DNA from: Rhodothermales bacterium
Lineage (GTDB): Bacteria; Bacteroidota; Rhodothermia; Rhodothermales; VXPQ01
Assembly: GCA_951812335.1 (NCBI GenBank)
Contig: OX638293.1
Coordinates: forward strand, 1,844,731 to 1,908,730
Length of the DNA stretch: 64,000 nucleotides
Direction of reading: 5' to 3'
The notes under the pieces are model-generated. The model saw only the letters and a list, made by a program, of their open reading frames with translations. It ran no database searches and was not told the DNA's origin. A program made the position numbers and the translations under genes. How positions within the stretch are numbered: position 1 is the stretch's first letter; every line of letters begins with the position of its first letter. Of this stretch, positions 1 to 64,000 are shown piece by piece.

Positions 1-2
1 TG

Positions 3-1166
3 GTGATGCGGGCCAGGAGGGAAGGCATTAAATCGGTGATTGTGCCTTCCGGAAACGCCAGAGAAGCCTCCCTGGTCAACGACCTGGAGGTTCTTCCTTT
101 GGCCAATATCCGCGAAGGGCATGCTTTCCTCAGGCAAGCGTCCGGCGGGCCGGTTCCGTTCAGGGAGGATACCTGTCGGCTTGTTCAGGATTCCCGGCGG
201 GACGACTGCGACTTTTCGGACGTTCGGGGGCAGGCGGACGTGAAACGGGCGCTTGAAGTAGCTGCCGCGGGCGGGCACAACGCGATGATGGTGGGACCTC
301 CCGGCGCAGGAAAGACCATGCTGGCCCGCAGGATTGCGACCATACTTCCCCCCCTGAGTCGGGAAGAAGCCCTGGAAACGACGCAGATTCATTCGGTCGG
401 CGGGATATTGCACGAACGGGGCGTGGTGACGATGCGTCCGTTTCGTGCTCCCCATCATACTATTTCGGATGCCGGATTGTGTGGCGGAGGCAGCAATCCC
501 ATGCCGGGAGAAATTTCGCTGGCGCACAACGGCGTACTGTTCCTGGACGAGTTACCGGAATTCAAGCGGCAGGCCCTCGAGGTGCTGCGGCAGCCGCTGG
601 AAGAAGGACAAATCACGATCAGCCGGGCGCGTATTACGGTGGCGTACCCTGCCCGGTTTATGCTTATCGCCAGCATGAATCCATGCCCATGCGGTATGCA
701 GCATAGTCTGAACGGGAACTGCGTATGCACTCCGGCACAGGTTCAGCGGTATCTCGGGAAAATCAGCGGCCCTCTTATGGATCGTATCGACCTGCATCTC
801 GAAGTGCTGCCCGTACCGTTCGATACATTATCTCAACGGGGAGAGGCGGAATCGTCGGAGGCGGTCCGGCGTCGCGTACTGGCCGCGCGGGATATACAAC
901 GCAAGCGATTCCAAGGCTTGCCGCACAATGCCTATTGCAATGCCCAGATGTCGATGCGGCTCGTCCGGAAATATTGTTCGCTGGACGCCACGGGGGAAAA
1001 TCTTCTGAAAACGGTTATTCAACGACTGGGCCTTAGCGCCCGGGCGTATGGTCGCATACTCAAGGTGGCTCGCACCATTGCAGATATGGCGGCATCCCAG
1101 GCGATTCGGCCTGAACATCTTGCAGAGGCGATCCAGTACCGGGTGCTTGACCGGCGATCCTATTGA
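3..1166 (+). CDS. YifB/ComM-family Mg-chelatase-like AAA+ ATPase, 3' part
   Basis: This is the C-terminal 387 residues of a YifB/ComM family protein; the frame is open at the left edge, so the N-terminal part is missing. A Walker A motif (GPPGAGKT, about residues 98-105 of the visible part) and a Walker B motif (LDEL, about 181-184) are clear. The family signature SMNPCPCG follows, then the Mg-chelatase C-terminal helical domain. Characterised ComM proteins are hexameric helicases that promote branch migration during natural transformation; that role here is inferred from family membership. It ends about 30 bp before the convergent DUF5686 gene. Confidence 0.93.
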   Translation: MMRARREGIKSVIVPSGNAREASLVNDLEVLPLANIREGHAFLRQASGGPVPFREDTCRLVQDSRRDDCDFSDVRGQADVKRALEVAAAGGHNAMMVGPPGAGKTMLARRIATILPPLSREEALETTQIHSVGGILHERGVVTMRPFRAPHHTISDAGLCGGGSNPMPGEISLAHNGVLFLDELPEFKRQALEVLRQPLEEGQITISRARITVAYPARFMLIASMNPCPCGMQHSLNGNCVCTPAQVQRYLGKISGPLMDRIDLHLEVLPVPFDTLSQRGEAESSEAVRRRVLAARDIQRKRFQGLPHNAYCNAQMSMRLVRKYCSLDATGENLLKTVIQRLGLSARAYGRILKVARTIADMAASQAIRPEHLAEAIQYRVLDRRSY

Positions 1167-1195
1167 GAAAGAGTTGTTAGGGAAGCCCTTTGCAC

Positions 1196-3604
1196 TTAAA
1201 AGAATTGTTTCACACTGATGCCGATATTGTAGTCGGGTTTATCGAGCCTGCGGGAATAACCGATCTTCAGGATGCCGAAAATGCCGTTCAGCGCAACGGT
1301 TATTTCATGGTGCATGCCCTTCGAGGAAAGATGCAGGTTGGGTCGTTCGACGCGAGGGGAGGACGATATCCAGGTCCGGGCATGGGCTCCGCCGACGATA
1401 ATGCCATAGCCTCGCTGCGCCAGCCCCTGCAGCCCCAGCATTTCGAAGGGCGTTGTCTGAAAGTTGTGTTCCCAGAAGAATCCGGCATACCGGTCTCCTT
1501 CGTACGGGCGCCCGACCAGCGTACGCAGTGTGCCGAAGACCATGCCGTTCCCAAAGGCGCCGTCTATGATTCCAAACCGCTGAACGGGCAGATTTCCGCG
1601 GTGGGCGCCCGCCGTCAAATGGACAGACATAACGTTCGGCAGAAGTCTGCGCGAGAAAAAGGTCGGAAAGGTCCATCGGATATTTGTGGCGACGCGCAGG
1701 TAGTCCTCATAGATATTTTCATCGTCGCCCGTTTCTATTTCCAGTTCGGCGTATCGTCCCCCGCCCAACAGCATGGTCATCAGGTCTGCCGGGTCGCCAT
1801 AACGAACGGTCACGGAGGCAGATCGTAGTTCCTTATTCGAGACCGGTGGATTCGGGCGCGGCTTGCCCGATTTGGCGAGAAGATCGTAGGCGGTGACCGC
1901 TTCGACCGACTCGGGGATTTCGCGTTGGACGGCAAGCGTGAATCGCAAGCGGTTCCGATCGTAGCCCCCGGAGATACCCACTCGCCGGTTATGAAGATAG
2001 TCGAAATAATCTCCGCCCCCGAAAAGACTGTACATGGAAGCGTACATGGCGCCGTACCGGTGCGACCGTATCCGGGGCTCGATTCCGTAGAAGTACGATG
2101 CGCCGATGAAGCCGTGTCGTTCTGGCCCGAGCCGGATTTCGCCCGAAATATCGTACGACCATGGATCTTCCGGTTCACGGCTCCAGCCGCCGCCGCCCTT
2201 CACGTACAGTCGTTCCGATTCGTGTTTCATGGACAAACCTCCGTGGAATCCTTCCACGCGGTTGAAACGAAAACGTGGTTGCACCCACTCGGTCCCGGTA
2301 ATGAATCCGGAGATGAAACCCGGTTCTTCCGTTTCGCCGTCTTCGTTTGTCTGTGCGTCTGTCTGGCCGGGGAGTCGCATCAACAACCCGGTCGGCTCGA
2401 AAGCCTTTCCGAACGTCATGGTGCTGTCTATTCCGGCGTACGCTACCCGCTCCGGTTCCTCGAACGGCACGGCAATGCCTTCGCGATCCAGCAGCGTGTC
2501 GGCGGCAACGGCTTCCTGGTCTACGCCGAGATATTTGCCCTCGGCGTACAGCGAATCCGGCAGAACCGCTTCCATCCGGTAATCGGTGATTCGCGAGACT
2601 TGCCGGACCTTGAAGGTCGGAAAGGTCAGGAGGGGGCCGAAGGATATGTCGATGCCCAGGTCGGATCGAAAATCGACGGGGAGCCATGCGCTTCCATCGA
2701 AAGAATCGTATTGCTGGTAGAGCGTGGCGTCTATGCCGGCGACCGGAGGCGGAAACAGAAAGGCCTCTCCCGGCTCCAGCGCGACCTCAAGCAGGGCGCA
2801 CTCGTCGGAAAGGACCGCAATTTCCCCGACAAATCCGGTGTTCAGCCGGCTTTTCGGCGCAACCGTAATGTCATACACAAGACGTTCGTCTATAAGGCGC
2901 GTGCCCTGGAGGGAGAAACGGTATGTGTCGAGCGCATCCGGATGCGTTACGCCTACAAAATTGTATCCCGCCAGCCGTATATCGTCGTCGTAGAGATTGG
3001 CCATAAGCAGCGCTGCCGGTAAGTAATCGGTCAGTTCTATACCCAGATTCGAGGTTTGCCGCCGCGATTTGATCAGTTCGCGCATGCCTTGCTCCTTGTC
3101 CCAGAAGACCTCGCTGAGCGTTTCGATAATGGCGACGATGCTGGTGTCGTTCGACACGGTGAACCGGGTATAGGCTTCCGAGGCATACGACGAAAGCAAG
3201 GCCCTGCGCTCCTGTTTGCGGTCGATGACGCAGCGCATGATCCCTATGGCCGGGTTTTCGTCCGTAACGACGAGTTCGGGCATCCGGTAGGTGGTCGGCT
3301 GCATGCGGATTTCGATTCGTTGCATGGACCGATCCGTAATGGGGTAGCGCTGCGATTCGTAGCCGATGTACCTGAATACGAGCTCGGCGGGCGTCTCCCG
3401 GATGGCTATTTCGAAGACGCCGTCCGCATTGGTAATGGTGCCGCGCCAGGTTCCCTCGATCCGTATGTTGGCGGACGGCAGGGATTCTCCCGTATTTGCG
3501 TCAAGGACCTGTCCGCGTACGATGTGTACGGGTTGCTGGGCATGCACGACCCGGGCGCTGGACACTCCCGCCAGCATGGCAACGAAAATCAGTTTGCGGA
3601 GCAT
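1196..3604 (-). CDS. DUF5686/carboxypeptidase-regulatory-like domain outer-membrane protein
   Basis: An 802-residue protein with a clear signal peptide (about residues 1-22, cleavage near VVHA-QQ). A CarboxypepD_reg-like beta-sandwich follows at about residues 25-105, with the typical G-x-V-x-D-x-x-T-G-E-x-L-P-x-A-N pattern. The remainder resembles the DUF5686 family and ends with aromatic-rich alternating strands and a terminal Phe (VKQFF), as expected of an outer-membrane barrel. Such proteins are typical of Bacteroidota; the substrate is unknown. It lies downstream of exbB and exbD on the same strand, which fits energised outer-membrane function, but no TonB gene is adjacent. Confidence 0.85.
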   Translation of the reverse strand: MLRKLIFVAMLAGVSSARVVHAQQPVHIVRGQVLDANTGESLPSANIRIEGTWRGTITNADGVFEIAIRETPAELVFRYIGYESQRYPITDRSMQRIEIRMQPTTYRMPELVVTDENPAIGIMRCVIDRKQERRALLSSYASEAYTRFTVSNDTSIVAIIETLSEVFWDKEQGMRELIKSRRQTSNLGIELTDYLPAALLMANLYDDDIRLAGYNFVGVTHPDALDTYRFSLQGTRLIDERLVYDITVAPKSRLNTGFVGEIAVLSDECALLEVALEPGEAFLFPPPVAGIDATLYQQYDSFDGSAWLPVDFRSDLGIDISFGPLLTFPTFKVRQVSRITDYRMEAVLPDSLYAEGKYLGVDQEAVAADTLLDREGIAVPFEEPERVAYAGIDSTMTFGKAFEPTGLLMRLPGQTDAQTNEDGETEEPGFISGFITGTEWVQPRFRFNRVEGFHGGLSMKHESERLYVKGGGGWSREPEDPWSYDISGEIRLGPERHGFIGASYFYGIEPRIRSHRYGAMYASMYSLFGGGDYFDYLHNRRVGISGGYDRNRLRFTLAVQREIPESVEAVTAYDLLAKSGKPRPNPPVSNKELRSASVTVRYGDPADLMTMLLGGGRYAELEIETGDDENIYEDYLRVATNIRWTFPTFFSRRLLPNVMSVHLTAGAHRGNLPVQRFGIIDGAFGNGMVFGTLRTLVGRPYEGDRYAGFFWEHNFQTTPFEMLGLQGLAQRGYGIIVGGAHARTWISSSPRVERPNLHLSSKGMHHEITVALNGIFGILKIGYSRRLDKPDYNIGISVKQFF

Positions 3605-3716
3605 GGGGAGTATGAAGTAACAAACAGGTTGAAGGCTGGCAAACGTTGCGTGTTTTTGAGGCGATTAGGGCAAAAAGCATGCCGCATGCGAGATTGCAGT
3701 CGCAAGGCAGAAAAGA

Positions 3717-4118
3717 TTATTGGCGACCGCGTTCCGTGGCCATGAGCACACGTAGATCCAAGGCGCGCGCGAGGTTCGCCACGAGTGCAAACTGCGCCAC
3801 GGTCGCCTCTTCGTCGGCCCGCAGGACCAGAGCGTTTCGATCTCCTTTCGCTTCGCGCAGAGCATCCGCAAGTTGCTCGCGCTGGACCGGATTTTGATTC
3901 ACGTAATATTGCCCATCTGCAGTAATGGCTACCGAGACGTACCGGTCGTCCATCGGGGCAGAGGTTTCGGCCTGCGGCAGATTCACCTGAATACCGAACT
4001 GGGGAATGAAATTCGACGTCAGAAGGAAAAAGACAAGCAAGAGCAACACGATATCCGTGAGTCCCGCCAGGCTGTACGTCGAAAGCGGTTTGTTATTGCT
4101 GGAGAAGTTGAAGTTCAT
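3717..4118 (-). CDS. exbD: ExbD/TolR-family biopolymer transport protein
   Basis: A 133-residue protein with a short cytoplasmic N-terminus, one transmembrane helix (about residues 19-39) and a periplasmic domain, which is the ExbD/TolR plan. The functional aspartate is present in the SLAGLTDIVLLLLVFF segment (Asp22). ExbB/ExbD or TolQ/TolR complexes use the proton gradient to energise TonB- or Tol-dependent outer-membrane processes. It lies about 100 bp downstream of the ExbB-like gene on the same strand, so the two probably form one unit. Sequence alone does not separate ExbD from TolR. Confidence 0.9.
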   Translation of the reverse strand: MNFNFSSNNKPLSTYSLAGLTDIVLLLLVFFLLTSNFIPQFGIQVNLPQAETSAPMDDRYVSVAITADGQYYVNQNPVQREQLADALREAKGDRNALVLRADEEATVAQFALVANLARALDLRVLMATERGRQ

Positions 4119-4222
4119 GGTTCCGGTTGGCTATGTCGGGCTTGGGCAACGGCCGTAGGCCCTGGGAAATCAAGGTGCGGAATGCATGGAGCGGTACCGT
4201 GCCGAGGGTATCGCCTACCGGA

Positions 4223-4939
4223 TTATTTTCCCGGCGGCGCCGGTTCCTGCAACAGGTCGATAAAGTCGGTGGCCGAACGTTCCATGTCGTTTACGAGCCG
4301 CCGGATTTTCGACAGGAGGAAGTTGTAGAAGAAAAAGGCGAGGATACCGACAACCAGCCCTGCCGCCGTCGTCAGCAAGGCTTCCCATATGCCCCCGGCC
4401 AACACGCTCGGATTCACATTGCCCTCAAGGGCCTGAATTTCCTGAAAGGCCTGAATCATTCCGGTTACCGTTCCGAGAAAACCCAGCATCGGCGCAATGC
4501 CTGCAATGCTTGCAAGGAGTTCGGTGCGTTTTTCCAGCTCGAAGGTTTCGTGCTTGCCCTGTGCCTGAACGGCATCCTGAATTTCGGATATGGGCCGTCC
4601 CAGCCGCTCCAGCCCGTGACGAAGAATGCGCGCGACGGGCTTGTCTCTGGATTCACAGTACCCCATGGCGCCTTTGACATCCCCATCCTGGACATAGTCG
4701 CGCACGCGCCGGGTCAGCGCCTCCGGATCGGTTTTCGCCTTGCGGATCGTGACAAGCCGCTCCACGAACAGGTAGATGGCGATAAAGGAAAGGAGGAAGA
4801 TCGGAATCATGATCCACCCGCCCAGTATGAGGGTATCCAGCAGACTCGTCTGTTCCGGTCCGGCGACTTGAGACAGATTGGCCAGGGTATCGGTGGGCAA
4901 GGTAACGGATTGGGGTTGCAACAGGGTCGAATTTGTCAT
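4223..4939 (-). CDS. exbB: MotA/TolQ/ExbB proton channel family protein
   Basis: A 238-residue protein with three hydrophobic segments. It has the family-typical glycine-rich third region (IAGIAPMLGFLGTVTGMI) followed by the last helix (EALLTTAAGLVVGILAFFFYNF). The start at the ATG at 4939 is preferred: the longer open frame upstream (to 5077) crosses the repeat element at 5029-5170 and has no family similarity. It should pair with the ExbD-like protein downstream as a proton-driven energy transducer in the inner membrane. The repeat element lies directly 5' of the gene and may influence its expression (inference). Confidence 0.92.
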   Translation of the reverse strand: MTNSTLLQPQSVTLPTDTLANLSQVAGPEQTSLLDTLILGGWIMIPIFLLSFIAIYLFVERLVTIRKAKTDPEALTRRVRDYVQDGDVKGAMGYCESRDKPVARILRHGLERLGRPISEIQDAVQAQGKHETFELEKRTELLASIAGIAPMLGFLGTVTGMIQAFQEIQALEGNVNPSVLAGGIWEALLTTAAGLVVGILAFFFYNFLLSKIRRLVNDMERSATDFIDLLQEPAPPGK

Positions 4940-5028
4940 CGGGTATACGGCAAATGGATTCGATGGAAAGTGTAGCGGGGCGAATATGCCGGTTTCATGC
5001 CGGTCAGGTAAAGATAGAACTTCGGTTG

Positions 5029-5170
5029 TTAAGGATACTCCGATTAAGTCCTCGCAGCCTCCCGAAGGGCGCTTCACGTCCGCAACGCCCCGAATCCGCA
5101 GTGTTCAACGATGGAATCATGACGTCGTTTACGCGCGAAAGCGAAGTGGTTTTGATCGGAGTATCCTTAA
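5029..5170. mobile_element. MITE-like element, copy A (142 bp, 16-bp perfect inverted repeats)
   Basis: The ends are a perfect 16-bp inverted repeat: ttaaggatactccgat at 5029-5044 and its reverse complement at 5155-5170. The interior has no coding potential and shares blocks such as cccgaagggcgcttcacg and aatcatgac with copies at 18308-18560 and 51566-51810. It lacks the roughly 100-bp internal block present in those copies, so it looks like an internally deleted version. The right end supplies the TAA stop codon of the HU-SPOR gene, and the element lies just upstream of exbB. A non-autonomous transposon or a REP-like regulatory repeat are both possible; no transposase is seen. Confidence 0.8.
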
Positions 5171-6021
5171 ATATGCAGAACCCATGCATCCCCGGGTAAT
5201 TCGCTTCCCGCAAGTGCATCCCGTATTCGGGCGGCCTCTTCGAGAAGATCGAACTGTCCCACACATACCCGGTATCGGGTAGCGCCGTCCTGCATATCGG
5301 GAAGTATGACCGCTCGAAATCCCTGCTCGCGCCAGCTTTGGGCTGCATTCCGGGCGCGCTCTTCGTTCGTTTCCGAGGAGACGACGATCGTATAGCCTCC
5401 GAGAGTCTGGTCAATATCTTCGTCGCCTCGCAGCATTTCGGGGCGGGCTGTGAGGGTGTCGTTCGTGGCGGCAGGGGCAAGGACAGGAGGGGTTTCGGAC
5501 TCGCGGGGTAGCTTCTCTTCAGAGGAGCTTAAATCGCCGGTTACCGATTCTCCCGAGGCACTGGCCAAAATATCCGATCTGGCAGGATCTGCAGTTCGAT
5601 CGGACAACATGAACCAGGCGCCCGCGGCGATTATTCCGACGATAACGATCATGCCGATTCCGGGAAGCATGTGTTCCTGCGAACGTTTTCGCATACGCTT
5701 GCGGCTGGCATGCGGCATGCTTCTATTCGACCGCCGACTGCTTCGAGCCTTGCCCGTTTCACTATGCTGCACCGGTTGCGTGAGCGTAATAACATCCAGA
5801 CCCGCAAACGGCGCATTGACGATTTCGGCCAGAGCGGGATCAGGCTCGAAAACAAGCCCTGTACCGCGATCCCGAAAGATGCCGATCCCCGTGAGGGTCG
5901 CTACCTTGCCCTGGCCCGTTCTTTGACGAATGCGCTGTACAACCTCTTCTAACAGAGGGCTCACTGCTTTGGGCGAAGACCCGAGGCGCCGCGCGATCTC
6001 ATGGGTGAGGTCCAAATCCAT
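5167..6021 (-). CDS. HU-domain/SPOR-domain membrane protein
   Basis: A 284-residue protein of three parts. Residues 1-80 resemble a divergent HU-like DNA-binding fold (GKVATLTGIGIFRDR is like the HU beta-arm entry). There is a basic linker and one transmembrane helix at about residues 119-137. A C-terminal SPOR domain follows at about 210-284 (GYTIVVSSETNEERA through YRVCVGQF). SPOR domains bind denuded peptidoglycan at division septa, so the topology is a cytoplasmic DNA-binding-like domain and a periplasmic wall-binding domain. It follows an HU gene by 12 bp. Its stop codon lies in the end of repeat copy A. HU function is inferred from fold similarity only. Confidence 0.82.
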   Translation of the reverse strand: MDLDLTHEIARRLGSSPKAVSPLLEEVVQRIRQRTGQGKVATLTGIGIFRDRGTGLVFEPDPALAEIVNAPFAGLDVITLTQPVQHSETGKARSSRRSNRSMPHASRKRMRKRSQEHMLPGIGMIVIVGIIAAGAWFMLSDRTADPARSDILASASGESVTGDLSSSEEKLPRESETPPVLAPAATNDTLTARPEMLRGDEDIDQTLGGYTIVVSSETNEERARNAAQSWREQGFRAVILPDMQDGATRYRVCVGQFDLLEEAARIRDALAGSELPGDAWVLHI

Positions 6022-6033
6022 CCCCGCACTCCA

Positions 6034-6261
6034 TTACGCCTGTGGCGTGAATTCGATTTCGTTCCGAGGGGGGATGAACTCCATGTCGCCTTGCTTCGCA
6101 CGCATGCGTGTTGCGGCATGGTGTACGATGCGAAAGCTTCCCAGGCCGGGTATCTGTATATCCTGGCGGGCTGCCAACATTTCCCTGACAATTTCCGCCA
6201 GTGCATGTTTGACCTGATCCCGAACATCGTTCTGAGGCATGGAGGATTTCCGGTTTACCAT
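6034..6261 (-). CDS. Short HU/IHF-family DNA-binding protein
   Basis: A 75-residue protein with the HU/IHF core: an N-terminal helical part and IPGLGSFRIVHHAATRMR, which matches the beta-ribbon entry of the family (PGFGTF...). At 75 residues it is shorter than the usual 90. The ATG at 6261 overlaps the TAA of the upstream barrel gene (ATGGTAA), which suggests translational coupling; an alternative ATG lies 21 bp further in. It probably binds and bends DNA. Sitting next to a membrane HU-SPOR protein, it may share a nucleoid or division-related role (inference). Confidence 0.8.
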   Translation of the reverse strand: MVNRKSSMPQNDVRDQVKHALAEIVREMLAARQDIQIPGLGSFRIVHHAATRMRAKQGDMEFIPPRNEIEFTPQA

Positions 6262-8120
6262 TGTGTTCGGGCGCCGAGCGATATGCCGAACGGGGTCCGG
6301 TCGTAATGCTCCCAGCGGGCTGCGTTTCCGGCAACGAGGTTGTCCACACGAAGCAGTACCCCGATGCGTTTGGTGACCGTATACAGGACGCTGACGTCTA
6401 CGTCGAAGTAGCCTTCGAGTTTGTGTATGCTCCCGGCGGTAACATACCGTGCGCCCTCGTAGTCCAGCGTGGTTTGCAGGAAGCCCCTGCCGTTTCGGAA
6501 TGACCACGAAAGGCCTCCACGCCCCGTAACCGGCCCGAAATAGGGAATATCCGTGTCGGCTTCCTTCAGTTTCCCGTTCCGGATCGTGAATCCTGCGGCT
6601 ATGCTCAACCCTGCCGGAAGATGGACGGACAGATCCCCGCCAGCGTAGGCAATGGTTGCTGCGGCATACCGGACTGCTATCATGCCCTGTGCGTATCCGC
6701 GGGATTCGTCGATTCCGGCCGCTTCGAAGTAGCGATAATCAGGAGCATTGGCGTAGCCGCCATGCACGTCGATCCCGACTACGCCGATCTGCATGCGTCC
6801 GCCCACTCGCATATCGGTGGTGTAGACGGTAGGCCGTACGATCGGGCGATCCACGAGAAACGGATTTTCCCGGTGCATGGATGCGGTGGAGCGATGTTCC
6901 GCACGCGCATTGTTGCGCGTGTAGAGCTGCAGGGCCGGCAACAGCCGGAAATCGAGATGGATTTCCGGCGCGATCCAGGAAGAGGAACTCGAATCGCTTT
7001 CTGCAAAGGTCAGGAAACGTATACCTCCCATGCCATGAAGTCGCGGGCCAAGGCGGATACGGGTTCCGGCTCCGGCGTCCAGCATCGAAACGCCGCTTAT
7101 TTCTTCCGTATCGAAACCGAGTTGCGTGTAGCGTATGTCCCCCGCGAGTTCGCTGCTGTTCGTTAGAGGGAGCGCCAGTTCGCTTTCCAGCACCCAGGCC
7201 GATTCGTTGCGGGTGAATTCGTCGCTGCCGGCTTCGAATTCCGGATGGGTTGCATTCGTCTCCCAGGAATGTACGCTATATCGTGCGCGGGCACTGAAAT
7301 CTACTCGCGTCGTAGCGTTCGTTTCGATCCATATTGCGCCGCCGCCGCCCTGTCCCGTGCGCAGCGGGGTCGTCCGCAAGCCGAATATGCGTCCCGCGGC
7401 GCTCGGTACGGCCCCGTACATACGCCGGGCATTCACAAGGCCGTCCAGATCGAGGCCGAACGAAACGGGTTTTGTTTTCTGTTGCAAACCGACAAGCGCC
7501 TCGAAGGTATTGAAAGAAGCCGAGGCGTCTACGAGCGTATCGGGGTGCGAGTGTCCTTCGCTTCCCGCGTAATCGAGGCGTGCATGGAACGCCGTGCTGC
7601 GGGATAACGGCAACTCGGTACGCAGACGGATCAGTCGCCCCAGGTACCGCCCGGCGGCGGCTTCCGCCATACCCCGACCCGGCATGCCGCTACTCAGGGA
7701 TGCGATGGGATCCGGATCCAGGGTAGCCAGCGGGCTCTCCGGAAGATCGGCGCTTTTCTGTTTGTAGACTTCTGCATACGGTCTCCGGTCCGCTGGAACG
7801 GAAGCGACGCGCGGCGGCGGGTTGAACCCGATCAGGGGTTGTCTCTGCAGCGATGGCAACGAGATATCCAGTCCCGTCCGGATTTCCACGACCTGCGGAG
7901 TAATGTCGGGGAGTACAGGGGCGGGTTCTTCCGTATCCTGCGCATAGACGGATAAGGCGGTACATACGCCTATCGCCAATGCAAGCAAAAGGGCTGTGCA
8001 TCCGTTTCGTGTCGGGAATACGTTACGGAAGGCGCCTGTACGCGTAGCCGAGCCCCCATGAGTGCTGGTTGCACGGCGAGTGAAACGTCGTCCGTATATG
8101 TCGGCGAAGCGCGTATACAT
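6255..8120 (-). CDS. Outer-membrane beta-barrel protein, TonB-receptor-like
   Basis: A 621-residue protein with a long N-terminus ending in a signal peptide (hydrophobic core about residues 43-58, cleavage near VYA-Q). Proline-rich sequence follows, then about 450 residues of alternating, aromatic-rich strands typical of an outer-membrane barrel, closing with SLGARTQW (terminal aromatic). No clear plug domain is seen, so it is called TonB-receptor-like rather than a receptor. It is 3 bp downstream of the large TPR gene and overlaps the HU gene, so all three are probably co-transcribed. The ligand is unknown. Confidence 0.72.
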   Translation of the reverse strand: MYTRFADIYGRRFTRRATSTHGGSATRTGAFRNVFPTRNGCTALLLALAIGVCTALSVYAQDTEEPAPVLPDITPQVVEIRTGLDISLPSLQRQPLIGFNPPPRVASVPADRRPYAEVYKQKSADLPESPLATLDPDPIASLSSGMPGRGMAEAAAGRYLGRLIRLRTELPLSRSTAFHARLDYAGSEGHSHPDTLVDASASFNTFEALVGLQQKTKPVSFGLDLDGLVNARRMYGAVPSAAGRIFGLRTTPLRTGQGGGGAIWIETNATTRVDFSARARYSVHSWETNATHPEFEAGSDEFTRNESAWVLESELALPLTNSSELAGDIRYTQLGFDTEEISGVSMLDAGAGTRIRLGPRLHGMGGIRFLTFAESDSSSSSWIAPEIHLDFRLLPALQLYTRNNARAEHRSTASMHRENPFLVDRPIVRPTVYTTDMRVGGRMQIGVVGIDVHGGYANAPDYRYFEAAGIDESRGYAQGMIAVRYAAATIAYAGGDLSVHLPAGLSIAAGFTIRNGKLKEADTDIPYFGPVTGRGGLSWSFRNGRGFLQTTLDYEGARYVTAGSIHKLEGYFDVDVSVLYTVTKRIGVLLRVDNLVAGNAARWEHYDRTPFGISLGARTQW

Positions 8121-8123
8121 GAG

Positions 8124-11100
8124 TTAGAGCGTTTCTTTTTCCTGTTCCGCGACTACCGCATGGGGGGTTCCCCCGAATTCGCCGATCACGAGGTCGTATA
8201 GGCTGGCGGCCTCCCCCATATCCCCGAGCGCCCGGAAGGTGCGGGCCTGTTCCAGGTAGCCGCGAGCAACCCATTCGTTGAATCCGAGGAACAGCACAGG
8301 CAGACGCCCGAACTCCTCCAGGGCCTGCTCGGCTTGTCCTGTTTCTCTCAGTAGCACGCCGAGACGATACAGGGCTTCCGCGCCGGTCTCGTCCCGGCCG
8401 TTCCGCGCCACATGTCGGTACAGTGGCTCGGCATCCCCGTAGCGCCCGGCTTCCTGATATACGCGAGCAAGACCAAGGTATGCCGGGTATGTTTCCACGG
8501 CGTCGGGCGCCGCATCGATGGCGTCTTGCAGCAATTGTTCCGCTTCTTCCGATCGATCGAGCTGCAGCAGGGCCATGCCCTGACCGTAGCGGGCTTCCGC
8601 TAAAAGACGCGGGTCCCCGTCGCTGTCGGATTCGAGGTACCGAAAGACTTCGAGTGCTTCCAGCGGGCGCTCGCTTTGCAGGTAGATGCCGCCAAGCCGA
8701 CGCGATGCATCCGGGAAGCGTTCGCTGCCAGTGTATTCCTCGATAACCTGCACAAAATGCGAAATGGCTTCTTCGTACTGGTCGCGTTCTTCGAAGATCG
8801 TTCCGAGGTAATAGTGCGATTCCGAGCGCAAGTATTCGCTGCTTCCTTGCTGGATGAAGTCAAGCAGCCTGGTGAAGGCTTCGTCCGTTTGCCCGCTTTG
8901 CAAGTTGATTTCGGCCAGTCGGAACCGGAGCTCGTCGGTGACCGGCGAATCCGGATTTTGCTCGGCGAATTCGTCGAGAAACTCCGCAGTCGCTTCCGTG
9001 TCGCCGGTGGAAAGCAGGGCGATCTGGACGCCGGCTGCGGCATCGGGAACGTATGTACTGCCGGGATATTCTTCGAGTACCACACGATAGGCCCCTACGG
9101 CCTCTTCGGCGCGCCCGGCATTGAATAGGGCGTCCCCGATACCGTACTGCGCTTTCGCAGCCAGCGGGTCTCTGGGCCAGGTTCTGAGTAGCATTTTGTA
9201 TTCCTCGATGGCCTGATCGTAATCCTGATTTCTGAAGAAGAGATGACCAAGACTGTAGCGGGCTTCCTGGACCCACTCGCTGCCCGGATGAAATTCCAGT
9301 AATTCCCGGAAGGCGCTTACGGCTTCATAGGCTTCCCCCGCGTGGTCGAAGGCTTGTGCAATCTGGTACAGTGCGTAGTCGCCCCCCTGATCTCCAACGA
9401 GGCGGTATGTACGAATCGAATTTGCGTATTGCTTTAATGCATAGTAGCTATCTGCAAGGCGCAGAAGGGCATCGGTCTGGTAGGACACGAATCCATCTTC
9501 GTCGGAAGTGCGGTGACGGTCCAGGAATACCCGGAACGACTCCACGGCTTCCCCGTACCGGCTGCGCCGGAAATGCGTCCAGCCGAGCGCATACCAGGCC
9601 GCAGTAACGTGTTTTCCTTCAGGAACGTCCTGGATGTACCGCGTGAAGAGTTCTTCCGCACGGGCCATGTTATCCAGTTGATAGATGCTTTCGGCGGCCC
9701 AGAACAATGCTTCCTGACCACGCTCCGATCGGGGCGACTGGTCATGGATCTCCAGGAATCCATACATTGCTTCCCGATACGATGCTCTTCGGTACGATAG
9801 CCAGGCGCGCTGAAAGCGCACTTCTTCCCGCAGGCGTTCGGAAGCGGCCCCTGCATTGACGGCTCGGTCGAAATGGCTGAAGGCATCCTCGAAGTTGCCC
9901 AGTGCGATGGCCGCATTGGCCCGGTAGTATGCCGCTTCTCCGGCAAGGTCGTGCTCCGACCAGGTTTCCTGCAGTACGCCAAAAACGCGATGGGCGTCGT
10001 TCCAGCGATGTTGCCGGTAATACAGGAGGGCGAGTTCGAAATGGGCATGGGGCGAAAGTTCATGCTCCGGCCATTGCGACAAAAAGTTTTCAAGGAGTGC
10101 GATCGCTGCAAGGGGCTCGAGAGCAAGGTCCTGATTGATTGCTTCGTAGTACGTGGCGCTGGCGGCCAGATCGTCGTCGTGGCCGCTTCGGACTTCCGCG
10201 AACCGTTCGGCGGCCCACTGGTGTACGCCCTCGAAATAGTAATTCCATCCAAGGCCATAGACCGCACGCCGGTGGTAGGCGCTCCCGGGATAGCGATCCA
10301 GGAAGCGCCGGTAGTGGACGATGGCCTGCTCGCTGTCGCGTAATTGATTGAGGGATTCCGCTTGCAGGAAGAGCGCACGTTCCCGTCCGGCTTCGTCCAG
10401 GCCGCCGACCCGCCTTTCGATTTCGGACAATACCCGATCGTAATCGCCGAGTTCATAGTACACTTCGGCCAGCGCCAGCCCGATATTTCGTACATGGGGC
10501 GATTCCGGATAGCGTGCGGCAAGAAGTTCAAGGGCTTCGGCAGCCTCGTCGTAGCGCTCCAGCCCGATCCGTGTATATCCGCTTGCATACAGGGCAACGG
10601 GAGCATACTCGGTTTCCCGGTACTCGTTTGCAGCCTGCTGAAAATACTCGAGGGCTTCCTCGTTCCGTCCGAGATGCCGCGCCGAAGAACCCATGCGGTA
10701 CAGGGTTTTTGCTGCAATGTTCGGCTTGGGGTGGTTGTCGAGCAGGTTCGAGAATACGAGAAGCGCCTGATCGTATTGCTCGCTCAGGTAGAAGAAATTA
10801 CCGAGGGCCAAACGGGATTTTGAAGCAAGGGGATGTCCGGGGTACTCTGTTTCCAGGCGTTCGAAGAGGGCGATCGCTTCGTCTTCAAATCCGAGGGCCA
10901 GATGCGCCTCGGCTTCATAATACAGGGCGTCGATCGCATGGAGACGATCGGGATGATTCCTCCGGAAGCCGGAAAAGGCCTGAATCGCTTCACGATAGAG
11001 ATGCGCCGTGTAGAGGGCGTGGGCCTCGACGAAGGAGCGCTCTGCCCGATCCGGGGCAGAACCGGGCGTATCCTGCCCCGACACATCTCCTACAGGCATG

Positions 11101-11150
11101 GTGCACAGGAAAAGAAGCGCCGTAACGAGAAGGGTCGGGAAGTACCGCAT
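8124..11150 (-). CDS. Large periplasmic tetratricopeptide-repeat protein
   Basis: A 1008-residue protein from the ATG at 11150, which gives a good signal peptide (MRYFPTLLVTALLFL..., cleavage near VSG-Q); a longer frame to 11252 lacks one. Almost the whole mature protein is TPR/Sel1-like repeats of about 34-37 residues with the usual A/Y/G positions (for example YNEAL/YDQAL, AKTLYRMGSSARHLGRNEEALEYF). It resembles the long TPR proteins linked to Tol-Pal/YbgF-like envelope genes in Bacteroidota. Its downstream neighbours (barrel, HU, HU-SPOR, ExbB, ExbD) fit an envelope scaffold role. The exact partner cannot be read from the sequence. Confidence 0.88.
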   Translation of the reverse strand: MRYFPTLLVTALLFLCTMPVGDVSGQDTPGSAPDRAERSFVEAHALYTAHLYREAIQAFSGFRRNHPDRLHAIDALYYEAEAHLALGFEDEAIALFERLETEYPGHPLASKSRLALGNFFYLSEQYDQALLVFSNLLDNHPKPNIAAKTLYRMGSSARHLGRNEEALEYFQQAANEYRETEYAPVALYASGYTRIGLERYDEAAEALELLAARYPESPHVRNIGLALAEVYYELGDYDRVLSEIERRVGGLDEAGRERALFLQAESLNQLRDSEQAIVHYRRFLDRYPGSAYHRRAVYGLGWNYYFEGVHQWAAERFAEVRSGHDDDLAASATYYEAINQDLALEPLAAIALLENFLSQWPEHELSPHAHFELALLYYRQHRWNDAHRVFGVLQETWSEHDLAGEAAYYRANAAIALGNFEDAFSHFDRAVNAGAASERLREEVRFQRAWLSYRRASYREAMYGFLEIHDQSPRSERGQEALFWAAESIYQLDNMARAEELFTRYIQDVPEGKHVTAAWYALGWTHFRRSRYGEAVESFRVFLDRHRTSDEDGFVSYQTDALLRLADSYYALKQYANSIRTYRLVGDQGGDYALYQIAQAFDHAGEAYEAVSAFRELLEFHPGSEWVQEARYSLGHLFFRNQDYDQAIEEYKMLLRTWPRDPLAAKAQYGIGDALFNAGRAEEAVGAYRVVLEEYPGSTYVPDAAAGVQIALLSTGDTEATAEFLDEFAEQNPDSPVTDELRFRLAEINLQSGQTDEAFTRLLDFIQQGSSEYLRSESHYYLGTIFEERDQYEEAISHFVQVIEEYTGSERFPDASRRLGGIYLQSERPLEALEVFRYLESDSDGDPRLLAEARYGQGMALLQLDRSEEAEQLLQDAIDAAPDAVETYPAYLGLARVYQEAGRYGDAEPLYRHVARNGRDETGAEALYRLGVLLRETGQAEQALEEFGRLPVLFLGFNEWVARGYLEQARTFRALGDMGEAASLYDLVIGEFGGTPHAVVAEQEKETL

Positions 11151-11395
11151 ACATGTGAGAGCAATATATCGCTTTTCGGTTGCCCCGAAAGAAGCGGCTG
11201 GCGATGACAAGACAGGGAAAAACACTGGGGAAACGCTGTTGAACCGTACCAATCAACCGCCGAATATGTTGCAGCAGAGCAACGCTTTTTGGATAATATC
11301 CGAACAGGTATGGAAAAAAATCGTTTTTGGCGCGTGTAACCCCGTTGGTAACGCACTGTCACGCGAATTATTGACCGGGTAACCGGTTCAGCACT

Positions 11396-11716
11396 ATGCC
11401 TGTTCGAAAATCTTCAAAAAGCAAACCGGACGAAGCAACATCTCCGGTCGATCCATTCAACGGAGAGTCGACAAGCGACCCGGCGGATCCCAGCGACGAG
11501 CCGATGACTCCGGAGGAACAGGCGCAACTCGAAGATGCGGAACACATGGTAACGGAAGCGTATGAGCAGCTTCTTCGCACGGTTTCCCGCGTTTCAGAGT
11601 ACGCCAACGAAACGTGCGGTTCGGTATGCACGTACGCCAGGAAACATCCCGGAAGTGCGCTGCTGGTTTCCTTTCTGGTCGGCGTTGTTCTGGGGGCGCT
11701 CACGTCGAGGAGATAA
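11396..11716 (+). CDS. ElaB/YqjD (DUF883)-like small membrane-anchored protein
   Basis: A 106-residue protein with an acidic, proline-rich N-terminus, an amphipathic helix at about residues 40-75, and a C-terminal Gly-rich hydrophobic segment (SALLVSFLVGVVLGALTSRR). That is the plan of ElaB/YqjD-type proteins, which anchor to the inner membrane through the C-terminus and can associate with ribosomes. Family assignment rests on this architecture, since residue-level identity is low. Its TAA overlaps the next gene's ATG by one base (TAATG), and the GGAG of its last codons serves as that gene's ribosome binding site, so the two are coupled. Confidence 0.65.
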   Translation: MPVRKSSKSKPDEATSPVDPFNGESTSDPADPSDEPMTPEEQAQLEDAEHMVTEAYEQLLRTVSRVSEYANETCGSVCTYARKHPGSALLVSFLVGVVLGALTSRR

Positions 11717-13842
11717 TGTACGGGCCGCCGATTCGGCCGCAAATCGTCTTTACCCTGCTGGCCGTTCTGACCGGATGCGCCACCGGAGAGACGCCGCATC
11801 GGGGAGCCGCCTCGTCACAGGAGGCGCCCGAAGAACAGTATGCAGGCGACGAAGCATGTGCATCCTGTCACGAGGAGCACTATCTGTCGTATCACCGGAC
11901 CGGGATGGGCCGGTCCATGTCCAGGTTCGATGCGGCTTCCGCTCCGGAAATGCTGCCGGGCCCGCCGGTTTACCACGAAGCCTCGGATTTCTACTACGAG
12001 GCCTTTGTACATGCGGATACGCTGTTCCAGCGCGAGTACCGCCTCGATGCGTCGGGACAAACGACGTACGAGCGGATGCACCCTGTCGACTGGGTGATTG
12101 GTTCCGGCAATCATACGCGATCGTATCTGGCGAATGTGAACGGGCATCTGACGGAGATGCCTCTTACCTGGTATGTCGAGCGCCGCCGATGGGATCTGAG
12201 CCCTTCGTACGATCAGGAAAACCTGCGTTTCAGCCGGCCTGTCGTGGCGGAATGCATGGCTTGCCACAACGGGTTTTCCGGACACAGCCGATTCACGTTC
12301 GATCATTATCGGGACGTATCCGACGGGATTACGTGCGAACGCTGCCACGGGCCGGGTAGCGCACATGTCGATCTGCGTTTAGCGGGTCTTGGACCAGAAG
12401 CAGGCAACCCGGATTCTTCGATCGTTCATCCGGCCCGGCTATCGCGCGACAATCAACTGTCCGTTTGCCGCCAGTGCCATCTTTCGGGTACTACCGTGTT
12501 CAAATCCGAAGAAACGCCTTCCACCTACCTGCCGGGCGTTTCCCTCGATACCCATCGCAGCATATTCGTTACGGCCGGACAGATGAACGATCCGGAACGT
12601 TTCGGCATTGCGAGTCATGCTGTCCGCCTCGAAAAGAGCGCCTGTTTCCAGGAAAGCGATATGACCTGCACGACGTGCCACGATCCGCATGTTCCGGTCG
12701 CCGACCTTGGGAGCAGTCATTTCAATGCGGTATGTGCAGGGTGTCATGCTTCGAGCGGGAGAGAGGGGCAGGCGGGAGTGTGCGGGCGCGAAAGCGCGCA
12801 CACCGAGGCAGAGGCCATGACCGGGGATTGCGTTGCGTGCCATCTTCGTTCGAGCGGCGCGAGCGACATCCCGCACGTGACGTTTACGGATCACTGGATA
12901 CGCCGGGAACTGCCGCCTGCGGTCGCCCCGGAAGATATCGAACGCGTGTTCGTACGCCTCGAGCCTTTCCGGCTTGTACGGGCGACGGCGCCTCCGGATG
13001 AAGCCGATCGGGGTTTCGCATTGCTTGAGGAAGCCGCCGCCTATTTTGCGTTTTACGACCAGATTCATGCCCTGCCGGCGTATCTCGATTCGGTGACGAT
13101 CAAGGCGGAAGCCGGTTTCCGGGCCGGGGCGGATCATGTCGAAGCTCGTCTTGCTCTCGGGAGAGCCCTGCTGGAACAGGAGCGGGTGAATGAAGCGGCA
13201 GCGACGCTTTCGGAGGCAGCTTCGGCGTATGCGGAGGATGTTCCTGTCCGGTATTGGCTGGGGGTGGCCTTGCTGCGTGCCGGTCGCTCCGCCGAGGCGA
13301 TCGTTTCGCTTCGGCGCGCCGTGGAACTGCAGCCGGCGTTTACGGAGGCCCATCTGAAACTTGCAGAAGCGTTTTATGCGGCCGCCCGCTTTGCGGAAGC
13401 CGAATCGGCATGGCTGGCAGGCCTGGACGAAGATCCGGCGCATCATCCGGGCTCCTGGAACGATCTCGGTTTTTTGTATCTGCAAACAGGGCGATCGGAA
13501 GAGGCGGGACGGTTATTCGACCGGGCGCTTGCCCTGGATCCCGATCTTGTTCCCGCGCTGGTCAACGCAGCCAGCGTCCGTATGCAGGAGCAGGACCGGG
13601 AGGGGGCAATCCGGCTGTTGGACCGGGCTATCGAAGTGCAGCCTGATTTTGCGCCCGCCCTCGGTAATCTTGCCGTCGTATACGGGCAACTTGGGCGCAC
13701 GGACGAGGCTATTCGTACGTTGCGTACCTTACTTCGATACTATCCGGGCGATCCCCGTGCTCAGGCGTTGCTGAATCAATTCCTTGCTCCTGAAACAGGC
13801 GACGACGCTTCAAGCGGCGCGCTGTTGCCGGAAGGACTATAA
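11716..13842 (+). CDS. Seven-haem c-type cytochrome lipoprotein with C-terminal TPR domain
   Basis: A 708-residue protein from ATG 11716, preceded by GAGGAG. The N-terminus is a lipoprotein signal with lipobox LTGC (Cys21). Seven CxxCH haem-binding motifs are present: CASCH (48-52), CMACH, CERCH, CRQCH, CTTCH, CAGCH and CVACH. A C-terminal half with TPR repeats of about 34 residues follows. This matches cytochrome c554/NrfB-like multihaem proteins with TPR extensions, often involved in extracytoplasmic electron transfer. The redox partner is unknown; the next gene encodes another CxxCH protein, which suggests a joint respiratory role. The longer frame to 11614 is rejected because it overlaps the upstream gene. 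Confidence 0.9.
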   Translation: MYGPPIRPQIVFTLLAVLTGCATGETPHRGAASSQEAPEEQYAGDEACASCHEEHYLSYHRTGMGRSMSRFDAASAPEMLPGPPVYHEASDFYYEAFVHADTLFQREYRLDASGQTTYERMHPVDWVIGSGNHTRSYLANVNGHLTEMPLTWYVERRRWDLSPSYDQENLRFSRPVVAECMACHNGFSGHSRFTFDHYRDVSDGITCERCHGPGSAHVDLRLAGLGPEAGNPDSSIVHPARLSRDNQLSVCRQCHLSGTTVFKSEETPSTYLPGVSLDTHRSIFVTAGQMNDPERFGIASHAVRLEKSACFQESDMTCTTCHDPHVPVADLGSSHFNAVCAGCHASSGREGQAGVCGRESAHTEAEAMTGDCVACHLRSSGASDIPHVTFTDHWIRRELPPAVAPEDIERVFVRLEPFRLVRATAPPDEADRGFALLEEAAAYFAFYDQIHALPAYLDSVTIKAEAGFRAGADHVEARLALGRALLEQERVNEAAATLSEAASAYAEDVPVRYWLGVALLRAGRSAEAIVSLRRAVELQPAFTEAHLKLAEAFYAAARFAEAESAWLAGLDEDPAHHPGSWNDLGFLYLQTGRSEEAGRLFDRALALDPDLVPALVNAASVRMQEQDREGAIRLLDRAIEVQPDFAPALGNLAVVYGQLGRTDEAIRTLRTLLRYYPGDPRAQALLNQFLAPETGDDASSGALLPEGL

Positions 13843-13846
13843 AAAT

Positions 13847-14851
13847 ATGTTCATCGTAAAAGATGGGATAAAAATATTTTCCCATAGGGGGCTCGTTCTC
13901 GGGATAGCATTGTCCATGCTGCCGTTCGCGTGTGCCGGTCCGGACGAATCGGGCCTTTCCGATGCATTCGTACGCCTGTCCGTTGACAAATCCGAGCCGC
14001 GTCGTTTCCTGCAGTACTATTTTGGCGGGTACGTATCGCCGCAAGCTTCCGATCCTTTCGAGGCCGGCATGCTCCATGAGCTTTCCGGGCGCTTTTATCT
14101 GGATCTAGACGTGTTCGCACAGCATCAGCCTGCTATTTCCGAACAACTCCGCGACGCCGACGGCAACAGGCGCATCGAGTGGGAGGAGCTGGAGGTCTTC
14201 ATCGATCGCTCCTATAACCAGGCGCGTGGGATCCCGCTTTACCTCGATGCTTTTGCCGACAGTGCGGGTTTCACCCCCGACTCCGCCTGGATGCAGGTTG
14301 CGTTGCACGGGGTCATGACGACTGCGCAGCGGCGCATTTATGTGCGCGAAGAAGCTTTGCGCACAGCGCTCCGCAGAGCAGCGGAAGGAAACGGAAATAT
14401 CCTGTATCCGGCGGGTACGATCTTTTTTGGCGAACATTACCTTAACGATGCGCTGGTCGAAACAACGGCGATGCGCAAACGTGCGGACGGATTCTGGGAT
14501 TTTTTCGTATATGGAGAGGATGGCGCGCTGGCGCGGGGAACGTCCACGCCGCCCCGGGCGCTGAAATCTCCGGTGCAGTGTGTGGGATGCCATTTCGGTA
14601 ACAAGTTGTTCGAGCCCGGAAAAAGTTTTCCGGCAATGGCCCCCCCGGGTCCGCATGGCCCAAGGCAAGTGTACCTCCCTGACGAATTCCGGGATGCGGA
14701 GGTCGTGCTTCGGTTCGATGAACATCGCCGCCGAGCAGACACTGTATTGGGGTTGTACGGTACCCTTTTCGTGTCGCAACTCAGGGCACGGCGCCGCTCC
14801 GGGACGCTTGATCCCGCAGACGCGGCGCTACTTGAGGCGCTCAACTTTTAA
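13847..14851 (+). CDS. Secreted EF-hand protein with one CxxCH haem motif
   Basis: A 334-residue exported protein. It has a basic N-terminus and hydrophobic segment ending at ACAG (possible lipoprotein Cys29, though the lipobox is weak). An EF-hand-like loop sits near residue 100 (DADGNRRIEWEEL: D-x-D-x-N-x-x-I-x-x-x-E). One CVGCH haem motif lies near residue 247. It starts 4 bp after the multihaem cytochrome, so it is probably co-expressed and may be an accessory electron carrier or a calcium-dependent partner. I do not recognise a named family. The ATG at 13847 is chosen over the longer frame because the latter runs through the end of the cytochrome gene. Confidence 0.75.
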   Translation: MFIVKDGIKIFSHRGLVLGIALSMLPFACAGPDESGLSDAFVRLSVDKSEPRRFLQYYFGGYVSPQASDPFEAGMLHELSGRFYLDLDVFAQHQPAISEQLRDADGNRRIEWEELEVFIDRSYNQARGIPLYLDAFADSAGFTPDSAWMQVALHGVMTTAQRRIYVREEALRTALRRAAEGNGNILYPAGTIFFGEHYLNDALVETTAMRKRADGFWDFFVYGEDGALARGTSTPPRALKSPVQCVGCHFGNKLFEPGKSFPAMAPPGPHGPRQVYLPDEFRDAEVVLRFDEHRRRADTVLGLYGTLFVSQLRARRRSGTLDPADAALLEALNF

Positions 14852-14886
14852 TCCTGTCTGCAATCCTTCCACTATACGCCCGGCTT

Positions 14887-15267
14887 ATGGCGAACGGAAC
14901 GGTCAAACTGGTCAACGCGGTATTCTATGCGCATCACGGAGTGATGCAGGAAGAACATCGCATCGGGGGGCGCTACGAAGTGGATGTGGCGATGACGCTT
15001 GATTTCGAAGAGGCGGCGCGAACCGACGACCTAATTCATACCGTGGACTACGAACGCGTGTACCAGTTGGTGCAGGAGATCGTTTTGCGCAATCGGTTCT
15101 ACCTGATCGAGAAACTGGCCTTCCTCATTGCACACGAGATTCGCGAGGCGTATTCCGATCTGGAGTCCATTGAAGTAACGGTACGAAAACGCAACCCGCC
15201 GGTGGGCGGCACTGCCGATTACGCAGAGGCTGTGTATCGCTTGCCGGATCGGAAGAAACAGGCTTGA
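14887..15267 (+). CDS. folB: Dihydroneopterin aldolase
   Basis: A 126-residue protein of normal FolB length. The family pattern is visible: NAVFYAHHGVMQEEHRIGGRYEVDV near the N-terminus (conserved YAHHGV...E), HTVDYERVY in the middle, IEKLAFLIA, and VRKRNPPVGG near the end. FolB converts 7,8-dihydroneopterin to 6-hydroxymethyl-dihydropterin and glycolaldehyde in folate synthesis, acting as an octamer in the cytosol. It stands about 35 bp after the haem protein gene on the same strand and converges on the amidotransferase gene. Confidence 0.95.
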   Translation: MANGTVKLVNAVFYAHHGVMQEEHRIGGRYEVDVAMTLDFEEAARTDDLIHTVDYERVYQLVQEIVLRNRFYLIEKLAFLIAHEIREAYSDLESIEVTVRKRNPPVGGTADYAEAVYRLPDRKKQA

Positions 15268-15276
15268 CCCCACACC

Positions 15277-16014
15277 TCATTTCCCGATCACTGTCTCCAG
15301 CAGAAAGTCGTGCAGCAGGTGGTCTACCTCTGTGGTCTCTGCGAGCGTTTCCTGCAGTGCCTGGAATGTTTCTTCATCGGCCAGTTCGGGGTAATTTTTC
15401 CGGTATACCCGAAACCGTTCGCGCATCCGGCGCGCATCCAGTTCGCTGTGAAATTGCGTTCCGTAGATCGGCGCGTCGCCCATGCGAAAGGCCTGATTGC
15501 CCTGCGTTTCGGAGACGACCAGTTCTACAGCGCCGGGGGGAAGTTCGCTTACCCGGTCGTGATGTCCCATATTTGCAAGAAAACGTTCAGGAAAATTGCC
15601 GAACACGGGGTCCTTTTTTCCCGCTTCGGTCAGCATCATGGGGCCGCATCCGATTTCTGCGAGGTCGGAGTCGTGAATCACGCGGCCTCCGAGGGCCCGG
15701 GCGATGACCTGATGCCCCCAGCACGATCCGAAGACGGGTATGCCGCGATCGGCCATCCGGCGAATAAGGTCGAGAGTGGCCTGCATCCAGGGGTAAGACC
15801 CGGTCGCCGAGTACTCCCCGGCGCCGCCGATCATGACCACATCCGCATGGTTTAGCATATTTGCGTCGAGCGGATCGCTCTGAACCTTTACGGCAACGAT
15901 TTGGTCGGCGCGCACACGGCAGTGTTCGCGGAAACATTCCTGCTCCTGCGTACGGATATCTTCCGTGTTGCGGGCCTGAATGAGAAGGATGCGGAGATTG
16001 GCTAATTCGGGCAT
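15277..16014 (-). CDS. Class I glutamine amidotransferase-like protein
   Basis: A 245-residue protein with the class I (GATase1) triad: nucleophile in GSCWGHQ (Cys98), then FHSEL (His189, Glu191). These proteins hydrolyse glutamine to supply ammonia, or act as stand-alone hydrolases related to GMP synthase (GuaA N-domain) and gamma-glutamyl hydrolases. No synthetase partner is adjacent, so the substrate is open. It lies 6 bp from maf on the same strand, and lnt-maf-this gene probably form one operon. Confidence 0.88.
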   Translation of the reverse strand: MPELANLRILLIQARNTEDIRTQEQECFREHCRVRADQIVAVKVQSDPLDANMLNHADVVMIGGAGEYSATGSYPWMQATLDLIRRMADRGIPVFGSCWGHQVIARALGGRVIHDSDLAEIGCGPMMLTEAGKKDPVFGNFPERFLANMGHHDRVSELPPGAVELVVSETQGNQAFRMGDAPIYGTQFHSELDARRMRERFRVYRKNYPELADEETFQALQETLAETTEVDHLLHDFLLETVIGK

Positions 16015-16020
16015 GGGGGG

Positions 16021-16626
16021 TTATGCTGCATAATCCTCTATCAGCAAGTCGGAGAAGTGCTTTTTGAGGATCCGGTAGAATCGGTGAAGGGGCAGTCCGA
16101 CAACATTGTAGTAGTCTCCGTCGATACGCCGCACGAAGAATGGCGCCCGGCTGTCCTGAATGCCGTAGGCGCCGGCCTTGTCGAGGGGCGACCCCGAGGC
16201 TACATAGTCCGTTACCTCGGCAGCACTTAAGGTATGAAATGTTACGTCCGTGCGCTCCGAAGCGTGTACGGTCCGGTTCGACGGGGGATGCAGGAGAGCG
16301 ATTCCCGTATATACGGCATGAGTGGCTCCACTGAGGCGCTTGAGCATCCGTTCGGCCTCGGCGGGGCTGTCCGGTTTTCCCAACAGATCTCCTGCCAGTA
16401 CGACCACCGTATCCGCGCCCAGCGTAAGCGCATCGGGGCGTTGCGCCGCCACATGGCGCGCTTTCCGGAGTGCAAGGACCTGGACGATGTCTTCGGGGGA
16501 CATGCCTGGCTCGACCTGTTCGTTGACGTGGCTTGGACACACCTCGAAACGCAAGCCCATATTCCGGAGCAGCCGCTGGCGGCGCGCCGAGGCGGAAGCC
16601 AACACGAATGGGGTCTGCAAGGTCAT
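16021..16626 (-). CDS. maf: Maf-family nucleotide pyrophosphatase
   Basis: A 201-residue protein with Maf signatures: LASASARRQRLL at residues 9-20, the catalytic ADTVV (71-75) and GKPDSPAEAERML (83-94). Maf proteins hydrolyse non-canonical or pyrimidine nucleoside triphosphates to the monophosphate and have been linked to septum inhibition. The ATG at 16626 is chosen; the open frame extends far upstream to 17442, but that part lies antisense-frame within lnt and has no similarity. The start overlaps the lnt stop by 4 bp, indicating translational coupling. Confidence 0.95.
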   Translation of the reverse strand: MTLQTPFVLASASARRQRLLRNMGLRFEVCPSHVNEQVEPGMSPEDIVQVLALRKARHVAAQRPDALTLGADTVVVLAGDLLGKPDSPAEAERMLKRLSGATHAVYTGIALLHPPSNRTVHASERTDVTFHTLSAAEVTDYVASGSPLDKAGAYGIQDSRAPFFVRRIDGDYYNVVGLPLHRFYRILKKHFSDLLIEDYAA

Positions 16627-18209
16627 CTGCGAGGACGTACGAATGCGATGAACGACAGTATGAGGACGATGACGCCCGCTACCGAAGAAACGATGTCGCC
16701 CCATCGCATATAAGGCGTTAGGCCTTCCGCTGGTCCTGTGCGTACGATGGCGACACGCCGTTCCATCCAACCGATATGCGCCTCGATTGCTCCATCCGGT
16801 CGTATAGACGCCGTGCTGCCCGATACGGATGTCTGTACAAACGGGCGTCCCGTTTCGATGGCGCGCAGCCGGTTGAACGCCAGATGCTGACGATACCCGA
16901 ACGAATTTCTCCACCAGCCGTCCTGTGTGATCGCGATCAGGAATTGCGCTCCGTCCCTGGCGTACTCCCGGGCTGTATCGTCGAAAAGGGTTTCGAAACA
17001 AATCAGCACCCCGAACGGGATTCCGTCGAGGTCCATGCGCGCAGGGGACGTTCCAGGTACGTAGCCGGCCACGCCGCCTGCAGGAATGGCAAGGCGCCGT
17101 ATCAGGGGCCACCTGTCTTCGAAAGGGACGCCTTCGGCAAAAGGGACCAGCCGGCGCTTCCGGTACACCGCATCCGGTTTGCCGGGCCGCATGTACCGGG
17201 CCGCATTGAACCAGGGTGTTGCAGCATGGTCGGGGTTTCCGCCCGGCGCTTCGTCGATGGACCCCGTCAGCAGCGGTATGCCACGGGTCTCCACACGGCG
17301 ACGGACAAGCCTTCGAAGCGATTCGTTCCCGGGCGGCAGCGCCGTTTCCGGCCATATGGCCAGGTCGATAGCAGCCGGGTCCAATGCATCGTACATGGCC
17401 AGTAGCGCATGCACGGCTTGCGGATCGTCGAAATTCGCCCATGTTTCGGCGGAAATCCCCGGTTGAATAAGCGCGATGGTGAGGGGCTGATCGGTTTCGC
17501 GGGATGTGTCCGGGGAAAGGAACGCGGCGATCAGTCCTAAACCGACCACGGCGCCTGACACAAGCACTGGACTCCTGCTGCGCAAAAAGCGAAGCACAGG
17601 GTTGCTTCGTTGGTGATTTTCCTGGATTGATTTCTTTACGGACAGGAGTATTGTGGCGCCGAGGACATTGGCAGCAAGCACGAATGCGGTCAGGAGCGGC
17701 ACGCCGCCGAAGCGGGCCAGTTGGTTAAGAGGGAAAAATTCGGCCTGTGAATGGCCAAGAAGCGCCCAGGGGAGAGCAAGGGGGCCTCGTCGCAGACTCC
17801 ATTCCATGAGAACGAAAAGGGCGGCTAGTAGCGCAATTGCGGCATGGTTTCCGAGGCGCCGCCGGCATGCGGACGATATGCCGAACGGCACGGCCATCCA
17901 CAGGGGGATCGTAATCATCGCCGGGAGGGACAGGAGGGCCGTATCCGGGTTATGGTGGAAGAGCGGCCACTGGAACGCAACAAGGAACGTAATGAGAAAG
18001 GCGATGCTTGCATCCCTATACATTTTCCGCGCCGAGGGCTGCTCCGTCCACAGGACCAGTAGTGGGACGAGCGCTCCCCATGCCAGGACGGGAAAGGGAA
18101 ACGGCGGAAAGCCAAGGCCCAGCAGCACGCCCGTCGATGCGGCGAGCGCATTCCGGCGTCGGCGAGAAGGCGACGAGCCGGATAAACCGGTCGGAAACGC
18201 CCAGCGCAT
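16623..18209 (-). CDS. lnt: Apolipoprotein N-acyltransferase
   Basis: A 528-residue inner-membrane protein with several N-terminal helices followed by a nitrilase-like periplasmic domain. The catalytic triad can be read: Glu288 (WPETALP), Lys351 (YRKRRLVPF) and Cys404 (GVLICFE). Lnt adds the third acyl chain to the N-terminal cysteine of lipoproteins; several lipoproteins are encoded in this window. It is the first gene of a probable lnt-maf-amidotransferase operon. Repeat copy B lies about 100 bp upstream, in the divergent promoter region shared with the Na+-dependent transporter gene. Confidence 0.95.
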   Translation of the reverse strand: MRWAFPTGLSGSSPSRRRRNALAASTGVLLGLGFPPFPFPVLAWGALVPLLVLWTEQPSARKMYRDASIAFLITFLVAFQWPLFHHNPDTALLSLPAMITIPLWMAVPFGISSACRRRLGNHAAIALLAALFVLMEWSLRRGPLALPWALLGHSQAEFFPLNQLARFGGVPLLTAFVLAANVLGATILLSVKKSIQENHQRSNPVLRFLRSRSPVLVSGAVVGLGLIAAFLSPDTSRETDQPLTIALIQPGISAETWANFDDPQAVHALLAMYDALDPAAIDLAIWPETALPPGNESLRRLVRRRVETRGIPLLTGSIDEAPGGNPDHAATPWFNAARYMRPGKPDAVYRKRRLVPFAEGVPFEDRWPLIRRLAIPAGGVAGYVPGTSPARMDLDGIPFGVLICFETLFDDTAREYARDGAQFLIAITQDGWWRNSFGYRQHLAFNRLRAIETGRPFVQTSVSGSTASIRPDGAIEAHIGWMERRVAIVRTGPAEGLTPYMRWGDIVSSVAGVIVLILSFIAFVRPRR

Positions 18210-18307
18210 CGGGACCTGTCGGTTTTTTGAGAGGAGAAGGCCTTGCGTTTGCAGGGGGCGGTTCGATTTTCAGGCGGCCGACATCCAGGCAACGAATGCA
18301 GGTAAGA

Positions 18308-18560
18308 TAAGGACACTCTGATTAAGTCCGCAAAGCCCGGAGGCTGAGAGGGGTGCGCTGGCAAGGAATGACGAAGCAATGTGGCAGGCCCCACATAATT
18401 AGGAATGACGCGGCCAGCGTGCCCCTCCCGAAGGGCGCTTCACGCCCGCGACGTTCCGAATCCGCAGCGTTTCCCGCTGATTTCAACGGTGAAATCATGA
18501 CATCCTGTACGCGCAAAAGCGAAGTGTCGGGCGAAGCGGTTTCGATCGGAGTATCCATAA
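18308..18560. mobile_element. MITE-like element, copy B (about 253 bp)
   Basis: The ends are taaggacactctgat at 18308-18322 and atcggagtatccataa at 18545-18560, imperfect inverted copies of the termini of copy A. The interior contains the same cccgaagggcgcttcacg block plus a block of roughly 100 bp shared with copy C (51566-51810), including atgtgg-caggcc-ccacat, a small hairpin at 18378-18395. It lies in the divergent intergenic region between lnt and the Na+-dependent transporter gene, in the same orientation as copy A. It has no coding capacity. The 457-bp gap between those genes is otherwise empty apart from the leader hairpin noted separately. Confidence 0.78.
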
Positions 18561-18582
18561 GATATTATGCGGGGTTCCGTAT

Positions 18583-18616
18583 GGCGCGGGGTATGCGCAG
18601 TACGGTTCTCCGCGCC
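18583..18616 (+). promoter_or_regulatory. Leader hairpin upstream of the Na+-dependent transporter gene
   Basis: GGCGCGG (18583-18589) can pair with CCGCGCC (18610-18616), leaving a 20-nt loop, about 50 bp before the transporter start. It could be an RNA leader structure, or simply GC-rich sequence; no riboswitch class is recognised. No T-run follows, so it is not a standard terminator. Confidence 0.25.
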
Positions 18617-18666
18617 GTATATTTTCCTCTGCGTCTACCTTTCCCGGATTCATTTTTTAGCGGATC

Positions 18667-20169
18667 ATGCCCGGACATTCGGATACGGAGCAACGTTTCA
18701 CGAGCCGCCTCGGATTATTGCTGAGCGTGCTCGGCATTGCTGTGGGCACAGGCAACATCTGGCGGTTTCCGCGCATTGCCGCACAGAATGGAGGGGCGGA
18801 AGGAGCTGGCGCTTTTCTTATTGCCTGGGTTGTATTCCTGTTCGTATGGAGCATTCCGCTGATCGTTGCGGAATATGCGCTCGGGCGGCATGGGCGGAAA
18901 GGCGTTGTGGGGTCTTTCATCAAGACCGCGGGCAAACGCTTTGCGTGGATGGGCGCCTTCGTGGCGTTCGTGACTACGGCCATCATGTTCTATTATTCCG
19001 TGGTGGCGGGCTGGTGCGTCTATTATTTACTCGCTTCGGTAATCCATCCGCTGCCCATGGACCTGCAAGGCGCCACGGCAGCGTGGGAGGGGTTCCAGTC
19101 CGGGGGGGCGCCGCTTCTGTTTCATGCCCTGGCTATGGGCGGGGGCGTGTTCGTCGTTGTGAAAGGCATTTCGTCGATCGAACGCGTGAACAAGGTGCTC
19201 ATTCCCGTACTGTGCCTGATCGTTCTCGTTTGCGTACTGCGTGCGGTCACGTTGACCGGCGCAGGGCAGGGACTGGCCTTTCTGTTTACGCCGCAGCTCG
19301 ATTTGCTGACCCGTCCGTCCCTATGGCTGGAGGCTCTCACTCAGAATGCATGGGATACGGGCGCAGGCTGGGGACTTATTCTAACCTACGGCGCCTATAT
19401 GCGGCGGAGCCACGGCGTTGTAAAGAATTCGTTCATCACCGGTATAGGGAATAATGTGGTTTCGCTTCTGGCCGCCATCATGATTTTCGGGACGGTTTTT
19501 GCCGTACTGGGCGCCGAAATGTCCAACCCCGAAGTGCTCGAGGTGATGAAATCCAGCGGCCCGGCCTCCACCGGCCTGACCTTTATCTGGATGCCGCAGT
19601 TGTTTGCCACTATGCCTTTTGGACGAGGCATGGCTATGCTTTTCTTTCTCGGGTTGTCGTTTGCGGCATTCAGCTCGTTGATTTCGATGATCGAATTGGC
19701 GACTCGCGTGCTGGTCGACGCCGGGTTACGACGCAAACAGGCCATTGCCTGCGTAGGCATTTTCGGATTTGTGCTCGGCGTGCCGTCCGCTCTGTATCTC
19801 GATTTCCTGGGGAATCAGGATTTTGTCTGGGGGGTAGCCCTCATGATTTCCGGGGCCTTCGTAGCGTTTGCCGTGGTTCGGTATGGAGCCGGCGATTTTG
19901 CCCGCACCGTCGTTTCGGGTGGGGAGGGAGACTGGTCCGTAGGAAAGACATGGGCCTTCCTGATCCGCGTTGCCGTGCCGGTGCAGGCGGTAGCGTTGCT
20001 TGTGTGGTGGTTGTATTTGTCCGCCACAGAGTATGCCCCCGATTCCTGGTATAATCCGTTCGATGCGTACAGCGTGATGACCTGTTTCGCGCAATGGGGC
20101 GCCGTGGCCGTGCTTTTCGTACTGATGAACCGTTTTCTGATCCGCCGTACGATGCCGACAGAGGCGTAG
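18667..20169 (+). CDS. Sodium-dependent (NSS/SNF family) transporter
   Basis: A 500-residue membrane protein with about 12 hydrophobic segments. The N-terminal signature of the neurotransmitter:sodium symporter family is plain: SRLGLLLSVLGIAVGTGNIWRFP (residues about 13-36), with the unwound G-x-G-N-x-W-R-F-P motif of TM1. These carriers couple Na+ uptake to import of amino acids or related solutes, as in LeuT. The substrate cannot be fixed from sequence. The ATG at 18667 places the family motif at the expected distance from the start. It stands alone, with an inverted repeat after its end and a repeat element in its upstream region. Confidence 0.94.
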   Translation: MPGHSDTEQRFTSRLGLLLSVLGIAVGTGNIWRFPRIAAQNGGAEGAGAFLIAWVVFLFVWSIPLIVAEYALGRHGRKGVVGSFIKTAGKRFAWMGAFVAFVTTAIMFYYSVVAGWCVYYLLASVIHPLPMDLQGATAAWEGFQSGGAPLLFHALAMGGGVFVVVKGISSIERVNKVLIPVLCLIVLVCVLRAVTLTGAGQGLAFLFTPQLDLLTRPSLWLEALTQNAWDTGAGWGLILTYGAYMRRSHGVVKNSFITGIGNNVVSLLAAIMIFGTVFAVLGAEMSNPEVLEVMKSSGPASTGLTFIWMPQLFATMPFGRGMAMLFFLGLSFAAFSSLISMIELATRVLVDAGLRRKQAIACVGIFGFVLGVPSALYLDFLGNQDFVWGVALMISGAFVAFAVVRYGAGDFARTVVSGGEGDWSVGKTWAFLIRVAVPVQAVALLVWWLYLSATEYAPDSWYNPFDAYSVMTCFAQWGAVAVLFVLMNRFLIRRTMPTEA

Positions 20170-20204
20170 GAACGCCATGGCGGATGGTTTTCAAACTGTT
20201 TCCG

Positions 20205-20236
20205 AATAGCTGATTGGCAAGCTATTTACTTTTTGC
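20205..20236 (+). terminator. Possible intrinsic terminator after the transporter gene
   Basis: AATAGCT (20205-20211) and AGCTATT (20220-20226) form a 7-bp stem with an 8-nt loop, followed by tacttttt. The stem is AT-rich and weak, so confidence is limited. Confidence 0.4.
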
Positions 20237-20263
20237 ACATACGCTTGCCGGAATGCGTATTCC

Positions 20264-21319
20264 ATGACGATCGACGACGTAATCCGGGTTTTTACCGACC
20301 TCAAGGCTTCCACCGCTTTTGACGAAATGATCGCGGTGGTGCTCACGCACCAGTATGCGCATAATCCCGTTTACCGCCGTTATTGCAAAGCCATTTATCC
20401 CGAATGGGACAAAAGCCTTTCCGAATGGGAAAACGCCGGCGACAAGGAGTTTTGGAGCGGTTCCGATGCGCAGAAGACCACCCACCTCCCGATACTTCTG
20501 CCCGTAGAAGCTTTCAAACAGGCTCCTGTCACCACGTTTCCGCCGGAGGAGGCGGAAAAATTGTTCGAGAGCAGCGGAACCGGGAACGGCGTACGCAGCC
20601 GGCATTACGTTCGGGACCTGTCGATCTACGAGCGGGCGATTTCTGTGCACTTTGCCCGTGAATTCGGAACGGGGCCGTTTCTGTTCGCCTCCTGCCTTCC
20701 CGGATATGCCGAGCAGGGTAGTGCTTCGTCGCTACTGCACATGGTGGATTTCCTCATGCGCCGGTTCGGAGTGGAGGGAAGCGAATCGGTGCCGGGCGCC
20801 CCGGAGCGTTTGCGGCATCTTTCGGATCGGAGCCGGGGCGAGGGGGTTCCGCTCATTGTGTTCGGTGCGGCGTTCGGCCTGCTCGACTTGCTGGAAACCG
20901 CCTCGTTTTCCCTGCCCCCCGATGCGATCGTCGTCGAAACGGGAGGTATGAAGACCCATCGCCGAGAAATCGCGCGTACAACCCTGCATAGGCGCCTCAA
21001 GGAGGGTTTTGGCGCCGCATCCGTTCGCAGCGAATACGGCATGTGCGAACTTCTCAGCTCGTGTTATTCCCGGCAGGGGGGCGTTTTTTATCCCCCTCCC
21101 TGGATGCGTTTCCAGGTGGTCGATCCGACACATCCTTTCGAGTCCCTGGAAGAAGGCCGGGAAGGTGCGCTGGCCGTGCTGGATCTCGCGAATGTATATT
21201 CCGCTTCTGCGGTGCTTACGCAGGACCGCGCCGTGCAGTGCGGCGACGGCTTCGAAGTGCTTGGAAGGCTGGAAAACGCCGATCTCCGGGGATGCAACTT
21301 CCTCCTGAAAGATGTTTGA
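20264..21319 (+). CDS. LuxE-like acyl-protein synthetase/acyltransferase
   Basis: A 351-residue protein resembling LuxE, the ATP-dependent acyl-protein synthetase of the fatty acid reductase complex (adenylating-enzyme fold). Visible support includes FESSGTGNGVRSRHYV at about residues 106-121, which matches the P-loop-like S-S-G-T motif of the family, and MCELLSSCYS near residue 260. It overlaps the LuxC-like gene by 8 bp, as LuxE/LuxC partners often do. There is no luxAB luciferase nearby, so light emission is not implied; the pair probably activates a carboxylic acid and reduces it to an aldehyde. The acid is unknown. Confidence 0.8.
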   Translation: MTIDDVIRVFTDLKASTAFDEMIAVVLTHQYAHNPVYRRYCKAIYPEWDKSLSEWENAGDKEFWSGSDAQKTTHLPILLPVEAFKQAPVTTFPPEEAEKLFESSGTGNGVRSRHYVRDLSIYERAISVHFAREFGTGPFLFASCLPGYAEQGSASSLLHMVDFLMRRFGVEGSESVPGAPERLRHLSDRSRGEGVPLIVFGAAFGLLDLLETASFSLPPDAIVVETGGMKTHRREIARTTLHRRLKEGFGAASVRSEYGMCELLSSCYSRQGGVFYPPPWMRFQVVDPTHPFESLEEGREGALAVLDLANVYSASAVLTQDRAVQCGDGFEVLGRLENADLRGCNFLLKDV

Positions 21320-22400
21320 CCGGCGCGAACTCATGAGGGCTGTGGCGGCAGCTGCCGATGCCTGGATGGATCCCGATTACGACCACAGGAAGGTGGCCGT
21401 AGAGGAGACGCTGCAAGCCCCGAATACCTTTACGGAAGAGGCGGTGACCTTTGCGGTGAACCAGCAGATGTCGCTTCTTACGGCAAAGGCGTTGGGGGAA
21501 TGGATCGGGGCACGGAGCGCCTCTTCTTGCTGCACGGTAGGCGTGCTGAATGCGGGCAACATTCCGCTCGCAGGTTTGCAGGATTTTCTCGCGGCGATAT
21601 TGACGGGGCATCGTTATCTCGGAAGCGTCTCGTCGAAGTCCCCGGCGTTGTTGCCGACCTTTGTTGCCGATCTTTGCCGGTTCGAACGGGATATCGCAGC
21701 CAACTTCGCGCCTCTCCACGAACTGTTGGCCGGAGCCGATGCGCTCATCGCTACAGGTTCGAACGAAACGATAGCCCGGTTGCGCGATGGGGCCCGGGGT
21801 CTGGCGGCGGATGACGCACAGGACGAAGCCACAGGCAAGGCGCACGACATTCCTATGGCTCGATGCCTTTTCCGGGGGCATTCCTTTGCTGTGGGTGTGC
21901 TCGACGGCATGGAGCGGGCCGATACGTACGAGCGGCTCGCAGAAGACGTATTGTTGCACGAGGGGTTCGGTTGTCGTAATGTCGCCGTGATGTGGGCGCC
22001 CCGCGGCCTTGCCCCGGATGACTTGCTGGAGGCCATGGCCCGGTTCCGGGGGATTTTCCCGGTACACGGCAACACAGCGGGACGGCTTGCTATGCAAAAG
22101 GCCTTGCTGGAAGCGATTGGCGCTTCTCATGCCTACGGAGAAGATCTCGAATTTCTGGTCAGCCGGGGCGAACCCGAGGCCCAGCACCCCGGTCATCTGC
22201 GCTGGACTGAATATGACGACATTGCTGACGTGAATGCGTGGTTGTCCAGGCAGCCTGTACAACTCGTGGTCGCGGCGTCCCAGGTGCAAAAGCGCCTGAC
22301 GTTCGAAGGATTGCTCCTTGCTCCCGGCGAAGCGCAGCGCCCCACGCTCGATTGGCGCCCGGACGGCATCGACACGGTGGATTTTCTGTCATGCTTATGA
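21312..22400 (+). CDS. LuxC-like acyl-CoA reductase
   Basis: A 362-residue protein of the LuxC acyl-CoA reductase family (aldehyde dehydrogenase superfamily). The region around residues 73-105 (SSCCTVGVLNAGNIPLAG..., then GHRYLGSVSSKSP) matches the nucleotide-binding part. The product would be an aldehyde made from an acyl-CoA or acyl-protein with NADPH. It overlaps the LuxE-like gene, and the two should work as one reductase complex. It may feed lipid or pigment tailoring, but nothing nearby decides this. It is shorter than Vibrio LuxC (about 480 residues), as is common in this lineage. Confidence 0.8.
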   Translation: MFDRRELMRAVAAAADAWMDPDYDHRKVAVEETLQAPNTFTEEAVTFAVNQQMSLLTAKALGEWIGARSASSCCTVGVLNAGNIPLAGLQDFLAAILTGHRYLGSVSSKSPALLPTFVADLCRFERDIAANFAPLHELLAGADALIATGSNETIARLRDGARGLAADDAQDEATGKAHDIPMARCLFRGHSFAVGVLDGMERADTYERLAEDVLLHEGFGCRNVAVMWAPRGLAPDDLLEAMARFRGIFPVHGNTAGRLAMQKALLEAIGASHAYGEDLEFLVSRGEPEAQHPGHLRWTEYDDIADVNAWLSRQPVQLVVAASQVQKRLTFEGLLLAPGEAQRPTLDWRPDGIDTVDFLSCL

Positions 22401-22412
22401 AGGAACGAATTT

Positions 22413-22679
22413 CTATCTCGTATCGACCACAGCTCGTTCCACCTTGGGGAGGATGTCGCCCCAGTTGGCGTCAGAGGCTTTTGTGATCGTAAGAAACCGG
22501 GGCATAATAAAGACATTGGCAATGCCTTCGATGCGAAACAGGCGTTCTCCCAAAGCGTGTCCGGTGGCTTCTTCCGCGGAATTGAACGATTCCATCCCAT
22601 CCGGAATGAACGTGCCCTTGCCGAGCGTACACTTGAGGCTGTTCGGATTCGGGGTGGGGGATATGTCGAGTTGCGGCAT
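22413..22679 (-). CDS. Stand-alone Nfu N-terminal domain protein
   Basis: An 88-residue protein equal to the Nfu_N domain alone: TPNPNSLKCTLGKGTF (residues 9-24), a classic Nfu/NifU-like opening, and IEGIANVFIMPRFLTITK. The C-terminal NifU domain with the CxxC [Fe-S] ligand is absent. In full-length Nfu the N-domain helps target recognition in Fe-S delivery, so this may be an adaptor, or the C-domain may be encoded elsewhere. The ATG at 22679 is the natural family start; the longer frame is rejected. It is convergent with the LuxC-like gene. Confidence 0.85.
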   Translation of the reverse strand: MPQLDISPTPNPNSLKCTLGKGTFIPDGMESFNSAEEATGHALGERLFRIEGIANVFIMPRFLTITKASDANWGDILPKVERAVVDTR

Positions 22680-22767
22680 GGGAAAACCGTATTGTCGAAA
22701 TCGGGTATAACGAGGATGCCCCGCGGATTTATGCGGGCGCCCCCAAAATAGTGAATCCGGGCCGGAC

Positions 22768-23262
22768 ATGGAGCTGCAACATATTCCAGAGGAACATAAA
22801 GGTGCAGCGGCCGGGAGCGGTGCGGGACAAGCGGGAAAAGACCGTAACGCGACGGGAAAAGCGCACCGCATCGGCAACGAAACGCGCGGTCTTCTCGAAG
22901 ATTTCACGGCTTGGGTCGAATTGCGATTGCGCCTGATCCAACTGGACGTGCAGGGTTATATTCGGCAGAAGATAGACGAGGCTGCGCTCAAGGCCGCGCT
23001 CATCGTCGCAAGTCTGGTCTCCGGATTGTTTATGCTCGTTACGCTGGCTTTGTTTGCAGGCTGGGCGTTGGGGCGCCCGGCCTGGGGGTTTCTCGCGGTG
23101 ACCGGCTTGCTTCTTCTGGGGACCGGCATATTGTATGCGCAAAATCGCCGGGTAAGAGCCCGCAAGCCGGACGGTACGGACCTTTCGCGCCTTTCGGAAG
23201 AAGCGTTCCGGACTGCATCGAACAACGATAAACATTTTTCCGACGAGGAAGCCGGTGGGTGA
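22768..23262 (+). CDS. Phage-holin-3-6-like (Holin-X) membrane protein
   Basis: A 164-residue protein with a polar N-terminus, an amphipathic segment (FTAWVELRLRLIQLDVQGYIRQKIDEAALKA in two halves around residue 50) and two transmembrane helices at about residues 75-95 and 105-122. A charged tail follows. This is the plan of the Phage_holin_3_6/Holin-X family, widespread in non-phage chromosomal settings, where it is thought to affect membrane stress rather than lysis. It is followed directly by another small membrane protein, and the pair resembles chromosomal ElaB/holin-X/DUF3618 clusters. Confidence 0.7.
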   Translation: MELQHIPEEHKGAAAGSGAGQAGKDRNATGKAHRIGNETRGLLEDFTAWVELRLRLIQLDVQGYIRQKIDEAALKAALIVASLVSGLFMLVTLALFAGWALGRPAWGFLAVTGLLLLGTGILYAQNRRVRARKPDGTDLSRLSEEAFRTASNNDKHFSDEEAGG

Positions 23263-23311
23263 TCGCGCAGGACATGCAGTATCTTCTCGTGAAAGAGGGA
23301 CCTTCTCTCAC

Positions 23312-23803
23312 ATGGGAGACCGGGAAGACAGGACTGCCCTGCAAAGGCGACTTGCGGATACGCAGGTATCTATACAAGGGCGGCTCAAGCGGATCGAGAG
23401 CGAGGTCGGTTCGGCGCCGAAAGCGGTCTGGGCGGGCGCGAAGAAGCATCCCGTAGTCAGTGCGCTGGCGGTTTTGGCGGCAGGTCTCCTCGTCGGAAGA
23501 ATGATTTCCCGGAAACGTCGTCGCACATCGCAAGGAACAAAGGCAACCGGTATATCCGGCCTGCCCGCTGCGTCGGGCGCACCCGGCGGCTGGCGTTCCC
23601 TGTTATGGACCAAACTACTGCAAACAGGATTCGGGCTGGCCGCAGACTATGCGGCGGATTTCCTTGCAGGGCGATCTGGCGCCGCCTCGCGAATATTCCG
23701 GGAAAAACGAGAGGACGAGAAATTGAAAAAGAGCGTGCCGTACAATGAAGGCGGGAAAACCTGTGGTAAGTCGCAGCAAGAAGACCTTCCGCCTCTTTCG
23801 TAG
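23312..23803 (+). CDS. DUF3618-like small membrane protein
   Basis: A 163-residue protein from the ATG at 23312, preceded by AGAGGGA. The N-terminus is REDRTALQRRLADTQ followed by a coiled-coil-like helix. A Gly/Ala-rich transmembrane segment lies at about residues 47-63 (HPVVSALAVLAAGLLVGRMI), and a second weak segment sits near residue 110. The pattern resembles DUF3618/YqjD proteins that accompany Holin-X. A GTG at 23255 would add 19 residues overlapping the previous stop; the ATG is preferred. Function is unknown; probably an inner-membrane stress or cell-surface accessory protein. Confidence 0.6.
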   Translation: MGDREDRTALQRRLADTQVSIQGRLKRIESEVGSAPKAVWAGAKKHPVVSALAVLAAGLLVGRMISRKRRRTSQGTKATGISGLPAASGAPGGWRSLLWTKLLQTGFGLAADYAADFLAGRSGAASRIFREKREDEKLKKSVPYNEGGKTCGKSQQEDLPPLS

Positions 23804-23889
23804 TCCCCCCATTCGCCATTCCATTACATCCGGTGATCGGGGATCGAGCCGGTCGCTCTACACGGGTCGCTATTTTTATCGAGAATATC

Positions 23890-24543
23890 ATGCGTATTGT
23901 GCTTTTCGGAGCTCCCGGTACAGGTAAGGGAACGCAGGCATCGTTACTCGCCGAGCGCCGGGATTGGCGTCACATATCTACGGGCGCCATGTTCCGGGAC
24001 GCAATCCGGGCTCGTACTCCGGATGGCAGAATGGCCCAGGAGTATGTCCGTCGAGGCTGGCTGGTGCCCGACGAATTTGTCCGGGATATTGCCGAAGAAG
24101 CTTTGCTGGCGACCGGCCTGGATCGCTTTGTGCTGGATGGGTATCCCCGTACCGTGGTGCAAGCGACATGGCTTTCGGAGTTTCTTGAAGCACACCATGC
24201 CCCGCTCAACCTGGTTATCGCCATGGAATTATGCATAAACGACATAATAGAGCGGTTATCTATGCGTAGAATGCATAGGTTAACCGGGGAGCATTATCAT
24301 CTCGCTTTCAAGCCTCCGCCGCCGGATATCGATCCCGATTTGATCGTGCAGCGGCAGGATGATCGTCCGGATGCTATTCGGAATCGAATCGAAGGGTACT
24401 GGGAAGCCACCAGGCCCGTAGTAGATTACTACCGGGAGCAGGGAATCATTGTCGATATCGACGCCGGCGGACCGCTTGAGGAGGTCTATGCACGCATTGA
24501 AGACGCGCTTGCGCAGGCTGCTTTCGGCACGCAAACCGTATGA
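23890..24543 (+). CDS. adk: Adenylate kinase (nucleoside monophosphate kinase)
   Basis: A 217-residue protein of the adenylate kinase family. It has the P-loop GAPGTGKGT (residues 7-15), an NMP-binding region with HISTGAMFRDAIR and the conserved DGYPRT, and a LID region (residues about 115-150) without obvious zinc-binding cysteines. It catalyses ATP + AMP = 2 ADP in the cytosol. The LID sequence (MRRMHRLTGEHYHLAFKPP) is of the long-form type. The ATG at 23890 is the family start. It overlaps the polyprenyl synthase start by 4 bp. A second adk elsewhere in the genome is possible, since this copy departs slightly from the canonical form. Confidence 0.88.
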   Translation: MRIVLFGAPGTGKGTQASLLAERRDWRHISTGAMFRDAIRARTPDGRMAQEYVRRGWLVPDEFVRDIAEEALLATGLDRFVLDGYPRTVVQATWLSEFLEAHHAPLNLVIAMELCINDIIERLSMRRMHRLTGEHYHLAFKPPPPDIDPDLIVQRQDDRPDAIRNRIEGYWEATRPVVDYYREQGIIVDIDAGGPLEEVYARIEDALAQAAFGTQTV

Positions 24544-25622
24544 CGTCCATGCCATCCAAAGCCGACAAACAGGTTGTTTCCGAGGCCTCCGGGATTGATG
24601 AAGAAGTACAAGTCCTCCGGGAACGTGTCGAATCCGTTCTGTTGGCGTTTGCAGAGGGACACTTGACCCGGGCAGGCGCTGCATCCGTACGGATTCCTGC
24701 GGAGCCGGCGGCAATGTACGATCCGGTCCGGTATGTGCTGGCTTCCGGCGGCAAGCGGCTCCGGCCCATCCTGCTCCTGTTGGCCGCTCGCATTTTCGGT
24801 GCAGACGACGACGATGCGCTCCCCGCGGCATTGGCTGTTGAGGTTTTTCACAATTTCACGTTGGTCCATGACGACATCATGGATTGTGCGAACGAGCGTC
24901 GCGGCCGGCCGTCGGTGCACGTAAAGTGGAATGAAAACGCCGCGATTCTTTGCGGGGATTACCTGATGGGGTTGTCGTACGCCTTACTGGCTCAGGCGAA
25001 GCCTTGCGCCGACGCCCCCTGCTGGGATCCGGTGGGAGCTATTGGGCATTTTCAGGATATGCTGGGTCTTTTATGTGAAGGGCAGGCGCTGGACCAGGTT
25101 TTCGAACGGCGAACGGATGTGTCCGTCCGGGAGTACCTTTCGATGATAGACCGGAAGACCGGGGCCTTGCTCCGGGCGTCCCTGGAGCTTGGCGGGATGC
25201 TGGGCGGGGCGGACGAGACGCATCTGAAGCATTTGCGGACCGTTGGAAGACATGCGGGGCGGGCGTTCCAGATACGCGACGATCTGCTGGATCTGACGGC
25301 GGAAGATGTCCGTTGGGGCAAGGCGAAGGGGGGCGATCTCATTGAAGGAAAGCGTACATACATTCTGTTACGCGCCATCGAACGGACCCATGGTTCAGAT
25401 CGCCGGTGGTTCGAGCGCATCGTTCAGGGGACAGGACTGCCGACCGATCAGGTGGACGAGGCGCGCGAACGGATGCAGCGCGCGGGCGTGATCGAGGAAG
25501 CCCAGGATGTCGTGCGACACCACACCGGAGAGGCGCTCCGTGCGACACGCCATCTTCCGGATGTTTCGTCCTCGGAAACCCTGCGCGGGTTGTTGCAACG
25601 CATGCAGGAGCGGATGCATTGA
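24540..25622 (+). CDS. Polyprenyl synthetase (FPP/GGPP/octaprenyl type)
   Basis: A 360-residue all-helical isoprenyl synthase. The first aspartate-rich motif is DDIMD (residues 111-115) and the second is DDLLD (247-251), each required for Mg-pyrophosphate binding. GGKRLRP (70-76) is the family's substrate-binding motif. It condenses isopentenyl diphosphate onto an allylic diphosphate; chain length cannot be fixed by eye. It is translationally coupled to adk (4-bp overlap) and followed by ptsH after about 10 bp. A UbiA prenyltransferase at 33965-34873 could use its product (inference). Confidence 0.93.
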   Translation: MTSMPSKADKQVVSEASGIDEEVQVLRERVESVLLAFAEGHLTRAGAASVRIPAEPAAMYDPVRYVLASGGKRLRPILLLLAARIFGADDDDALPAALAVEVFHNFTLVHDDIMDCANERRGRPSVHVKWNENAAILCGDYLMGLSYALLAQAKPCADAPCWDPVGAIGHFQDMLGLLCEGQALDQVFERRTDVSVREYLSMIDRKTGALLRASLELGGMLGGADETHLKHLRTVGRHAGRAFQIRDDLLDLTAEDVRWGKAKGGDLIEGKRTYILLRAIERTHGSDRRWFERIVQGTGLPTDQVDEARERMQRAGVIEEAQDVVRHHTGEALRATRHLPDVSSSETLRGLLQRMQERMH

Positions 25623-25632
25623 TGCGAACGTC

Positions 25633-25902
25633 ATGGTAACGAGAGAAGTAACCGTTATGAATCGGGCCGGTGTGCACACGCGTCCGGCATCCATGATTGT
25701 TCGTGCAGCAGCGAAGTTTCGGGCAGAGTTTTTGATTCGCAAGGACGAGTACGAGATCAACGGCAAGAGCATTATCGGAGTGATGACGCTGGCGGCCGAA
25801 CAGGGCGCTCGTCTGACGCTTGTTTTCGAAGGAGAAGACGAAAACGAGGCGGTCGGGGCTATTTCCCGTCTGTTCGAAAGCGGTTTTGGAGAGGAATTAT
25901 GA
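25633..25902 (+). CDS. ptsH: HPr phosphocarrier protein
   Basis: An 89-residue protein of exact HPr length. The active histidine is His15 in GVHTRPAS, and Ser46 sits in NGKSIIGVMTLAA, the site that HPr kinase phosphorylates where that enzyme exists. It takes phosphate from enzyme I. The next gene is ptsI with a 4-bp overlap, and no sugar-specific EII gene is present, so this may be a regulatory PTS or serve EII genes elsewhere. The start ATG at 25633 is chosen; the longer frame starting at 25507 lies inside the synthase. Confidence 0.96.
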   Translation: MVTREVTVMNRAGVHTRPASMIVRAAAKFRAEFLIRKDEYEINGKSIIGVMTLAAEQGARLTLVFEGEDENEAVGAISRLFESGFGEEL

Positions 25903-27668
25903 GCCTTGTCGACACAACGACCGAGCGTGTTGCAGAGGGAATAGGCGTCGCCCCGGGCATCGCGATCGGCCCGGCATATCTCTATGCGCGAGCAGCGTTC
26001 GAGGTAGAGGAGCGGCGTATTGCCTCCGAGGATATGGAGGGAGAACTCGCCCGTTTCGAAAAAGCCGTGTCGAGATCCGAGCGGGATCTGCGAAAGATCG
26101 CGGCGGTGGCGCGCGAAAAACTTGGAGAGAGCAGCGCGGACATTTTCGTAGCGCAGGCGCTCATGTTGCGCGATACGGCCTTCCACGAAGCGGTTGTCGA
26201 ACACATACGCAGGGATCGTATGAGCGCCGATTACGCCACGCATGTAGTGCTGGGTCGCCATCGGCAGTTGCTCGAAGCCGGCGAGAGCGAATACCTTCGC
26301 GAGCGCGCCAACGATATGCTCGATCTGCAAGATCGGGTCGTACGGCATCTGCGCCGGGGCAAAATTCTTTCCGCAATCGACACCGAGTCGATCGTGGTAG
26401 CCGAGAGCCTGACAGCAGCGGACATTGTGCTCTTCAGTCAACGGGCGATTCTTGGCACGGCGCTGGATTATGGAGGAGCGACCTCGCATGTTTCGATTAT
26501 GGCGCGCGCACTCGGGCTTCCAGCCATCGTGGGTATGCATGGGGTGACGGAACAGGTCGTTTCCGGAGACATGCTCGTACTCGACGGGCTAACAGGTCGC
26601 GTCGTCATCGACCCGACGGAAGACACGCTCGCGTTCTACCGGGATCGCCGGGAGCGCTACCGGCAATTGCAGGAAGAACAGAAGAAGATCGTTTCTTTAC
26701 CCGCACAAACCCTGGACGGGCGCAAGGTGCGGCTGGCGGCGAATCTCGAATTCATGGAGGAACTGGAACTCGTCGAGGAATATGGCGCAGAGGGCGTGGG
26801 ACTCTTCCGCACGGAGGTGCTTTTTCTGATGCGGAAGCGCGTGTCCTTATCCGAAGAAGAGCAGTTCAAGGCGTATCGCCGTATCGTCGAATCCGTATCG
26901 CCTCATCGCACCACGTTCCGCCTGCTCGATTTCGGGGGAGACAAAATGCTGCCGCTTGGACACCGCGAGCATAATCCGTTTCTCGGATGGCGAGGTGTGC
27001 GTGTGTTGCTCGATAAACCGGATATGCTGCATCCGCAATTGCGAGCTATCGTACGCGCAAGTCGTTTTGGGCCGCTTCGTATTTTGCTGCCTATGGTGAC
27101 CGAACTGGACGAAGTATATGCTTTCAAGGATATTCTCAGCGCCTTGTATGAAGAATTTGAAAAAAAGAATGTGGAGTACGATCCCGATATTCCCGTCGGC
27201 ATCATGGTCGAAGTACCCTCGGTAGCGATCAAAGCTGGCCGGTTTGCCAGGGAAGTCGATTTTTTCTCGATAGGCACGAACGATCTCACGCAGTATACTC
27301 TTGCCGTAGATCGCGGCAACGACCTGGTAGCCGACAAGTATCAGGAACTTGATCCGGCTATCTTGCAACTCATCCGGCAAATTGTCGAGGAGGCGCACGC
27401 CTGTAGTATCGAGGTCAGCGTATGCGGGGAGCTGGCTGCTCGTGCAGTTGCCACGCCGATCCTGATCGGGCTGGGGATCGACGAAATGTCGGCTTCCCCT
27501 ATCTATCTGCCGGAGGTGAAGCGCGTGCTCCGCTCCATTCGTATGGAAGAGGCCCGGTCGCTGGCCGCTCAGGCTCTGCAAGCCCGCGATGCCCATGAGG
27601 TGACATCCCTTCTTGAGGTCTGGCTTCGCGAACACGACTGTGACGTGGCGAGCATGCTGGAGGCGTAA
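25899..27668 (+). CDS. ptsI: Phosphoenolpyruvate-protein phosphotransferase (PTS enzyme I)
   Basis: A 589-residue enzyme I. The phospho-accepting histidine is His197 in YGGATSHVSIMARALGLPA. The C-terminal PEP-binding half shows GIGLFRTE-like GVGLFRTEVLF and the VCGELAA cysteine motif. It transfers phosphate from phosphoenolpyruvate to HPr. It overlaps ptsH by 4 bp, with a strong GGAG ribosome binding site inside ptsH. A strong hairpin with a T-run follows the stop codon, closing the transcription unit that probably begins at adk. Confidence 0.96.
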   Translation: MSLVDTTTERVAEGIGVAPGIAIGPAYLYARAAFEVEERRIASEDMEGELARFEKAVSRSERDLRKIAAVAREKLGESSADIFVAQALMLRDTAFHEAVVEHIRRDRMSADYATHVVLGRHRQLLEAGESEYLRERANDMLDLQDRVVRHLRRGKILSAIDTESIVVAESLTAADIVLFSQRAILGTALDYGGATSHVSIMARALGLPAIVGMHGVTEQVVSGDMLVLDGLTGRVVIDPTEDTLAFYRDRRERYRQLQEEQKKIVSLPAQTLDGRKVRLAANLEFMEELELVEEYGAEGVGLFRTEVLFLMRKRVSLSEEEQFKAYRRIVESVSPHRTTFRLLDFGGDKMLPLGHREHNPFLGWRGVRVLLDKPDMLHPQLRAIVRASRFGPLRILLPMVTELDEVYAFKDILSALYEEFEKKNVEYDPDIPVGIMVEVPSVAIKAGRFAREVDFFSIGTNDLTQYTLAVDRGNDLVADKYQELDPAILQLIRQIVEEAHACSIEVSVCGELAARAVATPILIGLGIDEMSASPIYLPEVKRVLRSIRMEEARSLAAQALQARDAHEVTSLLEVWLREHDCDVASMLEA

Positions 27669-27737
27669 CCGGGCGATAGGGAACGGGTTTCCTTCCCATC
27701 TTTTCCTGTAACCCGGGAACGCCTGCCTTATTTTTTT
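27661..27737 (+). terminator. Intrinsic terminator after ptsI
   Basis: AGGCGTAACCGGG (27661-27673, overlapping the ptsI stop) pairs with CCCGGGAACGCCT (27712-27724) with two mismatches. A run of seven T follows at 27731-27737. Confidence 0.7.
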
Positions 27738-27802
27738 GTGTTACGCCTGTACCCGGATCGCATTGCATTCCGGTTTTCCTCTTTTGCCAGTCGCTTCGAT
27801 TC

Positions 27803-30787
27803 ATGGCCTGCCTTCAACTGCGACATTTTGCGCTTGCTGCGCTCTGGTGCGCAGTTGCTCTACCTGCTTCGGGGCAGTACACATCCCATTTCGGGCGCAA
27901 CAAGATCCAATACGAGGATTTCGATTGGCACGTCCTCGAAACGGAGCATTTCGACATTTACCACTACTCGGAAATGAAGCAGCTGGCCGAGTATGGCGCC
28001 GCTTTTGCCGAGGAAGCATATGAGGAATTGCAGAACCGGTTCAACTTTTCGCTCACGCACCGTCCGCCGCTCATTTTTTATTCGTCGAACCTGCATTTCA
28101 AACAAACGAACATTACCCCGGGCTTCATTCCCGACGGCGTGGGGGGGTTTTTCGAGTTTCTGAAAGGCCGTGTCGTTATTCCCGCCAACGGAAACGTGCA
28201 CCAGTTTCGTCGGGTCATTCGGCATGAGCTCGTGCATGTATTCACCTACGCCAAGGTGCTGCGCGTTATTCGGGATCACCGCGTTCCGCCGGAGCGCTTC
28301 CTTCCGCTCTGGTTTACCGAAGGACTTGCGGAATACTGGTCCGGCGCCCCCGATGCGTCGCACGAGATGATCATGCGGGACGCTGTGTATTCTAACTACC
28401 TCGTTCCGCTGTCGAATATCTATCGTATCAACGGCACGTTTCTCATGTACAAGCAGGGAGAGACGCTGTGCCGCTTCCTGGCCGAAACATGGGGCGAGGA
28501 AAAGCTGCTTCGACTCATGGAGAATTTCTGGAAGGATCGTGATTTCCGTCGTGTGATGGAGGTCACGTTCCTCGAGGATTTTTATGAAATAGACCGGAAG
28601 TGGCAGCAATGGCTCCGGGAGCGGTATTTCCGGGAAATCGACGACATCCAGCTGGCGTCCATAGAGGCCGGAGGGGTAGCTGCCGAGGGGTTCAGCGCCA
28701 AGCCGACTTTTTATCGTTTTGCGGACGGTTCGCGCAAGGTGTATTTCGTGGGCAACCTGACGGGGTACAGCAATGTGTACGAAGTGGAGGTCGATTCGCT
28801 GTTTCGTCCGCTTGGAGAGCCCGGAATACTTATCCGGGGCGAGCGGACGGACAATTTCGAGGCCCTGCATGTATTTGAAAGCCGGATGGGAATTTCCGGG
28901 GACGGGAAACTCGCTTTCGTCACGAAAAGCGGCGAGACCGATGTCATTCATGTGTACGATCTGGTTGCGGGCGCCCTGCTTGCCACGTACGGTTTCGACG
29001 ATCTGGTAGCCGTGCATTCTCCGGCATGGAGTCCCGACGGGGACCGCCTCGTGTTTTCTTCCATCTCGACGAGCGGCTTCAGCGATTTGTTCGTCTATGA
29101 CATTGCGGCGGGCCAACTGCACCGGCTGACGAATGACAGTTACGACGATCTCGATCCCGCATGGAGTCCTGACGGGCGCCGGATCGCGTTCTCGTCGGAT
29201 CGTACGACTACGGGCAAACACAACGCCTATAATATCTTTGCATACGATCTCGACGAGGGTACGATCGGGTACGTGACGTTCGGTGAACGGCTGGATCATT
29301 CCCCGCGCTGGAGCCCGGACGGACGGCAACTCGTGTTTACGAGCGCCGTACGGGACGCGGACGGGCGGTACAGTGCGCAGAACATATGGACAGCGGAGGC
29401 GCCGCCGGATGCTTCCCCTGAGATGACTTCTTCCGGGCCTGGCGTCATGGCTCTCCGGTCGAATGTGGCGCCCGGCCGTGCATCTGCGGGGCGTCGTCTC
29501 CGCCGACTCACCAATCTGACCACTTCGGCGTTCGACCCGGTGTGGACCGGCGAAGGAAACCTTCTTTTTACCGGATTCGAGCACATGCGCTTTTCGATTC
29601 GCAGTTTGCCTGCCGCGGATTCGCTATGGGCGCACCCGCAGAGCGAGGAGATCGTCGATCCGACAAAGGCGGAAGAGCCATGGACATTTGCCCGCATCGG
29701 CGTCCAGGAAAGCGAGGAGTCCGTTCGATACAGGAAGCGGTTCACGCTCGATCTGGCGCAGACTCTCGTAAGCCAGAACCCTGTTTGGGGCACGCAGGGC
29801 GGCGCCGCGCTGGCGTTTTCCGACCTGATGGGTGACGACAAGTGGTTCCTGACCGTCTACAACAATGCGCGCGGTAGCAGCGATTTCCTGCGCAGCCTGA
29901 ATGTAGCGGTTGCCCGCCAGCAGTTGCACCGCCGGACCAACATTGCGTATGGGCTGTACCGTTTTGCAGGATTGCGTTACGATATCACCGACCCGGACGC
30001 GGCGCGCGAATTCCCAACGCTATGGGAGACCATTTACGGCGGATTCGGACTCGTCAGCTACCCGATTTCCATGTTCCGGCGGATCGAGGCGGGCGCCTCC
30101 TTGAGTTGGGACGACAAGTCTATTCCCTGGGCGCAGGTGGACAGGCAGGCTCTACTCGTGTCGAATTCCGTGTCGCTTGTGCACGATAATGTGCTCTGGG
30201 GCATGAACGGTCCGATAGAAGGGTATCGGGGCAGCGTTATGACTGCCTGGACAACCGATGTGCTTTATTCCAACGTAAGCTATCTCACGCTTGTGGGAGA
30301 TATCCGCCACTACTGGCGGATGCACCGCCACATTACGTTCGCCTCGCGCGGTATGGGCAGGATGAACAAGGGGCGCGAGGCCCGTTTGTTTTTCATGGGC
30401 GGCAGCTGGGACTTACGCGGATTTCCTCTTTTCAGCGTGCGCGGGCAAAAAATGTGGTTTACGTCCCACGAACTGCGCTTTCCTATTCTGCTTGCCCCCT
30501 GGCTGAGTTTGCCGGTGCTGGCGCCGCTCGGCGTCGTAAACCTGCGAGGCGCTTTTTTCTTCGATGCCGCTCATGCATGGAATGTCTTCTATTATGAACC
30601 GGGTTTGTCGGACCGGCTCCGAAGGCAGTTGAATATCGGCGAAACAGTAGGCGCGATAGGCGGAGGCCTGCGACTTAACCTGTTCGGGGGGCTGGTGCTG
30701 CGCTACGATGTGGGATACCGGTATCGGGATGGTTTCCGGGAACGGGAGCGTTTCTTCAAGCAGTTCTTCTTCGGGTGGGATTTTTAG
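27803..30787 (+). CDS. Metallopeptidase-MA-like, TolB-propeller, outer-membrane-barrel protein
   Basis: A 994-residue protein with a signal peptide (cleavage near ASG-Q) and three modules. A gluzincin-like peptidase module carries HELVH (residues 141-145) with the downstream glutamate in WFTEGLAEYW (Glu174). A PD40/TolB-type beta-propeller spans about residues 330-520, with repeated W-S-P-D-G-x-x-x-x-F motifs. The C-terminal part of about 350 residues looks like a BamA/D15-type outer-membrane barrel ending FFFGWDF. Zn-dependent activity is inferred from the intact HExxH...E. The combination would place a protease and a propeller in the periplasm anchored to an outer-membrane barrel. Confidence 0.85.
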   Translation: MACLQLRHFALAALWCAVALPASGQYTSHFGRNKIQYEDFDWHVLETEHFDIYHYSEMKQLAEYGAAFAEEAYEELQNRFNFSLTHRPPLIFYSSNLHFKQTNITPGFIPDGVGGFFEFLKGRVVIPANGNVHQFRRVIRHELVHVFTYAKVLRVIRDHRVPPERFLPLWFTEGLAEYWSGAPDASHEMIMRDAVYSNYLVPLSNIYRINGTFLMYKQGETLCRFLAETWGEEKLLRLMENFWKDRDFRRVMEVTFLEDFYEIDRKWQQWLRERYFREIDDIQLASIEAGGVAAEGFSAKPTFYRFADGSRKVYFVGNLTGYSNVYEVEVDSLFRPLGEPGILIRGERTDNFEALHVFESRMGISGDGKLAFVTKSGETDVIHVYDLVAGALLATYGFDDLVAVHSPAWSPDGDRLVFSSISTSGFSDLFVYDIAAGQLHRLTNDSYDDLDPAWSPDGRRIAFSSDRTTTGKHNAYNIFAYDLDEGTIGYVTFGERLDHSPRWSPDGRQLVFTSAVRDADGRYSAQNIWTAEAPPDASPEMTSSGPGVMALRSNVAPGRASAGRRLRRLTNLTTSAFDPVWTGEGNLLFTGFEHMRFSIRSLPAADSLWAHPQSEEIVDPTKAEEPWTFARIGVQESEESVRYRKRFTLDLAQTLVSQNPVWGTQGGAALAFSDLMGDDKWFLTVYNNARGSSDFLRSLNVAVARQQLHRRTNIAYGLYRFAGLRYDITDPDAAREFPTLWETIYGGFGLVSYPISMFRRIEAGASLSWDDKSIPWAQVDRQALLVSNSVSLVHDNVLWGMNGPIEGYRGSVMTAWTTDVLYSNVSYLTLVGDIRHYWRMHRHITFASRGMGRMNKGREARLFFMGGSWDLRGFPLFSVRGQKMWFTSHELRFPILLAPWLSLPVLAPLGVVNLRGAFFFDAAHAWNVFYYEPGLSDRLRRQLNIGETVGAIGGGLRLNLFGGLVLRYDVGYRYRDGFRERERFFKQFFFGWDF

Positions 30788-30803
30788 AAACGGGAATTGG
30801 CCG

Positions 30804-32060
30804 ATGGCGAGGAATTTTGGAAGCGGCCGGGTTTCCTGGCGCATTGCGCTTGTTGCCTTGGCGGTAGGGGTTGCACCTGGATGTTCTACCCTTCGTATAG
30901 ACCCGCAACAGGTCATGCATTCCGTATGGCCTGTCGAAGGGGGGGATGCCCTCCGATCCAATGCCGTGTCCCGGCAAGTCGCTCCGCCCCTGCAATTACG
31001 CTGGAAGTTCAACGCGCAAGCGGGTTTTGGGCGTGTTTCCCCCCTTGTCCTGGGGGATGCCGTCCTTGTGGCCAATCGCAAGGGGGAAGTGCATGCCATC
31101 GATCTGGAATCGGGCAAGCGGTTTGGACGCGATACGTTCGGAGAGTCGATCGAAGGCACCCCGGTCTATGCGGACGGTGTACTGGTCGTGCCGATAGCCT
31201 GGGGGGGCAGGGCGGTACGCGCCAGTGACCTGCTGACCGGAGCGCGGTTGTGGCGGACCGGCGACATCCCTGTCAGTTCCGGGCTTACCGTATGGGGCGA
31301 TTTCGTGCTTGCCGGGGATGTGGAAGGATATGTCCGAGCCTGGCGATTGCAGGACGGCGAGGAGGTATGGTCGGTGCAACCGGATGAGCGATCGGGCATC
31401 CACTCGACGCCTGTGTTGATTGGCGATATCCTTGTCGTAGCGAACGATCTTGGAAAAGTGACCGCGCTGAATCCGGCGGACGGATCGTTTTTCTGGTCGG
31501 CGGATGCAGGCGCCCCGGTGCAGGTTTCCCTGGCCGCCACGGAAGATATGGTGTTTGCTGCAACGACGCGGGGCAGTATACGGGCATTCGATGTGCGTAC
31601 CGGTTTTTTACGATGGGCATACGATCTGACGGATAAAGAAGAAGGCGAATATCCCGCCGAACGGGGCGGTTTATCGACGCCGGGAGGCGGTTTTGCTCCT
31701 CCACAGAGGTATCTTACGGCGCCTGCGGTAGGAGAACGCGACGTGGTGTTTGGGGCATCCGACGGAATCGTCCGATCTCTGGATATAGAAACCGGATCCC
31801 TCAACTGGGAAGCGGATGCTTTGGACGCGGTTTCGGCTCCGCCGGTCATTACCGCCGGAACCGTTTATGCGGGTACGATGGGGGCGCGTCTGATCGGTTT
31901 CGATCGGAACGATGGAAGCCGGATATGGGATACGGAACTGGACGGGCGCATAAAGTCCGCTTTTGCGCTCACAGAATCGCGGCTGATTGTGCTGGCCGAG
32001 CCTCGTCATGTGTATGTGTACGAACCGGATCCGGGAGGCGATGAAACGGAAGACGAGTAA
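30804..32060 (+). CDS. BamB-like PQQ-type beta-propeller lipoprotein
   Basis: A 418-residue lipoprotein: the signal ends in VAPGC-S, a lipobox. The mature part is a seven/eight-bladed propeller with repeated blade ends such as VHAIDLESGKRFGRD, VRAWRLQDGEEVWS and LIGFDRNDGSRIWD, where the A-W-x-x-x-x-G-x-x-W pattern is that of the PQQ/BamB family. BamB is an accessory lipoprotein of the Bam complex that assembles outer-membrane barrels. It is only 16 bp after a barrel protein gene, which supports an envelope role, but assignment to Bam is inference. The ATG at 30804 is chosen because the longer frame overlaps the upstream gene. Confidence 0.82.
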   Translation: MARNFGSGRVSWRIALVALAVGVAPGCSTLRIDPQQVMHSVWPVEGGDALRSNAVSRQVAPPLQLRWKFNAQAGFGRVSPLVLGDAVLVANRKGEVHAIDLESGKRFGRDTFGESIEGTPVYADGVLVVPIAWGGRAVRASDLLTGARLWRTGDIPVSSGLTVWGDFVLAGDVEGYVRAWRLQDGEEVWSVQPDERSGIHSTPVLIGDILVVANDLGKVTALNPADGSFFWSADAGAPVQVSLAATEDMVFAATTRGSIRAFDVRTGFLRWAYDLTDKEEGEYPAERGGLSTPGGGFAPPQRYLTAPAVGERDVVFGASDGIVRSLDIETGSLNWEADALDAVSAPPVITAGTVYAGTMGARLIGFDRNDGSRIWDTELDGRIKSAFALTESRLIVLAEPRHVYVYEPDPGGDETEDE

Positions 32061-32958
32061 ATCGGGGAGAGCGTGGCGTACATGGAAGTGGTCGTCTACC
32101 TTGCTTTGCATGCCGGCCGGAGCGATGAAGGCGCGGCGTGCGCACGGGCTGTCGCGTGTCTGCCGGCAGGTAGCGATCGGGGGCGTTGTGTCGTTTGCGG
32201 TGCTTGCCGATACGCCGGCGCAGGGACAGGACGCGGACCGCGGAAAGGGTCCGGCCTATGTGTATATCGATACGAACTTCCCCGAGGCGCTGGTTTTTGC
32301 GGACAGCCTGCTGATCGGTGGCGCCTCGACTATGCCGCTGGCCGTGCCGGCCGCCAGTCGTTCCGTTCGTCTTACCTCGCCGAACCCGCACACCTGGTCG
32401 ATTGCCCCGATTGCCCGGCCGCTGGATGTGGTTGCGGGCGACACGGCTCGTATTGCGATGCGCTTTCCGTACCATTACCGGATCGAATCGGAGCCGTTCG
32501 GAGCCGATGTGCTCATTGAGCACCTTGAAGAGGGTCGTTATATCGGCGTGACGCCGTTATTGTACCGGTCGGCGGATCCGGTGGAAGGAAGCATTCTGGT
32601 GCGACGAGGCGGGTATATCCCCCGGCACGTACAGCCGGGGAAAGCTGTATGGAACCGCCATGTGGTGCACCTGGAGTTGCTTGATGAACTTGATCCTGCG
32701 GCGGTACAACTGAATTTGAATCCGCCCCGTGCGTATCGCGCGTGGATCGATTATGCGGCGCTGGGAACGGCGCTTGTCGCGGGAGCCGTCGCGGTGCATT
32801 ACAAGTTCAGAGCCGACGATCTGTCGGATGAATTTGAGCGGACCCGCAACGACGCGCTGACATCACGTATAGAAACGCACGATTTCCGTGCTGCGGTGGC
32901 CTTCGGCGTCATGCAGGGAGGGGTGGCGGTTTTTGCGTTGAGGTTGGTGTTGAGGTAG
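32041..32958 (+). CDS. PEGA-domain exported protein
   Basis: A protein of 305 residues from the ATG at 32041 (an alternative ATG is at 32125). The N-terminus holds a long basic region and a signal-like segment ending near AQGQ. The middle resembles PEGA repeats, with YVYIDTNFPEALVFADSLLIG and a second unit (IESEPFGADVLIEHLEEGRYIGVTP) each about 70 residues long. A C-terminal transmembrane helix (ALGTALVAGAVAVHYKF) follows. PEGA domains occur in surface-associated proteins of many bacteria and probably bind ligands or walls. It overlaps the BamB-like gene by 20 bp, so the two are likely co-translated. Confidence 0.72.
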   Translation: MKRKTSKSGRAWRTWKWSSTLLCMPAGAMKARRAHGLSRVCRQVAIGGVVSFAVLADTPAQGQDADRGKGPAYVYIDTNFPEALVFADSLLIGGASTMPLAVPAASRSVRLTSPNPHTWSIAPIARPLDVVAGDTARIAMRFPYHYRIESEPFGADVLIEHLEEGRYIGVTPLLYRSADPVEGSILVRRGGYIPRHVQPGKAVWNRHVVHLELLDELDPAAVQLNLNPPRAYRAWIDYAALGTALVAGAVAVHYKFRADDLSDEFERTRNDALTSRIETHDFRAAVAFGVMQGGVAVFALRLVLR

Positions 32959-33073
32959 GGGCGCCGGAGGAAATTGTCTGGAGTTCGTGACATTTTATGC
33001 CAATACATAGTTTAGCCCCCACGGCAGTGTTCCGGATCCGCTATCGATTTCAGTACCCACGGAGGTAACAGCA

Positions 33074-33856
33074 ATGGCAAAGCCTATCTTTTCACGCGGA
33101 CGTTTAGTTGTACTGACGCTCTTGGCGTTATTTGTCCTTCCTAACGATAGTCTGGCTCAAGAGAGGCTTTTCATGCCTCTTTTAGAAGGGGAGGGGGAGG
33201 AAAAATTAAATGCCGAGCAGCAAAGATGGCTCCGCAAGTTCAAACAACGAAGAGCATCGGCGCACGTTGAACTGGTACGCATTGGCGATCTGCGTCCGGC
33301 TTTTCGTAGAGGTGCGCTTGTGATAAACCTTCCCGACCGATATGAGGAATTCATCGCTGAGCAAACCGGCGAAGAGTATGATCCCCCCTATTACCTTTGG
33401 AGTGGCAGTGGTAGATTGCTTTCAGGAGAGGGCAATATAACCCTTGTCGGCATCCCTGGGGAGTTGGAGTTCACAGGCATTATCCATTTAGTAGGAGATC
33501 AATGGTATCAAATCGAACCCCTGGGGGACGGCCTGCATGCTTTAATCACCGTGGATGTGACTAAATTGTCGTTCGAAGGCGATACACCTCCGGAATTCCC
33601 CGTCTTGAACAAGGCGTATCCGAACCCATTCAATTCGTCAACGGCCATAGCGTATAGCTTACCCGAAAGCGGGGACGTGAAATTGGTGGTGTACGATGTC
33701 TTGGGTCGGGAAGTGGCTCGCCTGGTAGATGGCTACCGGGGAGCGGGCTATCACCGCGTCGTTTTTGACGCGCCGCATTTGTACAGCGGAGTCTATCTCT
33801 ACCGGTTACAAACAGGTTCATTCGTAGCGTCCAGGCAGGTAACTTTCCTGAAGTAA
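33074..33856 (+). CDS. T9SS-sorted secreted protein of unknown function
   Basis: A 260-residue protein. It has a clean signal peptide (cleavage near SLA-Q), a middle region of unknown fold (about residues 30-175) and a C-terminal type IX secretion sorting domain of about 80 residues: AYPNPFNSSTAIAYSLPESG, VVYDVLGREVARLV, HRVVFDAPHLYSGVYLYRL. The YPNPFN box and the SGVYxYRL ending are diagnostic of T9SS type A cargo, so the protein is probably exported to the surface. The N-terminal part is not recognised. Composition is slightly more AT-rich than its neighbours. Confidence 0.88.
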   Translation: MAKPIFSRGRLVVLTLLALFVLPNDSLAQERLFMPLLEGEGEEKLNAEQQRWLRKFKQRRASAHVELVRIGDLRPAFRRGALVINLPDRYEEFIAEQTGEEYDPPYYLWSGSGRLLSGEGNITLVGIPGELEFTGIIHLVGDQWYQIEPLGDGLHALITVDVTKLSFEGDTPPEFPVLNKAYPNPFNSSTAIAYSLPESGDVKLVVYDVLGREVARLVDGYRGAGYHRVVFDAPHLYSGVYLYRLQTGSFVASRQVTFLK

Positions 33857-33964
33857 GGATTAAGGATAACGTGTGGTCAGGACGGAGGCAAGGCAAGGCA
33901 CGTATAGGGTTGACCTGCTCCCCGCACCGCTTCGCAGACTCGCCGGGAGTCTGCCCAGGCTTCC

Positions 33965-34873
33965 TCACGTGACCGCAAAGCGCCGTGCGACGAGGATAGA
34001 GAGCGGCAAAAGCGCAAGCACCATAAGGCCCGCGATCCAGGTTCCGAATCCCGCGGCAAGCGTTGCGTCAAGGGCTACCAGTGCGAGTACGCCTGCCTTG
34101 ACGGCCCGGCGTATGTGCGCCGGAGATGGATCGGCGGCGGCGCGCCGGAAGGAGGGAAATACGAGGAAGGCGAAGAAGAGCAGAAAAGGCAGGGCGTCCA
34201 GCATTCGATAATCGGACCGGAAGCCGAGAGCAAACAGTGTTGCACATACGATGCCTGCAACGAGGATAGCAAACATTATGGGGCGTTTGTTGCCACCATG
34301 GACCTCACCCCGACTGATTACGACGATGGCTCCAACATAGGCGATGGGTACGAGCGCAAGAAACCACAGGGCCGCCGGCATGCCCGGCACGGCGCTGGCG
34401 CCCAGCAGCAGATTTCCTCCGCGGCATAGTCCCATCATAATCGGCCCTGCTACAGCATGATGCTTACCGGCTGCATCGTAGCCGAGGGCACAGCAGGCCA
34501 CAGCCGCTGCAATGAAAAAAGACGAAAGGCCGACGCAAGCAGCAGCCGCAATCCCCGCAACAAGCAGAACGCTTCCGAAGACGGCCGCTTGCATTCGTGA
34601 GGTGCGGCCGCCTGGAATAGGTCGTTCCGGGCGTTCTTTTGCATCCAGATCTGCGTCGAATACATCGTTGAAGACCACGCCGCCGGCATACAGTCCTGCC
34701 GTGGCAAGCAGAAGAAATACAAGATCAGCGACCGGTGTGTTGACCTCGCCTAATAACAGGCCTGTCATGGCGCCGGCGGCAGTGAAACCGGCAAGGATAT
34801 CGGCGAACGCCGTGACGACGTTAGCCGGCCGCGCCAGTTCCAGAAATGCTCGTATGCGACCGGTAGGGGTCAT
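33965..34873 (-). CDS. UbiA-family prenyltransferase
   Basis: A 302-residue polytopic membrane protein with the two aspartate-rich motifs of UbiA prenyltransferases. The first, NDVFDADLDAKERPERPIP (about residues 69-87), contains N-D-x-x-D-x-x-x-D. The second is less clear in this variant. UbiA enzymes transfer polyprenyl chains to aromatic or other acceptors. The sequence resembles EboC-type UbiA-like proteins, but no other ebo genes are nearby. The acceptor is unknown. It is the last gene of a minus-strand run that includes the TonB receptor 12 bp upstream. Confidence 0.82.
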   Translation of the reverse strand: MTPTGRIRAFLELARPANVVTAFADILAGFTAAGAMTGLLLGEVNTPVADLVFLLLATAGLYAGGVVFNDVFDADLDAKERPERPIPGGRTSRMQAAVFGSVLLVAGIAAAACVGLSSFFIAAAVACCALGYDAAGKHHAVAGPIMMGLCRGGNLLLGASAVPGMPAALWFLALVPIAYVGAIVVISRGEVHGGNKRPIMFAILVAGIVCATLFALGFRSDYRMLDALPFLLFFAFLVFPSFRRAAADPSPAHIRRAVKAGVLALVALDATLAAGFGTWIAGLMVLALLPLSILVARRFAVT

Positions 34874-34885
34874 GCGGCATTTATT

Positions 34886-36922
34886 TCAAAAACCTGCAGT
34901 GGACGTGAAGCGCGCGACGACGGAGAGGTGGAATTCCATATAAAATACGGCGCCTGCGGGGTGAAAGCGCACCGGGTCGTTGAGCAGGTTGCGGAGGCCC
35001 ATCGAGATATTCAGATGATCTCCGGCCATGCGTTTCGAAGCGGTCAGGTCCACGAGAAAGCGCTCGGGCAGGCGCCAGGGCCAGATTTCCTCGGCTTCGA
35101 TGGAGGCCTCCCGGTATTCGGGCCAGCTTGTGGCCGAAGCGTATCGCACGAGGGCCGACAGGCTGAAACGATCCGTCGCCGCTAATGTGGTGATGGCGGC
35201 GATGCGCAGCCGGGGGATGCGTTCGCCGTAGGCAAGCCAGGGCGGACCGTCGCGCCGGACCGCTTCGAACGTACCGGAAACGCGCTGGAGCAGCGTTGGC
35301 GAGAGGCGTAAAGCCATCGTGCCGGATATGCCCCCCGTATGACCGCCTGCCCCCTGAAAGAGCCGTTTGGTAGTATTAAAGCTGCTTTCGTCGCCGTCCC
35401 ATGCAATCGCGTATTCCGGCAGGATATCGTTCCAGAAGCCCCGGTAAAAAAGGAATACGCTGCCGGATATGCCGATCGGATCCCGATGTATCCATCCCGC
35501 ATCGACGGTTGCACGGCGTGGAAGCGGCTTTTGGTCGTGCCCCGCACTCCCGAACGTACTATAAGGCAGCCGATAACCCCGTTCCTGCCATAGCCCCAGG
35601 CTTCGGGTATCGGGAGGAGCGGCCCCATACGATCCGGCGAGCCGGAGGCGCTGACGCGCTCCGGGCTGCATTTCCATGGAAGCGTACAACACGGCCCCGC
35701 TGCGTCCCTCGCGTCGGATCCACTCCAGCACGAGGCGTGTGCGTCCACGCTGGCGTATGCGTGCATTCAATCCCCCGAAAAGCCGCAGATCGAAGAGGTT
35801 TGCATCGCTCAGGAGTCCGGATGTCTGCCCGCGCAAGGTTCGCGCGCGTCCGCCGATGTGTAGCATACGTACGCGGGCGTCTGCTTCCGCCACGAATTGG
35901 CGCTGCATCCAGTCCAGTTCGATATCTTTCCGGTTCGGCCGCAGTTCGAATGCGTCGCGGCTCGACGATACCCCATAACGCAATACGCCGTCCCTCCGCA
36001 ACGGCAGCGTTCCCGCCGCTCCGAGAAGGGCAATCCGATGTATGGTGGGGACTTCAAACCCCGTTTCCGGAAAAAACGCCATATCCCCGGTGTGCGAGAG
36101 ACCCGCGAGCATGCGCTGACTCCGGGGCCGGGGTCCGAAGGCGCCTGTGAATCCGAGCGTCCGGGCTCGGATGTGTGGCTGTGTGCCCGGTATGTGGTAG
36201 AAGCGCCATGCCCGGTCGTGCAGCGCTGCGTCCGTTACGTGGTGCTCGTCGAGGCGCCCGCTCGCATGCCCCTGCCATGTTTTCTTGCCGACGGACACGC
36301 TTGCCGTGTGGGTAGGTCCGATGCGGTCGATGTTGATGGTTTTCGGTAGCGTGTAGCGGAACGGGCCGGGGTCGTTGATCTCGTTTCCTGCAGCGACGCT
36401 CGCCTCCATCGACAGTCCGAACTCCGGCTTTTTCGTGTAAATGCGGAGGGCGCCTTCGCGCAGGAGTGCTGGTCCCTCCATATCCATGCCGGATACGATC
36501 TCGATGCAGGCGGTGTCGGACAGGGAGAAAGGTAGCGCGTTGAGTCGATTTCTTCCGAGTACTCGGGGCGCTACGGGTATGTCGTCGATATACAGGGTCC
36601 AGCGCGCCGTACCGTCCGGGAAGCCTGACGGGGCGGTTTGCCAGTGAAAGCCCTCCAGGCCGGTAGTATGCCATAGCGTGGAAAGCGCCAGTACGTCGGA
36701 AAGGCGAGAAAAACCGTACCGGAAGATGTCTTCGCGCGTTACGACTTCCTTGCCGATGTCCGGGACGCAGGCAGTTTGCCCGTCATGCTGTCCGTACGCA
36801 GGGGGTGTGAGAGCCATCGTCTGCCACAAGAACAGTACAGCGAAAACGGCTTGCGCGCGTTGTCCGGATCGCTCTGGACAGGACGGGTATTTGGAGGCGC
36901 CGCATTTTCTTGCTTTCCCCAT
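34886..36922 (-). CDS. TonB-dependent receptor
   Basis: A 678-residue outer-membrane protein with a signal peptide (cleavage near AYG-Q). A plug domain covers about residues 60-165 (V-V-T-R-E-D-I-F at its start, TLYIDDIPV and SGMDMEGPALLREGALRIYTKKP). The rest is a long barrel of aromatic-rich strands, ending in NLLNDPVRFHPAGAVFYMEF, the usual C-terminal receptor pattern. No TonB box is clear. The substrate is unknown. It is followed by the UbiA-like gene and preceded by the small barrel protein gene. Confidence 0.85.
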   Translation of the reverse strand: MGKARKCGASKYPSCPERSGQRAQAVFAVLFLWQTMALTPPAYGQHDGQTACVPDIGKEVVTREDIFRYGFSRLSDVLALSTLWHTTGLEGFHWQTAPSGFPDGTARWTLYIDDIPVAPRVLGRNRLNALPFSLSDTACIEIVSGMDMEGPALLREGALRIYTKKPEFGLSMEASVAAGNEINDPGPFRYTLPKTINIDRIGPTHTASVSVGKKTWQGHASGRLDEHHVTDAALHDRAWRFYHIPGTQPHIRARTLGFTGAFGPRPRSQRMLAGLSHTGDMAFFPETGFEVPTIHRIALLGAAGTLPLRRDGVLRYGVSSSRDAFELRPNRKDIELDWMQRQFVAEADARVRMLHIGGRARTLRGQTSGLLSDANLFDLRLFGGLNARIRQRGRTRLVLEWIRREGRSGAVLYASMEMQPGARQRLRLAGSYGAAPPDTRSLGLWQERGYRLPYSTFGSAGHDQKPLPRRATVDAGWIHRDPIGISGSVFLFYRGFWNDILPEYAIAWDGDESSFNTTKRLFQGAGGHTGGISGTMALRLSPTLLQRVSGTFEAVRRDGPPWLAYGERIPRLRIAAITTLAATDRFSLSALVRYASATSWPEYREASIEAEEIWPWRLPERFLVDLTASKRMAGDHLNISMGLRNLLNDPVRFHPAGAVFYMEFHLSVVARFTSTAGF

Positions 36923-36931
36923 AGTCGGTTC

Positions 36932-37537
36932 TTATTTCAGCATGGCGCGCAGCCATTTCGGATTACGCAACCGCAGGCCAATCCCGCCTGTCAGGCCCGC
37001 GGTGTCGAGCCTCGGGAGCGTATACGTCCGCATGACATGCCCTTCGACGAACAAACGCACGGTTTGCGAGAGATGCAGATCGATCCGGGAAACGAGCGCG
37101 AAGGAAAATTCTTTTTCTTCCTCGTCTCCCACTTCTTCGTCGAATATCATATGGTAGATGCCCATACGCAGGCCGGCATACCAGGAAAACGCACGAGGGG
37201 CGGTATACCCGGCGCCCCATCCTGCAAAGGTAAAAAAGGCATTGAAGGAAGGGGTATCCCGGCGCACTGCCGAGTAGCGGTGCAGGGTAAAGCCTGTCTC
37301 CATCTCGCCGAAATAGAATGGAGTGGTTGCGGCGAATGTGATTCCGTAGGCGCTCTGCCAGTGCCTGTAGGAAGCATTGTGACGCACATCCGGCGTCATG
37401 CTACCACGCAATGTGATGTGCGAAAAGGGTTCCTGCGTTTCCTGGGCGCATACCACCGAAGCGAAGCATCCTGCCGCCAGGCATACGGCAATAAGAGCAG
37501 GAAACACCTGTATCGAGCGTGTCGAGCAGGTACTCAC
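36932..37537 (-). CDS. Small outer-membrane beta-barrel protein
   Basis: A 201-residue protein from a GTG at 37537 that overlaps the TGA of the upstream Wzi-like gene (GTGA), indicating translational coupling. It has a signal peptide (FPALIAVCLAAGCFASVVCA-Q), then alternating strands with GYTAPRAFSWYAGLRMG and VRLFVEGHVM. This resembles small 8-10-strand barrels. The long frame extending to 37981 is out of register with the Wzi-like gene and is rejected. Its place between a Wzi-like protein and a TonB receptor suggests an envelope role; the substrate is unknown. Confidence 0.65.
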   Translation of the reverse strand: MSTCSTRSIQVFPALIAVCLAAGCFASVVCAQETQEPFSHITLRGSMTPDVRHNASYRHWQSAYGITFAATTPFYFGEMETGFTLHRYSAVRRDTPSFNAFFTFAGWGAGYTAPRAFSWYAGLRMGIYHMIFDEEVGDEEEKEFSFALVSRIDLHLSQTVRLFVEGHVMRTYTLPRLDTAGLTGGIGLRLRNPKWLRAMLK

Positions 37538-39162
37538 AGGGGTAAGGAAATGCGTTTTGCGCCGCCGAATCGCGCCATGGCGGAAAGCGTAACCGTGAAA
37601 ATCGTGCGGTCGTTGCCGGTGCGGTGCGCTTCGTTCCGGATGAAAGCGGGACCGGCATCGATCTGTCCCCACCAGGAGGCGCCGCGCTGGGCGCGAAGAC
37701 GCAGCCCCGGTCGCACGACCCGTTCGGTAACGCCGTCGAGAATGAATTCCACCGCATCCGCTACGACCGGATAGGGTTCGTGTATGCCCGCGGTTCCCTG
37801 AAAGAGTACGTCGAGGCGAGGTGACACGGTCAGATCGAGTTCCCCGCGCCCGGTATAGAAGGTGGCATATGCGGACGCATGGATATAGTCGTTGTATTGT
37901 GCGCCGATACCTCGAAGCAGGTGCGTATACCGGCCTTCCGGCTGGTGCGCGTTGTAGGTGCGCGCAGCCACCGCGGTCCATGCCGTTCCCAGATCGGCGC
38001 GGGCGAGGCCGGCGTACGTGAGGCTGCCGCTAAGCGCAATGGAAGACGGTTCGCCCGACTGGTTAAGCAGGTCTGCATCGTCAAGCAGTACCTGTCCCTG
38101 AAACGTCCATGCCCTGTACTGCGCCCATGCCATGCCGGCCAGCAATCCATTGTTTTCGTCGTTTTTTGGCCGCCCGTCTACGGCAAGGGCATGGAGTGTG
38201 AGCGGATTGAAGAATTTGAGAGAGAGTCCGGCGGACGAACCCGACCAGATAGTGGATTCCATCAGCGAAATCGCCACATTTCGCGAAGGACGCCAGTCGA
38301 GGCGATGAGCAGACAGGTAGCGTCGTATGCTGCCGGATCGGACGCTATCCGCTCCGGCGGTCCCGGTGAATCGCCCGTCGCCGGTTATGCTGTCGAGTTC
38401 CCCCACGATGCTTCGAAGCGCGAGTCGAGCTCCGCCGATACGCACATACATCCGATCGAAATCCACCGGATTCCGGCTCACGAGGAGCGCGGTTTCTTCA
38501 TAGGGTCCCCAGTGCTGCGCCAATCGCCCGGCGTAGACCGACACATAGCGAGTTCCGAAGCCGATGTATGCCTCTTCGTTGCGCGCAACAAGCCGGTTGG
38601 CGGCTTCGAGCGCGTCGGGGTCGTATCTGTACCAGGCATTGAAGCGTATGCCGCCCTGCGCCACCAGCGGCCCGTGTTCCAGAAACACGCGGATAGCCGT
38701 TTGCGGGTATACGTGCAGCCCGCCGACCTGCAAGGGAACGTCGCTGTCCGGCGCCGGACGCAGCGGGTCGAGGCGCTGCGTCGAGGAAGCCCGTACGCCT
38801 GGCTGAACCTCGACGCCTGCCTGCGGGCCGCTTTCGTCTTGCGACGATCCATATTCCTCGTGCAACCGCTCGGCCCAGCGCCTGACCGGCTTCAGAAGCT
38901 CTTCGGGTTGCAGCGATTTCAATGCGGAAGCGATCTCGCCGCCGGTATAGGGCAGCGCTGTCGGATGCAGCGAGGTCAGATGCCCCCGGGCCTGCAGGCG
39001 ATGGATATATTCATACGCCCAGTGATCAAGAGGTACCGGCCGGTTGGAGCCCGGATCGGTATGCTGTGCCGAGACAGTTTGCGCGCACGCGAGCCCTGCC
39101 CCGAGCAACAAGACGAGTGCCGGCACGAGAAACGGGCGGCATAGGCTACGTAGCATCGGCAT
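37534..39162 (-). CDS. Wzi-like capsule assembly/outer-membrane barrel protein
   Basis: A 542-residue protein from ATG 39162, with a signal peptide ending near AQTVSA-Q. An N-terminal alpha-helical/repeat segment (DHWAYEYIHRLQARGHLTSLHPTA, in the S-layer-homology-like or Wzi N-domain style) precedes a barrel with RIGGARLALRSIVGEL and NVAISLMESTIWSG. These are features of the Wzi/capsule-assembly family of outer-membrane lectins. A polyprenyl-glycosylphosphotransferase is encoded divergently, consistent with surface polysaccharide attachment. The family call is tentative; the barrel topology is more secure. Confidence 0.72.
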   Translation of the reverse strand: MPMLRSLCRPFLVPALVLLLGAGLACAQTVSAQHTDPGSNRPVPLDHWAYEYIHRLQARGHLTSLHPTALPYTGGEIASALKSLQPEELLKPVRRWAERLHEEYGSSQDESGPQAGVEVQPGVRASSTQRLDPLRPAPDSDVPLQVGGLHVYPQTAIRVFLEHGPLVAQGGIRFNAWYRYDPDALEAANRLVARNEEAYIGFGTRYVSVYAGRLAQHWGPYEETALLVSRNPVDFDRMYVRIGGARLALRSIVGELDSITGDGRFTGTAGADSVRSGSIRRYLSAHRLDWRPSRNVAISLMESTIWSGSSAGLSLKFFNPLTLHALAVDGRPKNDENNGLLAGMAWAQYRAWTFQGQVLLDDADLLNQSGEPSSIALSGSLTYAGLARADLGTAWTAVAARTYNAHQPEGRYTHLLRGIGAQYNDYIHASAYATFYTGRGELDLTVSPRLDVLFQGTAGIHEPYPVVADAVEFILDGVTERVVRPGLRLRAQRGASWWGQIDAGPAFIRNEAHRTGNDRTIFTVTLSAMARFGGAKRISLPL

Positions 39163-39356
39163 GGCGGCGGATCGGAGAGGTTGCGTAGTGCAAGATACGG
39201 CGCGCATGAAACCATTTCGGGACGCTTTCATGTAAGAATGTCCGTCATGCGGACAGGCCGGGCGACGGCGAGGGACGATACAGGCTTTGCGTTCCTTGCA
39301 CACCGACGCTCGGATTTCCCCCGATTATCTTTTTCCGACGGATTTTCTCACGCGTC

Positions 39357-40808
39357 GTGTCGCGCAGAACCGAACTCATATCCCTGTTCCTGGCCGATTT
39401 CCTGGCGTTCGGTATTGCCAACATACTCCTCTACATGGGCCGGTTTCAATGGGAATGGTTCGGTACGGAGTACGCGGAACCTCCCTGGATGTTTGTGCCC
39501 ATTGCCGCGCTCGCCATCTACTGGTTTTGCCTTTTCCTGTTTTTCGGCATGTACCGCGAGCGGTATGCGGATAGCCGGTTCGATGAGCTGGTTTCGGTGG
39601 GGAAGGTGGTATCAGCGGGGGTACTTGTCCTCGTTTTCGCGATCTTCATAGACACGCTGGAGGCGGGCGCCACCCGGAGCCTCATTTTCTTCTACTGGGT
39701 CGTAACCGTGTCGCTTGTGGCATGCGGTCGGGTGATTGTGCGTTCGGTACAGAAGGCGCTGATTGTGCGCGGCCGGGGAGTTCACAAGGCGCTTGTGGTG
39801 GGATGGACCGACCGGGTGGAACAACTCTATGACGAAGTAGCCCGATATCCGGAAGCGGGACTCCAGATCGTGGGCGCGATTCGCATGCGCCGCGGCGAAC
39901 CGGACTCTTCGGAGGGCGATGGAGCCATGTCGTACTCGATTGCAAATGGGGATAATGCCTTTGCACAAGCGGCGGACGACACCGATGTACATTCGATCGA
40001 TGCCTTGCCCGGGCTCATTGATCGGCTCGGTGTGCAGGATGTGCTGATTGCCCTGGGATCGGAAGATCACCGCCCCCTTATCGATGTGCTGCGCTTGTGC
40101 GACGGGAAGCCGGTTTCCCTCAAACTGGTGCCCGACTTTTATACGCTCATCGGAGGCATGGCGCGCACCGAGCATATCTACGGCCTGCCGCTTATTGAAG
40201 TATTACCTGAACCTATGCCAGCTTGGGAAAAGAGCACCAAGCGACTCATCGATTTGGCCGTATCCTCCGCCGTACTGATTGCCGGACTTCCTTTCTGGAT
40301 TTTTCTGGGCCTGATGGTACGACTGACTTCTCCGGGGCCTGCTATCTACCGGCAACGCCGTGTCGGGCAATATGGCAAGGATTTCACGATGTGCAAGTTT
40401 CGCACCATGCGCCGCGATGCGGAAGCCGGGACCGGGCCGGTGTGGGCGCAGGAAGACGATCCCCGGTACACACCTCCGGGCCGGTGGCTGCGGAAAACGC
40501 GTCTGGACGAGGTTCCTCAGTTATGGAATGTGCTGAAAGGGGAAATGAGTCTGGTGGGACCCCGTCCCGAACGCCCCTACTTCGTGGAAAAACTGGCGGC
40601 GGAAATTCCGCTTTACAACCGGCGTCACCGTGTCAAGCCGGGCATTACAGGGTGGGCGCAGGTAAAGTGGAAATACGATACAAGTCTCGAAGATGTGAGG
40701 CAGAAGGTTCGATACGACCTTTTCTACATCGAGAACGTAAGCCTCCGCATGGACTTCAAGATCCTGTTTCGCACGATTCGAACGGCTATTCTCGGCAAGG
40801 GCCGGTAA
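39357..40808 (+). CDS. Polyprenyl-phosphate sugar transferase (WcaJ/PssY type)
   Basis: A 483-residue protein with about four or five N-terminal transmembrane helices, a CoA-binding-like Rossmann middle domain, and a C-terminal bacterial sugar transferase domain. The latter holds KRLIDLAVSS, FTMCKFRTMR, RKTRLDEVPQLWNVLKGEMSLVGPRPE and the KPGITGWAQ motif. The family transfers a sugar-1-phosphate from a nucleotide sugar to undecaprenyl phosphate, starting O-antigen or exopolysaccharide repeat units. The start is a GTG at 39357. The gene is divergent from the Wzi-like gene, with 194 bp between them that probably hold both promoters. Confidence 0.94.
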   Translation: MSRRTELISLFLADFLAFGIANILLYMGRFQWEWFGTEYAEPPWMFVPIAALAIYWFCLFLFFGMYRERYADSRFDELVSVGKVVSAGVLVLVFAIFIDTLEAGATRSLIFFYWVVTVSLVACGRVIVRSVQKALIVRGRGVHKALVVGWTDRVEQLYDEVARYPEAGLQIVGAIRMRRGEPDSSEGDGAMSYSIANGDNAFAQAADDTDVHSIDALPGLIDRLGVQDVLIALGSEDHRPLIDVLRLCDGKPVSLKLVPDFYTLIGGMARTEHIYGLPLIEVLPEPMPAWEKSTKRLIDLAVSSAVLIAGLPFWIFLGLMVRLTSPGPAIYRQRRVGQYGKDFTMCKFRTMRRDAEAGTGPVWAQEDDPRYTPPGRWLRKTRLDEVPQLWNVLKGEMSLVGPRPERPYFVEKLAAEIPLYNRRHRVKPGITGWAQVKWKYDTSLEDVRQKVRYDLFYIENVSLRMDFKILFRTIRTAILGKGR

Positions 40809-40813
40809 CCGGC

Positions 40814-42805
40814 ATGGCGCACGCTGTCGCGCAACAGGACGATCTTCTGGCGATCTACGAGCAATTGTACGTTCCCAGAGCGATCGAGGAAAAGATGCTC
40901 CGATTGATCAGGCAGGGGCGTCTTTCGAAATGGTTCAGCGGGTACGGCCAGGAGGCCATTGCGACAGGATGCGCGCTCGGCCTCGAGGAACGGGATTATA
41001 TCCTGCCTATGCACCGCAACACGGGGGTATGGACCGTCCGGGGTGTGCCTCTTCGGCCCCTTTTCTGCCAACTCATGGGGCGGGAGGGGGGCTTTACGAA
41101 GGGGCGCGACCGTACGTATCATTTCGGGCTTCCCGAGCGGCGTATCGTGGGGATGATTTCTCACATGGCCGCGATGCTGCCGGTGGCGTGCGGTCTCGGG
41201 CTTGCTTCGCAGTTGCACGGAGAGCGCTTCGTGGCGTTGTGTTTTGCAGGGGACGGGGCTACGCGCGAAGGCGATTTTCACGAGGCGTTAAGCCTTGCAG
41301 GCATATGGAAATTGCCGGTGCTCTTTGCGGTCGAGAACAATGGATACGGCCTTTCGACGCCGGTGGAAGAGGCGGTGCCGATCGGAGACATTGCCGATGC
41401 CGCCGCCGGGTACGGGATGCCCGGCGTCGTGGTGGACGGCAACGATATCCTGAAAGTGATCCGGGCGGTGCGGCAGGCTGCGGACCGGGCGCGCGGCGGG
41501 GCCGGTCCGTCTCTTCTCGAAATGAAAACCTTCCGGATGCGGGGGCATGAGGAGGCCTCCGGTACGGCCTACGTGCCTGACGCGCTGTTCGCCGAGTGGG
41601 CGGAGCGGGACCCTCTGGAGCGGCTTGCGCGGCAGGCGCTGGACGCTGGATGCGCTACCGAGGATGAGCTGGAAGGCGTCCGGGTGCGCATTGCCCGGCA
41701 GATTGAAGAGGACATCGAATATGCATTGATCCAACCTGCACCCGAAAGCACCCTCGAAACGGAACGCGCCGGCGTGTATGCGCAGGCAGAACCTCTCCGC
41801 GAGCAATTGCCCGGGACCGACAGGAGAGCAGGCGTTCCGAAACGGTACATAGACGCCGTTTCGGAGGGGCTCCGGCAGGCTATGGAGGAAGATGCCTCCG
41901 TACTCTTGTTGGGGCAGGATATTGCAGAATACGGCGGCGTATTCAAAGTTACGAAGGGATTTTCGGAAGCATTCGGACCCGACCGGGTTCGGAATACTCC
42001 CATTATCGAAAGCGGGGCTGTCGGGGCCTGCATGGGACTGGCGATAGAGGGCTTCCGGCCCGTCCTGGAAATACAGTATGCGGATTTCATCGCCTGCGGA
42101 TTCAACCAGATCGTCAACAATCTGGCCACCACGCACTACCGGTGGGGACAGCTCTTGCCGGTGACGATCCGCGCGCCTATCGGGGGCGGCATCGGTGCGG
42201 GTCCTTTTCATTCGCAATCGAACGAAGCCTGGTTTTGCCACATACCCGGTCTGAAAGTGATTTTTCCGGCCACGCCTTACGACGCCAAGGGATTGCTAAT
42301 GCGGGCTATCCGGGATCCGAACCCTGTCCTTTTCCTGGAGCACAAGCGCCTGTACCGTTCCCTGAAAGCGTTGGTCCCCGATGCGCCGTACGAGATTCCG
42401 TTCGGCAAGGCGTGCATTGCCCGCGAGGGGGCGGCAGCCACCATAGTCACCTGGGGAGGAGGCGTGCAGTGGGCGCTCGATGCAGCGGAACAGTGGGCCG
42501 GGCGGGGATACGAACTTGAAGTGGTGGATCTGCGTACGCTCGTTCCTTGGGATATAGAGACGGTACTGGCATCGGTAAGAAAAACCAACCGGACGCTCGT
42601 GTTGCACGAGGCGCCGCTGCTCGGAGGATTCGGCGGAGAGGTGGCTTCCTGCATTGCCGAGGAGGCGTTCGGACATCTCGATGCCCCGCCGCTGCGGGTC
42701 GGCGCGGAAAACATGCCGATTCCGTTTTCCATCCGTCTCGAAGAAACCCTATATTCCGCTCGCGCAAAGCTGGACGAAGCGTTGCACAGCCTACTGGCGT
42801 ATTAA
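40814..42805 (+). CDS. Fused alpha-beta 2-oxoacid dehydrogenase E1 component
   Basis: A 663-residue fusion of E1 alpha (about residues 1-330) and E1 beta (about 345-663). The alpha part has a ThDP-binding GDGATREGDFHEALSLAG-like stretch. The beta part has LLGQDIAEYGGVFKVTKGF and TPIIESGAVGACMGLAIEGFRPV, as in branched-chain 2-oxoacid dehydrogenases. It decarboxylates the oxoacid and acylates the lipoyl group of E2; E2 and E3 are not in the window. Fused E1 proteins are common in Bacteroidota. The ATG at 40814 is 5 bp after the sugar transferase stop; the longer frame to 40223 overlaps that gene and is rejected. Confidence 0.93.
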   Translation: MAHAVAQQDDLLAIYEQLYVPRAIEEKMLRLIRQGRLSKWFSGYGQEAIATGCALGLEERDYILPMHRNTGVWTVRGVPLRPLFCQLMGREGGFTKGRDRTYHFGLPERRIVGMISHMAAMLPVACGLGLASQLHGERFVALCFAGDGATREGDFHEALSLAGIWKLPVLFAVENNGYGLSTPVEEAVPIGDIADAAAGYGMPGVVVDGNDILKVIRAVRQAADRARGGAGPSLLEMKTFRMRGHEEASGTAYVPDALFAEWAERDPLERLARQALDAGCATEDELEGVRVRIARQIEEDIEYALIQPAPESTLETERAGVYAQAEPLREQLPGTDRRAGVPKRYIDAVSEGLRQAMEEDASVLLLGQDIAEYGGVFKVTKGFSEAFGPDRVRNTPIIESGAVGACMGLAIEGFRPVLEIQYADFIACGFNQIVNNLATTHYRWGQLLPVTIRAPIGGGIGAGPFHSQSNEAWFCHIPGLKVIFPATPYDAKGLLMRAIRDPNPVLFLEHKRLYRSLKALVPDAPYEIPFGKACIAREGAAATIVTWGGGVQWALDAAEQWAGRGYELEVVDLRTLVPWDIETVLASVRKTNRTLVLHEAPLLGGFGGEVASCIAEEAFGHLDAPPLRVGAENMPIPFSIRLEETLYSARAKLDEALHSLLAY

Positions 42806-42921
42806 TCCTGCTGACGTATGGACATCCATTGAAATAACCGGTCTGCCGGACATTGGAGCGAAACGATCTCCAGCACTGCGCAGCATAGTATCGTCACTCA
42901 TCGGAACATCTATTGCAAGAC

Positions 42922-43404
42922 ATGGCAAACGGTACGACGAACATGCCCCAAAAAGGAGAAGCGGCTCCCGATTTCGAGGGATCGGCGCAGGACGGCCAAC
43001 GCGTGCGCCTCAGCGATTTGCGAGGCCGTAAGGTAGCCCTGTATTTCTATCCGAAAGACGATACGCCGGGCTGTACGAAGCAGGCCTGTAATCTGCGCGA
43101 CGGTCACCAGAATTTACAGGACGCGGGGGTGGCTGTAGTGGGCGTATCGCCCGACGACGAAGCATCCCACGAGATGTTTTCCGGGAAGTACGATTTACCG
43201 TTTCCATTGCTTGCCGACCCGGACAGGGATATTATCGAGCGATACGGCGTGTGGGGCGAGAAGAACCTTTACGGCAAGAAGACGATGGGGCTCAAGCGCA
43301 CGACGTTTCTTATCGATGAAGCAGGGCGCATCGTCCATGTGTTCAAGCGGCCGAAAGTAATCGAGCATACACGTGAAATCATGGAGAAATTCAATCTTGC
43401 GTAA
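42922..43404 (+). CDS. bcp: Thioredoxin-dependent thiol peroxidase (BCP/PrxQ)
   Basis: A 160-residue peroxiredoxin of the BCP family, with APDFEGSAQDGQRVRLSDLRG near the start and the peroxidatic cysteine in DDTPGCTKQACNLRD. The second cysteine (ACNLRD), five residues on, makes the atypical pair. It reduces hydroperoxides with thioredoxin. The start at ATG 42922 is chosen over a TTG nine bases upstream. The 3' end overlaps the convergent lipoprotein gene by 14 bp. Confidence 0.94.
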   Translation: MANGTTNMPQKGEAAPDFEGSAQDGQRVRLSDLRGRKVALYFYPKDDTPGCTKQACNLRDGHQNLQDAGVAVVGVSPDDEASHEMFSGKYDLPFPLLADPDRDIIERYGVWGEKNLYGKKTMGLKRTTFLIDEAGRIVHVFKRPKVIEHTREIMEKFNLA

Positions 43405-43834
43405 GGTCCCATCGCAGCACGAACGGAGTATCCGCATCGGGGTTGAGGAGATGAATTTCAGGAGCTTCCAGCACGTTTCCGGGAAGGGGCACTACGATCC
43501 GGTCATGGAGGTATGCTTCGCAGGTGTCGCCGTCGTTGTCGTGGCGGAGAAGAATCGCTGCAGCCCTGCCTACCACCCGGACGCGCGGCTCGAAGGTATG
43601 ATCGGCGCAACCTCCCGTATAGGCGACCAGCACCGAGAGCGAATCCGATACGATGGCCGGCGGCTCGTCCGGGGAATTGGGCGAAAGGTTGGTGAGAATC
43701 TCGTACGGGTCGCCGAACCGATCCGGATCGGGAGAGACAGATGGCGAGTTGCATCCTGTCCATACGCCGATGAGAAGAACACAGAGGCCCGCAAGGAAAC
43801 GGTCGAGCGCTATTTGTCGAACCCTATGCTTCAT
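43391..43834 (-). CDS. Hypothetical lipoprotein
   Basis: A 147-residue protein whose signal ends in a lipobox (GVWTGC-N). The mature part has no recognised domain; two cysteines (GGCADH, DTCEAYLHD) could form a disulphide. The start at 43834 is close to the divergent gatB gene, so a short promoter is shared. The 3' end overlaps the bcp 3' end by 14 bp. It is probably a periplasmic or surface lipoprotein of unknown function. Confidence 0.62.
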   Translation of the reverse strand: MKHRVRQIALDRFLAGLCVLLIGVWTGCNSPSVSPDPDRFGDPYEILTNLSPNSPDEPPAIVSDSLSVLVAYTGGCADHTFEPRVRVVGRAAAILLRHDNDGDTCEAYLHDRIVVPLPGNVLEAPEIHLLNPDADTPFVLRWDLTQD

Positions 43835-43839
43835 TGATC

Positions 43840-45333
43840 ATGTCGCGCGCTACGTACGAACCGGTAATCGGCCTGGAAGTGCATTGCCGGCTTCTTACCG
43901 ATTCCAAGGCGTTCAGTTCTGATTCCGCCCGGTTCGGCGCCGGTCCGAATGTGCATGTGGATCCGGTCAGTCTCGGCCATCCCGGCACGCTCCCTGTGTT
44001 GAACCGGCGGATGGTCGATTACACCCTGCGCATGGGGCTGGCCACGCATTGCCGGATCGCGCCCCGCTCCGTACTGGCCCGCAAGCATTACTTTTATCCC
44101 GACCTGCCGAAGGGCTACCAGATTTCGCAGTACGAGACGCCTGTCTGCGCCGGAGGGCATGTGGATATCGTTCTGCAGGAAAAGGATGCGCCGTTCGTGA
44201 CGAAGCGCATAGGGCTGACGCGCATTCACATGGAAGAGGACGCAGGGCGGTCCATCCACGATCAGGATCCGTACGACACTCTCCTCGACTACAACCGCTG
44301 CGGAACGCCGCTCATCGAAATCGTTTCCGAACCGGATTTGCGGTCGCCCCGGGAAGCCTGCCTGTATATGCGGAAGATCCGCCAGATCGTGCGGTATCTC
44401 GGTATTTCCGACGGCAACATGGAGGAGGGATCGCTTCGCTGCGACGCGAACGTGTCGATCCGCCCCATGGGGAGCGAGGAGCTCTGCGAGCGCACCGAAA
44501 TCAAGAATATGAACTCGTTCCGGAATGTGGAACGCGCCCTCGACTACGAAATCGGCCGGCAAATCCGGCTGGTCGATGCGGGTGGAAAGGTTGTGAGACA
44601 AACGCTGTTGTGGGATACGGAGCGGCAGGAGACCCGGCCCATGCGCTCCAAGGAAGAAGCGCACGATTACCGGTATTTCCCGGATCCCGACCTGGCGCCG
44701 GTTTTCGTAACGGACGAGGAAATCGGCCGTATCCGCGCCGAACTCCCGGAAATGCCGGAAGCGCGCAGTACCCGTTTCCGGGAAGCGTGGGGGTTGCCTG
44801 CCTACGATGCGGCGATCCTGACCGAGGAACGCGAACTGGCGGATTATTTTGAAGAAACCTTGAAGGCATTGAGGATGGAAGGAAGCGGCAAGGAAGCGCA
44901 TGGCCCGGCGAAAAGCGTTTCCAACATGATCATGGGCGATGTGCTTCGCGTGCTCAAGGAGACCGCAACGTCCATCGGGGAGCTTCCCATCCGCCCGACA
45001 CGCCTTGCAGCGCTTGTCCGGCTACGTCTTGAAGATCGGATATCCTCTACGGCGGCCCGGAAAATTTTCGAAACCATGCTCGAACGGGACGATGCGCCGG
45101 AGACCATTGCGGAAGAACAGGACCTCATCCAAGTGTCCGACGTAGGCTCCCTTGCGCCCGTTGTGGAAAGTGTTTTGGACGATCATCCGCAGCAAGTGGC
45201 GGCGTATCTTGGCGGCAAGGAGGGCCTTATCGGGTATTTCATCGGACAGGCGATGCGGCGCTTCGAGGGTTCTCCCGATCCCAAACTTGTGCGCACAATG
45301 CTGGTCGAACGCCTGGAGACCCGCCGCGAGTAG
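43840..45333 (+). CDS. gatB: Asp-tRNA(Asn)/Glu-tRNA(Gln) amidotransferase subunit B
   Basis: A 497-residue GatB. The N-terminal PET112-type kinase/phosphate-binding module opens with YEPVIGLEVHCRLLTDSKAFS, then LARKHYFYPDLPKGYQISQYE, the zinc-site/catalytic loop signature, and IHMEEDAGRSIHD. A C-terminal YqeY-like tRNA-binding domain ends with IGYFIGQAMRR. With GatA and GatC it transamidates mis-acylated Glu-tRNA(Gln) or Asp-tRNA(Asn). No gatA or gatC is in the window. The start ATG at 43840 is preferred over the TTG at 43834. Confidence 0.96.
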   Translation: MSRATYEPVIGLEVHCRLLTDSKAFSSDSARFGAGPNVHVDPVSLGHPGTLPVLNRRMVDYTLRMGLATHCRIAPRSVLARKHYFYPDLPKGYQISQYETPVCAGGHVDIVLQEKDAPFVTKRIGLTRIHMEEDAGRSIHDQDPYDTLLDYNRCGTPLIEIVSEPDLRSPREACLYMRKIRQIVRYLGISDGNMEEGSLRCDANVSIRPMGSEELCERTEIKNMNSFRNVERALDYEIGRQIRLVDAGGKVVRQTLLWDTERQETRPMRSKEEAHDYRYFPDPDLAPVFVTDEEIGRIRAELPEMPEARSTRFREAWGLPAYDAAILTEERELADYFEETLKALRMEGSGKEAHGPAKSVSNMIMGDVLRVLKETATSIGELPIRPTRLAALVRLRLEDRISSTAARKIFETMLERDDAPETIAEEQDLIQVSDVGSLAPVVESVLDDHPQQVAAYLGGKEGLIGYFIGQAMRRFEGSPDPKLVRTMLVERLETRRE

Positions 45334-45413
45334 ATTCCTGCTTCCCGCGCTGTGTACGGGCGAGCGTTTGCGCCAATCCTTCTTCGTTTCCATCCCACCA
45401 CACGTTAAAACTC

Positions 45414-46196
45414 ATGCTTGTCGCCGGTAACTGGAAAATGCACACGGATATGGATGCGGCGCGCACCCTTGCGCGCGATGTCGTGGATTCGGTGGGAGAT
45501 CCCGGGGATGTAACGGTCGTCGTGTGCCCTCCATTCGTGAGCCTATCCGCTGTGGCCGCGGAGATTGCCGGTGCGCCGGTGGGTCTTGGGGCCCAGAACA
45601 TGCATGCGCAGGATACGGGCGCCTTTACCGGCGCGGTGTCGGCGCCGATGCTGACGTCGGCGGGGTGCCGGTACGTGATTTTGGGGCACTCCGAGCGCCG
45701 GCAGTATTTCGGGGAGACGGATGAGGGGGTATGCGCAAAAATCGGACAGGCGCATGCCCACGATCTTGTGCCGATCGTGTGTGTTGGCGAGACGCTGGAA
45801 GAGCGCAAGGCAGACAGGGCCGAAGAGGTCGTGGGGCGGCAACTGGCGCACAGTTTACATGGTGTGGCGCCGGATAGCCCCGATCAATTGGCGATTGCCT
45901 ATGAACCGGTCTGGGCGATCGGCACGGGAGAAACGGCCACGCCCGATCAGGCGCAGGAAATGCATGCCTTCATTCGGGGGCGGCTGAACGAACAATTCGG
46001 CGAAGAGACGGGTCGCGCCCTGCATATTCTGTACGGAGGGAGCGTCAAACCGGGCAATGCCGCTGAACTGTTCGTGCAGACGGATGTGGACGGCGGGCTC
46101 ATCGGCGGCGCCAGCCTGAAGGGGGGAGACTTTGCGGCGATTGTGAGAGCGGCCCAGGCCTTCAATCCGACTTCCCGATCTTACCGATCCCGGTGA
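45414..46196 (+). CDS. tpiA: Triosephosphate isomerase
   Basis: A 260-residue TIM-barrel enzyme. LVAGNWKMHTD (start), the catalytic histidine in YVILGHSERR, the catalytic Glu in AYEPVWAIGTGETATP, and GGSVKPGNAAEL are present. It interconverts dihydroxyacetone phosphate and glyceraldehyde 3-phosphate. The start ATG leaves only one residue before the usual VAGNWK box; the family often has 2-4 more. The 3' end overlaps the convergent DUF1295 gene by 35 bp. Confidence 0.97.
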   Translation: MLVAGNWKMHTDMDAARTLARDVVDSVGDPGDVTVVVCPPFVSLSAVAAEIAGAPVGLGAQNMHAQDTGAFTGAVSAPMLTSAGCRYVILGHSERRQYFGETDEGVCAKIGQAHAHDLVPIVCVGETLEERKADRAEEVVGRQLAHSLHGVAPDSPDQLAIAYEPVWAIGTGETATPDQAQEMHAFIRGRLNEQFGEETGRALHILYGGSVKPGNAAELFVQTDVDGGLIGGASLKGGDFAAIVRAAQAFNPTSRSYRSR

Positions 46197-47019
46197 ACGG
46201 GATGATACGCGGGGTACTCGCCTGATATTCCGCATAGGACGGGTATTTGGAAAGCGAGATGGATTCTGCAAGCCGTGACGAGCCGAAGAAAACCATGGTC
46301 AGCATAATAAATCCCGGCAAGGTCCAGGTAACTAGTTGCCCCGAGGCCGCGATTGAGAACCAGTAGAAACTCCACCACATGCCGAGCTCGCAGAAATAGC
46401 TCGGGTGCCGGCAATAGGCGAACAAGCCCGAGGTTATGAAAACTTGATCGACCGGTTCGCCGGCTGCGATCTTGCGCTTCTTTTCCTGTTGAAAGCGCCA
46501 CATCTGTTCATCGCCCACGATTTCTCCGATCCAGAGCGTGAAAAACACCAGCGCTGTCAAGGCATCGATCCAGTTCAGCGCCACATCCCGATGCGCCCAG
46601 GCAATGTGCACGGGCGCCGTGAACAGCCAGACGATGAGCATCTGACCTGGAGCGATAAACACCAGGTTCAGCAGCTGAAACCGGACGGGTCCTATGCGCT
46701 TGCGGATCTCCAGCCAACGGTAATCTTCCCCGCCTTTGGCGAATCCCCCCTTGCGTGCATAGTTGAAGGTGAGCCGCACCCCCCACAAGAAAACGAGCAA
46801 GGTCATCAGGTTCACCCGGGTGGATTCGAAATCCAGAGATGCGGCGACAATCAGACAGTAGATCGGCGGACAAATCGTCCAGAGACGGTCGACCCAGGAA
46901 TACTCGCGCGTGATCACCGACAAGAGGTAGGCGGTAATCGCGAGGATAATGCACAGATCCAGCGCCGTACCGTAAGGCGTTCCAATCAATGGATGGGGTA
47001 TGAAGTTGAGATCAGGCAT
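46162..47019 (-). CDS. DUF1295/steroid 5-alpha-reductase-like membrane protein
   Basis: A 285-residue polytopic membrane protein (six or seven helices). It has ITREYSWVDRLWTICPPIY, the NYARKGGFAKGGEDYRW motif and LFAYCRHPSYFCELGMWWSFYWFS, which is the DUF1295/isoprenylcysteine-methyltransferase-like signature with a conserved R-H-P. The family is thought to reduce or modify lipids, with no agreed substrate. It is on the minus strand, converging with tpiA with overlapping ends. Confidence 0.85.
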   Translation of the reverse strand: MPDLNFIPHPLIGTPYGTALDLCIILAITAYLLSVITREYSWVDRLWTICPPIYCLIVAASLDFESTRVNLMTLLVFLWGVRLTFNYARKGGFAKGGEDYRWLEIRKRIGPVRFQLLNLVFIAPGQMLIVWLFTAPVHIAWAHRDVALNWIDALTALVFFTLWIGEIVGDEQMWRFQQEKKRKIAAGEPVDQVFITSGLFAYCRHPSYFCELGMWWSFYWFSIAASGQLVTWTLPGFIMLTMVFFGSSRLAESISLSKYPSYAEYQASTPRIIPFTGIGKIGKSD

Positions 47020-47364
47020 AAGGCGAGGCGATGGCCTCCTGAACGGGGTGATCGGTTTGCGCCTTCATCATCATCGCGGCCCGTCTACAGCGTTTAGGGA
47101 TAGGCCCTTCCAGGAAGGGATTTTCAGGGAGGCAAGTTACCGATCGGAGAGGTCCGCACCAACCGGAACAGCCCTTGCGCTCCATCCCCACTGGAACATT
47201 TCCAAGCGGGTGAAGCCGTTGCCGGAGTGCATCCGTCCTGAATGGGGAAAACTTTACGGTGATTGTACGGGCGTGGCGGAAGCAGGACAGGGGAACAATG
47301 CGGATTATCGTCTTTTGAAAATTCAGAAAGTAATCCCAAATTGTATAAACCATCGGAGAATACC
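47020..47364. other. Intergenic stretch of 345 bp between DUF1295 gene and Cys-rich peptide
   Basis: I see no open frame with protein-like composition on either strand, no RNA gene and no clear terminator. The divergent promoters of the DUF1295 gene and the Cys-rich peptide gene must lie here. A GGAG ribosome binding site at about 47355-47358 precedes the latter. Confidence 0.5.
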
Positions 47365-47448
47365 ATGAATGCTCCAGAAGGCCAAAGCTGCAAGTGCTGC
47401 CCTTGCGAGAAGTGCTGCTCCTGTTGCTGCTGCCGCCGCAAGGCGTAG
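47365..47448 (+). CDS. 27-residue cysteine-rich microprotein
   Basis: ATG at 47365 with GGAG 6 bases upstream, and a TAG at 47446-47448. The peptide has 27 residues, of which 10 are cysteines in clusters (SCKCCPCEKCCSCCCC), ending RRKA. The cysteine density resembles a metallothionein or other metal-binding peptide, but the length and motif order match no named family that I know. The good ribosome binding site, the run of TGC codons and the clean ends favour a real gene. A chance short frame remains possible. Confidence 0.55.
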   Translation: MNAPEGQSCKCCPCEKCCSCCCCRRKA

Positions 47449-47504
47449 CGCCTTGCTTCTATTAGGTCCTGTTCTCCGCAGGCATGCGGAGTAAGGGAAC
47501 CTGC

Positions 47505-47753
47505 ATGAATCTGCAACTCATCAAGGCCATTATCATCCTGCCCGGGACGGCCCTTGTTTTCATTCCGGGGGCAATACTATGGCTTTCGGCTGGCTCGCCA
47601 GGGGCTATGGCGTTGGCTGAGCCTGAATATCCCAGGTTCTGGATCGGCTCGGGACGGGGCGAGTTTCCAGCGAGGAAGAAAGGTTCTGATGGCAAGAGAC
47701 CGTATGAAAGGCGTAGGGGGTTGGCTGCTGGTATTGTTTTCGAGTATCCTTGA
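47505..47753 (+). pseudogene. Truncated isoprenylcysteine-methyltransferase-like fragment
   Basis: The first 45 or so residues (MNLQLIKAIIILPGTALVF, then PRFWIG) resemble the N-terminus of a membrane methyltransferase of the ICMT/phospholipid methyltransferase type, with a first transmembrane helix. After FWIG (about 47645) the sequence no longer resembles the family; the catalytic R-N-P...E-E region is absent. I read it as a decayed gene. A real short membrane protein cannot be excluded. Confidence 0.45.
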
Positions 47754-47868
47754 GGGCCGACCGCGAGCGAGTAGCGAGGAACTGCTCGCCGCCCTGCCGA
47801 TTCTTTTGGGAATCGTTATTTTCTCGCTACGCAGGTCGATTTCTATCATACGGGATGGCTCGAAATAA
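47689..47868 (+). pseudogene. Small membrane-protein fragment, DUF2569-like N-terminus
   Basis: The frame starts at ATG 47689 (59 residues) and opens with MKGVGGWLLVLF, similar to the N-terminal G-x-G-G-W-L motif of DUF2569 proteins. It continues with a second hydrophobic segment (LLAALPILLGIVIF). A full DUF2569 protein is about 130-150 residues, so this would be less than half. It overlaps the preceding fragment in another frame. It is probably a remnant; the family call is weak. Confidence 0.35.
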
Positions 47869-48022
47869 GCAACCACTATCGGGTTTGCTCATTCTGGTGG
47901 GGGGTGTATCTCCGGTTGCTTCGCAGATACATAGAGCAGGGAGAAGTTGTGCCCTACCATGAGCGAAATAATGCATAGCCATCTCGCCAGAATTGTTTGT
48001 TCCGTGCACAGCAACCCGTGGC

Positions 48023-48457
48023 ATGCATAGACGACATGCGTTTATCGCTTTGCTATTCGCTTGTGCCGGTTTGAGCGCCGCCGCCTCGGTTCAGTCGAGC
48101 TCCGGCCTCTATCTGAGTCTGGAAGTCGGCCTCAACGCGGCGCCGTCCGTGGAACTGCTGGGCAACAGCACCGACCGGGCCAGCCGCTGCGACGAGTTCA
48201 TCAATCCCCTGTACGCCGACGTTGCCGGGTGTACCGATCCGAACCGCGGGTCGGGTGCAGGCTGGAAAACAGACTATGATCCTGCCATGGGCATACTGGC
48301 GGGGGGCGCCATGGGCATACTGGCGGGGGGCGCCATCGGCTACCGGGTCGGAGGAAGGCTGCGCATCGAGGCGGAATGGTTCCACCGTGCATCCGGGTAC
48401 GACCAGACATCGCCCGTAGCGAGCGCCACCGGCGATACCTTGCGGTACCTGTTCTGA
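48023..48457 (+). pseudogene. Truncated outer-membrane barrel protein, paralogue of the 48960-49799 gene
   Basis: The frame encodes 144 residues: a signal peptide, then SLEVGLNAAPSVELLGNSTD, a CDEFINPLYADVAGCTDP region, and IGYRVGGRLRIEAEWFHR. The same order and motifs (D-R-A-S-x-C-D-E-F-I-N-P, then V-P-G-C-T) occur in the protein encoded at 48960-49799, so the two are paralogues of a porin-like barrel family. This copy stops after about four predicted strands (DTLRYLF), and about half of the barrel is missing. A tandem 24-bp duplication lies inside it. Confidence 0.6.
48287..48334 (+). repeat. Tandem 24-bp duplication
   Basis: Two identical 24-bp units in tandem: 48287-48310 and 48311-48334. 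They encode MGILAGGA twice, adding one copy to the barrel sequence. It keeps the frame. Such a short tandem copy may be a recent slippage event. Confidence 0.9.
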
Positions 48458-48482
48458 TCCTATACCACATACGCCCTTCGTC

Positions 48483-48890
48483 ATGTCCACCTATACGCCG
48501 GTCGCTTCCGGCGAGCGCATCCGGAGCCTCGATGTACTCCGGGGCTTTGCCGCGCTCGGCTATCTGAGCCTGATCATGCTGGCGGTGCAGAAGGGCATCT
48601 TTGCGAATCTGCAACGCCGCCTTGCCGCCGTGGGCCGGCTGGCGTTCACGAACTATATCCTGCAAACCGTGTTGTGCACGACGCTTTTCTATGGGCACGG
48701 GTTCGGGCTGTTCGGGAGTTTCGAGCGCTATCAGCAACTCTTTGTCGTACTTGCCGTATGGCTTATCCAGTTGTGGTTGTCGCCCGTCTGGTTGCGGTAC
48801 TTCGCGTACGGCCCGCTGGAATGGGCGTGGCGGGCGTTGACGTACTGGTACATCCCGAAGATGCGTTTGCGGGAGAGCCCGGCGCTGTGA
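48483..48890 (+). pseudogene. DUF418 protein with large internal deletion
   Basis: The 135-residue frame opens with ERIRSLDVLRGFA, the DUF418 N-terminal signature. After about 25 residues it jumps to the C-terminal DUF418 block (LGYLSLIMLAV..., AAVGRLAFTNYILQTVLC, RYFAYGPLEWAWRALTYW). Normal members are about 380-400 residues, so roughly 250 are missing, in frame. The polytopic membrane core is therefore lost and function is unlikely. A deletion in the genome or a join error in an assembly could both give this picture. Confidence 0.7.
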
Positions 48891-48959
48891 TCGGAACGCT
48901 TCGTGCCTTGCCATGCCATGAATCAAGACCTGCTTCTCAAACCATTATGGAGAGAAATT

Positions 48960-49799
48960 ATGCAGAGGGAGATTTTTTCTTTCTCGTTTCTTGTGAAAAC
49001 CAACTTGGCCATGAGGCGCATTCTTGTTTTCGGGTGCAGCCTTGTGTGTCTTATGCTGCTCACGCTGCCAGGCTTTGCCCAGCCTGCCTCGCGCGCTTAC
49101 GTATCTATGGAGTTGGGAGGGAATTTCGCGTCAGGGTGGGATATGCAAGGGAAAGCCAATGACCGGGCCAGTGTGTGCGACGAATTTATTAATCCAATGT
49201 ATGTCTCCGTACCGGGCTGCACTGGTGTACGCGGAGGAGATGACACATGGGCAGTGGCGTTTGATGGAGCACGGGGCATACTGACAAGCGTTGCGTTGGG
49301 GTATGCGGTACATCCCCTGGTGCGCCTCGAAGCCGAATATCTGTTTCGCACTTCCAATTATTCCCGGCAATCTCCCGTACAAAGTTCTGCGGGGATAAAT
49401 GTAGCCAAACTGGGTGATGAACTGGAATTTGCCGCAGAGCGGCTGGGAATTGTCACTGCAAGTCACACCTTGGCCAATACCTATATCAGCATACCGACCG
49501 GCAATAACAGATACCTTCCCTACATAGGAGGGGGGATAGGGTTTGCTTTCACGAATGCCGGATATAGCAGCGTGTGGGCGCGCAACCCGGATCCTGCGGC
49601 TATTCAAACGGGGCGCGATCTACCCAACGCAGAGCAGATTGCCCAGACGCTGGCCGACGCCCTCGGGCCTTTGCACAGCACCCGCATTCCTTTTGTCGTA
49701 CTCTACGGTATGCCCGTATTGCGTTCGGTTCCTTCCCGGTTTCTTCAGGCGTTTTCCGCTTTCACCTCCATATGCCTTCCACCATACTGGACATATTGA
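48960..49799 (+). CDS. Porin-like outer-membrane barrel protein, 3' end probably damaged
   Basis: A 279-residue frame from ATG 48960 (GGAG upstream), with a signal peptide ending FAQ-P. Typical barrel strands follow (YVSMELGGNFASGWD, ALGYAVHPLVRLEAEYLFRTSNY, YISIPTGNNRYLPYIGGGIGFAFTNAG). It is a paralogue of the truncated 48023-48457 frame. From about residue 240 the sequence loses the barrel pattern (IPFVVLYGMPVLRSV...), and the frame runs 28 bp into cvpA. The C-terminal strands and usual terminal Phe are absent, so a truncation by deletion near 49680 is likely. Confidence 0.6.
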   Translation: MQREIFSFSFLVKTNLAMRRILVFGCSLVCLMLLTLPGFAQPASRAYVSMELGGNFASGWDMQGKANDRASVCDEFINPMYVSVPGCTGVRGGDDTWAVAFDGARGILTSVALGYAVHPLVRLEAEYLFRTSNYSRQSPVQSSAGINVAKLGDELEFAAERLGIVTASHTLANTYISIPTGNNRYLPYIGGGIGFAFTNAGYSSVWARNPDPAAIQTGRDLPNAEQIAQTLADALGPLHSTRIPFVVLYGMPVLRSVPSRFLQAFSAFTSICLPPYWTY

Positions 49800-50347
49800 T
49801 TGCCGTCGGCTTGCTGATAGGACTGGCGCGCGGTTTGTCCACCGGGGCGGTGCGCCAGATCGTCGGACTTGCAGGTACGGTCCTGGCCATTGTGCTTGCC
49901 CTCGAACTGATGCACCCCGTAGGGAATGCCATCGGCGGGATTTTGGGCGCCGGGGCGGGCATCGTACCGATACTTGGCTTCATTGTTGTGTTTGCGGCGG
50001 TGCAACTGGCGCTTTACGTGCTCGCCAAGATCATCGAAACCAGTCTCAAGATGCTCCGGCTGAGCATGCTGAATCGGGCTGCCGGGGCGGTATTCGGCCT
50101 ATGCAAGGCGGCGCTGCTGCTGAGTGTGCTGTTTCTGGTCCTGAATTTCTTCAATGTGCCGGATCCTCAAAACCGCGACACGTCCGTTCTGTACGGGCCG
50201 GTGGCTGCGGTCTTTCCCGCAACATGGAATTTTGCCGCCCAGAGATTTCCTGCCGTTCGTAATTTGTCGGACCGGTTCGGCGAGGAGGTCCGGGGGCGGT
50301 TTCGAAATACGTTGCCCGATTCCGAAAACGCTCTGCCGGAAGAGTAA
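49772..50347 (+). CDS. CvpA-family membrane protein
   Basis: A 191-residue protein with four transmembrane helices: TILDILIAVGLLIGLARG at the start (CvpA signature I-D-x-x-x-x-x...G...R-G), then VRQIVGLAGTVLAIVLALELMHPVG, and two more, followed by a polar C-terminus. CvpA family members are inner-membrane proteins linked to colicin V production or envelope integrity. The ATG at 49772 is chosen from the family pattern. Its 5' end overlaps the damaged porin-like frame, consistent with that frame being extended by truncation. Confidence 0.85.
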   Translation: MPSTILDILIAVGLLIGLARGLSTGAVRQIVGLAGTVLAIVLALELMHPVGNAIGGILGAGAGIVPILGFIVVFAAVQLALYVLAKIIETSLKMLRLSMLNRAAGAVFGLCKAALLLSVLFLVLNFFNVPDPQNRDTSVLYGPVAAVFPATWNFAAQRFPAVRNLSDRFGEEVRGRFRNTLPDSENALPEE

Positions 50348-50599
50348 CGACAAGATTATTGCCCGTGCGAAGAAGCGCTTACTGGAGTACACGGATATTC
50401 AGGTCGTCTTTTCCTGAGTCGTTATGCGCCGGCCTTTTTTTGAGCCGGGTCTTGTCCAACAGGTTTTCGAATTTCAAGGACCGGGGCTTGCAACGGCGCC
50501 GATCTTCTCAAGCCTTGAAAGTATGGATGTCCATCCGGATTTTCGGGATGACTGCATTCCAGCGGGCCGTACCGAAGGGCATGGAACCGGCCATCCTTC

Positions 50600-51532
50600 T
50601 CATCCCGGTGCAGGCATCCGGCGTATTTGGCGCAGGATCAGCAGGCCCCCGATCACGGCTCCGCCGCCGATGATCTGGATAGGCTTTACCGTTTCGCCCA
50701 GAATCGCATAACTCGCCGACAGCGCCATAAGCGGAACCAGATTACCGTACGCGGCGGTGTGCGAGGCGCCTACATGATTCACTGCATTGTTCCATAGCGC
50801 CAGAACCAAACCGGTGGAAAGCCCCCCCGAATACACGATGATTCCCCAGTGTCCCGGGGTCACCGCGCTCCAGTCCGTTCGGGCGATTTCCGGCAGGCCC
50901 ATCCCGACAAGCACCGGCAGCGCGAACAGCAGGGCGAGAAACGTCAATCCCGTTGCGGAGACATGACGCAGCATGGGTTTGTTGAGCGCCGTATAGCATC
51001 CCCAGGAACAGGCAGCGCCCAGCATCAGCATATTGCCGAAGAATATCCTGCTGTCGAACGAAATCGTTCTGGCACCGCCCACCACGATCGTCATGGCGCC
51101 CGCCAGTACGAAAAAAAGGGCAAACCAGGTCGTTCCCCGGATTCGTTCCGTGCCCAGCATGGCGCCCATGCACGCGGTCCACAGGGGCACGCTGGTCATG
51201 ATCAGAGCTGCGTTTCCCGCCGTGGTATGGAATATGCCGTGAATGAACAGGAACTGGTAGGCGATAAAACCCACCACGCCCAGTCCGGCGATCCGAAGAG
51301 GATATTCCCGTACGGGTCCCCAGACGGATACCCCTCTTTTTCGGCGGCGATAAAAATAAATCCCGCCGAGTACAAGAATTGAAATCGAAAACCGGAAGGT
51401 GTTGATCATGTGCGGGTGCATGACCTCCAGCACCGATTTCAGCAGCGGAAAATTCACTCCCCACACGGACACGACAAAGAGGAGAGCCGCTTCCGCGCGC
51501 CATTTTTTTCCGGAGGATTCGCTCATGCGCAA
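50600..51532 (-). CDS. EamA/DMT-family transporter
   Basis: A 310-residue protein with ten transmembrane helices and two EamA repeats, opening FVVSVWGVNFPLLKSVLEVMHP (WGxNF start) and closing in a cytosolic basic tail. The drug/metabolite transporter superfamily exports amino acids, sugars or drugs. The substrate is unknown. It is convergent with cvpA across 252 bp in which I see no gene, and divergent from merR, with repeat copy C between the two. Confidence 0.9.
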   Translation of the reverse strand: MRMSESSGKKWRAEAALLFVVSVWGVNFPLLKSVLEVMHPHMINTFRFSISILVLGGIYFYRRRKRGVSVWGPVREYPLRIAGLGVVGFIAYQFLFIHGIFHTTAGNAALIMTSVPLWTACMGAMLGTERIRGTTWFALFFVLAGAMTIVVGGARTISFDSRIFFGNMLMLGAACSWGCYTALNKPMLRHVSATGLTFLALLFALPVLVGMGLPEIARTDWSAVTPGHWGIIVYSGGLSTGLVLALWNNAVNHVGASHTAAYGNLVPLMALSASYAILGETVKPIQIIGGGAVIGGLLILRQIRRMPAPG

Positions 51533-51565
51533 GACAGGATGCGTTGCCGCAAGATGGAGTTTGGT

Positions 51566-51810
51566 ATTAGGATACTCTGATCAAAACCACTTCGCTCAGC
51601 ATTTTACTTTCGCGCGGATAGGATGTCATGATTCCATCGTCGGAATCAGCGGAAAACACTGCGGATTCGGAGCATCGCGGACGTGACGCACCCTTCGGGA
51701 GAGGCCGCATCATTTCTCATTGTGTGGGGCCTGCCACATTGCTTCGTCATTCCTTGCCAGCGCACTCCTCGCAGCCTCCCGAACTTTGCGGAATTAATCA
51801 AAGTATCCTA
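51566..51810. mobile_element. MITE-like element, copy C (about 245 bp, inverted orientation)
   Basis: The ends are attaggatactctgat at 51566-51581 and aatcaaagtatccta at about 51796-51810, matching the family's inverted termini with two mismatches. The orientation is opposite to copies A and B: atgattccatcgt, cactgcggattcgg and cccttcgggag are the reverse complement of their interiors. It shares the roughly 100-bp internal block (the gcaggccccacat hairpin region) with copy B. It sits between the divergent DMT and merR genes. No coding capacity. Confidence 0.78.
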
Positions 51811-51904
51811 TGCCGTCGGCTTGCCCTGCGACATTTCCCTTCGCATTCGCTGCCGGGCTTTCGTACCTTATCCGCGATGTTGTGTTCTTGTTCGCAAAAG
51901 GTTC

Positions 51905-52237
51905 ATGCGGAAAAAAGGTATCGAAAAACTGTACTATTCGATCGGCGAAGTCAGTGAAAGGACGGGCCTCGGAACGCATGTGCTGCGTTACTGGGAAACC
52001 GAGTTCAAGCAACTGAAGCCCCGAAAAAATCGCGCCGGGCGCCGAACTTACACAAGCAAGGACATCCGCATTGTGGAGCGCATCCGGTACTTGCTGAAAC
52101 AAAGAGGGTTGACGATCAAGGGAGCGCAGAAGGTGCTTGCCGCGGAGGAATCCGGAGAGGGAAGCGAGCGCATGCGTAGCCTCGTCGAACTGCGACGCTT
52201 TCTCAAAGATGTGCTTGAGCAACTTGAAGAAGGCTGA
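51905..52237 (+). CDS. MerR-family transcriptional regulator
   Basis: A 110-residue protein with the MerR winged-helix: YYSIGEVSERTGLGTHVLRYWETEF (residues about 9-33), followed by RRTYTSKDIRIVERIRYLLKQRGLTIKGAQK. The dimerisation helix is short, and no metal or ligand domain follows. It resembles the MlrA/small MerR regulators common in Bacteroidota and acts on promoters with long spacers. It precedes a GntP permease by 26 bp, which may be its target (inference). The ATG at 51905 is chosen, since the longer frame runs through repeat copy C. Confidence 0.9.
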   Translation: MRKKGIEKLYYSIGEVSERTGLGTHVLRYWETEFKQLKPRKNRAGRRTYTSKDIRIVERIRYLLKQRGLTIKGAQKVLAAEESGEGSERMRSLVELRRFLKDVLEQLEEG

Positions 52238-52263
52238 CGGGATCGATCCTCATAGCGATTCTT

Positions 52264-53613
52264 GTGGGGAGCGTCGTTTTCGTCATTGTGGCGACGGCCC
52301 GTTTTCGTGCGCATCCGTTTCTTGTGTTATTGGTTGCGGCCTATCTGGTCGGGCTTGCGGCAGGATTGCCGGGAATCGCCGTCGTTGCAGCCATTACGGA
52401 GGGGTTCGGAGGCACGATCGGCTATATAGGGATCGTCATCGCCTCGGGTACGATCATTGGCGCCCTGCTTGAAAAGACCGGTGGGGCGGCGCTTATGGCC
52501 CGCTCCGTACTGCACTGGATCGGCAAGGCGCGTTCGCTGCTCGCCATGAGTATCACCGGCCTTTTCGTATCGATCCCCGTTTTCTGCGATTCCGGATTTG
52601 TCGTGCTGGCGCCGCTGAATCGTTCGCTGGCCAAACAATCCGGCACATCGCTTGCCTCCTTTACGGTGGCGCTGAGCATGGGGTTGTACGCAGGTCATGT
52701 GTTCATTCCCCCGACACCCGGCCCGCTTGCCGCCGCAGGGGAGCTGGGCGCCGATATAGGCCTGGTGATGCTTCTCGGTTTCGCCGTTTCCGTGCCTGTC
52801 ATTGCCGCAACATGGTTTTTTGCGCAAGTTGCCGGGCACCGTATCGTCATAGAAGGGGAGGGCGACCCGGAACAGACTGTTGAGGCGCCCGGAAGCGCTC
52901 TACCCGCCGACGATACTTCGGGAGATATCCAGCTCCGTTCCGCCTGGCTCGCCTTTTTGCCTATTCTGCTGCCTGTGCTGCTGATTGCGGCGCAGTCCGT
53001 AGCCTCCTTGCCCGGACGTCCGTTCGGGGAAGGCGCCCTGTTTGCACTTCTCCGGTTCATCGGGAATCCCAATTCGGCGCTGCTTCTCGGAGTTGTTGCG
53101 GCCTGTGCGGCGGTATGGCGCTCGGGTGGGCGCGTACGCATGGAATGGATATCGGAATCGCTCAAAACGGGAGGGCTGATTATTCTCATCACCGGAGCAG
53201 GGGGCGCTTTCGGCAAGGTGCTTCAGGCGACGCCCATAGGGGAATACCTCGGAGACCTTCTCGGCTCGATAGGGTTGGGGGCTTTCAGCATGCTCGTGCC
53301 GTTTCTGCTGGCCGCTTCGCTCAAGACGGCGCTCGGCTCCTCGACCGTGGCCATCATCACGTCCGCCGCCATCGTGTTTCCGTTGCTGCCGGCGTTGGGG
53401 CTGGCGTCTTCGTTCGGGCCGGTGCTGACGACGCTCGCTATCGGAGCCGGCTCCATGACGGTCTCGCATGCGAACGACAGCTACTTCTGGGTGGTGAGCC
53501 AGTTCTCCGGGATGACGGTTTCGCAGGCCTATAAACTGCATACGATCGGTTCCGCCGTGGCAGGCGTGACGGGCATCGCGGTCGTTCTGCTGCTGGGTTT
53601 TATCTTGTCTTAG
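52264..53613 (+). CDS. GntP-family gluconate/organic acid permease
   Basis: A 449-residue protein with about 12-14 transmembrane helices and GntP-family patterns: GFGGTIGYIGIVIASGTIIGALLEKTGGA, PVFCDSGFVVLAPL, and NDSYFWVVSQFSGMTVSQAYKLHT near the end. The family co-transports gluconate or other hydroxy acids with protons. The annotated start is GTG at 52264; the frame opens at 52228, and no ATG or clear ribosome binding site decides the start. A stem-loop follows the stop. Confidence 0.88.
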   Translation: MGSVVFVIVATARFRAHPFLVLLVAAYLVGLAAGLPGIAVVAAITEGFGGTIGYIGIVIASGTIIGALLEKTGGAALMARSVLHWIGKARSLLAMSITGLFVSIPVFCDSGFVVLAPLNRSLAKQSGTSLASFTVALSMGLYAGHVFIPPTPGPLAAAGELGADIGLVMLLGFAVSVPVIAATWFFAQVAGHRIVIEGEGDPEQTVEAPGSALPADDTSGDIQLRSAWLAFLPILLPVLLIAAQSVASLPGRPFGEGALFALLRFIGNPNSALLLGVVAACAAVWRSGGRVRMEWISESLKTGGLIILITGAGGAFGKVLQATPIGEYLGDLLGSIGLGAFSMLVPFLLAASLKTALGSSTVAIITSAAIVFPLLPALGLASSFGPVLTTLAIGAGSMTVSHANDSYFWVVSQFSGMTVSQAYKLHTIGSAVAGVTGIAVVLLLGFILS

Positions 53614-53629
53614 TTCCCGCAGCCGGGAA
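53614..53629 (+). terminator. Stem-loop after gntP
   Basis: TTCCCG (53614-53619), loop CAGC, CGGGAA (53624-53629), followed by aacatttt. It could act as a weak intrinsic terminator. Confidence 0.4.
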
Positions 53630-53689
53630 AACATTTTCGGCTTGCGCGTATCATAGCATCGAAAAAAAGCCTATCTTCGGTTCTGTTTT

Positions 53690-53763
53690 CGGGACGTGGC
53701 GCAGTCCGGTAGCGCACTTGCATGGGGTGCAAGGGGTCGTGGGTTCAAATCCCGCCGTCCCGA
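53690..53763 (+). tRNA. tRNA-Pro (GGG)
   Basis: A 74-nt cloverleaf. The acceptor arm is cgggacg (53690-53696) pairing with cgtcccg (53756-53762), then discriminator A. The D arm contains gcgcagtccggtagcgc. The anticodon stem is cttgc/gcaag with loop atggggt, giving anticodon GGG. The T arm contains gtgggttcaaatcccgc. CCA is not encoded. It lies between gntP and the Gfo/Idh gene and, together with the accessory genes after 55 kb, could be an integration hotspot (no att duplicate found). Confidence 0.95.
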
Positions 53764-53784
53764 CATATTACACTGTTGTTCTGG

Positions 53785-53806
53785 ATGGTATAGTCATGGT
53801 ATAGTC
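53785..53806. repeat. Two tandem 11-bp repeats upstream of the Gfo/Idh gene
   Basis: atggtatagtc occurs twice in tandem (53785-53795, 53796-53806), 22 bp after the tRNA and 65 bp before the Gfo/Idh start. Direct repeats of this length could form an operator, but no regulator is adjacent. Confidence 0.5.
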
Positions 53807-53870
53807 CGTCCTTCCGGGTGATTTCTCATCCGTCTCCATCGGAAATCAGCGACCGAATAGCGACAGAATT

Positions 53871-55040
53871 ATGTCTTTGAGCAGAAAACTCCGTTACGGA
53901 ATGGTAGGCGGCGGCCCCGGCGCCTTCATTGGCGAGGTACACCGCAAGGCTGCCGCCCTCGACGGGCTTACGACCCTCGTAGCGGGGGCTTTTTCATCGG
54001 ATCCCGCCAAATCGCAGCAGCAGGGAGAGGTGCTGCACCTGGATCCGGCCCGCGTGTACGGTTCCTACGAAGAAATGGTCGAACGGGAGGCGGCCCTTCC
54101 CGAAGACGAACGCATCGACTTCGTATCGGTCGTCACGCCCAATTTTATGCATTTCCCGGTAGCCAGGGCGTTCATCGAACGCGGCATACATGTCGTGTGC
54201 GACAAGCCCATGACGACCACGCTCGAGGAAGCGGAGGAATTATGCCGTCTCGTAGCGGCTCATGACGTCGTGTTCGCCCTGACGCACAATTACACGGGCT
54301 ATCCGATGGTCAAGCAGGCCCGCGCCATGGTGCAGAACGGCGAACTGGGCGAAATCCACAAGGTGGTGGTGGAGTATCCGCAAGGCTGGCTTTCCACCAA
54401 GCTGGAAGACAGTGGCAGCAAGCAGGCCGAGTGGCGCACAGATCCCTCGAAAGCTGGCGTGTCTTCGGCGGTGGGGGACATCGGTTCTCATGCGGAAAAC
54501 CTTGCGCGCTATATCACCGGCCTCGAAATAGAATCGCTCTGCGCCGACATCCACACGTTCGTGCCGGGACGGGCGCTCGAGGACGACGCCAACATGCTGA
54601 TCCACTACAAGGGGGGCGCGCGGGGCGTGTTGCATTGCTCCCAGATTTCCGTAGGGGAGGAGAACAACATAAACATCCGTATCTACGGTGCGAAAGGCTC
54701 CCTCGCATGGGTGCAGGAGAATCCGAATTACCTGCACTTCCGGTCCAATGACGGGCCGGAGCGCGTGTACAAGCGGGGGAATCCCTACCTCGCAGAAGCG
54801 GCCCAGCGAAGCACCCGGCTTCCGTCCGGGCATCCCGAAGCGTTTCTGGAGGCGTTTGCGAACATCTACGTGCATGCGGCGCACGCCATCGAGGCGCACT
54901 GCACCGGAGCGGAGATCGACGATATCTCAATGGACTTCCCTACGGTGCAAGACGGTGCGATAGGCGTGCATTTCATTCATACGGCGATAGAGAGCGGCAA
55001 GAAGCGGGCCTGGGTGGATGCTTCGTATGAGGCGGTGTAG
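53871..55040 (+). CDS. Gfo/Idh/MocA-family oxidoreductase
   Basis: A 389-residue protein. It has the Rossmann opening [18 protein letters not shown] (glycine-rich G-G-G-P-G-x-x-I-G), the family signature [15 protein letters not shown] at about residues 109-123, and [15 protein letters not shown]. It oxidises or reduces sugar or inositol derivatives with NAD(P). A C-terminal helix pair follows. The substrate is not predictable. It has a normal high-GC composition and marks the last ordinary gene before the AT-rich accessory segment. Confidence 0.92.
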
Positions 55041-55098
55041 GGGGGTATAAGGGACCCCGGCGTCATCGTCATTTAGCAGCCAAGCCCCGTGCAGAACC

Positions 55099-56091
55099 AT
55101 GCCACATATACTTGCAAACGAATATAAAGACAAATGTCCAATCTGGGGAACACCTGCACATATATCTCCATATGAAGGTCGTATAGAAGAAGTTATATCT
55201 CCTCGTGTGGGAGTGTCATATTTATTAGATAAATTTTCTTTGTTTAACCATGATCCTACATTTGAATATATAACCACTGATGTGGATAAAGCAAAACTAA
55301 CGACGATGATAATTGACGATTATTGTAAACAAAAAGAAAAATCAAAAATCGTAATTGGAAATGAATATGTTCTTCAAGCAAAAGAACAGGCCGGAATGGG
55401 TTTTTCAGAACGTATGAACAGACTGCTTAAATATTTGATAAATGAGTCAGAAGAAAATTTTATAGGTTACAAGATTCATATGAATTCTGAATCATTGATG
55501 CACGAATTGGCACATCATGCTATATACAAAAGACTTGGCGATGAAGAATACGCAAAAAGTGTCAAACGATACTATGGAGCATTAGCATGGTCGGGATCAA
55601 CCAAGTGGCAAGAAATTTCTTTTTTGGTTGAGCAATTATCAAATAATAATCTATTAAATATAGTAGATACTTATGGCCATGGCATGTCATGTCAAGTAAT
55701 GGGAGAGGGATACATTACACAAGATGCGGAAGATGTACGTGGTGCATTATTTGGTGACTTTTTAAAAATAGCCGATAATCTCATGTTACAAGAACTCAAA
55801 GATCCATCCGCAGTTCTTGCAGGTGTGGCGCTTGAAATTCATTTGAGAAAATTGTGTATTAAAAACGACATAGACCTCGATAATAACAACGGAAATCCAA
55901 GAAAGGCTAATGATTTGAACTCGGAACTTTTACGTAAGATGGTGTATCAAAAATCAAACATGAAAGATATAACGGCTTGGCTTGATCGGAGAAATGACGC
56001 AGTACATGGATATTTTTGCAGATACGACCACGATCAGGTAAAACTATTGATCAAAGGTGTGAGAGGTTTTGTCACTCGGTATCCTGCATAG
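55099..56091 (+). CDS. AT-rich gene: unknown protein with HEPN-like C-terminus
   Basis: A 330-residue protein encoded in strikingly AT-rich DNA, unlike its high-GC flanks. The N-terminus (CPIWGTPA, then SPRVGVSYLLDKF) resembles a short module seen at the start of some uncharacterised defence-related proteins. HELAH (residues 135-139) fits HExxH, although no second zinc ligand is evident. Near the C-terminus, DRRNDAVHG gives R298-x4-H303, the R-x4-6-H motif of HEPN RNases. I infer a HEPN-type nuclease/abortive-infection effector; the rest is unrecognised. The gene is likely a recent acquisition. Confidence 0.6.
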   Translation: MPHILANEYKDKCPIWGTPAHISPYEGRIEEVISPRVGVSYLLDKFSLFNHDPTFEYITTDVDKAKLTTMIIDDYCKQKEKSKIVIGNEYVLQAKEQAGMGFSERMNRLLKYLINESEENFIGYKIHMNSESLMHELAHHAIYKRLGDEEYAKSVKRYYGALAWSGSTKWQEISFLVEQLSNNNLLNIVDTYGHGMSCQVMGEGYITQDAEDVRGALFGDFLKIADNLMLQELKDPSAVLAGVALEIHLRKLCIKNDIDLDNNNGNPRKANDLNSELLRKMVYQKSNMKDITAWLDRRNDAVHGYFCRYDHDQVKLLIKGVRGFVTRYPA

Positions 56092-56471
56092 GTATGTGAC
56101 CCAAATAATACAACTATAATAATTCCAGTCTATACAAGTTTGGTAATTACCCGACACATGAGACCTCCGTCGTGCGATCAGGCGGCTTGTTTTGTGGTCT
56201 GTTTTTCCGGCATTGGAACGACGGGCGGCAGTTTTCTTTCTTCCGAGAGCCTTGCGCAGCGCCGGCGTGCGACCCTTCAGGCGATAGCCCTGATGGCTGG
56301 GCTTGAGATGTGGAACTTACGCTGACTCCCTTCAGACGCAATTCGTTTGCGACGCGCTACGCACCCTAGGTCCAGCGATCAGGGGTAGGGGACGATCCGC
56401 TTTCCCCCTCCTGTACTGTCTCGTATGCGCGCTGGCCTCTGCCGTAATTGCAGGCGCACATAATTCACCCC
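56092..56471. other. 380-bp stretch without a supportable gene
   Basis: Composition rises to the genomic average after about 56150. One frame on the minus strand (56147-56341) is rich in Lys/Arg and could be the remnant of a gene end, but I recognise no domain. No array-like repeats, inverted ends or RNA genes are visible. Confidence 0.4.
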
Positions 56472-56942
56472 CTACTCCCGCCCCTTAAACAAAACATACG
56501 CGGCGAAGGCGCGCCGCTCCGCGAGCGATTCCCCCTCGAAATTCCTGATAGCGTTTTCCGCTTCGTTAATCCTCTGAATCGCTTGCGATTTTCGAAATCC
56601 GGCGTCTGGAGCGTAATCCGCCCGGTGGCGTTGTTCCTGCATGCGGGCGAACGTCTCGGCGAATACGCGGATGTGTGCCGAAAACCGTTTGAGGCTTTCT
56701 TTATCGCTGCATCGTGCTTTAGCGGAACGGTGATTCAGCGCCAGATAGGTCAATGTCCAGGCATCCGACCCGCGACCTGCATGAAGACCGCCTATTAACG
56801 TATCCGCGCAGGAACCTGCAAGGCAGTGGAACATGGCGTAGTACGCCGTACTGACGGCGTGTTGGAGATTGGTGTTTCTCGGTTTCCCCTGCCCGGTTGG
56901 AATCAATTCCCGCGCCGTCTTGATAAAACTCTCCGGATTCAT
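56472..56942 (-). CDS. HEPN-domain protein, toxin-like
   Basis: A 156-residue protein of the HEPN/UPF0332-like family. It opens with a helix and HAVSTAYYAMFHCLA (the family's A-Y-Y-A-x-F motif, about residues 29-43), and RHRADYAPDA near residue 106 matches the R-x-x-A-D-Y pattern found in HEPN toxins. These are all-helical proteins; many form two-gene modules in which the HEPN partner cleaves RNA. A small acidic partner gene lies 101 bp upstream on the same strand. The strict R-x4-6-H dyad is not clear here, so activity is uncertain. Confidence 0.72.
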   Translation of the reverse strand: MNPESFIKTARELIPTGQGKPRNTNLQHAVSTAYYAMFHCLAGSCADTLIGGLHAGRGSDAWTLTYLALNHRSAKARCSDKESLKRFSAHIRVFAETFARMQEQRHRADYAPDAGFRKSQAIQRINEAENAIRNFEGESLAERRAFAAYVLFKGRE

Positions 56943-57043
56943 AGGTCTAATATCTTTAGCCGTATAGAATTATCTATAACTATTTATAACATATTCGGCT
57001 ATTCGACGAAAAAACGGGGGAGAGGCCGCCACAGCCGCCTTCT

Positions 57044-57382
57044 TTACGCCTCTTCTGCCCAATCGGGGATGTCGTACGCCGGATCCTCCCACTCGGACTT
57101 TTCGATGAACGAAGTGATCGGGTAAGCGGTTATACCGAGTTTCTCCAGTTCGGGATCGATGAATTCGAACATCCTTACCGTCCAGGCAGGATCGAGATTG
57201 TCCTGGTCGCCATCGAAAATAATCTGTATCCAGAGGATTTCGTCCCCGTCCTGGTCGAGATCGGGTTTAACGATGATGGGATCGAAGGTAAATTCTTCAG
57301 GGCTGAAACGTTTCGCAAGAGCCCGGGCCACAATGTTACTGACCTTGTCCAGGTCCTGCTCCGATATTTTTGTTCCGATCAT
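57044..57382 (-). CDS. Small acidic partner protein of the HEPN gene
   Basis: A 112-residue acidic protein (ISEQDLDKVSNIVARAL, then DEILWIQIIFDGDQDNLDPAW, and SFIEKSEW near the end). A strong GAGGGGAG lies before its ATG. The gene is uncharacterised; genes like this are often found next to HEPN-domain genes, so an antitoxin or partner role is plausible. It lacks the GS...DxD nucleotidyltransferase motif of MNT antitoxins, so it is not an MNT partner. I infer a two-gene toxin-antitoxin-like unit with 56472-56942. Confidence 0.6.
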   Translation of the reverse strand: MIGTKISEQDLDKVSNIVARALAKRFSPEEFTFDPIIVKPDLDQDGDEILWIQIIFDGDQDNLDPAWTVRMFEFIDPELEKLGITAYPITSFIEKSEWEDPAYDIPDWAEEA

Positions 57383-57543
57383 GATACTCCCCTCATAGCT
57401 GCATTTTTCAGCAAGAGGTTTCGGTAAGAGGGCACAAGGCGACGACTTGTCGCAATTTCCTTATGCCTCTCCCTTCGGGAAACTACGGATGCCTGCGTTG
57501 GCGGCTCCGTGATTTTGCCTTGCATTTGCTGTGCGTTGCCCAT
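57379..57543 (-). CDS. Possible 54-residue basic peptide upstream of the HEPN partner gene
   Basis: The frame from ATG 57543 reads TEPPTQASVVSRRERHKEIA, then RRLVPSYRNLLLKNAAM, a basic helical composition. Its TGA overlaps the next start codon (ATGA). No domain is known. It could be a leader peptide of the HEPN operon or a chance frame; support is limited to the overlap and composition. Confidence 0.25.
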   Translation of the reverse strand: MGNAQQMQGKITEPPTQASVVSRRERHKEIATSRRLVPSYRNLLLKNAAMRGVS

Positions 57544-57606
57544 GAATACAAAAGCACCGGTGAGGAAAATACACTCCATCGTTGCGGTTGAGGCGCGCCT
57601 CTCGCG

Positions 57607-59277
57607 TCACGATTTTATATCGTTTACGCCAACGAACAGGCCCAGGCCGAAATGGCTGCCATAACCAAGAGCAATGGGGCCGGATACCGGGTATGGAAAT
57701 TCGAGCCGGATCGCAAAACCGCAAGTAATAGGAGGTTCAGGCCCATGTTTACGAACAAGTTTGAAGTGCCGGAAACGATACTGGCTTGTTGCATCCTCTG
57801 CCAAAGCCCTTCCATACTGTGACGAGAAAGCCTTTCGGTTGCGATGTAATGGCATAAGCCTACTGATCGAACTGGGTTGGGGAAATCCGCGCGAATCCAA
57901 TTCTGCTCGTATTTGTCCCTCGAGTGTGTTTTTGCCGTTTTTCTTGAGATGCCTTGGGGCAACAAAGGGGGTTATCGATTCCCACACTTTTCTATCGGAT
58001 TGCAAACGAGCAATGCGTTGTCCATACTTTCCCGGCAGCCGGACAAGGTCTTCCCAACTCCCGTCCGCAGCTATGGCGAGGCGCAAAGGCTCCATGCCGC
58101 CCTTGGTAAATGTTCTGCGAATTCCCCGGATTGCATCCTGTGCCAGTTTTCCAAGCCCCATCGGCGCCCAGATGAGAATGTGCTCCAAGTGTCCATCGCC
58201 ATCAAGGTCCAGAGGAAAGATATGCGCGTGTTCATGAGGACCTCGAAGTGGTTTGCGAAACTTGTCGCGACCAGTGAGTTCCGGTGGTGGTGCGCCTTGC
58301 TTGGCTGCAATGGAAACCAGGGCGCGATGCAATAATTCCGCTTGGGGCAAGGTTCTTGTCACCGGAGGCAGCGCATGATCGTTGCGACTGGCGTTCGTAA
58401 GAGACAGGAGTACGGCTTCGACTCGCTGCATCGGCCGAGCCGAAACTTTCGCCATCGGCGCACCGACCGAGACGGCATCGACCGGTCGCCAATAGAAGAT
58501 ACGCCGACTACCGGGCGGCTGGCTCCAGCCGTGGGAGCGCAACCAGTTTGTGTCCTTTTGCAAGCAGTCCAGTATATCTGTCGGATAAGGTTCGATGGCC
58601 TTATTTCTTTTGGAAAGCAGGGACTTTGAAGGCTTTCTTCCTGCGGGTGCTTGTAAGTTCGCCAATGCTGCTTCGACCTGTGTCGTCCGCCAAGCCGCGA
58701 ATTCGGATGCGCTTTCGGATGCAAGAAGAGCCACTTGTTCCCAGCCGCGTCCCGGTTTTTTCTCTTCCTGATCAGGCAAGCAATTCGGCTTCGGCAACGA
58801 TTCCCAATCTTCTACAAGCCGGCCTTCAACCCAACTCTCCGAGCGTCCCAGGTAATTCAATCGGGTCGCCAGAACGCTCAGGATATTTCGTTCGGATTCA
58901 TTCAGGCGAACATTGGGCCAGGTAACGATCAGGTCTTTGTTTTCGACCCGTGCCCAAGTGTCGAATACCAGCGTTGTTTTCTCGATTTTTTTGTCATTCA
59001 ATACGCCAATGGGCATGTAGTGCCTGCTGTGGGCGCCGACTGCAGCGGGCAGATGATAGGAGGGCAATTCAGAGGACAACTTCTCGACGAGGCTCCGGGC
59101 CGCGCCCGGCAGGCCGTCGCCATTCCATGCTCCGGACGTATAGCCAACAGAGATCAGCGCCCGCAACAGTCGCCAGGGCGACGGTGGCCACTCGATCAGG
59201 CCCTCGTTGACGTGGTGACCAAACGGCGTAGCGTGGTAGCGTCCCGAGACGAATCCAAAGGTGAGCGATACCGACAT
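57607..59277 (-). CDS. csb2: Type I-G CRISPR Csb2 (Cas5-Cas6 fusion, GSU0054 family)
   Basis: A 556-residue Csb2. It opens with the RAMP-like LTFGFVSGRYHATPFGHHVNEGLIEWPPSPWRLLRALIS in the usual order (a W-P-P-S-P-W-R-L block at residues 30-37) and has a second half with SGPIALGYGSHFGLGLF near its end, as in Cas6-type glycine-rich loops. In type I-G it supplies both Cas5 and crRNA-processing Cas6 functions. It is last in the visible cas operon, about 41 bp after csb1. No adaptation genes follow; the HEPN genes come next. Confidence 0.92.
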   Translation of the reverse strand: MSVSLTFGFVSGRYHATPFGHHVNEGLIEWPPSPWRLLRALISVGYTSGAWNGDGLPGAARSLVEKLSSELPSYHLPAAVGAHSRHYMPIGVLNDKKIEKTTLVFDTWARVENKDLIVTWPNVRLNESERNILSVLATRLNYLGRSESWVEGRLVEDWESLPKPNCLPDQEEKKPGRGWEQVALLASESASEFAAWRTTQVEAALANLQAPAGRKPSKSLLSKRNKAIEPYPTDILDCLQKDTNWLRSHGWSQPPGSRRIFYWRPVDAVSVGAPMAKVSARPMQRVEAVLLSLTNASRNDHALPPVTRTLPQAELLHRALVSIAAKQGAPPPELTGRDKFRKPLRGPHEHAHIFPLDLDGDGHLEHILIWAPMGLGKLAQDAIRGIRRTFTKGGMEPLRLAIAADGSWEDLVRLPGKYGQRIARLQSDRKVWESITPFVAPRHLKKNGKNTLEGQIRAELDSRGFPQPSSISRLMPLHRNRKAFSSQYGRALAEDATSQYRFRHFKLVRKHGPEPPITCGFAIRLEFPYPVSGPIALGYGSHFGLGLFVGVNDIKS

Positions 59278-59318
59278 AAAGATTACTCTTGGTTCGACTA
59301 TTCTTCGTTTGATGCCTC

Positions 59319-60293
59319 TTATCCGGAATCATCTTGGGTTTTACCCTTTTTGAGCTCGTCGTTGAAAGTCACTTCCGTTACTTTCATCTGCTCCTTGCAC
59401 TTGGGAATCGCCATTCTAATGGCTTTCCGCAATTCGTCAATGCCGGGAAGCAGCCATCCTTGAGGCCGGGTGGCTTGAATTTCCTCTTCTGCAACTTGCA
59501 AATCGCAGGCGGTGCGTAGGCGCAGACCCTCATAGGCCAGGGCGCGCAGTTTATACAGGGACAATAGAATGAGAAGATTTTCTGCATCTTGTCCCAATCC
59601 GTAACCCCGAATCTGCGCCAGATCCAGATTGGCGTACAGGGTGATCGACGCAGCGGTGTATTCGTCGCGGGCGAAAGGAACATTGCCGAAACCGGTCTTG
59701 GTATCGCCCGATGGGTTCACATGGTCGTTTTTCACGCCCCCCGATGGAGCGATTTCCACGCCATCGGCCTCTATAAACGCCGACAGGGCCCGGGCGATTC
59801 GCAACCGTCCGCCCGCAAGACCCGGCTTAGCAAGGAATACTCCGTGGAGAAGCGAGTTGATGTCGTACTTCAGGAGAGCTTCAGCAAGTTTTCGCCGATC
59901 AATGGGCCCGGTTCCCATAACATCCATCTCTTCCCTGAGCTCATTGAAGAATTTTTTGTCTTTGCTCTCAAGCAGATAGGGACTATTCAATCGGTGGGAT
60001 TCCAGGATGGTATCGGTCAGAAAATGGCCGTTTCGCGTGACGCGCACATGCGAAATCCCATTGAATTCTTCCTTCAAGTCGTTTGACGCCGGATCCCATA
60101 AGGTCAATTCAAGACGGTTGGCCATGCTTTGGGTCGACTCTACCAAAAGACTGACGCCTTGGCTTGTTTGAAAGGTTGCAGCGCCCAGAGAGGGGAATCC
60201 GGTCGGCTGAAATCGGCTGCCTTGCAGCGGTTTCAAGGGAATTGCAAACAGCAGCCGATTGGTGTCGGCCAATTGAGATATATCTATGGTCAT
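59319..60293 (-). CDS. csb1: Type I-G CRISPR Csb1 (Cas7, GSU0053 family)
   Basis: A 324-residue Csb1/Cas7-type backbone RAMP. Family features include LKPLQGSRFQPTGFPSLGAATFQ at the start, VESTQSMANRLELTLWD (residues about 52-68) and ILESHRLNSPYLLE, and a later GLRLRTACDLQV block. It polymerises along the crRNA in the Cascade complex. It overlaps the csx17 stop by 4 bp, so the two are translationally coupled. Composition is somewhat lower in GC than the main chromosome. Confidence 0.93.
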   Translation of the reverse strand: MTIDISQLADTNRLLFAIPLKPLQGSRFQPTGFPSLGAATFQTSQGVSLLVESTQSMANRLELTLWDPASNDLKEEFNGISHVRVTRNGHFLTDTILESHRLNSPYLLESKDKKFFNELREEMDVMGTGPIDRRKLAEALLKYDINSLLHGVFLAKPGLAGGRLRIARALSAFIEADGVEIAPSGGVKNDHVNPSGDTKTGFGNVPFARDEYTAASITLYANLDLAQIRGYGLGQDAENLLILLSLYKLRALAYEGLRLRTACDLQVAEEEIQATRPQGWLLPGIDELRKAIRMAIPKCKEQMKVTEVTFNDELKKGKTQDDSG

Positions 60294-62581
60294 GCTGTTC
60301 CGGGATCAAGGTTTGGATCGAGGCGGTGAAGAAATTGCTCAGCAGTATTTCTATTGATCGGGAAGGCCAAGGCAGCGGCCCATAGCCGAGCGGTTGAGTA
60401 CGAGGCAACGCCGGTTCGCAATGTACAGCGCACGCCGGCCGCGCTCAGACGGCGTAACGCGATAGCCAATGCGGAAGCCGCATCGCCAGTGGCAAGGCGA
60501 CGAACAATTGCCGGGTCTGTGCTTATGTCCAGTCTAAAGCCGGAGCGCGTTTCCAAAGGCCAGGGAAGCGTACAGAGACGAATCGCCAGCCAAGCGTCGT
60601 CAGGCCATTCTGTCGTGCGCGGATACTCGATTGGAATTTGTTGTTTGGCCCATGCCTTGTAGTCCAAAGCCATCAGAGTGCGAGCAAGGGCGAGGGTGTG
60701 GTCTATGTCCACCTTTCCCGCGAGCAGACTGTTGATATCTGCAGTGCTTGCCGCCGTGCGTCGTGCTGGTTTGAGGGGCAGGTGGCGGCCTTCGCGTTGG
60801 GAGGACTCTATCATCCTGCGCTCAACGAGGGCGATAGCATCGTCAAGACCGCGGCGACCGTGCATAACGACCTCGGGTTGCATGTCGAGCATGGTTCCGG
60901 CACCCGTTCCGGTCGTTGCGAAGCGCCATGGTTGTTTTTTATTGAGCGGGAGCCAATGTCGCCGGATCGGATTGATCGGAGTTCCCGAATCTCGGTGAAA
61001 GTTTCCTGCTTGCAGTGCGAAGGCAAGCGCCAAGCGATATTCAGGAGTGCCATCGTAGCTGGCGGTCACCCACTCGGGGCGCAGGCGAGGCACAGGCTGG
61101 GCGGCAAATCCGGTACCTTGGCGCATGACGGCTTCAATGTCACCAAGGCGAAACAAGATAAGTTGCCACTTTTTGGGTTCATCGGGATGCTCGGTGGCGA
61201 CGAACATGGTTTCAACAAGGTCTTTTTCTGCATTCATGAGACGATCAGGCGCGGCTTTATCTCGTGCTTCCCGCCGCAACCGAGGCAGCCACATATCCAA
61301 ATCGTCGAGGCAAGCCAAATTTCCTGATTGCTCTTCAGCTACTCTGAAGCGACCGAGCGGGACTGCGAGATTGGATTGACCATTGCGTTCGAGGTAGCCG
61401 TATCGCTGAAATGCGCTGATACCTCTGGACGTACCCAAACGAGTTACCGCACGAGCGAAATCTAGTGGCTCTCTGGCCGCCTTGGCGCCTAATTGGGAGC
61501 GGCCCTCTGCAAGCATTTGACGCAATTCCCGGTACGTTACGGGGCGAGACCATAGTGGCATCCACTGCTCGCCTCTTGCGCCTTCATCGTTTGCAGATGC
61601 GCTCGCATAAGCGGCTCCGCAGGCGTTCAAGGCAAAAGGCGAAGCGGCACGGGAAGTTTCTGATAATGCAAAACGTTTGGTTGTGTGTGAGGTGAAGGCA
61701 AGAGCGCCTTCCAGCATCAGAACGAAGTCCATTGGATTGGCCATGCTGTCTGAACGAGGGCCATTCCCATTGTTTGCGCCGCCTGCGGTCCCCGGTAGGA
61801 ATTGTCCGACTGGTTTGCCGTTCAGATTACCCGGTATAGGACACCCCAACAGAGAACCTTTTACATAAAACGAGGTCGGGCTGCGAGGAGAGCCGTTTTC
61901 ATTGTCCAAGTCGAATAACTCCCCCAAGCGCTGCATAAAGTTATTTGTAAAGTCTAGGTTGCCGTCATTTCCGCCGGTTCCAAGGAGTGCAGGAAAACTT
62001 GCTGATCCGTCATTGTTCAACACCATTGTGGCATCCATCCACTCCCTGTTCGGACCGCGCCATTTTTTACGTAATTCAGGGATCAACCCCGTCTTGAGTT
62101 GCTTGAAGTGTTTCTCGGCCTCTCGAAGTCGCTGCTTGTATTGTTCTGAATTCCTGACACGATTTTTTTCCGCAGCGCTCATGCCGCGAATTTTGGTTTC
62201 CGCCTTGATATTCCGAACCATTGCATCTGCAGATTCAAGTTCTTGAAGCTGCGATCTGCCAGTCGCAATTCCAAGCCGCAATGAAGCAAATCTGGGCCCT
62301 TGAGAAGATTCGATCGGAGAAAGTCCACGATCATTGTCTTGGAAAAAACCCGATCCTTTATTCCAAGGCGATACGATAGGCGTTGGTTGATAGGCATGAA
62401 GGAAAAAGTTTATGAGATCCCTCTGGGATAGCGAGCTTGCCAGCCGAAAGCGATCCCCATCCCACCAACCGCGTGCCTCATTGTCTACCTGTTCGGAAAC
62501 GAGCCGAAGAATACCGATGGCCTTCAGATAATGCGCCAAGGGGGTCGGTGCGCAGCCGTCGAGTTGATGTACGTGAATCAT
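60290..62581 (-). CDS. csx17: Type I-G CRISPR Csx17 (Cas8-like large subunit)
   Basis: A 763-residue Csx17. The N-terminal VHQLDGCAPTPLAHYLKAIGILRLVSEQ is diagnostic for the family, as is ARGWWDGDRFRL at about residues 36-47. Csx17 is the large subunit unique to I-G (formerly I-U), thought to take the Cas8 role in PAM recognition and Cas3 recruitment. Its ATG overlaps the Fic stop codon by 4 bp (ATGA), so its translation is coupled to that of the Fic gene in front of it, which places the toxin module inside the cas operon. Confidence 0.94.
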   Translation of the reverse strand: MIHVHQLDGCAPTPLAHYLKAIGILRLVSEQVDNEARGWWDGDRFRLASSLSQRDLINFFLHAYQPTPIVSPWNKGSGFFQDNDRGLSPIESSQGPRFASLRLGIATGRSQLQELESADAMVRNIKAETKIRGMSAAEKNRVRNSEQYKQRLREAEKHFKQLKTGLIPELRKKWRGPNREWMDATMVLNNDGSASFPALLGTGGNDGNLDFTNNFMQRLGELFDLDNENGSPRSPTSFYVKGSLLGCPIPGNLNGKPVGQFLPGTAGGANNGNGPRSDSMANPMDFVLMLEGALAFTSHTTKRFALSETSRAASPFALNACGAAYASASANDEGARGEQWMPLWSRPVTYRELRQMLAEGRSQLGAKAAREPLDFARAVTRLGTSRGISAFQRYGYLERNGQSNLAVPLGRFRVAEEQSGNLACLDDLDMWLPRLRREARDKAAPDRLMNAEKDLVETMFVATEHPDEPKKWQLILFRLGDIEAVMRQGTGFAAQPVPRLRPEWVTASYDGTPEYRLALAFALQAGNFHRDSGTPINPIRRHWLPLNKKQPWRFATTGTGAGTMLDMQPEVVMHGRRGLDDAIALVERRMIESSQREGRHLPLKPARRTAASTADINSLLAGKVDIDHTLALARTLMALDYKAWAKQQIPIEYPRTTEWPDDAWLAIRLCTLPWPLETRSGFRLDISTDPAIVRRLATGDAASALAIALRRLSAAGVRCTLRTGVASYSTARLWAAALAFPINRNTAEQFLHRLDPNLDPGTA

Positions 62582-63186
62582 TTTGGCGTCCCTCGCAGGC
62601 GCTGTCGCCAGATTGCGGCCAAGGGTTTCGGGTTTTGCTGATCATACGCGTGTAAGGCGCTAAAGTAGCGCCGAGCTTCTTCTGACGATGATGCAGCTGG
62701 ATCAATCACAGGCAGATCAAGCCGATACAACAATTCGATGATAAGCAAGCGGGAAACTCGCCCGTTGAAATCCTCGAACGGATGAATATGCAGGAAGCGC
62801 CCCTCTGCAAATGCAAGGTCGTAAATGTGCTGTTCGCTGATATTGTCGCTTGGATTCTTCAAGCGCTCCTCGAGATCTTTAACATAATTGTGCATCATCA
62901 TGGGAACCTGCCAGTACGGCGGTGCTTGGTGTTTACCGACGCGCACATTTCGAAGACGCCAACGCCCAGCCATATTTGGCGTCAAGTCTGCACAAATACT
63001 CCGGTGCAGTTCAAGTAGAAGAGCGTGAATGGGAATATCCGCGAATGCCCGGTTGAAAATGCCGAGTTCAGTGTCAGCAACGCGTTTCGCTAACAAGGGA
63101 GCGAGTTCCCGGTAGCTCAGGATTCCGAAGGACGTTTCGACATAGCGCGTGGCTGAATATGGCGGGATAGTTGTTCCCGAATCCAT
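62578..63186 (-). CDS. Fic-domain protein (AMPylase-type toxin), internal start inside the cas3 frame
   Basis: Starting at ATG 63186 this gives a 202-residue Fic protein, in frame with the longer cas3 frame. The Fic motif HPFEDFNGRVSR (residues 135-146) holds the catalytic His135, Asn141 and both arginines, while the usual Gly before Asn is Phe (H-P-F-x-D-F-N-G-R), a variant that also occurs in the family. ELHRSICADL and AGRWRLRNVRVG precede it, as in Fic/DOC proteins with N-terminal flaps. Fic enzymes usually transfer AMP from ATP to a target hydroxyl. Its start lies inside the antitoxin frame, and its stop overlaps csx17. Independent translation from this ATG is inference. Confidence 0.75.
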   Translation of the reverse strand: MDSGTTIPPYSATRYVETSFGILSYRELAPLLAKRVADTELGIFNRAFADIPIHALLLELHRSICADLTPNMAGRWRLRNVRVGKHQAPPYWQVPMMMHNYVKDLEERLKNPSDNISEQHIYDLAFAEGRFLHIHPFEDFNGRVSRLLIIELLYRLDLPVIDPAASSSEEARRYFSALHAYDQQNPKPLAAIWRQRLRGTPK

Positions 63187-64000
63187 TCCTCGTCCACCGG
63201 CTCGCCCTCCATCGCCATCGAGTTGGCGACGTGTCGGGGAATCGCTTCCAGATGACGGCGACGGCGTTCCTCCAGTGGGAGTTTGCGCCAGCGCTCGACG
63301 GCCTCTATCCAATCTGTGTTTGACATCGTTATTCTCCTGATTCTGCAACAATGTATCGAGAATCGTTTGTTCCGAGGCGCGCTGATCGGCAGAACGCAGC
63401 AGCGCCTCCAGCCAAGCCAATGTAAACGGCCCCAAGTGTTCAACGAGGGACAACACGCGTTCGATCCAACTACGGCCGGTTCGGGGGTGTAATCCCGTTT
63501 CCGACGGTGAGAGATCAAGGCGCGTGGGCGGCAGTAGGTTTAAATCACCGTCGGCGTTAAGCAGCGGGATTGATGGTAGAACGTCCCCTTCCTGAACGCC
63601 TCGGATTCGCGGCCGGGAACTCTCTGCCTTTTGGTCGGCAGGACTTGCATGCCATGCCATCCTGACCTTGCCGTGATGTGCACAGACCAGATAGGCGAGA
63701 AGGTCGAACTTGCTAGGGCTCAGGCCGAGAATTTCTTGCTCTATAGGTGTGGGACTGGCATCGCTTGATTGCTTCTTTTCTGTTTCAAGTCCCTCGCCCA
63801 TAGCCTCAAACCACTCTCCCCATGGCCCCAGAAGCGCCGGATGCTCCCGGTCATGCCGCTGCAGGACCCCGAACAGCCCAAGAGTGCTTGCCAACTCATG
63901 CCGGAATCCACGCCGCTGATCTTCTGCGTCAATGCAGTACATATTACTGACGTTGCATGGCCAGGCTTTGTCCGGCGCCTTGGCTATGTCGTCTCTGGCA
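62578..64000 (-). CDS. cas3: Type I-G Cas3, 3' part, reading frame continuing into a Fic domain
   Basis: The frame is open at the right edge; about 474 codons are visible. Upstream of 63330 it encodes a C-terminal Cas3 HD-type nuclease: RGFRHELAS (His at 63900-63898; HE in place of HD) and LLAYLVCAHHGKVRMAW, then PFTLAWLEALLRSADQRAS, the usual I-G Cas3 ending. The helicase half lies beyond the window. No stop follows; the frame passes through a low-complexity stretch (63326-63190) that is antisense-frame to the antitoxin and runs into a Fic domain to 62578. A TAA lies in another frame at 63331-63329, so a single frameshift would end Cas3 there. Whether a Cas3-Fic fusion is made is open. Confidence 0.85.
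   Translation of the reverse strand, partial: ARDDIAKAPDKAWPCNVSNMYCIDAEDQRRGFRHELASTLGLFGVLQRHDREHPALLGPWGEWFEAMGEGLETEKKQSSDASPTPIEQEILGLSPSKFDLLAYLVCAHHGKVRMAWHASPADQKAESSRPRIRGVQEGDVLPSIPLLNADGDLNLLPPTRLDLSPSETGLHPRTGRSWIERVLSLVEHLGPFTLAWLEALLRSADQRASEQTILDTLLQNQENNDVKHRLDRGRRALAQTPTGGTPSPSSGSDSPTRRQLDGDGGRAGGRGMDSGTTIPPYSATRYVETSFGILSYRELAPLLAKRVADTELGIFNRAFADIPIHALLLELHRSICADLTPNMAGRWRLRNVRVGKHQAPPYWQVPMMMHNYVKDLEERLKNPSDNISEQHIYDLAFAEGRFLHIHPFEDFNGRVSRLLIIELLYRLDLPVIDPAASSSEEARRYFSALHAYDQQNPKPLAAIWRQRLRGTPK
63117..63326 (-). CDS. VbhA-like Fic antitoxin, encoded out of frame inside cas3-fic
   Basis: A 69-residue protein from ATG 63326, with a strong AGGAG 8 bases upstream. It contains ANSMAMEGEPVDEEW (residues 34-48), in which S36-x-x-x-E40-G41 matches the [S/T]xxxE[G/N] inhibitory motif of Fic antitoxins such as VbhA; in that class the glutamate blocks the ATP-binding site of Fic. 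The length is close to VbhA (about 62 residues). It overlaps the Fic start by 70 bp and the cas3 frame along its length. Composition is protein-like, while the cas3 frame here is not, so this is taken as the real gene in this interval. Confidence 0.75.
   Translation of the reverse strand: MSNTDWIEAVERWRKLPLEERRRRHLEAIPRHVANSMAMEGEPVDEEWIREQLSRHIQPRAMSKRPSES

Follow-up and report, generated by a model that had tools for sequence, protein, structure and literature searches.

We found a very short, cysteine-dense open reading frame that probably encodes a real, previously undescribed protein and that is restricted to a single genus of the Rhodothermales. It lies within a 64,000-nucleotide stretch of DNA (hereafter, the window) belonging to a 2.69-Mb single-contig genome (G000), one of the six species of the genus compared here (G000 to G005), a genus that constitutes its own family. 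The predicted product has 27 residues, of which 10 (37%) are cysteine, and the ribosome site, the reading frame, and the cysteines are conserved in two related species. Our favored reading, which we hold tentatively, is that the frame is a translated small-protein gene whose product would serve as a miniature metallothionein, buffering or detoxifying metal. The features of the locus are collected in Table 1.

Table 1. Features of the cysteine-rich ORF and its surroundings, in window coordinates.
Feature	Position	Strand	Remarks
DUF1295 protein (PF06966)	46162..47019	-	Divergent upstream neighbor; Pfam match
Shine-Dalgarno-like GGAG	47355..47358	+	6-nt spacer, then ATG; kept in G003 and G005 as GGAG(A/G)ATACCATG
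Cysteine-rich microprotein ORF	47365..47448	+	Translation MNAPEGQSCKCCPCEKCCSCCCCRRKA*; start ATG at 47365, stop TAG at 47446-47448; orthologs G003:C46:223833-223907(-) and G005:C616:7721-7795(-)
Terminator-like hairpin GCAAGGCG-TAG-CGCCTTGC	47438..47456	+	Loop is the ORF stop codon; TTCTATT follows
Hairpin AGGTCCT..CTCCGC..GCGGAG..AGGGAACCT	47464..47502	+	Would sequester the methyltransferase ribosome site
PEMT-family methyltransferase (PF04191) fragment	47505..47651	+	Residues 1-49 of 167; intact in G003, G004, and G005
Fragments of DUF2569-like and AHSA1/SRPBCC genes	47653..47975	+	Both lie 3' of the methyltransferase in relatives

A sequence-only reading of the window had described an ORF of 27 residues with 10 cysteines, preceded by GGAG 6 nt before its ATG and closed by TAG, and this description was borne out. 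The ORF is the sole start-to-stop frame in the window to pass a filter of at most 50 codons, at least 6 cysteines, and at least 30% cysteine, and no frame passed the same filter in 60 fifth-order Markov simulations of the window totaling 3.8 Mb. When 114 genomes of the order were searched, CxCCxCxxCCxCC as a codon pattern was matched only by the window ORF, its two orthologs, and, in three genomes, pure trinucleotide repeats of CTG/TTG. Compositionally, the peptide is marked by cysteine, lysine, serine, glutamate, and arginine; it has no phenylalanine, tryptophan, tyrosine, or histidine, and its sole bulky hydrophobic residue is the initial methionine. A consensus scan for sigma-70-type promoters found none.

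The corresponding place was located by DNA search in three other species of the genus. G003 and G005 encode an identical peptide, MNTPQSCKCCSCEKCCSCCCCCRKA (25 residues, 11 cysteines), with the start and ribosome site as in the window and all 10 window cysteines retained. In G004 the flanking genes are present and the ORF-bearing stretch is replaced by a shorter unrelated sequence, while G001 and G002 carry neither the ORF nor the neighboring methyltransferase. In a tree of gatB, G000, G003, and G004 stand at nearly equal distances from one another, and G001 and G002 fall outside them. G005 lies close to G003, so that the most economical history has a single origin of the ORF before the split of the four species and one loss in G004; alternatively, G004 may have branched first. 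The gatB genes of G001 and G002 (L307 and L308) contain an apparent in-frame insertion around residues 345-360, their aligned regions spanning 1686 and 1566 nt compared with 1497 nt in the window species.

Outside the genus, searches of 245 genomes of the class and of a sample of the phylum turned up no relative of the peptide, and neither did tblastn against plasmids and phages. The peptide had no family match in Pfam (E-values up to 10) or NCBIfam and is assigned to no known family, and searches of the PDB and Rfam returned nothing relevant to the cysteine-rich ORF. When genomes and viral contigs were scanned for CxCCxCxxCCxCC, none of the matches listed was a relative once the shadows of trinucleotide repeats had been removed, and a stricter cysteine pattern had no match in the viral contigs. 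None of the weak matches in five further genomes of the order (E-values 0.15-1.6) was a conserved short ORF with start and ribosome site, and we therefore attribute them to chance. Distant homologs of the methyltransferase within the order are not preceded by any comparable cysteine-rich ORF.

The pattern of substitutions among the three orthologs suggests that the frame is under selection as a coding sequence. There are 10 variable columns, falling 3/0/7 at codon positions 1/2/3. Every one of the seven at third positions is silent, the stop included (TAG to TAA). Three replacements occur (A/T, P/S, and R/C), none of them at a window cysteine, and the sole indel is 6 nt long and in frame. Between the window and G003, third positions differ at 6 of 26 sites and first and second positions at 3 of 52, and silent-site divergence in the comparison genes is 0.20 for gatB and 0.19 for the DUF1295 gene. 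Because third-position divergence is about that of flanking silent sites and divergence at positions 1 and 2 is low, the conservation is not accounted for by a mutation rate that is low locally. Binomial tests of codon position and silent excess (7 of 10 changes silent) gave P of about 0.016-0.02, and in neutral simulations at the silent rate of the genus, all 10 cysteines were kept in both relatives with P=0.0017, and all cysteines together with an intact ORF with P of about 0.0003. With only three sequences compared, of which two specify an identical peptide, the test for selection depends on ten changes, and for this reason we regard the coding support as good but not overwhelming. As for other frames through the same DNA, the changes in the alanine-rich and leucine-rich alternatives on the plus strand are mostly replacements; two antisense frames are open and less clear-cut, with replacements commoner than in the cysteine frame.

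The ORF also stands at a locus undergoing loss. In the related species, it or its site is followed on the same strand by genes for a PEMT-family methyltransferase, a DUF2569-like protein, and an AHSA1/SRPBCC protein, a three-gene run that is intact in three sister species and that in the window (47505-47975) has collapsed to fused fragments by nested deletions. The sequence-only reading had placed the ORF at the border of a decayed region, correctly so, since the downstream genes have been reduced to fragments by internal deletions; the cysteine-rich ORF itself is intact though the adjoining methyltransferase is broken. In G005, the DUF1295 gene beside the ORF has been cut to its last 48 residues (L303:7905-8048), a further deletion at the locus. 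In G003, a SAM methyltransferase gene (L021:3495-4613), which is not there in the window, G004, or G005, lies between the DUF1295 gene and the ORF; we take it, from reading its sequence, to be of the arsenite methyltransferase type (ArsM-like). Apart from this insertion in G003, the neighboring genes include no metal genes, a point against the metallothionein reading. Further downstream in the window, a DUF418-like fragment lies between two paralogous outer-membrane-like ORFs (47993-48457 and 48903-49799) that are 44% identical over the part they have in common. The first of these ORFs is truncated, and neither matches Pfam.

Since the peptide was matched by nothing among protein families, structures, plasmids, phages, or the wider genomes searched, any proposal for its function draws on its composition and setting. 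On composition, a metallothionein-like thiolate peptide, in keeping with the metal binding suggested by the sequence-only reading, is the best reading: at 25-27 residues and 37-44% cysteine, with no aromatic residues, it has the small size, very high cysteine content, and scarcity of aromatics typical of metallothioneins. The product would be unstructured until metal is bound, whereupon its 10 or 11 thiolates could enclose a small cluster of soft metal ions, such as Cu(I), Zn(II), or similar, and the loaded peptide would act in metal buffering or detoxification. In fungi, metallothioneins with 7 cysteines take up about 6 Cu(I), and every cysteine of a CCC run is able to coordinate copper (PMC13107397). 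The mammalian alpha domain, Zn4Cys11, holds four Zn(II) with eleven thiolates, the number of cysteines found in G003 and G005 (PMC10243857). The absence of the ORF from G004, and of both the ORF and the methyltransferase from G001 and G002, counts against a metallothionein, as does the position of the ORF at the head of an operon, which also fits a leader peptide.

The closest likenesses in size are to the fungi-I metallothioneins, such as the copper metallothioneins of Agaricus bisporus and Neurospora crassa, which are likewise very small and dominated by cysteine. The Neurospora protein is near 25 residues long, and fungal metallothioneins have a regular CxC spacing. They carry 7 cysteines, whereas the peptide of this genus has 10-11, arranged in CC, CCC, and longer runs, and occurs in a bacterial host; no sequence homology between the two was detectable. 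SmtA/BmtA (PF02069) and MymT are likewise small cysteine-rich bacterial metal binders, a capacity that in the genus peptide is predicted. MymT is 4.9 kDa, and SmtA-type metallothioneins have histidine ligands and a zinc-finger fold. The latter are also about twice as long as the genus peptide (the PF02069 model has 51 positions), which does not match the PF02069 profile; this classical bacterial metallothionein was found in none of the six genomes of the genus, the control being positive.

The main rival, which did not figure in the sequence-only reading, is that the ORF encodes a regulatory leader peptide attenuating the downstream operon. The run of cysteine codons would slow or stall the ribosome as cysteine, or metal sensed by the nascent thiols, changes, thereby altering the stop-codon hairpin and expression of the methyltransferase operon, and the peptide would be disposable. 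The geometry suits such a role: the ORF is co-directional with the methyltransferase and ends 57 nt 5' of its start, its tandem cysteine codons end directly 5' of the terminator-like hairpin, and conservation extends to the spacer and to the second hairpin, which covers the ribosome site of the methyltransferase. There are precedents in mycobacterial poly-cysteine short ORFs, which are described as cysteine-responsive attenuators (Canestrari et al. 2020, as cited in PMC9094748 and PMC9031893), and in CruR (DUF2946), a copper-responsive upstream ORF (PMC9426467). The mycobacterial ORFs, as the citing papers present them, share with ours their shortness, tandem cysteine codons, and a position upstream of and co-directional with an operon; they are leaderless and cysteine-responsive, whereas the genus ORF has a ribosome site and no cysteine-metabolism gene alongside and, unlike those attenuators as described there, remains whole in a genome whose downstream gene is broken. 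CruR is similarly an upstream ORF whose cysteines could sense metal during translation, but it is longer and exported, has one CXXC and a RAPP arrest motif, and lies 5' of copper genes, motifs and context that the genus ORF does not have.

Several observations speak against a leader. The second hairpin occurs in all four species, and in G004 it and the methyltransferase persist with no ORF beside them, while the window retains the ORF with a broken methyltransferase; gains and losses of ORF and methyltransferase are thus decoupled both ways, which argues against an obligatory leader. The stop-codon hairpin is a pattern match of a kind expected about once by chance in the 1 kb scanned, and a stop codon in its loop is at odds with the usual logic of attenuators. 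Its stem pairs at 8 of 8 positions in the window and at 7 of 8 in G005 and G003 (with one G-U pair in G003), leaving a mid-stem mismatch in both, although only three sequences are compared. The downstream genes are neither sulfur nor metal genes, and the leader region had no match in Rfam. We consider a leader peptide possible but doubtful, and prefer a candidate metal-binding microprotein by a modest margin.

The ORF could instead be a chance or recently arisen functionless frame, conserved through close kinship; it occurs in one genus, is absent from half its species, and sits where genes are being lost by deletion. Yet at a silent-site divergence of about 0.2 no cysteine has changed, most changes are silent, and both the neutral-drift simulations and the 3.8 Mb of simulated sequence make such a frame unlikely. 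The sequence-only reading held that a chance frame would show itself by loss of frame conservation or of the start and ribosome site in relatives; frame, start, ribosome site, and every cysteine are kept in two of them. We conclude from this conservation, demonstrated on a small sample, that the ORF is no chance frame. The sequence-only reading's other suggestions, a thiol redox buffer, an Fe-S carrier, or the precursor of a modified peptide, are very unlikely, for while so many thiols (10 or 11 in a peptide of 25-27 residues) would be redox-active, the genes next to the ORF in the four species include none for an Fe-S, redox, or peptide-modifying enzyme, and the peptide has neither a leader-core architecture nor a Pfam or NCBIfam family.

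The peptide may, though we are rather doubtful, represent a new genus-specific family of ultra-short candidate metallothioneins built on contiguous cysteine runs, its 11 thiols per 25 residues sufficing for an M4Cys11-type cluster, or else a peptide with two functions, binding metal and also controlling the operon through its cysteine codons. A 25-residue peptide can be obtained by synthesis, making the question directly testable. Should the peptide prove to be translated and to bind metal, few known bacterial metal-binding proteins would be as short or as dense in cysteine, and its case would show that such peptides can arise and persist within a single genus, missed by annotation pipelines and homology searches.
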